A DNA stretch of 39,024 nt from Verrucomicrobiota bacterium (GTDB lineage: Bacteria; Verrucomicrobiota; Verrucomicrobiia; Limisphaerales; JADLHS01): positions 1 to 39,024 of the forward strand of contig JANXWY010000115.1 in assembly GCA_025350905.1 (NCBI GenBank), written 5' to 3'. The position numbers were made by a program, and so were the translations under genes. Positions 1-39,024 of this stretch are shown here, in pieces. The notes below the pieces were generated by a model. That model ran no database searches. It worked only from the letters and a program-made list of their open reading frames with translations, and was not told the DNA's origin. Every line of letters starts with the position of its first letter. Positions within the stretch are counted from its first letter, which is position 1.

Positions 1-648
1 GACCATGGCGAATCATTGAAGCAATTGCACCGGTTAATGGTGACCAGCGCGGCGTACCGGCAAAGCTCTGCGAACAATTCTGAATTTGCCCGAGTCGACT
101 CGGACAACCGTTTTCTCTGGCGAATGAATCGCGCCCGCCTCGATGCCGAGACCGTTCGTGATTCGATGCTCTTCATCAGCGGTAAACTGGATCTGACCAT
201 GGGGGGGCCGGCGGTGCAGCAGTTCTATTTCAAGGACGATCATTCCCCGGTCTATGACTACACGCAATTCGAGGTGGACAGCCCCGCGGGTTACCGGCGC
301 AGCATTTACCGTTTCCTGGTACGGAGCGTGCCCGACCCGCTGATGGATTCGCTCGACTGTCCGGATGCTTCGATTCTGACACCCAAACGCAGTGTGACGG
401 TGACGGCCCTGCAGGCGCTCGCCATTTTGAACAACCCGTTTGTGTTGAAACAATGTGAACTGCTCGCGGCAAGGGTGGCGCCGGCGGGTAAACTGAGGAA
501 GCAGATTGAAGAAATCTATCAACTGACTTTGAGCCGGCGTCCGACCGAGACGGAAATCAAAGAAGTCACTCCGTTCGCTCAGAAGAACGGAATGGCGAGC
601 GTCAGCCGACTCATTTTTAATACCTCGGAATTCATGTTCGCAGATTGA
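1..648 (+). CDS. DUF1553 (PSD1) domain protein, C-terminal fragment
   Basis: The frame is open from base 1, so the gene begins left of the window and only about 215 C-terminal residues are seen. The fragment starts in the LKQLHRLMVTSAAYRQSS stretch and runs through SILTPKRSVTVTALQALAILNNPFVL to the end NTSEFMFAD; this is the typical C-terminal half of PSD1/DUF1553 proteins. These are large secreted proteins of Planctomycetes and Verrucomicrobia, often with cytochrome c-like and PSCyt2 domains at the N-terminus and often paired with a DUF1501 gene. Their biochemical role is not settled; a link to polysaccharide or sulfatase loci is commonly inferred from context. No DUF1501 gene follows here: the next gene, accC, faces the other way. 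Apart from the truncation at the window edge the frame is intact. Confidence 0.85.
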   Translation, partial: DHGESLKQLHRLMVTSAAYRQSSANNSEFARVDSDNRFLWRMNRARLDAETVRDSMLFISGKLDLTMGGPAVQQFYFKDDHSPVYDYTQFEVDSPAGYRRSIYRFLVRSVPDPLMDSLDCPDASILTPKRSVTVTALQALAILNNPFVLKQCELLAARVAPAGKLRKQIEEIYQLTLSRRPTETEIKEVTPFAQKNGMASVSRLIFNTSEFMFAD

Positions 649-845
649 TGAGGAATTTGGCCGTCAACACGCATCCTAGCCTGACTGAAGCAGAAATCCG
701 CCGGATGCCCTTCGGGCAGGTTCCGCCGCTGCCGGATTCGGTTTTCAACGCATTCGAGGGGGATTGAGCCTTTCAAGACCCGCGCTCGTCCCGCTTTCCA
801 TCTTGCTCATGGCAGAGAATGGCTCTTTGGCAGTGCGGGACCGAA

Positions 846-2231
846 TTAACCCTTTTCCTCGATGAGTTCGCGGCGAGCCCCGCTGAGAAGTTGCTCGACG
901 AAATTTGTGGAATAAACGCCGCGCCGGAAGTTCGGGTCTTGCAAGATCGCTTGCTGGAAGGAAATGGTCGTCTTGACGCCGGTAATAAGGTACTCGCTCA
1001 GCGCGCGGCTCATCTTATCCATTGCTTCCCGGCGATCTTTGCCGTAGGTGATGAGTTTGCCGATCATGGAGTCGTAGCTGGGCGGAATGGTGTAGCCCGC
1101 GTAAGCATGGGTGTCCACGCGCACACCGCGACCGCCGGGTTGATAATACATTTCGATGCGGCCGGGACTGGGACGAAATTCATCAAAAGGATCTTCGGCA
1201 TTGATGCGGCACTCGATCGCGTGACCTTTGAATTGCACTTCGCTTTGGGACATTTTCAACGGTTCGCCCATCGCAATCATTAATTGCGCGCGGACCAGAT
1301 CTACTCCCGTGACCTCTTCGGTGATGGGATGCTCCACCTGAATGCGCTTGTTGACTTCGAGAAAGTAATAGTTGGCGTCGTTGTCCACGATGAACTCGAC
1401 GGTGCCGGCGTTGGTGTAGTTCGCGACTTCCGCGATGCGCACGGCGTCCTTGCCCATTTTTTCCCGCAACTTTTTGAACTTGCTTTCACTGAGGAGCGGG
1501 GAGGGGGTTTCCTCCACTACTTTCTGATTGCGCCGCTGTACCGAACAATCGCGCTCGCCCAGATGAATGATGCGGCCCCGATTGTCCCCCAGGATTTGGA
1601 ACTCGATGTGGTGCGGGTTTTCAATAAGCTTTTCGATGTAAACCCCGGAATTCCCGAAGGCCTTCTCGGCTTCATTGCGTGCGGTGTGATAGCCTTTGAC
1701 GAGCGAAACATCGTTGTGTGCCGCGCGCATCCCGCGCCCGCCGCCCCCGGCCACGGCTTTGATCATGACCGGGTAACCAATGCGTTTGGCCACGGTCAAG
1801 GCGGCCTGTTCGTTGTCCACCACGCCCTCCGACCCCGGGGGGGTGCGCACGCCGGCCTTTTTGGCGAGGGCCCGGCTGACGGCCTTGTCCTCCAATGCAT
1901 TCATGGCCCGCGAACTCGGACCGATGAAACGGATGTTGCAGCTCTCGCACACGTCGGCGAAGTGGGCGTTTTCGGAGAGAAAGCCGTAACCGGGATGAAT
2001 CGCATCGACATCCGCGATTTCGGCCGCGCTGATAATGCGGTCAATGCGGAGGTAACTTTCGTTGGCCGGTGATTTGCCGATACAGATGGCCTCGTCGGCC
2101 AGTTGCACGTGCATGGAATTGGCGTCTACTTCCGAATAGACCGCCACCGTGCGGATGTTCAGCTCCTTGCACGCTCGGATGATGCGCACGGCGATTTCCC
2201 CGCGGTTGGCAACAAGGACTTTTTCGAACAT
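846..2231 (-). CDS. accC: Biotin carboxylase subunit of acetyl-CoA carboxylase
   Basis: Carboxylates the biotin carried by BCCP with ATP and bicarbonate, the first half-reaction of malonyl-CoA synthesis in the cytoplasm. The 461-residue length is close to the family norm (about 450). The N-terminus [20 protein letters not shown], the ATP-grasp glycine loop [12 protein letters not shown] near residue 160, and the active-site segment [17 protein letters not shown] are all present. In the last, Glu, Asn and Arg correspond to catalytic E288, N290 and R292 of the E. coli enzyme. The residue between Asn and Arg is Lys where Thr or Ser is usual. It lies 50 bases downstream of accB on the same strand and is very likely co-transcribed. 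The ATG at 2231 gives the canonical N-terminus although no good ribosome binding site is visible. Confidence 0.97.
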
Positions 2232-2281
2232 GAGTGGTTAAAGACGGGTTCGCGGGTTGGATCGGTAGGTGGAAGCGCGAC

Positions 2282-2755
2282 TCAAAGCGGACGAAACTTG
2301 AACAGGGGTTGACCGAACTCAACCGGCTTGGCGCTTTCCACCAGCACCTGAGTCACCACTCCGCGAACCTCGGCCTTGATTTCATTCATGACTTTCATGG
2401 CTTCGATGATGCACACCACGGTGTCCGGGTTCACCTCCGAGCCGACTTCGACATATTCCGCTGACTCGGGCGAAGGCGCGCGATAAAATGTTCCAATCAT
2501 GGGTGACTTGATTTCGCCATCGACGGAGGCGGCTGGTGATGGAGCGACGGCGGTCGGTGCGGCTCCGGGCAACGCCAGAGGTGCGGGGGAATAATTGATC
2601 AGCGGTTGCGAATCCTCAGACGGAGACATTGAAGGCCCGCCACCATTCATTCCGCGCTTGAGTCGGATCTTGAAATCTTGCTTTTCCAGTTCGAACTCCG
2701 AGACAGAGTTCTTCTTCATCAAGTCAATGATGGCCTTAATATCTTTGAGATCCAC
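2282..2755 (-). CDS. accB: Biotin carboxyl carrier protein of acetyl-CoA carboxylase
   Basis: Carries the biotin that shuttles carboxyl groups between biotin carboxylase and carboxyltransferase in fatty-acid synthesis. The 157-residue protein has the usual layout. A conserved N-terminal helix region ([20 protein letters not shown]) is followed by a Pro/Ala-rich linker at about residues 41-78. The biotinyl domain comes last, with the thumb-type sequence [20 protein letters not shown] and the biotinylation motif EAMKVMNEI; the modified lysine is Lys121. The start is a GTG at 2755 (read on the minus strand), chosen because it gives the N-terminus seen in other BCCPs. It is the first gene of the accBC pair. 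A terminator-like hairpin sits about 60 bases upstream. Confidence 0.96.
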
Positions 2756-2812
2756 AGTTTCTAATCGTTAAAGTTGTTTGGTTGCCCGATTTCATGCATT
2801 GTGGCTTTAATG

Positions 2813-2844
2813 AAAAAAGCAGTAGTCGGGTGACGACTCTGCTT
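2813..2844 (-). terminator. Intrinsic-terminator-like hairpin upstream of accB
   Basis: Read on the minus strand, a stem of about ten base pairs with one bulged base (AGCAGAGTCG against CGACTACTGCT, loop TCACC) is followed directly by TTTTTT. This is the form of a rho-independent terminator. It lies about 230 bases after the lepB stop and 58 bases before the accB start. It most simply ends the lepA-lepB transcript. If accB is transcribed from further upstream, it would instead be a leader attenuator. Confidence 0.6.
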
Positions 2845-2866
2845 AACATATTTCTAAGTTGGCAAC

Positions 2867-2895
2867 ACCTTAGGGATTTGGCGTAAAGCCGTCAA
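2867..2895 (-). promoter_or_regulatory. Possible accBC promoter (weak match)
   Basis: On the minus strand TTGACG is followed after 17 bases by TAAGGT. The -35 matches the sigma-70 consensus at five of six positions, the -10 only at three. If used, the transcript would run through the hairpin at 2813-2844 before accB. No better pair was found between the hairpin and the gene. Confidence 0.2.
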
Positions 2896-3072
2896 GAATC
2901 AAAACTCAAAAACTAAAACTTAGAGTTCTCACCGCAAAAAAACCATTGCAAGGCTGCTTCGATAACATATCGAGACTCCAATAACGTTACCGGCAGTAAT
3001 CCGTCGAGATTTAGAAAAATGCCACCGTTTTCTTGATTGGTATGCAGCAAAACCAGACAAAATTGAGGCGAT

Positions 3073-4251
3073 CTACCGATTCCCCCAGCCGAATCGCTTA
3101 GTGATCGGCCAGTAGACGAACAGTGATTTACCGATCACGTTTTGCGCCGGAAACGGCCCCCAGCCGCGCGAGTCAAAACTATTAAGTGTATTGTCACCCA
3201 TGACCATGTAGGTGTTGGGTTCCAAAGTGAATGTCTTTTCCTGGTTGGGAAACAAGGGTGCTAATCCCGGCCGACCCACCCCGTTCACATGCCCGGAGAA
3301 TTCACTTTCCTCGGGTGGCTTGGCGGGATCGAACGAATAAACATTTTCGAAGTGGGGGGTCGAGGCGTCGAGCCGCTGGCCGTTGATGCGAAGATGTCGG
3401 TCGTCGCCGATCTGTACTCGCTCCCCACCAAGGGCCACGAGGCGTTTGATGTAAAACTGATCCTGTGGCATGCGTGGGTGATCAATTCCAGCAGTCTGAA
3501 ATACGGCGATTTCGCCCCGCGTGGGCTTACGGAAATTGAAAGTCATGCGATCAACGAATAAATGATCCCCCGCTTTCACCCGAAGCCAGACGACGTGATC
3601 GCCTTTGCGATAAAAATGCCGTCCATTGAGGTTGGCCCGGTTTGGGTCCTCCAGTTTGGCCTGGCCGTAATCGGGAGGAAAATAGACCGTGTGCGCCATC
3701 CCGCCAATGTAAAGCTTCTGCCAAAAGTTGATGACTTTTATCCCGAACGGCTCGTCTATGCGGTCAATGGTCCCGTCAGTCTTGGCAATCACCTCCACAT
3801 AGCTGACGCCGGCGAACCATTCGCGCAGGCGATTCCAGCCGGTTGGAGACTTAAAGTCTGGTTGTTCCAGCAGGTTTTCCGAAACCACGCCAAACAACGT
3901 TGGTTGCATTGAGCCGGTGGGAATTTTGAATGGTTGGGCGAAAAACGTGCGGATCCCCATCGCCACGGCGAGCGCCACGAGAAAAACCTCGACGTTCTCC
4001 CGCCAGGCGGCATTGGGATACGATTTTAGCCATTTGTTGGCTACTTCCTCCAGGATGGTCATCTGCTTCAGCACCGCGTCCGCCTTCGCGTCAGAATGAA
4101 GCACTCGATTCAAATCGGTCAGTGAGCCATCGACCGCTTGCACCGCTTGCGGGGATAGAATGTCGCGCTGGGCATTCAAAATGTTGCGGACATGTTTCCG
4201 CATTGCGGTTGCATGGCGGACCGTTTTTGACAGGAACCAACGTATATTCAT
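3073..4251 (-). CDS. lepB: Signal peptidase I
   Basis: Membrane serine peptidase that removes signal peptides from exported proteins. With the start chosen here (MNIRWFLSKTV) the protein has 392 residues, longer than many bacterial family members because of an N-terminal extension of about 85 residues and insertions between the boxes. One membrane segment is seen at about residues 88-106. It is followed by the catalytic motif PTGSMQPT with nucleophile Ser114, and by the general-base Lys269 in DQFYIKRLVALGGERV. The conserved GDNTLNSFDSRGWGP box lies near the C-terminus. The open frame extends 40 codons upstream into the end of lepA, but that stretch is unlike any SPase. The internal ATG at 4251 leaves a 100-base gap after lepA. 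lepA-lepB pairing is common in bacteria. Confidence 0.93.
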   Translation of the reverse strand: MNIRWFLSKTVRHATAMRKHVRNILNAQRDILSPQAVQAVDGSLTDLNRVLHSDAKADAVLKQMTILEEVANKWLKSYPNAAWRENVEVFLVALAVAMGIRTFFAQPFKIPTGSMQPTLFGVVSENLLEQPDFKSPTGWNRLREWFAGVSYVEVIAKTDGTIDRIDEPFGIKVINFWQKLYIGGMAHTVYFPPDYGQAKLEDPNRANLNGRHFYRKGDHVVWLRVKAGDHLFVDRMTFNFRKPTRGEIAVFQTAGIDHPRMPQDQFYIKRLVALGGERVQIGDDRHLRINGQRLDASTPHFENVYSFDPAKPPEESEFSGHVNGVGRPGLAPLFPNQEKTFTLEPNTYMVMGDNTLNSFDSRGWGPFPAQNVIGKSLFVYWPITKRFGWGNR

Positions 4252-4351
4252 GGTCGTGGGTCGTGGCTCGCGAGGTGAAAATCCGAAAGTCCGAACCCGT
4301 GCGAACCATCGGCTCGCCCGCGAATCTGGATCTTTGACGTTCGTCTCCGGC

Positions 4352-6142
4352 TCACGATTTAAGCACTTCAATGAAGGCTTCCTGCGGAATGTTCACGCTA
4401 CCGAAGGATTTCATCCGCTTTTTGCCTTCTTTCTGTTTCTCGAGCAACTTCCTTTTGCGGGACACGTCACCCCCGTAACACTTCGCGGTGACGTCTTTGC
4501 GCAGCGCACTCACGGATTCAGACGCAATGACCTTGCCGCCAATGGCCGCCTGAATTTTGACCTGGTATTGCTGGCGCGGGATGACTTCCTTGAGTTTCAA
4601 CGCCAGTGCGCGACCGCGTGCCTCCGCCTTGGTGCGATGCACGATACAGGAGAAGGCATCGACCGACTCGTCGTTTACCAGCATGTCCAGCTTGATCATG
4701 TCCGATTCCTGATAATCGGCGTATTCGTAATCCATCGAGCCGTAACCGCGGGTCAAACTCTTGATGCGATCATGGAAATCAATCAGGATTTCGCTCAAGG
4801 GCAACAAACTCGTCAACATCACGCGCCGCGCGTCCAGAGTTTCCGTGTGGTCGTAGCTGCCCCGCTTCTCCGAAATCAACGCCATCATATCTCCGATGTT
4901 TTCGTTCGGACAGATCACGAACGCTTTCACCATTGGCTCCTCCAGCTTCCCAATATAAGTCGTCTCCGGGAGGAACGCCGGGTTATCGACCTCCTTCACC
5001 GTTCCGTCGGTCAGCGTCACCCGATAAATCACGCTCGGGTAGGTGGCAATGATGTCCATGCCGTACTCGCGGCGCAGTCGCTCCTGCACGATCTCCAGAT
5101 GCAGCAAACCCAGGAACCCGCAGCGAAAGCCAAACCCCAGCGCCACGCTGGTCTCGGCCTGATACACAAATGCTGAATCGTTGAGCTGGAGCTTGCCCAT
5201 GTTCACCTTGAGATGTTCGTAATCCGCCGTGATGATCGGGTAAATCCCACTGAACACCATGGGATGAATCTCCTTGAAACCGGGCAGCACCCCGGAAGGA
5301 TTCCGCGAATCCGTCACGGTGTCGCCCATCTTTACTTCCTTTGGGCTCTTGATGTTGGCGGTAAAATATCCCGTCTCGCCGACTTCCAATTTCTCGCGGA
5401 CGTACGGCTTGGGGTTAAAACTTCCGACCTCCTTCACCTCCACCGATTTGCCCGAATGCAGCAACTTCACGTGCATCCCGGCCTTCAGCTCGCCATTGAA
5501 GACCCGCACATGCGTGACCACGCCTTTGTACGTGTCGAAGAAGGAGTCAAACCCCAGCGCCTGCAAACTGACCGCGCCCGTCGGTTTGGGGGCGGGAATC
5601 CGTTCCACAATCGCTTCGAGAATCTCATCGATGCCAATTCCCTCCTTCGCGCTCGCCAGAATTGCCAACTCGGCGGGAATCGCAAGAATATCCTCCAACT
5701 GCTGTTTGGCCAACGGCACATCTGCGTGCGGCAGATCAATTTTGTTGATCACGGGAATGATCAGGAGATTCTGTTTCATCGCCAGATGCACATTGGCGAC
5801 GGTCTGTGCCTCGACGCCCTGGGCGGCGTCGACGATGAGCAACGCCCCCTCGCAAGCGCTCAAGCTCCGCGACACTTCGTAGGAAAAATCTACATGGCCT
5901 GGCGTGTCGATCAGGTTCAACTCGTAGGTCTCGCCGTTCTTCGCCTGGTAGAGCATGGTGACCGGATGCGCCTTGATCGTGATGCCGCGCTCCCGCTCCA
6001 AGTCCATCGAATCAAGCAATTGCGCCTCCATGTCGCGCGTGGCGATCGTGCCGGTGCGATGCAAAAGCCGGTCCGACAACGTCGTCTTCCCATGGTCAAT
6101 ATGGGCGATGATGCTGAAATTGCGTATATGTGCGGCGTCCAT
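4352..6142 (-). CDS. lepA: Elongation factor 4 (LepA) translational GTPase
   Basis: Ribosome-associated GTPase related to EF-G, implicated in back-translocation and in initiation or assembly. At 596 residues it has the normal length. The G domain begins at once: [20 protein letters not shown] (G1), RERGITIKA (switch I region), [10 protein letters not shown] (G3) and [10 protein letters not shown] (G4). The LepA-specific C-terminal domain ends in the conserved segment [20 protein letters not shown], which separates it from TypA and EF-G. The ATG at 6142 gives the standard start. The gene is first in a minus-strand pair with lepB and diverges from hemL across a 435-base gap that should hold both promoters. 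Confidence 0.97.
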
Positions 6143-6577
6143 CCAAATTTAGTCCAGATCCAACCTCGCGAACATTATTCCGATCCTGCTCGTAATCTTC
6201 ATCGGGTTTTCGTCCCCAACCAGAGCGCGGCAGGATATAGGCAATGCTTGGGAAGAAAAGGAAATTAGCTTGAGCAGGACAAAGGCGCCCAGGAACTCAA
6301 ACGTGCTTTTAGCACCAGACGGTCGGAGTTTAGCCGAATCCTGGCACCCAGCGACACGCGGAGCCACCGTCATGCCGATCGGAGCATTGTTGAAAGCGTC
6401 GCACGATCCGGCGGGGCTTGCGGGTCGCACCGCAGTAGGTTTGGAAATCCACAAAAAATCGAGCCGAGTCAATGACGGATCCCAATGCGCCGCAAAATCG
6501 CCCCTTGAAATCCCACGCTGTCCCAGTCCGAAGCAAAAAGACTCGCACATCCTTGGGATTCCGAGCAGGCTGGCCGT
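6143..6577. other. Divergent intergenic region between lepA and hemL
   Basis: 435 bases between two divergently transcribed genes. A plus-strand frame of 103 codons (6270-6581) overlaps the hemL start by ATGA. A minus-strand frame also crosses the region and continues antisense into hemL. Neither has a recognisable domain or a good ribosome binding site, so neither is called. No convincing -35/-10 pair was found for either gene, though both promoters must lie here. The region has no obvious hairpin with a T run. Confidence 0.4.
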
Positions 6578-7996
6578 ATGATTTTGCGGGCCAAATCGGA
6601 CCGGCTCTTCGCCGAAGCACTCCAGTACATTCCCGGCGGCGTGAATTCGCCCGTGCGCGCTTTCCGCGCTGTGGGTGGCACGCCCTTCTTCGTCAATCAC
6701 GCCAACGGCTGCCGCGTGTGGGACGTGGACGGCAACGAATACATTGATTACGTCGGCACCTGGGGGCCGGCCATCCTCGGCCATGCGCATCCCAAAATCA
6801 TTGCGGCCGTCAAAGCTGCCGCCGATCACGGTACGAGCTTCGGGATCCCGAACCCGTGCGAGGTCACGATGGCGAAGCGCATCTGCACCTTGGTGCCGAG
6901 CGTGCAGAAGGTGCGCATGACGAGTTCCGGCACGGAAGCGTGCATGAGCGCGATCCGCCTCGCGCGCGGATTTACCCGGCGGGACAAGATCCTCAAGTTT
7001 GACGGCTGTTATCACGGCCACGCCGATGCGTTGCTCGTCAAGGCGGGCAGCGGCGCGCTCACCTTTGGTCACCCGGACAGCGCCGGCGTTCCGGCCGATG
7101 TGGCCAAGCACACACTCGTTTTGCCGTTCAATAACCCCGAAGCAGTTCGAGCCACCTTCGCAGCCAATAAAAATGAAATCGCCTGCATCATCGTCGAGCC
7201 GGTACCGGGCAACGCGGGATTGTATCTGCCCAAGCCGGGCTATTTGGAGTTTCTGCGTCAGATCACCAAGGAAAATGGGTCGGTGCTGATCTTTGATGAA
7301 GTGATGACCGGCTTTCGCCTCGCGCCCGGCGGAGCGCAGGAACGCTTTGGCATCACGCCGGATCTGTCGTGTTTCGGTAAAATCATCGGCGGCGGTTTGC
7401 CGGTGGGCGCGTTCGGCGGGCGTGCGGACATCATGGATTACCTCGCGCCGCTCGGCCCGGTGTATCAGGCCGGCACTTTGAGCGGCAATCCGCTTGCCAT
7501 GGCGGCGGGCATTGCGGCACTCGAAGAATTGGGTAGCAGCCGACGTAAGGAGGCTCTGACTGAAAGGGTGGTGGAAAAGGAGCTGAGGGGGAAAGGAACA
7601 AAGGGGAAATCAGTTTCCGGCGCTGGAGTCTCCCTTTCTCATGCTACCCTTTTCCCCTCTGCGAAGCCTGGAAGTGCGTACGCGCTCCTCGAACAGCTCG
7701 GCGCCCAACTCGAATCCGGAATGCGGGACGCCGCGAACTCCGCCGGTATCCCCGTCGCTTTCAACCGCTGCGGCTCGATGTTCTGTGGCTATTTCACGTG
7801 CGAGCCGGTCTGGAATCTCGCGGACGCGATGAAGAGCGACCGCGAGCGTTTCAAGAAATTCTTCCACGGCATGCTGGACTCCGGCGTCTATCTCGCGCCG
7901 TCGCAATTCGAGGCGGGATTCATCTCCACCGCGCATAGCGAGGCGGACATTGATAAGACAGTGAACGCGGCGGCGCGGCTTATGAAGTCGCTTTAA
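6578..7996 (+). CDS. hemL: Glutamate-1-semialdehyde 2,1-aminomutase
   Basis: PLP enzyme that converts glutamate-1-semialdehyde to 5-aminolevulinate, the last step of the C5 route to heme and other tetrapyrroles. The start [20 protein letters not shown], the [15 protein letters not shown] segment, [10 protein letters not shown] with the PLP-ring aspartate, and the PLP-binding lysine Lys268 in [17 protein letters not shown] are all intact. The protein has 472 residues against about 430 in the family. The excess is one insertion of about 44 residues (320-363), between EELG and [12 protein letters not shown], where other HemL proteins are continuous. The inserted DNA contains a 26-base sequence also found in uvrA, so it is a repeat insertion that kept the frame. 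The insertion site follows the active-site region and the rest of the C-terminal domain is normal, so activity is plausible. Confidence 0.95.
7531..7661. repeat. In-frame repeat insertion inside hemL
   Basis: About 130 bases that interrupt the HemL-like coding sequence without breaking the frame. The left end (7536-7561) is an exact reverse complement of uvrA positions 17416-17441. Arms GGGTAGCA (7531-7538) and TGCTACCC (7642-7649) form an 8-base inverted repeat around most of the insertion. A purine-rich left half faces a pyrimidine-rich right half, with a small internal hairpin GGAAA-TCAG-TTTCC. The encoded peptide ([10 protein letters not shown] and onward) is low in complexity and rich in Lys, Gly and Ser. 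Confidence 0.75.
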
Positions 7997-8041
7997 GGAA
8001 GAGTCACCTCGACTTGGAAGCATCCTTTCGTTTGCCTTGAA

Positions 8042-8596
8042 TTAGGGTCGGGAGATGAAAGGATTGCCGCGAATGTAAAAACGTAACTGACGTTTCGCCC
8101 ACGCCCCCGCATAATCCACCCCAACACGCGGGCGTTTCACGATCACGAACCGCTCAATCCGGGGAGCTGCCGCGATGAAAAAATGGTCCGAGAGCAGGTC
8201 CTGGGCGTTGAGTCGTAGGTCGATGTCCATTGCGCGGCAAAGCAAACCTGGCCCAAAGGTCCGCCCCCCGACATTTTGCACCGGTTCCAGAGCGCGCAAC
8301 AACACCGCCGCACCGCGCCCTGCGCCCTCGGTCACCACGTTCATGCAATGGTGCACCCCGTAAATCAAGTACACGTAGGCAAACCCGGGCGGCCCAAACA
8401 TGACTTTCGTTCGACGGGTCAGCCCCCGCGACGAGTGGGAAGCGCGATCCTGCGGGCCGCGATATGCCTCCACTTCCACGATCCGACCGATGCGCGCCGT
8501 ACTGTGCGTCACATGCACCAGATATTGGCCGAGCAACGCGCGCGCGACCACAATCGTGTCCCGGTCGTAAAATGTGCGCGGCAGTGGTTGCACCAT
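8042..8596 (-). CDS. DNA-3-methyladenine glycosylase (AAG/MPG family)
   Basis: Base-excision repair enzyme that removes 3-methyladenine and other alkylated purines. The 184-residue protein shows the family features. These are the N-terminal RTFYDRDTIVVARALLGQYLV, the catalytic segment VEVEAYRGPQDRASHS with the water-activating glutamate (Glu43), MFGPPGFAYVYLIYGVHHCMNVV, and the substrate-pocket segment GPGLLCRAMDID. The length is typical of bacterial members of the AAG fold, which is unrelated to AlkA. It converges with hemL across 45 bases. The ATG at 8596 gives the normal start. No operon partner is visible. Confidence 0.93.
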   Translation of the reverse strand: MVQPLPRTFYDRDTIVVARALLGQYLVHVTHSTARIGRIVEVEAYRGPQDRASHSSRGLTRRTKVMFGPPGFAYVYLIYGVHHCMNVVTEGAGRGAAVLLRALEPVQNVGGRTFGPGLLCRAMDIDLRLNAQDLLSDHFFIAAAPRIERFVIVKRPRVGVDYAGAWAKRQLRFYIRGNPFISRP

Positions 8597-8870
8597 CCAA
8601 CTATAGCCAGCTGGAAATTTCTGGCCAGCCTGTCGTCCAAACCGGGCACGCTTTCAATGAACGTCCACCAGCGGAGCACTCACCTGACGCTGGTCCAAGG
8701 CGACGAATGTACTGCCTGCGTGGATGGGCCACGCATTGCCACATTGACGGCACGCGAAAAAAGTTGCGATTGAACATTGTCGTCGCAGGGCTAGTCCATT
8801 ACCCTCAAGGCGCTTTGAACTATGGAACCCTAAACGGCCCGTACTGGAGTTTGCCCGGTGCCACAACCAA

Positions 8871-9929
8871 ATGCTTATGAAACATGATTCGAGTTCAGCT
8901 CGCGCCGAAACTCAAACCGGCGAGGCCGATTGGAAAAAGATTGTCGTGCGGTACCAAACCCCTTCCATTGGCCGCGCCGTCTGGCAGATCGTTAATACGC
9001 TGGTACCGTATTTCGCGCTCTGGTATTTGATGTATCTCGCTCTGCCCGTCTCGTATTGGTTGGTGGTACCGCTGGCCGTTCTGGCCGGCGCCTTTTTGGT
9101 GCGGGCGTTCATCATTTTTCACGATTGCGGCCACGGCTCCTTCTTCAAATCGCAACGGGCCAACCATATTTGGGGCGGCATCACCGGAGTGCTGACCTTC
9201 ACGCCCTATTATCACTGGCGCTGGGAACATTCCGTTCACCATTCGAGTTCTGGTGATCTTGACCGGCGGGGCACCGGCGATGTGTGGACCTTGACCGTGC
9301 AAGAGTATCTGGAGTCCTCGCGTTGGAAACGCTTTTCCTACCGCATGGTGCGAAACCCCTTGATTTTGTTCGTGATCGCGCCGCTCTTCTTATTTTTAAT
9401 CTGGCAACGGCTTCCCAACCCTAAAGCCAACTTGCGCGAACGGCTTTCGGTGTACTGGACAAACCTGGCTTTGCTGGTGATTGCCGGCGGGCTGATCTGG
9501 GCGTTCGGCTGGAAGGCGTATCTTTTGATCCAGCTAATTGTGCTGATGGTGGCCGGCACTTCCGGCGTGTGGTTGTTTTACGTGCAGCACCAATTTGAGG
9601 GCGTGTATTGGGAGCGGGGCGAGAAATGGGATTACGCCACCGCGGCGTTGCAGGGCAGTTCATTCTACAAGTTGCCCCGTTTGCTCCAATGGTTTTCCGG
9701 CAACATCGGCTTCCATCACATCCATCACCTCAGTTCGCGGATTCCGAATTATCACCTGCAGAAATGCCATGATGCGGAGCCGCTGTTTCAAACCGTCAAA
9801 CCCATCACGCTATTCGCCAGCTTTAAGTCCTTCACCTTCCGCCTGTGGGATGAACAACGTCGCAAACTGGTCGGCTACGGCCATCTCCGGGCCATTCGCA
9901 AGCAACGGCGGGAAGCGGCCCGGTCTTGA
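8871..9929 (+). CDS. Membrane fatty acid desaturase (delta-12/DesA-like)
   Basis: Di-iron integral membrane enzyme that introduces a double bond into acyl chains of membrane lipids. The 352-residue protein has the three histidine boxes of the family: HDCGH at residues 84-88, HSVHH at 120-124 and HHIHH at 282-286. They are arranged around hydrophobic segments at about 43-80, 160-178 and 196-240. The spacing and the NIGFHHIHHLSSRIPNY stretch resemble omega-6/delta-12 desaturases of bacteria and plastids; the exact regiospecificity cannot be told from sequence. Two start codons (8871 and 8877) are possible; no clear ribosome binding site decides between them. The next gene on the same strand starts within 60 bases or even overlaps the stop, so the two are probably co-transcribed. 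Confidence 0.9.
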   Translation: MLMKHDSSSARAETQTGEADWKKIVVRYQTPSIGRAVWQIVNTLVPYFALWYLMYLALPVSYWLVVPLAVLAGAFLVRAFIIFHDCGHGSFFKSQRANHIWGGITGVLTFTPYYHWRWEHSVHHSSSGDLDRRGTGDVWTLTVQEYLESSRWKRFSYRMVRNPLILFVIAPLFLFLIWQRLPNPKANLRERLSVYWTNLALLVIAGGLIWAFGWKAYLLIQLIVLMVAGTSGVWLFYVQHQFEGVYWERGEKWDYATAALQGSSFYKLPRLLQWFSGNIGFHHIHHLSSRIPNYHLQKCHDAEPLFQTVKPITLFASFKSFTFRLWDEQRRKLVGYGHLRAIRKQRREAARS

Positions 9930-9988
9930 GCATCAAACCTGCGCCCCAACCGGACTCCGCCCTCGTTCCACGGACGACCCAAAACTAT

Positions 9989-10381
9989 ATGCATCATCAA
10001 AAACCCGGAGCCCGCGCCGAATACCGTCTGGCGGAATCCATCCGGATCAAGGACTCGGTGAGTCTCGCGGAGAAGTTCCAAAAACTGAAGTCGTTGACCG
10101 TGAATCTGGAGTTTTTTGATTCTGAAGGCATCCACCGCAGCAGCCAGGTCAAATACACCGTGAACCTCGCCAATGCCAAGTCGATCTTCTCGTTCGGTTG
10201 CCCCAACCATGAATGTGTCCGGGGTGATTTTGACTTGAGCAAGGAAATCGCCGACGCCGTAACTTCCCGCCGTAAAAGCGTGGTCGGTGAGATGACCTGT
10301 CAAGGCTGGCGCAATCGGACGACGATCGACACCATCCGTTGCCACAATATTCTCCGTTTCAAGTTCAGCCTGGCGTACTAA
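9989..10381 (+). CDS. Conserved-looking four-cysteine protein of unknown function
   Basis: Not assigned to a named family. With the ATG at 9989 the protein has 130 residues. It has a basic N-terminal helix-like region (residues 10-40, AEYRLAESIRIKDSVSLAEK), then a beta-rich part ending in YTVNLANAKSIFSFG. Four cysteines follow: Cys71 and Cys76 in CPNHEC, Cys104 in MTCQGW and Cys118 in IRCHN. Two CxnC pairs of this kind suggest binding of zinc or another metal, as an inference. The C-terminus ILRFKFSLAY is probably a buried strand. An in-frame TTG at 9926 overlaps the desaturase stop (TTGA) and would add 21 residues that look unstructured. Position directly behind the desaturase suggests shared transcription, perhaps a related role. 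It has no signal peptide, so it is probably cytoplasmic. Confidence 0.65.
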   Translation: MHHQKPGARAEYRLAESIRIKDSVSLAEKFQKLKSLTVNLEFFDSEGIHRSSQVKYTVNLANAKSIFSFGCPNHECVRGDFDLSKEIADAVTSRRKSVVGEMTCQGWRNRTTIDTIRCHNILRFKFSLAY

Positions 10382-10417
10382 AAATCGCCACCCGGCGGTT
10401 ACCCGCGGAGTGGCGAT
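10380..10417 (-). terminator. Intrinsic terminator for the YlbF-family gene
   Basis: Perfect 8-base stem ATCGCCAC/GTGGCGAT (10384-10391 with 10410-10417), extended inward by CCG/CGG past one bulged base. On the minus strand it is followed directly by TTTTT, which overlaps the stop codon of the convergent four-cysteine gene. On the plus strand a smaller AGGCT-GCT-GGCCT hairpin followed by ATTTTT just downstream may serve the other gene. Confidence 0.7.
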
Positions 10418-10445
10418 CGTGATCGGAAAGGCTGCTGGCCTATTT

Positions 10446-10856
10446 TTAGTGGCAGCCGCAGCCGTGGCCACACGAACCGGATTCCATGTCTTCCGCCGCC
10501 GGCAACCGGCCGAGTTCCAGCGTTTTGGAAACCTGCTTCTGGATGGATTCCTGCAATTCATGCAATGCCTCCTGCGCATCGAGGAACCCACGTGCCACCG
10601 GATTGTTCAGCATCGCCTCGCGCTGGCGTTCAAATTCCCCGATTTCCTCGCCGCTTAACGGCAGCGATTTATGCTGCTTCTCGTGCAGCTCCTGGCCCCG
10701 GGCCATCAGCGATTCGTATTGCGAACGCGATTTCTCGTCCGCCATGAACGCGTCAATATTCTTGCGAATGATTCCCATGCCGGACTGGGCCAGGATGGTA
10801 CTGCATAATTCTCGTGTCTTCTCGACGACCAATTGTTCTTCAGTTGAGTTCAACAT
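10446..10856 (-). CDS. YlbF/YmcA-family protein with Cys/His-rich C-terminal tail
   Basis: A 136-residue, largely helical protein resembling the Com_YlbF family. In Bacillus subtilis the family members YlbF and YmcA form a complex with YaaT that affects RNase Y-dependent RNA maturation and development. The helical body (STEEQLVVEKTRELCSTILA, then FMADEKSRSQYESLMARGQELHEKQ and ARGFLDAQEALHELQESI) fits the family. The last nine residues are SCGHGCGCH, a dense Cys/His cluster suited to metal or Fe-S binding. The ATG at 10856 is preceded by AGGA at normal spacing, one of the few good ribosome binding sites here; the frame is open seven codons further upstream. Family assignment is by pattern and rests on moderate similarity. 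It is flanked by an intrinsic terminator downstream. Confidence 0.7.
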   Translation of the reverse strand: MLNSTEEQLVVEKTRELCSTILAQSGMGIIRKNIDAFMADEKSRSQYESLMARGQELHEKQHKSLPLSGEEIGEFERQREAMLNNPVARGFLDAQEALHELQESIQKQVSKTLELGRLPAAEDMESGSCGHGCGCH

Positions 10857-11110
10857 AATGTTCCTGCCCGGGTACACACATTGCGGTGTCCGGCGCGGAA
10901 GCAGTTAAACACAGGCCCCCGCCCAAGGCAAATAACTTTGAACCGAGTTGCCTCACTCGAGCGCGAGCGGTGCCGCTTCTGCCACGGACAATCAGTTCCC
11001 AATCTGCGGTTGCTTTTCACCCGACCTACATGGGCTGCCCGGCGACAAAAAGTTCAGTTCCGGCGGGATCATCGCCCGCCAAACGCCGGGCTGAGGAATA
11101 CGCGCAGCCG

Positions 11111-12127
11111 TTACTTTCGTACCACCAGCGTCCGCAAAAATGCCACGCCTCGATCCGGCTGGTCGGTGAAGACGCCGTCCACTCCCGCTTCGACCAGGCA
11201 GGCTCGGAAAAGTTGCTCGCCCGACGTGACGCCCGACGGCAGGTCATCCGTGCGGATGGTGTAGGGATGCACCTGAAGCTTAAACTCGTGCGCTGTCTTG
11301 ACCAGGTCCGTAAAGGTGAAACCCTCACCGCTTTTGCCGCTGATCACCTGCGCTAGCGACGGGCCGATTCCGTCCGCAACCTTGGCCAATTCCGCCAGCC
11401 CGGCGCGGCTGGTCAGGAAAGCGAAATCGGTGCCCGCCTGGCTCGCCTTTGGATCCGCGAGCAACTGAATCAGCCGGCCCTGATAGCCCAACTCCGTCCG
11501 CAATCGTTTCACTTCTTGATAGTCGAAGCATTGGAGAAACACTTTGTCCGACTTGGTCCGGTAGCCGTAACGCTCCAGGATCTGTAATACAATGCGGGAT
11601 ATGTCCTGTCGCTGCTCGCGGTGCCAGGCCGGCGATTTGATTTCCGGATAGATGCCCGCCTCGCGCCCGGTAGTGCGGTTCAATCCTTGGATAAATTGCA
11701 ATTCCTCCTCAAACGTGGGGATCTGAAAAGTCGCCTGCCCGAGCGGAAATCGCGCGGGAAACACCGGCTTGCCCGTCCGGGGATCGAACCGCTCGGTCAC
11801 CTGGAGCTGTTTCAGCTCGGCCAGGGTGAAATCCAAAGCGTAGTACCGCCCATCCGCACGCTTCCGTTCCGGAAAGCGTTTCGCCACGTCGGTCACTGTG
11901 TCGATGACGATGTCGTGGAGCACCACGGGAATACCGTCCTGGCTCAACACGAGATCCTGTTCCAGGTAGTCCGCCCCCATGGCGTGAGCCAATGCCTTTC
12001 CGGGCAGGGTGTGTTCGGGCAAATAACCGCTGGCGCCGCGGTGGGCGATGATGATTTTCGGCGCCAAATTCTCCGCGTTGACCGAAGCCAGCCCCGCCAA
12101 AAGCGCAATCAAACTCCAAGGTGTCAT
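11111..12127 (-). CDS. glpQ: Exported glycerophosphodiester phosphodiesterase
   Basis: Hydrolyses glycerophosphodiesters, released from phospholipids, to glycerol-3-phosphate and an alcohol. The 338-residue protein begins with a signal peptide (MTPWSLIALLAGLASVNA, likely cut before ENL), so it acts in the periplasm like E. coli GlpQ rather than UgpQ. The GDPD motifs are present: HRGASGYLPEHT with His29, Arg30 and Glu38; DYLEQDLVLSQDG with metal ligands Glu56 and Asp58; VVLHD with the second catalytic His71; and IYPEIKSP with another ligand. The insertion before the E-x-K motif is typical of the long GlpQ subfamily. It stands alone, diverging from uvrA across 257 bases. A GGCGGG/CCCGCC hairpin lies 30-50 bases after the stop but lacks a close T run. 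Confidence 0.92.
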   Translation of the reverse strand: MTPWSLIALLAGLASVNAENLAPKIIIAHRGASGYLPEHTLPGKALAHAMGADYLEQDLVLSQDGIPVVLHDIVIDTVTDVAKRFPERKRADGRYYALDFTLAELKQLQVTERFDPRTGKPVFPARFPLGQATFQIPTFEEELQFIQGLNRTTGREAGIYPEIKSPAWHREQRQDISRIVLQILERYGYRTKSDKVFLQCFDYQEVKRLRTELGYQGRLIQLLADPKASQAGTDFAFLTSRAGLAELAKVADGIGPSLAQVISGKSGEGFTFTDLVKTAHEFKLQVHPYTIRTDDLPSGVTSGEQLFRACLVEAGVDGVFTDQPDRGVAFLRTLVVRK

Positions 12128-12347
12128 AAGCCACTGCTAGCGTTGCGAAGAATTGGGCCCAAAAGCAATTTCCATTTCCGAGCGTGGTAGGTTTCGGGAG
12201 AATTAATTTCTGCCTTTTCGGGGACCGGGAACCCGGGCCGGATAAGCTCAGGGCTATCTGCCGAATTATCGCCAATGCCAACCGCCGGCAGCTTGTCGGC
12301 CTGGCCCTGACGCTTGGTGGAAAACCAGACCGCCCACTCCAGGACGT

Positions 12348-12375
12348 TTGACATCTCGATCCGCCCCCCTAACTT
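12348..12375 (+). promoter_or_regulatory. Candidate uvrA promoter
   Basis: A perfect consensus -35 (TTGACA, 12348-12353) is followed after 16 bases by TAACTT, a weak -10. The start codon of uvrA comes only nine bases later, so a transcript from this promoter would be leaderless or nearly so. No SOS-box-like palindrome was recognised nearby. Confidence 0.35.
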
Positions 12376-12384
12376 GTCGCCGCC

Positions 12385-15300
12385 ATGTTGACGCCCGCGC
12401 CAGCGCCGGCCATCCGCCTGCGCGGAGTCCGGCACAACAATCTCAAGAACTTTGATCTCGAGCTGCCGTTGCATCGGCTGATCGTTATCACCGGGCTCAG
12501 CGGTTCGGGCAAAAGTTCGCTGGCGTTTGACACGTTGTATGCCGAAGGCCAGCGGCGGTACATCGAAACCTTCTCGCCGTACGCGCGGCAGTTCTTCGAC
12601 CGCATGGACAAGCCGCAAGTGGACAGCATCGAGGGGATTCCACCCGCCATCGCCATCGAGCAGCGCAACGCGGTGCGCTCTACGCGCTCCACGGTCGGCA
12701 CGATGACCGAGATTTGCGACTACATGAAAGTCCTCTGGCCGCACGTGGCCCGCTTGCATTGCCGCGGCTGCGGTCAACCGGTGCGAAAGGAAACGCCGCA
12801 AAAGATTTGGGAAACCATTCAATCATCCACTTTCTCTTCCTCGTCCTCGACCCGACTGGGAAAGCAAATCGAGGACGAGAACAAAGGCGGAGGACGAGAA
12901 TTTCTCATTACCTTTAATCTGCCGCTCTCCGAAAAGCTCTCGCTGGCTGAATCCCTCGCGCTGGTATCCAAACAAGGTTATCAGCGACTGCTGCTGGAGG
13001 GAGAAATCGTGAGACTGGAGGATGCGGCACTGCGTGCTCCCCGCATCGACCTCACCGTGGTTCAAGACCGTCTCCGGCTGTCGTCCGCCCGCCGCGCGCG
13101 TTTCGTTGAAGCCTGTGAACAAGCTTATCATTTCGGCAAAGGCAAACTAACACTCCACGAACTTGACGCCACCCGCCCGCTGCGTTCGTTTTCCAACCGC
13201 CTCCATTGCGCTGCGTGTGATCTGGAATACCCCGAACCTTCCCCGGCCCTGTTTAGCTTCAATCATCCCCTCGGCGCGTGCCCGGCGTGCAAAGGCTTCG
13301 GCCGGACGATTACCATTGATTACCACCTGGCGCTGCCGGACCGCGCGTTGACGTTGGCGCAAGGCGCGGTAAAACCCTGGCGCACCGGCACCGGCGCGGA
13401 ATCGCAAAAGGACCTGACCCGGTTCTGTAAAACCCGCGGGGTCCCGATGAACGTGCCGTTCGCCGCCCTGTCCGCCGAGCACCAGCGGTGGATCATTGAA
13501 GGCGACGCGGACTACGGCCGGGATGAAAACCATCAATGGCCGCGCGCGTGGTATGGCGTGAAAGGTTATTTCCGCTGGATGGAGACCAAGTCCTACAAGA
13601 TGCACGTTCGGGTGCTGCTCTCGCGCTATCGTGCCTATACCAAATGTGCCGCGTGCGACGGTACGCGATTGAAGTCCGACGCGCTGCTATACCGGCTCCA
13701 CGGAGCGCCCGCGTTACGCCGGGCTCCACTTTCAAAGCGGGGAACGTCGGAGACCGGCGTGACGCCGAGCCTGATTACGCTCGCCGACGTCTACGCGCTG
13801 CCCGTTCGCGCTGCGCTTGAGTTGGTCACCGGTCTCGCGCAGGAAGGAAAATTCTCTTCGAAGGATCCGGTGGCGCATGCTTTCAAGGAAGTCCAGGCCC
13901 GCCTTGGCTACCTGAACGAAGTCGGCCTTGGCTACCTGACCCTCGACCGGGCCACCCGCACCTTGAGCGGCGGCGAAACCGAGCGCGTCAATCTTACCAC
14001 CTGTCTGGGCACGCGGCTCGTCAACACGCTCTTCGTGCTCGACGAACCGAGCGTCGGCCTGCACCCGCGCGACACCGATCGGCTGGTTCGCATCCTTGAG
14101 AAGCTGCGCGATACCGGTAATACCGTCGTCGTCGTCGAGCACGAAGTCGGCGTCATGCGGGCGGCGGATCAAATTGTGGACATCGGTCCCGGCCATGGGG
14201 CGACCGGAGGGGAAGTGGTGTTTCAAGGCTCGCTCCCCGAAATCCTCCAAGCGGCGGAGTCGCTCACCGGCCAATACCTCAGCGGGCGGAAGCAGATTGA
14301 GATTCCGTCCCGCCGACCAGTCGCAAAATCAAAAGTTGAATATCGAATGCGGAAAGGAATCGCCGCCTTGGAACCCGCTGGGGCACTGCGCGCCCTCAGC
14401 CTTCAGGATGCAGATTTCACGCTCGCTTCGTCTGGCGCAATTCGGCCTTCGGATGCGAAATGGCTGACCATCGCCAATGCTTCCCGGCACAACCTCAAAA
14501 GCCTCTCGGTCGCGATTCCGCTAAATCGCTTCGTGGCTCTCACGGGCGTCAGCGGTTCCGGGAAATCCACGCTGATTCGCGACGTGTTGCTGCCGGCGTT
14601 AGCCGACAAACTCAACGGGCAGCAGGCAGCAGGCGGAGATCAGCAAACCGACGGAACTGAATTCGAGGGAGCAGACAATTCTCCGACCTCTGAGCTCCGA
14701 CCACCGCCGACTGCTCTCACCGGCTTTGAATCCCTCGGCCAGGTCGTGCTAGTGGACCAATCCGCTCTCGGCAAAACCCCACGTTCGAATCCGGCCGTTT
14801 ACATCGGCGCGTTCGACGATATCCGTGAAGTCTTCGCGCAATCCGAAGCCGCCCGGCAACGCGGCCTCAATGCCAGCGCGTTTAGTTTCAATTCCGGCGT
14901 CGGTCAGTGCGAACGCTGCCGCGGCGCCGGCTTCGAGAAGATCGAGATGCAATTCCTCAGCGACATCTTCATCCGCTGTCCCGACTGTGCGGGTCGCCGG
15001 TATCGCCCGCACATCCTGGAGGTGAAGATTTGCAGCCACCGACCTGGGGAGGCTCATTCCCTATCCCGGAATGATCAGAGCCTCGTCACCGCGGCTGCCA
15101 CGAATCAGGAGTGGAGCATCGGCGACCTGCTGGAAGCCACCGTGGATGAAGTGATTGCCTTCCTGGAAACCTTGATCGAATCCAAGTCAGCGTTCCGCGC
15201 GATCGCTAGTCTGAAGTTGTTGCAAGAAGTTGGCCTCGGTTACCTGCGGCTCGGTCAGCCGATCAATACGCTCTCCGGCGGAGAGAGTCAGCGGCTGAAA

Positions 15301-18300
15301 CTCGTGCGGCATCTCGCCGCCGCAGTCGAGAGCCGAGCGCCGAGCGTCAAGGATGGCGCCACCAAGCGAAGTTCAAGCCCTCGACCCTCGACCCTCGACC
15401 CTCGACCCACCTTGTTCCTCTTCGACGAACCGACCACCGGCCTGCACTTCGACGACGTTCGCGTCCTGTTGAAGGTGTTTCAACGCCTCGTGGATGCCGG
15501 TCATTCCGTGCTCGTCATCGAACACAACCTCGACGTCATCAAATGCGCGGATTGGGTAATTGACCTGGGCCCGGAGGCGGGCGATCGCGGCGGTCAAATC
15601 GTCGCGCAAGGCATGCCGGAAACAGTGGCGCTGAGTGCCGCCAGTCATACGGGACGATTCCTCCGGAAAATGTTTGAGACGCGGTCCGCCGCGTCTCGCG
15701 ATCGCATTCGACAAGTCAACCAGGCAGTGGAACGTGTCCCGGCTGCAAATGGAATTACCATCGCTGGCGCCCGCGAGCACAACCTCAAGAATCTCTCGCT
15801 CGAAATTCCGCGCAACCAGTTTGTCGTCATCACCGGTGTGAGTGGTTCGGGCAAGAGCACGCTCGCCTTCGATCTGTTGTTCGCCGAGGGACAGCGCCGC
15901 TTTCTCGACTCCATGAACGTCTATGCCCGGCAGTTTGTGGAACAGCTGTCGCGACCGGACGTGGATCTCATCACGGGCATTCCGCCCACGGTGAGCATCG
16001 AGCAACGCACCAGTCGCGGCGGTGGCAAAAGCACCGTGGCAACGGTGACGGAGATTTACCATTTCATCCGGCTGCTCTTCGCGCGCCTTGGCCTTCAGCA
16101 TTGCCCGGATTGCCACCTGCCCGTGCAGGCGCAGACGCGGGACGAACTTGCGAAGCAACTCCGGGCCGAATTCGATCAGCGTGGTCCCCTGCGGCTCTTC
16201 GCGCCCATGGTGCGAAACCGGAAGGGTTTTCACAGCGACGTCGCTGCGTGGGCCGCGAAACACGGTTTCGCGGAAATCCGGGCGGACGGCAAAATGTTCG
16301 CCACGAGCAAGGCCTTCCGACTCGACCGCTTCCGGGAACATGACGTGGAGATCGCCGTGGGGGTATTGGAGTTTGGCGGCCCGCGTTCCCGGGATCGGGG
16401 GAAGCGGAACCGATCACCGGAAGACGGAACGCCGGACCCGCAAAAGCTCATCGAGCAAACGCTCGAGCTCGGCCACGGGACTCTGTTCGCCGAGGACACG
16501 CGCCAGCGGCTAACCGTGCATTCGACGGAACGCGCCTGCCCGAAATGCACCCGTTCGTTCGAGCCGCTTGATCCCAAGAATTTCAGTTACAATTCGTCGC
16601 AAGGGTGGTGTCCCAAGTGTCGCGGGTTCGGCGAATTATTTTACCTGCCGGACGTGGAACGGGGTGCGAACGCCGATGCCGTTGAGGAGAGTTGGTGGAG
16701 TTGGGCGCAAGAGCGGGAAGTTTGTCCGGAATGCAACGGGGCGCGACTCAATCCGATCGCGCGGGCGGTGCGGCTAAAAGCCGGGGAATCGCGCCGCGGT
16801 CTCCGGTCGGCGCCGCGCCGCGCCCCGACCATCGTCGATGTCTCCGCCCTTGATGTGGCCGCGGCCCTGAAATTTATGCGGGCGCTCAAATTCACCGGGC
16901 GCGAGGCGGAAATCGCCCGCGACATTTTGCCGGAAATTTCCGAGCGCCTGAAGTTTCTCCACGAAGTTGGGCTTGGTTATCTCCAACTCGGTCGCGGCGC
17001 CCCGACACTTTCCGGCGGCGAAAGCCAGCGCATCCGACTGGCGGCGCAGCTCGGCTCCAATCTCAGCGGCGTGCTTTATGTGTTGGACGAACCCACCATC
17101 GGCCTGCATGCGCGCGACAACGAGCAACTGCTGGCGGTGTTGGAAAAGCTGCGCGCGCGCGGCAACTCGATCGTCGTCGTGGAGCACGACGAGGAAACCA
17201 TGCGCCGGGCGGATCACATTATTGATCTGGGTCCCGGCGCCGGCATCCATGGCGGACAAGTCGTGGCGGCAGGAACGCTGGCCGAACTGGCCCGGCATCC
17301 GGAATCTGTCACGGGCCGGTGTTTGCGGGCGGAAAAGAAATTTCCGGCGCGGGGCGCACGGAGACCTGTTCTTGAGGCCGCCGACGTTAGAAGGATCAAA
17401 TCGAAATCCAACCGAAGTCAGAGCCTCCTTACGTCGGCTGCGACGGGCAGCTGGTTGACCCTCCGGGGGGCGACCACGAACAACCTTAAAAATTTAACGG
17501 TTCAGATTCCGCTTGGCCGGCTGGTGCTGGTAACCGGTGTGAGCGGCTCGGGCAAGAGCACCTTGATTCGCGAATGCCTGTTGCCGGAACTCCAAGCCGT
17601 CCTCGCCAACAAATCTCCCGCGCAGTCGGCCCGGCTGGCGGGCCACCAAGCCTTGAAGGCCGTCTATGAAGTGGATCAAGCCCCCATCGGCCGTACGCCG
17701 CGCTCGATCCCGGCAACCTATGTGGGATTTTTCGATGACATCCGCGCCTTGTTCGCCCAAGTGCCCGAGGCCCGGATCCGCGGCTACTCGGCGAGCCGTT
17801 TTTCCTTTAACAGTGCGCAAGGCCGTTGTCCGGAATGCGAAGGCGCGGGCCAGATTAAATTGGAGATGAACTTCCTGCCGCCGGCCTTCGTGCGCTGCGA
17901 GACTTGTGATCAGACCCGATTCAATCGCGAGACTTTGGACATCGAATATGGTGGGAAGAACATCGCGCAAGTGCTCGATCTGTCCGTGGAGGCGGCCTTG
18001 GAATTCTTCGCTGGCATTCCGAAAATCAAGCGCGCGTTGCAGGCCTTGCACGATACCGGGTTGGATTACCTCAAGCTCGGCCAACCGAGTCCGACTTTGA
18101 GCGGTGGCGAGGCGCAACGGGTGAAGCTCGTCTCGCATCTGTTGACCGGATTGCGCGAGGCTCGCGTAATTCCCCCCCCCCGGCCTGACGGTCACCCTCT
18201 CCCCAGCGGATGGGGAGAGGGACGGGGTGAGGGGCGCACAACAAAACGCAATCTCTTCATCCTGGAAGAACCTACGATCGGCTTGCACCTCGCCGACGTG

Positions 18301-18528
18301 CGCCGGCTCGTGGAGGTTTTACAGCGCTTGGTTGATGCCGGGCACTCGGTGGTGGTGATTGAGCACAACCTGGATTTGATCGCCGAGGCTGACTGGGTGC
18401 TAGACCTCGGGCCGGAAGGCGGCGCCGGCGGCGGACAGGTGGTAGCGGTGGGCACTCCGGAGACGGTGGCGCAGAATAAACAGTCGCACACCGGGCGCTT
18501 CCTCCGTAAACTTTTGGCGAAATCATGA
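12385..18528 (+). CDS. uvrA: Double-length excinuclease ABC subunit UvrA
   Basis: DNA-damage sensor of nucleotide excision repair that loads UvrB at lesions. At 2047 residues it is two UvrA units fused in tandem; a single UvrA has about 940. Four ABC ATPase modules are visible. Walker A motifs lie at about residues 37 (GLSGSGKSS), 721, 1151 and 1718 (each GVSGSGKST). LSGG signatures lie at about 528, 964, 1543 and 1906. Paired CxxC zinc-finger motifs occur in each unit (for example [32 protein letters not shown]). The join between units is near residue 1110. Double-length UvrA proteins are known in several phyla and often lie beside an ordinary uvrA elsewhere in the genome. Odd features are at least eight in-frame insertions of palindromic or repetitive DNA, mostly in inter-motif loops, and a C10 tract at 18172-18181. 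The stop overlaps the next gene by ATGA. Confidence 0.96.
12840..12879. repeat. Inverted repeat inside uvrA (GA-rich element)
   Basis: CTCGTCCTCGA (12840-12850) and its exact reverse complement TCGAGGACGAG (12869-12879) enclose 18 bases; a further AGGACGAGAA follows at 12891-12900. The encoded stretch ([20 protein letters not shown]) replaces the usual post-zinc-module sequence and looks unlike UvrA, so this is an inserted palindrome read in frame. Confidence 0.6.
13702..13727. repeat. GC-rich hairpin inside uvrA
   Basis: Palindromic 26 bases: GGAG pairs with CTCC, CCCG with CGGG and CG with CG around a TTA loop, with small bulges. It encodes the non-UvrA peptide around [12 protein letters not shown], inserted before the conserved [12 protein letters not shown] segment. 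Probably another in-frame palindromic insertion. Confidence 0.45.
15074..15101. repeat. Diverged copy of the 26-base hemL/uvrA repeat
   Basis: 28 bases matching the copy at 17416-17443 at 22 positions, in the same orientation, including the blocks TCAGAGCCTC and CGGCTGC. Read in frame it gives [11 protein letters not shown], comparable with [11 protein letters not shown] at the other uvrA copy. It lies in an insertion between the CxxC zinc motif and the [12 protein letters not shown] segment of the first UvrA unit. Confidence 0.6.
15378..15408 (+). repeat. Heptamer tandem repeat inside uvrA
   Basis: Four consecutive copies of CCCTCGA followed by CCC. Three copies make 21 bases, so the unit count matters for the frame. 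It encodes [12 protein letters not shown] just before the Walker B strand [12 protein letters not shown] of the first unit. Confidence 0.85.
17416..17441 (+). repeat. 26-base repeat in uvrA shared with hemL
   Basis: Exact reverse complement of hemL positions 7536-7561. Key blocks are GTCAGAGCCTCC followed by TTACGTCGGCTGC. It lies in the linker before Walker A of the fourth ABC module and is read as [10 protein letters not shown]. An exact 26-base match between two unrelated genes cannot be explained by chance in 39 kb or by protein homology. Confidence 0.85.
18172..18181 (+). repeat. Homopolymeric C10 tract in uvrA
   Basis: Ten consecutive C within the coding sequence, read as Pro-Pro-Pro and the first base of Arg. 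Such tracts are prone to slippage. Gain or loss of one base would remove the last about 115 residues, including Walker B of the fourth ATPase module. Confidence 0.8.
18195..18221. repeat. Perfect 10-base-pair hairpin inside uvrA
   Basis: CCCTCTCCCC (18195-18204) and GGGGAGAGGG (18212-18221) enclose a 7-base loop, flanked by TCACC and GGTGA that could extend the stem past a short bulge. It resembles a repeat type common between genes in many bacterial genomes. Here it is read in frame as the linker [14 protein letters not shown] before Walker B of the last ATPase module. Confidence 0.8.
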
Positions 18529-19007
18529 GCCAACCGTATGAAGAGGTCTTCGCGGGCGAAGTGACGCTGCGGCTTCCGCCCGGTCAGCGACATGAGTTGA
18601 TTTGTTCCCGGTTGCACGCTGTCGTGAAGGCCAAAGTGGAAAAGCTCAGCAGCACCCGGCTGCTGGCGCCGCGCACCGCCGTGGGCATCGCTCCGGGCAC
18701 CCGACTCTGCCCCGACCTGGCCCTCGTGACTGCCGCCAGCAACAAACTCTGGCTCGCCGTCGAAATCGTCAGTTCGGAGGATCACCACAACGACACCGTC
18801 ATCAAGAAGGAGCTCTACGAGGCGAACAAGGTTTCACGGCTCTGGATGGTGGATCCGCGCTATGGCAACGTGGAGGTCTATCACGCCACGCCCTACGGCC
18901 TCGCGCTCCGGAGCATTTTGGCCGGGCGGGAGGTATTGAGTGAAGAACTGCTGCCGGAGTTTGCGCTCGTCGTCGCCGAGTTGTTTGCGCCGGAGGGTCC
19001 CCCGTGA
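18525..19007 (+). CDS. Uma2-family (DUF820) endonuclease-like protein
   Basis: A 160-residue protein of the Uma2/DUF820 family, a PD-(D/E)XK-fold group that is much expanded in Cyanobacteria and other bacteria; its function is unproven. The family core is clear: RLCPDLALV with the aspartate, then LAVEIVSSEDHHNDTVIKKELYEAN with the Glu and a downstream Lys, then the characteristic SRLWMVDPRYGNVEVY. It is slightly shorter than many members (about 180-200), with a brief N-terminal part. The ATG overlaps the uvrA stop as ATGA, so translation is probably coupled to uvrA. That link to a repair gene is notable, but Uma2 genes also occur in many unrelated contexts. Confidence 0.85.
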   Translation: MSQPYEEVFAGEVTLRLPPGQRHELICSRLHAVVKAKVEKLSSTRLLAPRTAVGIAPGTRLCPDLALVTAASNKLWLAVEIVSSEDHHNDTVIKKELYEANKVSRLWMVDPRYGNVEVYHATPYGLALRSILAGREVLSEELLPEFALVVAELFAPEGPP

Positions 19008-19098
19008 TCCAACCCGAACGCTAGCAGGGTTACTTGGGATATATTCAACTAACAGACCGGCGCGGGTTTTTCACTAGCGCGGACAGGTCGGGCCAGCT

Positions 19099-20196
19099 AT
19101 GAATCGAGCCATGCAAATTCCTTTTTGGCGAACGGCGATCGTTGCTTGGGTGGCCTTCGTTTTCCTGGGCTCCGTCCACGCCCAGACCTTGCAACGGGTC
19201 GAGCAGGTTGATTTTGGTAAAACTCCGGAGGGTGCTGAAGTTAAATTGATCACCCTGCGGAACGCCAACGGCATGCGCGCCCAGATCATTACCTATGGCG
19301 CCATCCTCAAAGAGCTGCAGGCCCCGGATCGGAACGGAAGGTTCACCAACATTTTGCTCACCGCGGACAGCCTGCAAGGATTCCAACGCGGGTTTAACGG
19401 GGCCGCGGCCATCATTGGCCGGGTCGTCAACCGGATCGGTGGCGCGCAATTTGAACTGGACGGAACAACTTATCACTTAGCCGCAAATAGTGGCAAGAAC
19501 GCGATCCATGGCGGGCGCAAGGGCTTCGACCAGTCGGTGTGGACGGTGGAAGCTACTCCGGCGAAGGAGCACGAATCGTCGGTGAAGCTGACTTATCTAA
19601 GCCAAGATGGCGAGGAAGGCTTTCCCGGCAACTTGAAAACTTCCGTGATCTACACGTTAACGGACCACAACGAATTACGGATCGATTACGAAGCCGCGAC
19701 CGATAAACCCACGATTGCGAATCTGACCAATCATGCGTACTGGAACCTGGCGGGCGGGGGCGACTGCCTGGATAATATCCTGTGGATTCCGTCGGAGAGT
19801 TACACTGCGGCTGACGCGGATTTGATTCCCACCGGTGAAATCCGGCCGCTTCAGGGAACCCTGATGGACTTTAACCAGCCGACGCGCATCGGGGATCGCA
19901 TCGAGCAGTTGAAGCCGCAGATGAATGGCTATGACCACAATTACATTCTGAGTGGGGGCAAAGCCCTGAAGCTGGCGGCCCGGCTGAGTGAACCCCACAG
20001 CGGACGGATTATGGAAGTGCGAACCACCCAGCCGGCGGTGCAACTCTACACGGGAAATCATTTGCGGCACACGGCGGTTTGCCTGGAAACGCAGCATTAT
20101 CCCGACGCCATCCATCATCCGAACTTCCCCTCCATCGTGGTGCGACCCGGGTCGCCGTTGAAAGAGACCACCTTGTTTACCTTCCTGGCGAAGTAG
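19099..20196 (+). CDS. Exported aldose 1-epimerase (mutarotase)
   Basis: Interconverts alpha and beta anomers of aldoses such as galactose and glucose. The 365-residue protein has an N-terminal signal peptide (hydrophobic at residues 12-24, probably cut after VHA), which places it in the periplasm or outside, unlike cytoplasmic GalM. Family residues are present: GRVVNRI with substrate-binding Arg, NAIHGG with His137, TNHAYWNL with the catalytic acid His212, and CLETQHYPDAIHHPNFP with the catalytic base Glu330. An exported mutarotase fits use of extracellular polysaccharides. ATG codons at 19099 and 19111 are both possible starts; the first gives a normal basic n-region. It follows the Uma2 gene by about 90 bases and may have its own promoter. 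Confidence 0.92.
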   Translation: MNRAMQIPFWRTAIVAWVAFVFLGSVHAQTLQRVEQVDFGKTPEGAEVKLITLRNANGMRAQIITYGAILKELQAPDRNGRFTNILLTADSLQGFQRGFNGAAAIIGRVVNRIGGAQFELDGTTYHLAANSGKNAIHGGRKGFDQSVWTVEATPAKEHESSVKLTYLSQDGEEGFPGNLKTSVIYTLTDHNELRIDYEAATDKPTIANLTNHAYWNLAGGGDCLDNILWIPSESYTAADADLIPTGEIRPLQGTLMDFNQPTRIGDRIEQLKPQMNGYDHNYILSGGKALKLAARLSEPHSGRIMEVRTTQPAVQLYTGNHLRHTAVCLETQHYPDAIHHPNFPSIVVRPGSPLKETTLFTFLAK

Positions 20197-20262
20197 GCTG
20201 GCAAAACTTATCGCGGGAGGGGTGGAGTTGCCGCCTGCCTCAAAAATCACTGCACGCGCGAC

Positions 20263-20292
20263 TTGACCTTTGGCCGTAAATCCGCATGCTAT
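20263..20292 (+). promoter_or_regulatory. Possible typA promoter (weak)
   Basis: TTGACC is followed after 18 bases by TGCTAT, about 90 bases before the typA start. The -35 is good and the -10 poor. It is the best pair seen in the 188 bases between the epimerase gene and typA. Confidence 0.2.
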
Positions 20293-20384
20293 GCGACCCG
20301 GCAGAACCCGTCGCAGTGCAAGTCGCTGGCTTTCGGCCAGTGTTTCCCGGTCGCATCCGTTGGTGCGGCTGATATTATTGCAGC

Positions 20385-22244
20385 GTGAGCGAACCGGTCA
20401 TTTACGATATGCAGCACATTCGAAACATCGCGATCATCGCCCACGTTGATCATGGCAAGACCACGCTCGTGGACTGCCTCCTGAAACAATCCGGCACCTT
20501 CCGCGCCAACCAGCACGAGTCTTCCGAGGTGCGGCTGATGGACTCCATGGATTTGGAAAAGGAAAAGGGCATCACCATCCGCGCCAAGAACGCCGCGTTC
20601 AAATACAAGAATTACCACATCAACATTGTGGATACTCCCGGCCACGCCGACTTTGGCGGCGAGGTGGAACGCATCATGAACATGATCGACGGCGTGCTGC
20701 TCGTCGTGGACGCCGCCGATGGTCCGCAGGCACAAACCCGTTTCGTCTTGCGCAAGGCGTTGGAAGCCGGCGCGAAGCCGATCGTCGTTATCAACAAGAT
20801 CGACCGCGACAATGCGAATCCCAAGAAAGTGCTCGACGAGGTGTTCGAATTGTTCATGTCGCTCAACGCCACGGATGAACAGTTGGATTTTCCGTTCATC
20901 TACGCCTCGGCCAAGGAAGGCTATGCGAAGGTGGAACTCGAACACGTGGCTGGCACCATGGAGCCGCTTTTCGACGCGATTGTGAAGCATATCCCGCCGC
21001 CGCGCGCCCATGCCGGCGACGGTTTCCAGGTGCTCGTGGCCAACCTGGATTACAGCGATTACCTCGGCCGGATTGCATTTGGGAAAATCTACGAGGGCAA
21101 GGTCAAGCTCGGCGATCCCGCCATTTGCCGTCACGGCAGCGGCACGACCTCCAAGGGGAAAATCACCGCCATCTTCCACTTCGAAGGCATGAAGCGCATC
21201 GAAGTCCAGGAAGCCCACGCCGGCGACATCGTCGGCCTCACCGGCTTTGAAGATGTGTTCATTGGGGAAACCATTTGTGATTCGGAAGCCCGGGCCGCTT
21301 TGCCCTATATCCCGATTGATCCGCCGACGATCCAGATGGAATTCGCCGTGAATGACGGTCCGCTCGCCGGCATGGATGGCAAACTGGTGACCGCGCGCCA
21401 TATCTGGGATCGGTTGGTGAAGGAGATTCGCACGAACGTGGCCCTGCGCATCGCGCAGACGAGTGACCCGAAGATTTTTGCGGTCAGCGGCCGCGGCGAA
21501 ATGCAGATCGCCATTCTCGTCGAGCAGATGCGCCGCGAAGGCCACGAAGTGCTGGTGTCCCGCCCAGAAGTGTTGTGGAAGAAAGACGCCGACGGCAATG
21601 CGTTGGAGCCGATTGAAAAAGTATTCGTGGAAGTGCCCAGCGAGAACCTCGGCACGATCATGGAAAATCTTTCCAACCGCAAAGCGCAAATTACAAACAT
21701 GAACCATGTGGGCAACATCGTCTCCGTCGAGGCGTTAGTGCCGATGCGCGGCTTGATTGGCTTCGAGACCGATCTCGTCAATTCGACCAAGGGCATGGGC
21801 GTGATGAGTCATCTGTTCCACGAATACGGGACGGATCGCGGCGAGATTGCCGCGCGCAAGAACGGCTCGCTCGTCAGCATGGACGGGGGCGAAGCGACTT
21901 CTTACGCCTTGAACATGGTGCAGGAACGTGGGCGCTTGATGATTGAGCCGGGCGACCACGTTTACGTGGGTATGATCGTGGGCGAAAACGCCCGCGAAAA
22001 CGACATCCCGGTCAACCCGGTGAAGGAAAAGCGCCTGACCAACATGCGGTCGCAAGGCGACGGCAAAGGCATCCAGCTCAACTCGCCGCTCAAGCTCAGT
22101 CTCGAACGCGCGCTGGAATACATTGATGTGGATGAATACGTGGAGGCCACGCCCAAGAATCTTCGCTTGCGCAAGAAGGTGCTGGATGAAAACGCCCGCA
22201 AGCGCTCCGAGAAAAGCCGTTCGATCAAGTTCTTGGAAGCTTAG
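20385..22244 (+). CDS. typA: Ribosome-associated GTPase TypA/BipA
   Basis: Translational GTPase of the EF-G/LepA superfamily that acts on ribosomes, notably in stress and low-temperature 50S assembly. Its 619 residues match the family. The G domain is intact: [20 protein letters not shown] (G1), [10 protein letters not shown] (switch region), [17 protein letters not shown] (G3) and [13 protein letters not shown] (G4). The C-terminal part has the TypA-specific [21 protein letters not shown] and [11 protein letters not shown] motifs. A GTG at 20385 opens the frame; an ATG at 20409 would give the start [10 protein letters not shown], closer to most TypA proteins, and neither has a clear ribosome binding site. 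It converges with the RND pump gene across 58 bases. Confidence 0.96.
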
Positions 22245-22278
22245 GGCCCGGCTCTTTGCCTCCGAGTAAACCCCACTT

Positions 22279-22296
22279 CCGGTGGCGTGCCGCCGG
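22279..22296. terminator. Possible bidirectional terminator hairpin
   Basis: CCGGTGG/CCGCCGG with a CGTG loop (7 pairs, one G-T) lies between the convergent typA and RND genes. There is no good T run on either side, so it is a weak call. Confidence 0.3.
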
Positions 22297-22302
22297 GTTG
22301 AT

Positions 22303-25300
22303 TTAGGGCTCCTCGGTCGAGGGCGATTCCGTCAATGGTTTTGAGGCCGTCGCCAAATCTGTTTCGCGCTCACGCGACAACAGATAGAAAACGGGAAGGA
22401 CGACGAGCGTTAAGAGGGTGGCCGATATTAGTCCTCCGATGACCACCACGGCCAGCGGCTTTTGGGTTTCCGAGCCGATCCCGTGGGAGAGCGCCATCGG
22501 CAGCAGGCCGAGCATGGCCAGCAGCGCCGTCATGAGCACGGTGCGCAAGCGCAACCGCGCCCCCTGCCGCACGGCGTGCATCGGCGAGGCGCCATCTTCC
22601 TGAAGTTGATTGAAGCAACTGATCATGACCACGCCATTAAGCACCGCTTGGCCGAAGAGAGCGATGAACCCGATGGCCGCCGAAACGCTCAACGGGATGC
22701 CGGTCAGCAACAAGGCGAAAATGCCACCGATGAGCGCGAAGGGTACGTTCAGCAAAATGAGGAGGGCTTGTTTGACGGATTTGAAGGCATCGAACAGCAA
22801 CACGAAGATCAGTAGGACGCTGATGGGGACGATGACGGCCAGCCGTTTCATGGCGCGCTGCTGATTCTCGAATTCTCCGCTCCAGGAGACGAGGTAGCCG
22901 GGCGGCATTTTGATCGCACGCACACGCGCCTGCATATCCGCCACCACGCTGCCCATGTCGCGGCCTTTGATGAAGACGCCGATCGCGGTGACGCGGGTGC
23001 CGTTTTCGCGGCTGATATTCATGCTGCCACTGGACTCCTTGAACGCGGCGACTTCCTCCAGCGGGACGTGCAGGCCGTCGGGGTTGCTGACCAGTATTTT
23101 TCGCATATTGGAAAGGCCGCGCTCGGTTTCCGCCAGGCGCACGAGCACGCTGAAATGTTTTTCACCCTCCCACAGTTCGGTGGCCGCTTTGCCGCCCAGA
23201 CCGATTTCGATTTCGTCCTCGATATCGCCGACGTTCAGGCCGTAGCGCGAGGCGCGGGCACGATCAATCTCGATGATGGCTTGTGGGACCTCGCCCGCGC
23301 GATCAATGAACGCTCGGGAGACGCCGGGGACATCGGCAATCTTGTGCAACACCTGGCTGACCTGCTCGCGCAGGACTTTGGCGTCCTCGCCGAACACCTT
23401 GATGACCACCTGGCCGTCAATCTGGGAAATACTCTCGAGCACGTTGTCACGGATGGGCTGGGAGAAACTGGTCTCGACCCCGGGCAGCGCATCGAGTGCC
23501 TTGTCCATCGCGTCCAGAACTTTTTCCTTCGTCATGCCGGGCCGCCACGCCGTCGCCGGCTTCAGGCCCACGAAACACTCCACCATGTTGAGCGGCTTCG
23601 GGTCGGTGCCATCCTCCGGCCGGCCCGCCTTTGAAATGACCGTGCTGACTTCGGGCACCGACCGGATCAGCCGGCGCATGGTTGCGCAATCCTGCGTGGC
23701 TTCGGTGACGGATATGCCCGCCGGCAAGGTGGCGTTGACCCAAATCGTGCCTTCGTTGAGTTCCGGCAGGAATTCCGTGCCGAGCTTGGTTGCGGCGGCA
23801 AAGCTCGCGCCCAAGGCAATGAGCGCGCAGGTGATCACCAGCTTCGGGCGGGCGAGGGCGCTGCGGAGGATGGGGTCGTAGACGCGGTTCGCCAGCCGCA
23901 TCACGGCGTTTTCCTGGTGCGAAACATTTTTGCGCAGCAGAAACCAGCAGAGCAGCGGTACGAGGGTCAGAGAAAACAGCAGGGACCCGACCAGCGCCGA
24001 GGTGACCGTCCACGCCATTGGCGCGAAGATGCGGCCCTCGTGGCGTTGCAAGGTGAAAATCGGCACGTGGGCCACAATGATGATGAGCATCGAGAAAAAC
24101 GTCGGGCGGCCAACTTCCGCCGCGGCGGAAAGGATCAGGTCCCGCAGTTTGTTGCGGTCGGTGGAATGGTCGCGCTCGGACAGTTTGCGAAAAACGTTTT
24201 CCACGACGATCACCGCGCCGTCCACGATGATGCCAAAATCCATCGCGCCGAGCGAAAGCAAGTTGGCCGGAATGCCCCGCCAGGTCAGCCCGATGAACGT
24301 GGCAAGGAGCGACAGCGGGATCATCAGCGCGACAATGAACGCGGCGCGGAGATTGCCGAGGAAGAGGAACAACACAAAGGCCACGAGCATCGCGCCCTCG
24401 GCGAGGTTCTTAAACACCGTGTGCAGCGTGGTGTCAATCAGCCAGGTCCGGTCGTAGTACGGCACAATCTGAACCCCCTTCGGCAGGATGGATTGGTTGA
24501 GCTGTTGGATTTTTGCCTTCACCGCCTTGAGCACTTCCGACGGATTTTCCCCTTTGCGCATGAGCACGACGCCATTGACGATATCCTCCTCCTCATCCTG
24601 GCCCATGAGCCCTTCGCGCGGAATGTTGCTGACTTTCACCTGGGCGACGTCGCGTACCAGCACCGGTACGCCATTGTGCGAGGCGAGCACGATGCTCCCG
24701 ATGTCGTCGGGCGAATGCAGCAGGCCGAGGCCCCGGATAAGATATTGCTGCGGGCCTTGCTCAACTTTGCTGCCGCCCACGTTGGCGTTGCCGCGGTTGA
24801 GCGCGGTGTAGAGCGTCTGCAAGTTCAGGCCGTAATAGCGCAGACGGGCGAGGTCGGGATTGACTTCATAGGTCTTGATCGAGCCGCCCATGCCCACGAT
24901 GTCCGCCACGCCCGGCACCATGCGCAGGTTGCGTTCGACCACCCAGTCTTCGAGCGTGCGCAGGTCGCGAGAGTTCTGGCCATCGCCTTTGAGCCGGTAA
25001 CGGTAAATTTCACCGATGGCAGTGGAGAGCGGGGCGATTTGCGGTTGCACTCCCGGTGGTAGATCCGCGGTGGTCAATCGCTCCATCACTTGTTGCCGCA
25101 CGAAATAGTCCGTCACCTTGTCGTCAAAGGTGATCATGATGAACGACAAGCCGAATTGCGTGTGCGAAAATAGACGCACGGAATGCGGCAGCCCGCTGAG
25201 CACGGTCTCCAGCGGAATCGTGACCTGCTTCTCCACTTCCTCCGGGGCGCGCCCGGCAAAAAGCGTGATGACGTTCACCTGGGTATCGGATACATCGGGA

Positions 25301-25416
25301 AACGCCTCGATGGGCAGATTCAGAAACGCGGCCACCCCGCCCGCGACGAACAGCAACGTCAGCATCACCGTGAACAACGGTTGGTGTAGGGCGGCATGAA
25401 CAAGACGACGAATCAT
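22303..25416 (-). CDS. Heavy-metal efflux RND pump (CzcA-like)
   Basis: Inner-membrane proton-driven pump of the HME-RND family, exporting heavy-metal ions through a periplasmic adaptor and an outer-membrane channel. The 1037 residues show the usual twelve-helix duplicated layout: an N-terminal helix MIRRLVHAALHQPLFTVML, FPDVSDTQVNV, and two large periplasmic loops. The fourth-helix motif AMDFGIIVDGAVIVVEN has Asp393, Asp399 and Glu406. That DFG-x-x-VDG-x-x-x-x-x-E pattern is the form seen in divalent-cation pumps such as CzcA (cobalt, zinc, cadmium) or CnrA/NccA, not the AIGAMVDAA form of Cu/Ag pumps. The exact metal is an inference. It is the last gene of a minus-strand block with adaptor, outer-membrane factor and two-component system. 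Confidence 0.93.
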   Translation of the reverse strand: MIRRLVHAALHQPLFTVMLTLLFVAGGVAAFLNLPIEAFPDVSDTQVNVITLFAGRAPEEVEKQVTIPLETVLSGLPHSVRLFSHTQFGLSFIMITFDDKVTDYFVRQQVMERLTTADLPPGVQPQIAPLSTAIGEIYRYRLKGDGQNSRDLRTLEDWVVERNLRMVPGVADIVGMGGSIKTYEVNPDLARLRYYGLNLQTLYTALNRGNANVGGSKVEQGPQQYLIRGLGLLHSPDDIGSIVLASHNGVPVLVRDVAQVKVSNIPREGLMGQDEEEDIVNGVVLMRKGENPSEVLKAVKAKIQQLNQSILPKGVQIVPYYDRTWLIDTTLHTVFKNLAEGAMLVAFVLFLFLGNLRAAFIVALMIPLSLLATFIGLTWRGIPANLLSLGAMDFGIIVDGAVIVVENVFRKLSERDHSTDRNKLRDLILSAAAEVGRPTFFSMLIIIVAHVPIFTLQRHEGRIFAPMAWTVTSALVGSLLFSLTLVPLLCWFLLRKNVSHQENAVMRLANRVYDPILRSALARPKLVITCALIALGASFAAATKLGTEFLPELNEGTIWVNATLPAGISVTEATQDCATMRRLIRSVPEVSTVISKAGRPEDGTDPKPLNMVECFVGLKPATAWRPGMTKEKVLDAMDKALDALPGVETSFSQPIRDNVLESISQIDGQVVIKVFGEDAKVLREQVSQVLHKIADVPGVSRAFIDRAGEVPQAIIEIDRARASRYGLNVGDIEDEIEIGLGGKAATELWEGEKHFSVLVRLAETERGLSNMRKILVSNPDGLHVPLEEVAAFKESSGSMNISRENGTRVTAIGVFIKGRDMGSVVADMQARVRAIKMPPGYLVSWSGEFENQQRAMKRLAVIVPISVLLIFVLLFDAFKSVKQALLILLNVPFALIGGIFALLLTGIPLSVSAAIGFIALFGQAVLNGVVMISCFNQLQEDGASPMHAVRQGARLRLRTVLMTALLAMLGLLPMALSHGIGSETQKPLAVVVIGGLISATLLTLVVLPVFYLLSRERETDLATASKPLTESPSTEEP

Positions 25417-25494
25417 TGGAGGGGTCAGGTTAAGGTTCGGTCCTTCATCACTCGGCCGTGCTGCGGTGGAGGAATCGCGGGCGCTTCCGGGGGT

Positions 25495-26637
25495 TCATGG
25501 GCCGGTGGAAAGAAGTTGCTCCAGCAGCATCGCCCCGTCCGTCACGACCCGCTGCCCGACGGCCAGCCCCGACGCGACGAGAATGTGGCCGCCATGTTCC
25601 CAACCGGGTGTCACCTCGCGGCGCGCATAACGGCCCGGCTTCTCTTCCACCATCACGCAGTGCTGTTCGCCACGCAGAAACACCGCCCGGGCCGGCACCA
25701 CGACCCCTGCTTCCGGGGCCAGGGGCACTTCGGCCTGAACGAACATTTCTGCCTTGAGCCGCCGCCCCGGATTGCTCAGCGACCCGCGCACCTTGATCGT
25801 GCGCGTGTTTGCATCCAAACCGTCGCCGACGACCTCCACCTGGCCGCTGAAAGTTTGGCCGGGCAAACTCGCACTCTTCACCGTGAACGTCTGCCCCACC
25901 CGCACCCGCGCCTGGTCTCGCTCCGGCACATCAATCACTACCCATAACCGCTCCGGGTCGGTGACGACAAACTGCGGCGAGGCCAGTTGCGGCGCGTTGG
26001 CCAGCATTAGATCGGCGCGCAATTCCGCACCTGGATTGATGTTTTTCTCCACCAGGACCCCCGCGATTGGACTCCGGAAAACGTAAACCTGATCCACGCC
26101 ATTCGTGTCCGCGCCGTAAAGCGCCAGCCGTTCTGCGGCCCGTTGCCGCTCCCATCGCGTGCGCTCCATGTCCGCCTCCGCCGCTTGCAAATCCTTTTGC
26201 GGTGCCGCACCGTGCGCGAACAGATCGCGGACGCGCGAAAGCGTCCGTTCGGCCAACCCGACCTCGGTCGCGGCGCGGCGGGCGTCCGCCTGCGCTTGGC
26301 CGAAATCCGGTGAGGCGATCAACGCCAGTGGCGTGCCGACCTCCACCCGCTCGCCCACTTCAACGCAAATCTTGGTTACTCGCCCTCCAAACGGGGTAAA
26401 CAGGCGCGTGGTGACGTTGTCGTCCCAGACCAGACGGCCATTGAAGCTCAACTCAGACGCTGCTGGCGGTACGCAGGTCGCCAACACGATGGCAGTGGCA
26501 GGCGGGGTGCCGGGCGTGACGATCACCTGGTCGCCCTCAACGCGAACATCGGTGGATTCGGTGGCGGGCGGCGGTTGATGGCAGCCCGCCAATCCGGCGA
26601 GGGCCAGGATGCAGCTGAGCGGGATAATTCTGTTCAT
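25495..26637 (-). CDS. RND efflux adaptor lipoprotein (CzcB/CusB-like)
   Basis: Periplasmic adaptor of the tripartite pump, linking the RND protein to the outer-membrane factor. The 380-residue protein begins with a lipoprotein signal (ILALAGLAGC), so Cys19 should be lipidated. The fold order is typical: a barrel strand region SELSFNGRLVWDDNVTTRL, a lipoyl half (GGRVTKICVEVGERVEVG), and an alpha hairpin at about residues 118-168. The second lipoyl half follows (FRSPIAGVLVEKNINPGAEL), then beta-barrel and membrane-proximal parts. No His- or Met-rich N-terminal metal site is seen. Its ATG overlaps the stop of the outer-membrane factor gene by ATGA, so the two are translationally coupled; the RND gene follows after 78 bases. 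Confidence 0.93.
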   Translation of the reverse strand: MNRIIPLSCILALAGLAGCHQPPPATESTDVRVEGDQVIVTPGTPPATAIVLATCVPPAASELSFNGRLVWDDNVTTRLFTPFGGRVTKICVEVGERVEVGTPLALIASPDFGQAQADARRAATEVGLAERTLSRVRDLFAHGAAPQKDLQAAEADMERTRWERQRAAERLALYGADTNGVDQVYVFRSPIAGVLVEKNINPGAELRADLMLANAPQLASPQFVVTDPERLWVVIDVPERDQARVRVGQTFTVKSASLPGQTFSGQVEVVGDGLDANTRTIKVRGSLSNPGRRLKAEMFVQAEVPLAPEAGVVVPARAVFLRGEQHCVMVEEKPGRYARREVTPGWEHGGHILVASGLAVGQRVVTDGAMLLEQLLSTGP

Positions 26638-27977
26638 GGCTTGGCAAAAAGAGGGGATGGCGTCATGGCCAATGCGGCCTGCAGCGCGGCGGCAGCGTTG
26701 GCGGAATCGGCGGCCGCCTGGGCTGCGGCCAGCCGCACTTCGTTGTCGTTGCGCTGCGCCAGCAGCAAATCGAGCAGCGAGGCGCCGCCGTTCTCATACG
26801 CGAAGACGACGGTTTCGCGAATCTGTCGCGACTTGGGCGCGAGTTCATCGCGATATTGCTGCCAGCGCGTCCGTGCCGCGGAGAAGGAAGTCTGCGCCGT
26901 GAGGATGTCCGCGACGGCCTGGGCGCCGACTTTCTGCGCTTGCACGGCGGCCTGCTCCGCCATCGCTTGTGCCGCGGAAATGGCGCCCCGGTTGTGATTC
27001 CAAAGCGGCAGCGGAAAGGAAACCCCGAAGCCGACTGTGTTCGGCTGGTCGGGCGGTTGGTGCTCATATTGCCCGAAGAAGGTCGGGTCGGGCACGCGCA
27101 TCGCCTTTTGCAAACGCAGGTCGGCTTCCAGCTTGCTCCGGGCGGCTTCGGCGGCCAGAACGTCGGGGCGGTTGGCCGCGACGGCGAACGCGTTGGCGTT
27201 GGTTGCGTCAAGGATTGCGGCTTCGGGCCGGTCGGAAAGTTGCTCCAAACTTTCCGCCAACGACAGTTGACCCCGCGGCTGTTTCATTCCGAGCAAGACT
27301 TCCAAGGCGACGCATGCATTGTGGGCGCTGGCTTCGGCCGAGCGGGCATCCAGCTCCAGCCGTTCGGCGGCGATTTCAATCTGGCTTTTGTCGGCGAGGG
27401 AAATGTCCCCCGTTCGCTCGCGGACGGCGGCGATCGTTGCCTCCCGCCGGAGGGACGCGGCGGAGTCCGCGAGCACCTGCTGGTTCCGTTCCGCCAGGGC
27501 GGTCGCCGCGTACGCTTGGGTGACCGCCTGGTCGAGCAATCGCCGTGCGTCCGCGAGTCGCGCCTCGGCCCCACGCCATCCCGCACTGGCGGAGGTGGCG
27601 CGCGCCGTGCGTTTGCCGCCGATCTCAATGAGTTGGCCGACCGCCGCCACTGTGTCGTAGCTCCGGTCCCACAGGCTGTTGCCCATGGTGGTGCCGTTGG
27701 GCTGATTGCCCACCCCGATCTTGGTCGTGCCGAGCGCGAGCGATGGATTGGGAAACTCGCGGGCCACGACGCGTTGTGCCGTCGCCAGATCCACGTCGCT
27801 TTTGGCGGCGAGCAGATCCCAGTTGTTGCGGAAAGCGGCTCGTCGCGCGTCGGCCAAACTCAGGGCGGAGGCGATCGGTTCGCCGGCCGGCGATTGGTTT
27901 TCCGCCGTCGCCAGCCGTGTGCTGGTTAGAATGACGCCGAGTAAAATCCAATGGATTGTGATTCGATTTAGTTCCAT
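26634..27977 (-). CDS. Outer-membrane efflux protein (TolC/CzcC family)
   Basis: Outer-membrane channel of the tripartite metal pump. The 447-residue protein has a signal peptide (HWILLGVILTSTRLATA) and two OEP repeats. The first begins SLADARRAAFRNNWDLLAAKSDVDLA and the second about NRPDVLAAEAARSKLEADLRLQKA, each with long amphipathic helices rich in Ala, Gln and Arg. Motifs FPNPSLALGT, and VGFGVSFPLPLWNHNRGAI before the second set of helices, are typical of the CzcC branch. There is no lipobox. It is the first of the three pump genes, 82 bases after the response-regulator gene, and overlaps the adaptor gene by ATGA. Confidence 0.92.
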   Translation of the reverse strand: MELNRITIHWILLGVILTSTRLATAENQSPAGEPIASALSLADARRAAFRNNWDLLAAKSDVDLATAQRVVAREFPNPSLALGTTKIGVGNQPNGTTMGNSLWDRSYDTVAAVGQLIEIGGKRTARATSASAGWRGAEARLADARRLLDQAVTQAYAATALAERNQQVLADSAASLRREATIAAVRERTGDISLADKSQIEIAAERLELDARSAEASAHNACVALEVLLGMKQPRGQLSLAESLEQLSDRPEAAILDATNANAFAVAANRPDVLAAEAARSKLEADLRLQKAMRVPDPTFFGQYEHQPPDQPNTVGFGVSFPLPLWNHNRGAISAAQAMAEQAAVQAQKVGAQAVADILTAQTSFSAARTRWQQYRDELAPKSRQIRETVVFAYENGGASLLDLLLAQRNDNEVRLAAAQAAADSANAAAALQAALAMTPSPLFAKP

Positions 27978-28059
27978 GACGAGACGCCAGGTCCCAGCTT
28001 GGGGTGGGGGACGTAGCGTGTCTGCTAGGCGGGGACTGATTATTGTGTAAGGTGAAACC

Positions 28060-28743
28060 CTACACTCGCGGCGACGAACCGCCCGAGGCGTGCCGGCTTT
28101 CTTCCCATCGAATGGCTTCGCGGAGCAGGGCCGTCGCGTTCTCCAGTCGCAATTTTTCTTTGATGCGGGCGCAATAGGACTGGACGGTTTTGAAGTTCAC
28201 GCTGAGCGCGGTGGCAATGCGGCGGGTGTCGTAGCCCTGGCCGAAGAGTTGAAATACTTCCAGCTCGCGGTCGCTGAGCAATTCAATCGGCGAGCCGCTG
28301 CCCGGACCGCCTTCGAGAAATTTCCGGGCCATCAGGGCGGCGAATTTTTCGCTGAGACAGAGTTCGCCCGCAATCACCTGGCGGATGGCGTCGATCACTT
28401 TCTTAGCCGTTTCGCGCTTCATGATGTAGCCGCGGGCGCCCGCCCGCAGCGCGCGCTCGGCGTAGAGAAACTCGTCGTGCATCGACAACACCAGTACCCG
28501 CACTTCGGGGTGGCGCAGTTTGAGGTCCTTGATCAACTCCAGACCGGAGGCGCTCTTGAGCGAGAGGTCCACGATGGCCACGTCGGGGCCGAGTTTGTCA
28601 ATTGCCCGCAGCGCCTGCGCGGCGTCCTCCGCTTCGCCGCACACCGCCAGGTCCGGCTGCTGGTTGACCAGGTTGGTGAGCCACTCGCGCACGAGCGGGT
28701 GGTCGTCCACGAGGAAGATCTGATGCTTGGCTTTGGTGCTCAT
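28060..28743 (-). CDS. NarL/LuxR-family response regulator
   Basis: Cytoplasmic DNA-binding partner of the kinase encoded just upstream. With the start MSTKAKHQIFLVDDHP the protein has 227 residues. The receiver domain (1-125) has the acidic pair Asp13-Asp14, phosphoacceptor Asp59 in VAIVDLSLKSASG, the Ser/Thr position in VLVLSMHDE and Lys in GYIMKRE. The LuxR-type helix-turn-helix is at about 150-210 (LLSDRELEVFQLFGQGYDTR, then IATALSVNFKTVQSYCARIKEKL). The ATG overlaps the kinase stop by ATGA; a longer open frame upstream is antisense-like noise inside the kinase gene. Position directly before the three pump genes suggests it controls them. Metal pumps are usually paired with OmpR-type regulators, so this type is less common. 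Confidence 0.93.
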   Translation of the reverse strand: MSTKAKHQIFLVDDHPLVREWLTNLVNQQPDLAVCGEAEDAAQALRAIDKLGPDVAIVDLSLKSASGLELIKDLKLRHPEVRVLVLSMHDEFLYAERALRAGARGYIMKRETAKKVIDAIRQVIAGELCLSEKFAALMARKFLEGGPGSGSPIELLSDRELEVFQLFGQGYDTRRIATALSVNFKTVQSYCARIKEKLRLENATALLREAIRWEESRHASGGSSPRV

Positions 28744-29783
28744 CGGTTGAAATTTGGCAATCCGCACACCACCCGTGTTCCCCCTTCCGGCGCCGGGCTG
28801 ATCGCGAAGTTCGCCCCAATCATCGTTGCGCGATGCGCCATGATTCGCAGGCCCAGACCCTTGCTTTGCCGCCAATCTGGCGGTAGACCCCGGCCATCAT
28901 CGTGAACGGTGAGCGTGACGCCGGTGTCGGAAGATTCGAGCCGCAACCAGATGTGCCGCGCCTGGCCATGCCGGATGGCATTGCTGATGGATTCCTGGGC
29001 GATGCGATACAAATGCGTCGCTACGGTAACGTCCTGGATAAACACCTCCCGCACGCACTCGCAGCGGCACGAGATTTGAAATCGTTCGGCGATGATGGCT
29101 GCCAACTCCTCGAACGCCGGCATCAGGCCCGCATTCTCCAACGTCACCTGATGGAGTCCCCGCGCCAGTGTGCGCGTCAATTCGATGGACTCCTCCACCA
29201 AGGCGACCACTCGCCGCGCGTCGGCCGCTTCGGGCCGGGATTGCCTTGCCAATTTTTCTTCGAGGACTTGGCCGGCCAGGGCGGTGGCGGTCAGATGTTG
29301 GCCCAGGCTGTCGTGCAGGTCGTGGCCGATGCGGCGTTGTTCGCGTTCGCTGGTTTCCAGGAGTTCCTTTTCCAATCGCTCGCGTTCGGCCATTTCCTCG
29401 GTCAGCGCCTTCGTACGCTGGCCAACGCGCGCCTCCAGCTCCCGGTGGAGGGCGCTCAAACTGGCCACCAACCAGACTACGACCAGGTAAAAGCCGAGCG
29501 AGATGATGGCATTCCAGACCGGCACGAGGGCGGTGGTGTAATGCGCCCCGGCCGCGAAATCCCCTGCCAGCCACGTCAGCACACTAACGATTGAAATCGC
29601 TAGCCCGGAACGGGTGCCGGCAAACCAAGCCGTCAACGCCACGGCCACGAGGTAAAAAAGGGAGAAGAAGATCTCCGACCCGGTGAAGTAGTCGGCCAGC
29701 CCAACCACCATGACAATCGCCAGCGCGATCCCGATGATCCCGCCCCGGGAGCGCTTTTCAAGAAACGAAGTCAAGCTGGACAT
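28740..29783 (-). CDS. Membrane sensor histidine kinase (HisKA_3, NarX/DegS type)
   Basis: Sensor kinase for the adjacent NarL-type regulator. The 347-residue protein starts with about four hydrophobic segments (residues 14-34, 38-55, 60-76 and 86-110) with short loops and no large periplasmic domain, so the stimulus may be sensed in the membrane. A coiled-coil stretch (HRELEARVGQRTKALTEEMA) leads to the HisKA_3 box EREQRRIGHDLHDSLGQHLT with phosphoacceptor His154. The ATPase domain follows: AQESISNAIRHGQA (N box), DDGRGLPPD (G1) and KGLGLRIMAHRA (G2). The gene leads a five-gene minus-strand block with the response regulator and the metal pump genes; a GATAAT-type -10 lies six bases before its start. 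Confidence 0.93.
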   Translation of the reverse strand: MSSLTSFLEKRSRGGIIGIALAIVMVVGLADYFTGSEIFFSLFYLVAVALTAWFAGTRSGLAISIVSVLTWLAGDFAAGAHYTTALVPVWNAIISLGFYLVVVWLVASLSALHRELEARVGQRTKALTEEMAERERLEKELLETSEREQRRIGHDLHDSLGQHLTATALAGQVLEEKLARQSRPEAADARRVVALVEESIELTRTLARGLHQVTLENAGLMPAFEELAAIIAERFQISCRCECVREVFIQDVTVATHLYRIAQESISNAIRHGQARHIWLRLESSDTGVTLTVHDDGRGLPPDWRQSKGLGLRIMAHRATMIGANFAISPAPEGGTRVVCGLPNFNR

Positions 29784-29789
29784 GGCACG

Positions 29790-29805
29790 ATTATCGGAAC
29801 CGGTT
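29790..29805 (-). promoter_or_regulatory. Candidate -10 and palindrome before the kinase gene
   Basis: On the minus strand the palindrome AACCGGTT (29798-29805) is followed by GATAAT (29790-29795), a 5/6 match to the -10 consensus, six bases before the kinase ATG. A transcript from here would be leaderless. A related sequence, GGAACCCGGTT, occurs about 90 bases upstream (29889-29899). No good -35 was found, which would fit an activator-dependent promoter. Confidence 0.35.
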
Positions 29806-29911
29806 TGTCGAAGCCGTTGCTGGAATCGCGGAGACGGCCCTGGTAAATGACCTTTGCATTTGGGCGGGCGGAGCTGGGGCTCGAGTCCGGAACCCGGTTG
29901 AAACGCTCCGG

Positions 29912-31207
29912 CTAATTATGGCCCGATTGTTTGCCGATGTCGTAACACCACAGCTTGACGCCGTCCCGGATGTACAGCCGGCCATTGGCGACGACGGGAT
30001 AAGCCCACGATTTCTCCATGGCATTAGCACGCTTCGGTTGTTCCGGCGGCGTGAAGTGGCCCTGCTCGCGATACGCTTCCGGAGTCGGCTCAACCAAGGC
30101 CACGTCGCCGTTTTCGCCGTGCAAATAAAGCCGGCCATCCGCAAAACATGACGCCGCCGGTGCGAGCGCCCGATCCTCCCACTTAACCGTTCCGGTGGCG
30201 AAATCGACGCACAAGTAGGCCTGGCCCGTCGAGCCGTAAAAATACTCGCCAACCTTCACGACGCCGCCCAGACCGATCGGAAGTTTCGGTGAGAAATACA
30301 CCGGCTCTGGTTCAATCAGGCCGTTTTTCATTTGGAGTTTCACCAACCCGCCGCCGACGCGAAAAGCACCGCTATAAATTTGATCCTTCTCCGCCAGCGG
30401 GGTGAGGATGACCGCCGGACTGCCCAGGGCCGTCTTGTCATAACGCCACAGAAATTTGCCGGTCTTGGCGTCCACCCCCACCAGTCCCCGCTCCAGGAAT
30501 TGAACGTACTGCTTGAGGTTTCCGATTTCGACGACGATGGCGGAAGCATACGTCGCCGCATCGCCGCCGGGCACGGCACAGCGCCAGATTTCATTGCCCG
30601 TTTGCTTATTCAGCGCCACCAGCGTTGCATTCGTTCCGCCCGGCGTGCAGATCAACTGGTCGCCGTCGATGAGCGGCGATTCGGCGTAAGCCCATACGCC
30701 GGGACTGCCACCGAAGTCGGTGCGGAGATTTTTGCGCCACCGCTCCTTACCGGTGTCCGACTCGAGGCCGACCACGTCGCCGTCCGAGCCGAGCGCGTAC
30801 ACCATTTTTCCCTCGACCGACGGCGTCGAGCGGGCGCCGGGATAATTTGGTTCCTGCTTGGGGTTTCCCACCTTGCCGATCCGGGTGGACCAGGCGCGCT
30901 GGCCATTCGTGGTGGATCGTGCTTCGACGAATTCATTCTCCAAACCCTCATTGCCCATTAAAAATAGCCGGTCGGCGGCCACGGCAGGGGTGGAATAACC
31001 CGCGCCGAGGTCGGCCACCGACCAGAGCAACGCCGGTCCGGCTTTCGGCCATTCCGCGAGTAAACCTTTTTCCGCCGAGACTCCGTCGCGGTGCGGCCCA
31101 CGCCATTGTGCCCAATCGTCCGCGGGCGAGGACGCGGTGAACAGCAAAACCGCAGCGCCGCCAACCAGCGTTGCAGCGCAGTGGGGAAAAGGCATTGAAT
31201 TCTTCAT
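29912..31207 (-). CDS. Secreted PQQ-like beta-propeller repeat protein
   Basis: A 431-residue exported protein of the PQQ/pyrrolo-quinoline-quinone propeller superfamily. The start MKNSMPFPHCAATLVGGAAV gives a signal peptide ending near SSPADD; the frame is open 53 codons further upstream but that part looks unrelated. Mature sequence opens with DDWAQWRGPHRDGVSAEKGL, a signature of a group abundant in Planctomycetes and Verrucomicrobia. Repeated blades of the form VVGLESDTGKERWRKNLRTD, LVALNKQTGNEIWRCAVPGG, LVGVDAKTGKFLWRYDKTAL and YLCVDFATGTVKWEDRALAP are evident. There are no quinoprotein dehydrogenase active-site residues to be seen, so enzymatic activity is doubtful. A BamB-like scaffold or binding role is possible. 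It lies between the kinase gene and the S8 peptidase gene on the same strand without close coupling. Confidence 0.85.
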   Translation of the reverse strand: MKNSMPFPHCAATLVGGAAVLLFTASSPADDWAQWRGPHRDGVSAEKGLLAEWPKAGPALLWSVADLGAGYSTPAVAADRLFLMGNEGLENEFVEARSTTNGQRAWSTRIGKVGNPKQEPNYPGARSTPSVEGKMVYALGSDGDVVGLESDTGKERWRKNLRTDFGGSPGVWAYAESPLIDGDQLICTPGGTNATLVALNKQTGNEIWRCAVPGGDAATYASAIVVEIGNLKQYVQFLERGLVGVDAKTGKFLWRYDKTALGSPAVILTPLAEKDQIYSGAFRVGGGLVKLQMKNGLIEPEPVYFSPKLPIGLGGVVKVGEYFYGSTGQAYLCVDFATGTVKWEDRALAPAASCFADGRLYLHGENGDVALVEPTPEAYREQGHFTPPEQPKRANAMEKSWAYPVVANGRLYIRDGVKLWCYDIGKQSGHN

Positions 31208-31459
31208 AACGAATTGGGTTCCGATCGAGCTCGAGAAGCGACCCGCGAGCGAAGAGTGATTTTGCGGCTGCTCTCGATTTACGGAAGCACACTGTTCTGG
31301 GCCTCCGACTTTGTCCAGCCTTTTCCTTGGTGGTTCCCTGAGCTGGTCGGGCGAGCGGTGACTCACTCGCAGGGGGCAACAAACAGACTCTGGCCATCAA
31401 CTCGGCCACCACTTCGACCGCGCTGGCGGCAACCGAAGGCCGGTCGCGGTCCGCGGCGA

Positions 31460-34400
31460 TTACGGTTGCGCCTCCACTCGGAAGAAGTTTGGCGCGCCAT
31501 TGGTCCGGGCGGGCAACGTGAATCCGGTCGAGTAGCTCGCGGCCCGCAGCCAGTCGGTGAACGGCGACCAATTGGTTGCCTGCGTGCTGCCGAACAGGCG
31601 ATAGCCATGGCCCGGAGCCGAAGGCCATTCGAGCCGGACTTGATTGCTGGCCAGCATGGTGGCCGAAATGTTGAAAGTTGCAGCGACCGCGCTTGCGGGC
31701 GGCGTCGCTTCGACGCGGAAGAATTTTGCAGCCCCATTGGTGGTCGTGCCCAGGGTGTAACTCGTGTTCGTCCCGGTGGCGGCGAACCAGTTGGAGAACG
31801 GGGACCAGGCGACGCCGTTGGTGGCAACGTGAACCCGGTAGTTATGATTGGTGACGGAAGGCCAGGAAAGTTTCACGAAATTGTTCGGGAGTTGTTGCGC
31901 GATGATTTGGAACCGGGGTGGCGGATTGTTGGGATCCGTGCCGGCGACAAATTCGGCCCAATCGCTCAAGCCGTCGCCGTCGGTGTCGGTCGTTGAGGTT
32001 CGTTGGGCCGAGAGGCTGCCGAATTGTTGCGCCTCCCAACCATCCGGAATGCCGTTGGCATTCACGTCGGGGAAAGTGTAGTTACCCGTGAACGTCACAG
32101 AACCTCCCGGCGCCAGCAGATTCGTTTGCTTGGCTGGCGTCTGATAAAATGGCACGTCGGCGTATTGGATGATGTATTGGCCGGGCGGCACCGGGCTGAG
32201 GATTTCGCTGCGTCCACCCGCCGCGCGGTTGGTCGGTCCGGTGAGCACGTAAAACGCCTGCCAGAGATTGTTGGTAATCTGCACGGTGCCGGACGAAACG
32301 TTGGTGACGGTGATGGAAACATCGTCCACCAACCAGCCCAGACGCGGCGGGGCGTCGATGGAAAACAGAAAGTAATACCAGACGATATAAACCACCTTGC
32401 CTAGGTGAGGGGTAAGATCGAGTTCAACTGGTTCCCAGCCGAAGGAACTGTCGGCTGGCAATTGCCAGAGGTCGAGGGGCGCGGTTGCGGTGTTGGTAAT
32501 GATTTGGACGGATGCGAGTTCGATGTCGCCGTCGGCGGCGCTCAGGAAATCGTAATTGTGCCAGAACCGGAGCGTGGCCTGGTTGCCGCCGGTGAGCAGG
32601 ATGCCGGGACTGACGAGATAGGTTTCGGCCTGACCGACTGTCCCCCCCGAGAGGTTCGCGCCCCAGCAATTGGTCGGCGAATGAGCGGTTTCGCCGCCGC
32701 CCGGCGCGCCGCGGGTCCACTGGGTCTCGGACTCCGGCGGCGCAATAACGGACCAATTGGCATTGTTGGTTTCGAGGTTGTCGAACCACGGGGGCGTCAT
32801 GGGCTGCAGCGTCGTGAACGAATAAAGCTTCCCACCGTTATCGTCCGTGGTGGAATTTCCCGCGCGATCCCGGCTCACGACCCGCATGTAGTAGGTGGTG
32901 CTTGGCTTCAAGCCCGCCAGGAACACCACGTGATAACTGGCCAGCGTGGGATCATAGGCGATGAAGTTATCCGGGAAACTGGCCGGTGACTCGCTGTATT
33001 GCACGAGCGCGTTCGCGGGTTCCGAAGTATCCCAACTTACCACCGCTTCGAGATAGCCCGGTTCGATGACGACGTTGGTGATTGCCGGCGCATTGGTTTC
33101 GATGAGCGCGGTGGCGAAGCGGGTCTGGCCCGCGGAGGCATCAAAGTATTCGGCTTGGATCGCGTCCTTCGCTTGCACATGGAGCGTGCCCGCCAGGGTG
33201 GTGTTGGTCGGGGTAAAAATAATGCTGCCGCGGAACAATCCGCGCCGCGCGGTTTCCAGCAGCGTGACCGGGACGCCATTGGTTTGTTGCGGGCCGCGCA
33301 CGGTGATCGTGGTATGGCCCGAATTTTGGAGATCCAGATCTTGCACTTCAACCACGGCGCGACCTGGGACGGAATAAATATCGCTGTCGAGGGCGAGGCT
33401 GCTGCTGCCGGCCACGGGCACGAGGAAGTTGAGAATGTTGTTTAGCAGCCCCGCGCGATTGTTGCCGATGCCCGAACCGAGTGGGACCGCATCGAGAGGG
33501 AACGATAGATAAACCACCCGCGCCGGCAAATCCCGGCCAATGGTGGGTGAGCGCACGCCGACTACCGAGCCATCGCTCAACAGGATGGAGGTGGCATTGG
33601 CCGTGGGCACGATCCAGTCCGACGGATCCGTCACGCCGAGGAAAGCCAGAAACGCGAGGAGGTCATCGTAGGGGGTGTAGTCGAGCACCGCATCAATGCC
33701 GGCGCCCACCGGATCCCCCGGCGCACCGGTCACGGCGTTCACCGGTTGATCTTCGGTGTAGGACTGAATCTGGAGCACGTTGGTGTTGAAACTGGCGAGT
33801 CCCGCTTCCGTGAAGCGCGTGGTGGCATCCATCGAAGCGATGAACAGCGCGCCGCCGTTCGTGACGTAATTGGCGATTTTCTGCGCCAGCGCAACGGGCG
33901 GCGGGGAAATTTCGTCCATGCGCCAGAGGATGCAACGGTAGGCTTGTAGTTGCCCGGCGGTCGGTTCGGCTCCCGTCGACGCATCGAACACGTCAAAGGC
34001 CCGCCCCACGGCGGCTAGGGCGTCGGTATAACCCGCGAGTGGCGGCGCCGCCACGAGTCCGCCGCTATCCGTGTAGGAATCCAGCAACAGTATCTCCGGC
34101 GGCTGCGTGTTGGTGATGCTAAAATAACTCCCGGTATTGTTGTTGGTTGAGCGATTGCCGGCTTCATCTTGCGCAACAACGAAATATTGCACGACCGCGT
34201 TGGCCGCCACGTTGGCGAGCGTGAATTCCTGGGTCACCTCCAGCATATGGTTGGTCCGTGCGAGATTCGGCGTCGGGGTGCCGTAATAGAGTTCCGCCCG
34301 CGCCGCTTCATCGGTAGTCCACGATACCGCAATCTGACCGAATTGATTCGTTGCGTGCACTGCTGAAATCACCGGCGGCAATAGGTCGGCGCGCGCGGTG

Positions 34401-36832
34401 AAAACGCGGTTGCTCGTCGGTTGGGAGTCCGCATAGATGGCTTCGATGACGTTGTTGTGGGCGAGCTGAAGCTGGCCATCGCTGAGCGCCGGGCCGCTGG
34501 CGGTCGCGACCGTGCCTGTAAACAAACCGCGGCTGCCGTTCGCTTGCAGCGTGATCAATTCCCCAATCGGTTCTGCGCCGCTGCGCAGGAGAACTTTGGC
34601 CGTGGGCTGACCAGCTAAATCGTAATCGACGAGCGCGAGTTTGATCTGATCGGGCGCGCGATAAACGGCGCGGTCGAAGGTGACGATGCCGGTGCCGGAT
34701 GCGCCGAACCGGCCGGAAATCACCAGCGCAAAATCCTGGTCCAACATCGCAGTGTCCCGACGAGCGTCCGCCACCACCCGGCTGCCACGAATGCGAATGA
34801 GGTATTCGCCGGGCACGGGCCGGGCGAGATGCACCGCCTCGACGTTGTTGATGGCGTCCGCCCCGTCCGCATCGGGAATGGATTCACCCGAGTCAAAGCG
34901 ATTGCCGCGGTAAATTCGGCCGCTGGGCGCGATTACTTCGAGATCCAGATCGTTGACGAGCGCAATGACGGCGGCCGGATTGCCGGGCACGTCGGTGTAG
35001 GCCAGGGTGATTTTGAGCGGTTCGCTGGCGTCCTGGATCAGAACGCGCTGCTCGTAAACGGCGTTGTTCGTTAGCAGGACGGTTTGGTCGAGGAAATTGT
35101 AGTCGCGGGTCGCGGCAATGAGCGCCGGCAGGTTCACGCGGCCCCAACCTTCGTCGTTGTTAGGAACGGGACCGGTTTCCACCGCGTTATCCATGTCGGT
35201 GGCGGAATTGATCAGCGCGGCTTTGACCAGGGCAGGGGAGGGAGTCTGGTTGCCATGCGTGGCACGGTAGAACTGCACGAACACCGCCGCCGCACCCGCC
35301 ACATGCGGCCCGGCCTGACTGGTGCCGCCTTGATAGAGATAATTGTCGGAAATGGGCCACCAGGCGTACGCGTCGTTGGCAAACACCGAGCGGAGCGACG
35401 AAATCCAACTGCCCGGGGCGACGAGGTCGGGTTTGATTCGGCCATCCTCGCACGGGCCACGGCTGGAAAAGTCCGCCATGGTGTCGGGGCCGGTGTCGTA
35501 GATTGGAAATTCCGCGAGCGGAAGATTGCGGCGGTCGTTGTTGGCTGCGCCCGTGGCGATCACATTCTTGGCCACTGCGGGGCTGCCAATGGTTCGCGTG
35601 GCCGGTCCGGCATTGCCGGCGGAAAACTCAAGGATGTAGGGCTGGTCGCCGAGGGCGAGAGCGTCGGCGTCGCGTACGAGACCATCAAATTCCATGGCGC
35701 TCAGATCGTAGCGGCCCTGGGTGTCGTCCCCCCAACTGTTCGAGCCGACGTCGGCACCGGCGCGGGTGGCGTCGCGGGTCAGAGTTTCGTAGGTCGGCGG
35801 GGCGGCATAGCCACCCACGGCGTCGAAGATTCGCTGGGCGACCAGGCTGGCGCCCGGCGCGACCCCGAGGCCGTAAAGGAAACCGCTGTCGTCGGCCTCG
35901 CCGACCGCGCCGTTACCCGCAATGATGCCGGCGCAATGCGTGCCATGGCTATGTTCGTCGGCGGCATCTGCCAATTGGCCGGGCGCACCGTAATAGAACA
36001 GCGCCTTGACGCGTCCTTGAATGTCGGGATGCATCGCATTCGTGTTGCCGCTATCGAGTCCACTATCCGCGACCGCCACGGTGACGCCGGCGCCATTGTA
36101 ACCGAGGGATTGGACGAGCGACTGATGGACCGGCCCATCCCCGCCGACGATGCGAGTGGCGACTTCATCCAACAACTGCATGGCCGGCGCGGGCTCGATC
36201 CAGAGCACGGCGTCGGAACCGGCCAACTGATTGAGTTGCGTCCGGTCGAGCCGGCCGCGCAGCACGGTGCCGAATGCGTTGGTGCTTTCTGGTTGCAGCT
36301 GGTCGAACAGCAGTTTGGTTTGCGCGCGCTCAGTCGAAGTGGCGCGAGTGGAGAGGAGAACGGCGACCGCGAGCGAATCCGGCGTCGGGAATAAACTGGC
36401 GCCGGCGCTGGGCGTATTGGTAGTCCCAGCGACGGAACGGGTCAAGGCACGGTGGATTTTGTGTTCCGGGCGATAAGGGCCGACCCAACGGACGAAGTCG
36501 AGCTGGCGGATTTGTTCGACGCGCGCGCCCTCGAATTTGGCGACGAACGCATCATCCGGAACATATTGGAGGAGTTCGACCCCACGATTCCTGAGCTCAC
36601 CGCGCGCGGCGGACGGTAACGCGCCATTGAATTGAAGCAAAAACAGCCCGGTGACCGGGCGGTCGGCTGTCGGTGCGGCGGCCACGGCGCTCCGTAATGG
36701 GGAACTGGCCGGTGTGATCGTTTCGTTCCGGAGGTGGATGGATTTCGTCGGGGCGGCGACGGCGGTGAAGCCAAAAAGGAAACCAAGCAGCAGCAAACTG
36801 CTTGGACGAATGGCAAAACAACGGGACTTCAC
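31460..36832 (-). CDS. Very large secreted subtilisin-like (S8) multidomain peptidase
   Basis: A 1790-residue exported serine peptidase. A signal peptide (SSLLLLGFLFGFTAVAA) precedes a prodomain-like region to about 225. The S8 catalytic domain has Asp256 (VAVADSGLD), His296 (HSHGTHCAGIIAGNG), oxyanion Asn407 (SAGNAGP) and Ser505 (GGTSQAGPHVAG), so the triad is complete. Further on are a P-domain-like beta region (about 590-720) and two fibronectin III-like modules (about 830-920 and 1290-1390). A GATase-like alpha/beta stretch (EILLLDSYTDSGG onward) lies between them. A MAM/jelly-roll-like domain (WFDNLETNNANW to WLVDDVSITV) follows. Then comes a calcium-type segment (DTDGDGLSDWAEFVAGTDP). 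Two C-terminal repeats end FFRVEA. The start is GTG at 36832. Domain limits are by eye. Confidence 0.92.
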   Translation of the reverse strand: MKSRCFAIRPSSLLLLGFLFGFTAVAAPTKSIHLRNETITPASSPLRSAVAAAPTADRPVTGLFLLQFNGALPSAARGELRNRGVELLQYVPDDAFVAKFEGARVEQIRQLDFVRWVGPYRPEHKIHRALTRSVAGTTNTPSAGASLFPTPDSLAVAVLLSTRATSTERAQTKLLFDQLQPESTNAFGTVLRGRLDRTQLNQLAGSDAVLWIEPAPAMQLLDEVATRIVGGDGPVHQSLVQSLGYNGAGVTVAVADSGLDSGNTNAMHPDIQGRVKALFYYGAPGQLADAADEHSHGTHCAGIIAGNGAVGEADDSGFLYGLGVAPGASLVAQRIFDAVGGYAAPPTYETLTRDATRAGADVGSNSWGDDTQGRYDLSAMEFDGLVRDADALALGDQPYILEFSAGNAGPATRTIGSPAVAKNVIATGAANNDRRNLPLAEFPIYDTGPDTMADFSSRGPCEDGRIKPDLVAPGSWISSLRSVFANDAYAWWPISDNYLYQGGTSQAGPHVAGAAAVFVQFYRATHGNQTPSPALVKAALINSATDMDNAVETGPVPNNDEGWGRVNLPALIAATRDYNFLDQTVLLTNNAVYEQRVLIQDASEPLKITLAYTDVPGNPAAVIALVNDLDLEVIAPSGRIYRGNRFDSGESIPDADGADAINNVEAVHLARPVPGEYLIRIRGSRVVADARRDTAMLDQDFALVISGRFGASGTGIVTFDRAVYRAPDQIKLALVDYDLAGQPTAKVLLRSGAEPIGELITLQANGSRGLFTGTVATASGPALSDGQLQLAHNNVIEAIYADSQPTSNRVFTARADLLPPVISAVHATNQFGQIAVSWTTDEAARAELYYGTPTPNLARTNHMLEVTQEFTLANVAANAVVQYFVVAQDEAGNRSTNNNTGSYFSITNTQPPEILLLDSYTDSGGLVAAPPLAGYTDALAAVGRAFDVFDASTGAEPTAGQLQAYRCILWRMDEISPPPVALAQKIANYVTNGGALFIASMDATTRFTEAGLASFNTNVLQIQSYTEDQPVNAVTGAPGDPVGAGIDAVLDYTPYDDLLAFLAFLGVTDPSDWIVPTANATSILLSDGSVVGVRSPTIGRDLPARVVYLSFPLDAVPLGSGIGNNRAGLLNNILNFLVPVAGSSSLALDSDIYSVPGRAVVEVQDLDLQNSGHTTITVRGPQQTNGVPVTLLETARRGLFRGSIIFTPTNTTLAGTLHVQAKDAIQAEYFDASAGQTRFATALIETNAPAITNVVIEPGYLEAVVSWDTSEPANALVQYSESPASFPDNFIAYDPTLASYHVVFLAGLKPSTTYYMRVVSRDRAGNSTTDDNGGKLYSFTTLQPMTPPWFDNLETNNANWSVIAPPESETQWTRGAPGGGETAHSPTNCWGANLSGGTVGQAETYLVSPGILLTGGNQATLRFWHNYDFLSAADGDIELASVQIITNTATAPLDLWQLPADSSFGWEPVELDLTPHLGKVVYIVWYYFLFSIDAPPRLGWLVDDVSITVTNVSSGTVQITNNLWQAFYVLTGPTNRAAGGRSEILSPVPPGQYIIQYADVPFYQTPAKQTNLLAPGGSVTFTGNYTFPDVNANGIPDGWEAQQFGSLSAQRTSTTDTDGDGLSDWAEFVAGTDPNNPPPRFQIIAQQLPNNFVKLSWPSVTNHNYRVHVATNGVAWSPFSNWFAATGTNTSYTLGTTTNGAAKFFRVEATPPASAVAATFNISATMLASNQVRLEWPSAPGHGYRLFGSTQATNWSPFTDWLRAASYSTGFTLPARTNGAPNFFRVEAQP

Positions 36833-36887
36833 AGATGCACCGTAGTCGAGGAGGGCGGCAAAAACAAGAAGCCGGTTGGCGATGCTA

Positions 36888-37790
36888 CTACTTGACGAGT
36901 GGCCGAGTGGCGCGTTCCTGCAACCAGGCTACGTCGGGGTTGTTCGGCGAGGAGAACGAATCGTTGACATTGCCGTCTTGAACGATCGGCGGCATCGTGC
37001 GGTCGTCCCGCCAACGGTGAATTTCCGAGTGACCGTCGGCGAAGGAGAAACCGCACGCCCGGTGATGGTAGGAACCTGGCAAATCGTCAAAACCGTATAG
37101 CCAAGGTTGGTCGGGCCACCCACTCATCCTTGGCGCGAAATTTCCCACATCAATACTGTCCTCCCGCATGTCGAGGAATACGAAGGTCTGGGTCGGGCCG
37201 GGATCAATCATATCGGTGGTTTTGAGATAAACGCGCCATCTGCCGCCGCCCAACGCCCAAGGGTTGGAACTGTCTGACAATCCTTGGTCGGTGCCGCGAA
37301 ATCCACCGAGCCAAACGTTCATGGACATGCTGCGGACCCGGGGTTTGAATTCACCCTTGACCGTGACGCCGGAGCGGTCGGCGGGGCATTTCCAGATGGC
37401 GGTCGACGTGCCGCAATACCGCCAAAGCGGACTCTTTTTGATGTCCTTCTCGACGTCCCAGTTGGAGCGGTTATTGGGATCAAAATCCAAAAAGCCGCTG
37501 ACCCATACGTCCGGATCATTGGCCGTCCAAGGCCACAAGCCGCTGGCATAAAGCAGGTGGTCTTGGTTGTCGTCCGAATACATCCGCCAGGCGAGCGCCA
37601 GCTGGCGATGGTTATTCATACACGAAATCCCATGCGTCTTGAGTTTGGCTTTATTGAGGGCGGGCAACAGCAGCGCCGCGAGAATCCCGATGATCGCGAC
37701 GACGACGAGAAGTTCGATCAGAGTAAAGGCCCGCCGCCAGCGGTGGCGGAACTTCTGCGAACCAATCAGCTTTGTTGGATGAAGGCTCAT
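36888..37790 (-). CDS. Type II secretion-like pseudopilin with H-X9-DG domain (copy 1)
   Basis: A 300-residue protein with a prepilin signal: basic leader ending RHRWRRA, then [20 protein letters not shown]. Prepilin peptidase should cut between Ala21 and Phe22, leaving Glu5 of the mature protein. Near the C-terminus [13 protein letters not shown] gives the H-X9-DG motif that marks a pseudopilin group abundant in Planctomycetes, Verrucomicrobia and Lentisphaerae. These groups often encode dozens of paralogs, of unknown substrate. The start [12 protein letters not shown] places LIGS at residues 8-11 and the cleavage site at 21/22, exactly as in the second copy, which supports the choice. Between the ends the two proteins share little. 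It lies 55 bases downstream of nothing closely coupled; the S8 gene follows on the same strand. Confidence 0.9.
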
Positions 37791-37835
37791 ACGGCTTTGG
37801 AAAAACAGTCCATCCAACCCGAGCGGATTGCAAGT
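37791..37835 (-). promoter_or_regulatory. Conserved upstream block of pseudopilin copy 1
   Basis: The 45 bases before the start match those before the second pseudopilin gene (38803-38846) at about 75-80% with one indel. Shared blocks on the minus strand are ACTTGCA, GGGTTGGAT, GACT followed by a T tract, and AGCCGT directly before ATG. Coding sequence cannot explain this, so it is a candidate shared promoter or translation signal. Confidence 0.5.
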
Positions 37836-37926
37836 CGCAACGCGGGCCGTGGCAATGTGGGTCGCACGGTGATCGAGGCCATGCACAAGAACCCCGGGGC
37901 CAGACAAGCCATTCTAAATTCAATTT

Positions 37927-37959
37927 ACCGCCGGAAGCTCGACCGGAAATACCGGCGGT
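37927..37959 (-). terminator. Possible terminator after pseudopilin copy 2
   Basis: Perfect 8-base inverted repeat ACCGCCGG/CCGGCGGT with a 17-base loop that holds a second CCGG pair, ten bases after the stop codon. On the minus strand it is followed by TAAATTGAATTTA rather than a T run, so termination would be weak. Confidence 0.35.
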
Positions 37960-37968
37960 TGGCTCCGG

Positions 37969-38802
37969 TCACCAGTGCTGGCGATAACCGCCCTGCATGC
38001 GGCGGTAGTCCGGTAGCTCATTCGCGCCAACCGGTTGCGGGAGACTCCCGAGATAAACTTTGGGCCCGCGCCATTTCCACCGTTCAGCATGGCCGTCCCC
38101 AAAGGACAGATTGGCGCCCTGCGCGTGGCGGTTGGCCGGAATATCCCACCAGGATTGGGTGTTGCCCCAGTATTGCTGGGATGGCATCCCAAAGGTGCAG
38201 TCGTAGATTTCGTCCTCATGGACGTCGAGAAAAACGAAGAGTTGGGCGGGGTCGGGATCGTGGATCGCGGTTAATTTTTTGAAACTCGGGTTGGACCAGC
38301 CATAGGGATCGAGTTCGGGTGCGCCGTTGATGCACAGGCTCATGTTGTAGCTGCGCCAGCGGAGTTGGTTGAGGGTGACTGCGGCGGGCGTGGTAATGCG
38401 GGCCCGGTCGGCGGGACAGTGATAGATGTTCAGCGAGGAATTGTAAGGGAAGAGCAGGCCGTTGATGATGCCTGCGGGATCCACATCGTACACGTAATTG
38501 CTGCACCAGGAGGCGGCACTGGCCGTGGGACCGCCCCCAATCAGCGCGATGGAATTGTTCGGCGGCAACAAGTCTGCGTGGTCGAGCGCATAAAGATGCC
38601 AGCACACGGAGAGCTGCTTGACATTGTTCAGGCAGGCGATCGTGTGCGCCCGGGCCTTGGCTTGGTTCAACGCCGGCAACAGCAGGGCGGCCAAAATCGC
38701 AATGATAGCGATGACAACGAGCAATTCGATGAGCGTAAACGCGCTCCGCCTTCGCGGGGGGAACTCGCGTGAACCAATCAGCATGAGGAGTTGCGGGCGC
38801 AT
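37969..38802 (-). CDS. Type II secretion-like pseudopilin with H-X9-DG domain (copy 2)
   Basis: A 277-residue protein starting [14 protein letters not shown] with the prepilin sequence [20 protein letters not shown]; cleavage is expected between Ala21 and Phe22. The H-X9-DG motif is [13 protein letters not shown] near the C-terminus. Four conserved-looking cysteines lie in the globular part ([28 protein letters not shown]). The CPAD-R block is shared with copy 1 ([10 protein letters not shown]) and is common in this group. ATG codons at 38784 and 38802 are both possible; the second keeps the leader the same length as in copy 1. Its upstream 45 bases are also like those of copy 1. Product is probably an exported minor pilin or surface-structure subunit. 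Confidence 0.9.
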
Positions 38803-38846
38803 ACGGCTCGGGAAAATAGTCGATCCAACCCCCGTGCAATGCAAGT
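38803..38846 (-). promoter_or_regulatory. Conserved upstream block of pseudopilin copy 2
   Basis: Partner of the block at 37791-37835, differing by one base in the length of the T tract and about ten substitutions. In both, TTGCA(A/T) and GACT(G/A)T are 17 bases apart, the spacing of a sigma-70 promoter, though the hexamers are poor matches. Confidence 0.5.
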
Positions 38847-38864
38847 GACAAGGCAGGGGGTGCG

Positions 38865-39024
38865 ACTAGAAGTGGCGGTCAACCCGGGTGGTAGGAGTGT
38901 TCGCGCTGCGAACACTCCGCCCGCGCAGAGCGGGCGGAACGTGCGGTGACTCGGACGTGCCGCTGGACGCGGCACGACGGCTCGCAGCGCGAGCCGTTCT
39001 ACCACACTGACCGCCACTTCCAGT
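38865..39024. repeat. Nested multi-hairpin palindromic element
   Basis: 160 bases enclosed by a 17-base inverted repeat with one mismatch (38865-38881 with 39008-39024; core GAAGTGGCGGTCA). Inside it GTGGTAG (38888-38894) pairs with CTACCAC (38999-39005). Within that loop are four perfect hairpins: 11 pairs (38894-38904 with 38908-38918, loop GCT), 8 pairs (38917-38924 with 38930-38937), 8 pairs (38956-38963 with 38969-38976) and 9 pairs (38977-38985 with 38989-38997, loop AGC). The right end coincides with the window edge, so the element may extend further. It encodes no protein that can be supported and lies upstream of the pseudopilin genes. It could be a non-autonomous mobile element, a structured RNA or a protein-binding palindrome cluster. 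Confidence 0.8.

Follow-up and report, generated by a model that had tools for sequence, protein, structure and literature searches.

Part of the ISKra4 group of insertion sequences (IS) is known to insert with sigma-A promoters ~16 bp from the inverted repeat (IR), and the IRs of this group are 18-39 bp long with a terminal C and are accompanied by duplications of 8-9 bp (Guerillot et al. 2014, PMC3942029). Verrucomicrobia, as exemplified by Opitutus terrae, are in turn already known as rich in GTAG REPs (PMC3733652). A 2024 review of prokaryotic MITEs (PMC10969869) makes no mention of ISKra4, BIME or RAYT, and the literature that we searched, mostly outside subscription papers, contained no report of ISKra4 MITEs. 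Here we describe an element from a Verrucomicrobiota bacterium (assembly GCA_025350905.1) that occupies the end of the window, by which we mean the whole analyzed stretch of 39,024 nucleotides (positions 1 to 39,024 of JANXWY010000115.1, contig C3 among the 489 contigs of this genome). We propose with considerable confidence that it is a non-autonomous, promoter-directed MITE that depends for its movement on an ISKra4-like DDE transposase of the Mutator type acting in trans, and that holds a captured REP dimer inside. The features of the element and its immediate surroundings are as follows:

38858..39024, + strand: first 167 bases of the 174-bp MITE, the last 7 (CGCACCC) lying beyond the contig end; at least 40 copies
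38858..38881, + strand: left terminal inverted repeat GGGTGCGACTAGAAGTGGCGGTCA, the promoter-proximal end; exact pattern match, shared with the 1443-1444-bp IS
39008..39024, - strand: right terminal inverted repeat, 17 of 24 bases; complete in other copies
38888..38894, + strand: left arm of the inner inverted repeat, GTGGTAG, which holds the GTAG tag of REP unit 1 (38891-38894); from sequence and copy alignment
38999..39005, - strand: right arm of the inner inverted repeat, CTACCAC, which holds the GTAG tag of REP unit 2 (38999-39002); from sequence and copy alignment
38891..38938, + strand: REP unit 1, comprising GTAG, hairpin A (38894-38918, loop GCT) and hairpin B (38917-38937); covariance model R1, 64.8 bits, E 6.5e-11, and unit covariation
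38955..39002, - strand: REP unit 2, inverted, comprising GTAG, hairpin A' (38977-38997, loop AGC on the + strand) and hairpin B' (38956-38976); covariance model R1, 61.4 bits, E 3.8e-10
38939..38954, no strand: spacer separating both REP units; from sequence, unpaired in the fold
38813..38857, - strand: target-side flank, with TATTTT (38818-38813) at the -10 position of the family and a poor -35 match (38841-38836)
37969..38844, - strand: pseudopilin-like gene downstream of the element; Pfam PF07963 N_methyl, 35.4 bits

Folding of positions 38850-39024 as single-strand DNA gives -67.1 kcal/mol (z = -8.4 versus dinucleotide shuffles, with 0 of 200 shuffles as stable). This bears out the near-complete folding that had been claimed from an earlier sequence-only reading of the locus, every named part of which is found: the 7-base pair set, the four hairpins, and the 3-base loops GCT and AGC in the first and fourth of them, which are complementary because they belong to two inverted occurrences of one kind of unit. 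The outer repeat described there as 17 bases (38865-38881 versus 39008-39024) is indeed complementary at 16 of 17 positions; the full terminal repeat is 24 bp long, and just its inner portion appears here because the contig stops 7 bp short of the end of the right repeat. Hence, the element starts not at 38865, as had been read, but at 38858. Two of the identities suggested for this stretch are both right, each for a different layer of the element. 'MITE-like' describes the whole, which is bounded by terminal repeats, duplicates 9 bp of its target, is present in many copies and has an autonomous counterpart in relatives. 'REP/BIME-type' describes the core, which is made of two convergent GTAG-tagged double-hairpin units that are also found without terminal repeats, but not the whole element with its target duplications and DDE-IS ends.

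At least 40 copies of the element with 92-100% identity are present in the genome (40 of 115 candidates having been scored), and its end sequence has 113 genomic matches with at most 3 mismatches versus 2 with the reversed sequence as control. A complete copy measures 174 bp, with 24-bp terminal inverted repeats (TIRs; GGGTGYGAYYRRAAGTGGCGGTC plus one base) that end in CCC. The target-site duplications are 9 bp long and form perfect direct repeats on both sides of 14 complete copies (e.g. AAACAAAAC, TGTCGAGCC and TTTGGCGGA); in the remaining copies they match at 8/9 positions or are decayed, and many copies have decayed ends or duplications. The evidence for the 9-bp duplication comes from these other copies, the right flank of the window copy lying beyond the contig end. 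Numerous other contigs likewise begin or stop within the element, since repeats interrupt assembly. Such 9-bp duplications are the mark of a DDE-type transposon. A length of 174 bp leaves no room for a transposase gene, and the element is non-coding. It is, in short, a MITE: short, TIR-bounded, lacking a transposase gene, target-duplicating, and with ends common to an autonomous element of relatives. The sequence-only reading had allowed that the stretch might be a local palindrome cluster; the further copies, homologs in relatives, compensatory stem changes and target-site duplications for which it suggested looking are all present. An exact match to the end sequences is present in 14 of 293 genomes from the order and in 33 stretches from a scan of 84,980 species (with the element's own genome possibly left out), all of them in Verrucomicrobiota-titled records, while no match to the element was found in annotated phages and plasmids and no TIR in viral contigs.

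Some loci show these or related ends in unusual arrangements. In L132:1104-1158 (G002:C7), two ends in opposite direction stand back to back with 9 bp between them, as though one element had landed at the very edge of another. In L172:1451-1737 (DNDP01000354.1, UBA12295), an element of 287 bp bounded by these ends has a 9-bp duplication, GGGTGCGAC, that is the TIR start itself, making it an insertion into the end of another copy. L075 (G000:C102) has, at about locus positions 2001-2150, a short element whose ends are related to these but which contains GATTAAGA/GATTACGA-type repeats in place of REP hairpins.

Autonomous IS of ~1.43-1.45 kb are seen in relatives. Those with ends identical to those of the MITE include one of 1444 bp in G008 and one of 1443 bp in JAJVHY010000004.1, the latter with a perfect 9-bp duplication (CTCACGCGG). 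A genome of the same genus has a 1430-bp IS with somewhat different ends, and further IS in relatives combine related ends with 9-bp duplications. The best model match of the transposase encoded by the G008 IS is the ISKra4 transposase (4.8e-42); its score of 144.5 bits is under the curated NCBIfam ISKra4 cut-off of 205, and we therefore name it 'ISKra4-like'. An alignment places its DDE triad, with two invariant D residues and the E of a GSGxIE motif in every sequence covering that position, and of 196 genomes from the order, 58 have a related protein. A search for an intact transposase in the fragmented genome of the window returned only a C-terminal remnant. One contig end (C433) has four bases inside the end repeat, AGAT, that agree with the IS but with neither end of the 174-bp MITE, a weak hint that an IS copy may have stayed unassembled in this genome. 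We infer that an ISKra4-like transposase is the mover of these copies; it would bind the 24-bp ends, move the 174-bp unit and make the 9-bp target duplication.

The left flanks of 38 distinct copies, read outward from the left end and scored for TTGACA/TATAAT (maximum 12), show a sharp peak at offset 17, with a mean of 5.74 versus a background of 3.32 (standard error 0.23). A -35-like hexamer thus starts 17 bp outside the left end in the MITE family. Scores of at least 7/12 at offsets 16-18 are reached by 20 of the 38 left flanks versus 4.2% of background positions, about half of the left flanks being without a clear promoter score. The right end has a weak peak (6/36), and a promoter is present on at least one side in 19 of the 27 copies with both flanks. 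Concomitantly, 70% of left flanks have an ATG 48-75 bp out versus 32% of background, with no excess on the right side. Offset 17 is also the best for both ends of the 227-bp MITEs that share these ends, and for the left end of the 174-bp MITEs of G006. Among ten autonomous IS inspected, a promoter at the same offset is clear at the 5' end of a well-preserved IS (L165) and at the 3' end of another (L139), and the remaining ones have no clear one there. In 49 flanks of TIR-less REP units there is no promoter signal at any offset and no signal of ATG position; therefore the ends, not the hairpins, account for the placement. Insertion would be steered to sites upstream of sigma-70-type promoters, about 16 bp from the -35 box, with a particular end pointing to the promoter in most cases.

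In the window copy, a strict promoter scan of the flank found none; the ATG of the probable pseudopilin gene is at 38802, 56 bp from the element. The neighborhood further includes a 1790-aa subtilase (31460-36832, - strand) with a purple-acid-phosphatase N-domain and a TSP3 repeat, which adjoins two genes with prepilin N-methylation motifs (36888-37907 and 37969-38844, both on the - strand). As regards the host, insertion upstream of promoters is likely to limit gene damage, and stems next to a promoter may fold in read-through transcripts, possibly shielding the promoter from upstream transcription.

The interior of the element consists of two convergent units, each with GTAG, a hairpin A with the apex CGC-GCY-GCG and a hairpin B. 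In an alignment (A1) of 32 distinct units that come from several genera and for the most part lack TIRs, 96.7% of cells are paired, a figure inflated by the choice of members partly for having stems, and 112 cells changed on both sides versus 32.4 in shuffles. The covariation score of the unit is 0.621 versus 0.144 in shuffles, a signal that is destroyed by shifting the pairing by one base. Units picked solely by the 5' half of hairpin A are fully paired in 25 of 31 cases, though many have one common stem. The REP unit is preserved by compensatory changes. Its covariance model has at least 150 matches in the genome, and about 65 of the 150 listed, as counted by reading of the list, are outside MITEs. 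TIR-less elements with the same layout, including dimers, are found both in this genome and in relatives; one from G001, of the same genus, has a hairpin A identical to the hairpin A of REP unit 2 in the window.

The stable fold, the covariation of the unit and the non-random position upstream of promoters might equally be expected if the stems had been kept for a structured-RNA or transcription-terminator role next to genes, their mobility being incidental. We regard this as unlikely. A search of Rfam returned nothing at threshold, merely weak miRNA/sRNA look-alikes of the kind that long palindromes give, and the 'structured RNA' entertained by the sequence-only reading has no positive support; likewise, the window element has no intrinsic terminator and no terminator tail. 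MITEs with other cores have the same position and TIR-less units do not, so the transposase accounts for the position. Compensatory changes are few among the near-identical MITE copies (e.g. L023 and L034), and they can be produced by copying between the arms of a palindrome, which makes them weak evidence for a functional fold.

The same ends enclose several other interiors, in elements of 227 bp (own genome), 213 bp (G001), 223 bp (KTt_bin-1485), 281 bp and 196 bp (G017 group) and 287 bp (UBA12295). Compared with shuffles, the 174-, 213-, 196- and 287-bp elements fold far better (z -6 to -9), the 227-bp and one 281-bp element moderately better, and the 223-bp element weakly better, whereas the folding of a 158-bp, a 251-bp and the other 281-bp element is no better than that of shuffles. 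As unfolded interiors exist, REP-like cores are recurrent or common, not universal or obligatory. The 227-bp core is another REP type (GTAGCGTCAGGC...GCCTGACGTAGAGGG), and dimers of this type lie to either side of a RAYT gene in contig C377. At that locus (L110, G000:C377:185-3421), the RAYT (Y1_Tnp) gene lies between near-identical REP dimers at locus positions 1275-1441 and 2147-2313, in a REPtron-like unit.

The four-hairpin interior of the window element would accordingly be read as a captured REP dimer (BIME), which probably came to lie between the IS ends, as opposed to the TIR-less copies having lost theirs; we favor this order because TIR-less units are more widespread and diverse. The reverse, in which the 174-bp MITE is ancestral and TIR-less dimers are MITE copies after end loss, could draw on the similar cores with and without TIRs within one genus and on the decay of ends or duplications in many MITE copies. 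It strikes us as improbable, since TIR-less units occur in many genera without these TIRs, are more diverse than the MITE cores and have no promoter-linked position, and since differing cores lie between identical TIRs. As for the composite origin itself, IS ends may have captured dimers, or a RAYT may have put dimers into short palindromic MITEs.

That the whole element is a REP/BIME (REPIN-like) mobilized on the folded single strand by a RAYT (TnpA-REP), with outer repeats that are a mere part of the palindrome, would accord with the GTAG tags and hairpins, with the 16 Y1_Tnp matches in the genome and with the RAYT gene bracketed by dimers of another type, but it is hardly tenable and was rejected on the 9-bp target duplications, which contradict it, and on the ends common to a DDE insertion sequence, and no RAYT among the ten loci inspected in this genome or those inspected in eight related genomes is closely flanked by the unit type of the window. 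In G053, REPs are abundant without RAYT, with 111 pattern matches to this unit type and zero Y1_Tnp matches.

Returning to the MITE with a captured REP dimer, the element joins two kinds of repeat that are usually treated apart, the RAYT-linked REP/BIME palindromes and the DDE-type MITEs. We tentatively suggest, as something rather less than an even prospect, that Mutator-type (p-MULT) MITEs of Verrucomicrobiota repeatedly load REP dimers, as a bacterial counterpart of Pack-MULEs, and that their insertion at a set distance upstream of promoters makes dispersed REP hairpins into promoter-proximal modules, so that REPs are spread by a DDE transposase independently of RAYT. If such uptake were true, a second route of dispersal would be open to REPs, and the REP dimers within long palindromes that were reported in 2013 may represent the same phenomenon in other phyla. 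The element also offers a natural experiment on promoter insulation, with dozens of folded, near-identical copies placed at a single set distance from various promoters.

Among described systems, the element resembles the ISKra4 group (p-MULT 4) of the Mutator superfamily (PMC3942029) in its long IRs ending in C, its 9-bp duplications and a -35 box ~16 bp from the end, and the related IS that share its ends code for an ISKra4-like transposase. It departs from that group in being gene-less, 174 bp long and built around a REP dimer, and in having a partner transposase below the curated cut-off. With plant Pack-MULEs (cited in PMC3942029) it shares a non-autonomous, Mutator-type nature, varied captured interiors and insertion near gene starts, but its cargo is REP palindromes, not gene fragments, and the capture is putative. 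From the side of the REPs, GTAG REPs and BIMEs (PMC3733652) are likewise found at many sites, with GTAG outside a perfect hairpin and an inverted pair with the tags outside (HH dimer); here, however, each unit has a second hairpin, and the dimer lies within IS ends and moves with 9-bp duplications. REPINs and RAYTs (PMC3116915) are similar in that two inverted REPs form a higher-order hairpin and are non-autonomous, whereas the window element has DDE-type ends and duplications, and no RAYT was found beside this unit type. In Anabaena variabilis and Halothiobacillus neapolitanus, too, many copies of a REP dimer lie within a long palindrome (PMC3733652, section 7); the palindromes are given there without identification, unlike the present case with its IS ends, duplications and promoter targeting. 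Thus, each layer of the element is already known, and their combination has one near precedent, the REP dimers in unexplained long palindromes (PMC3733652).
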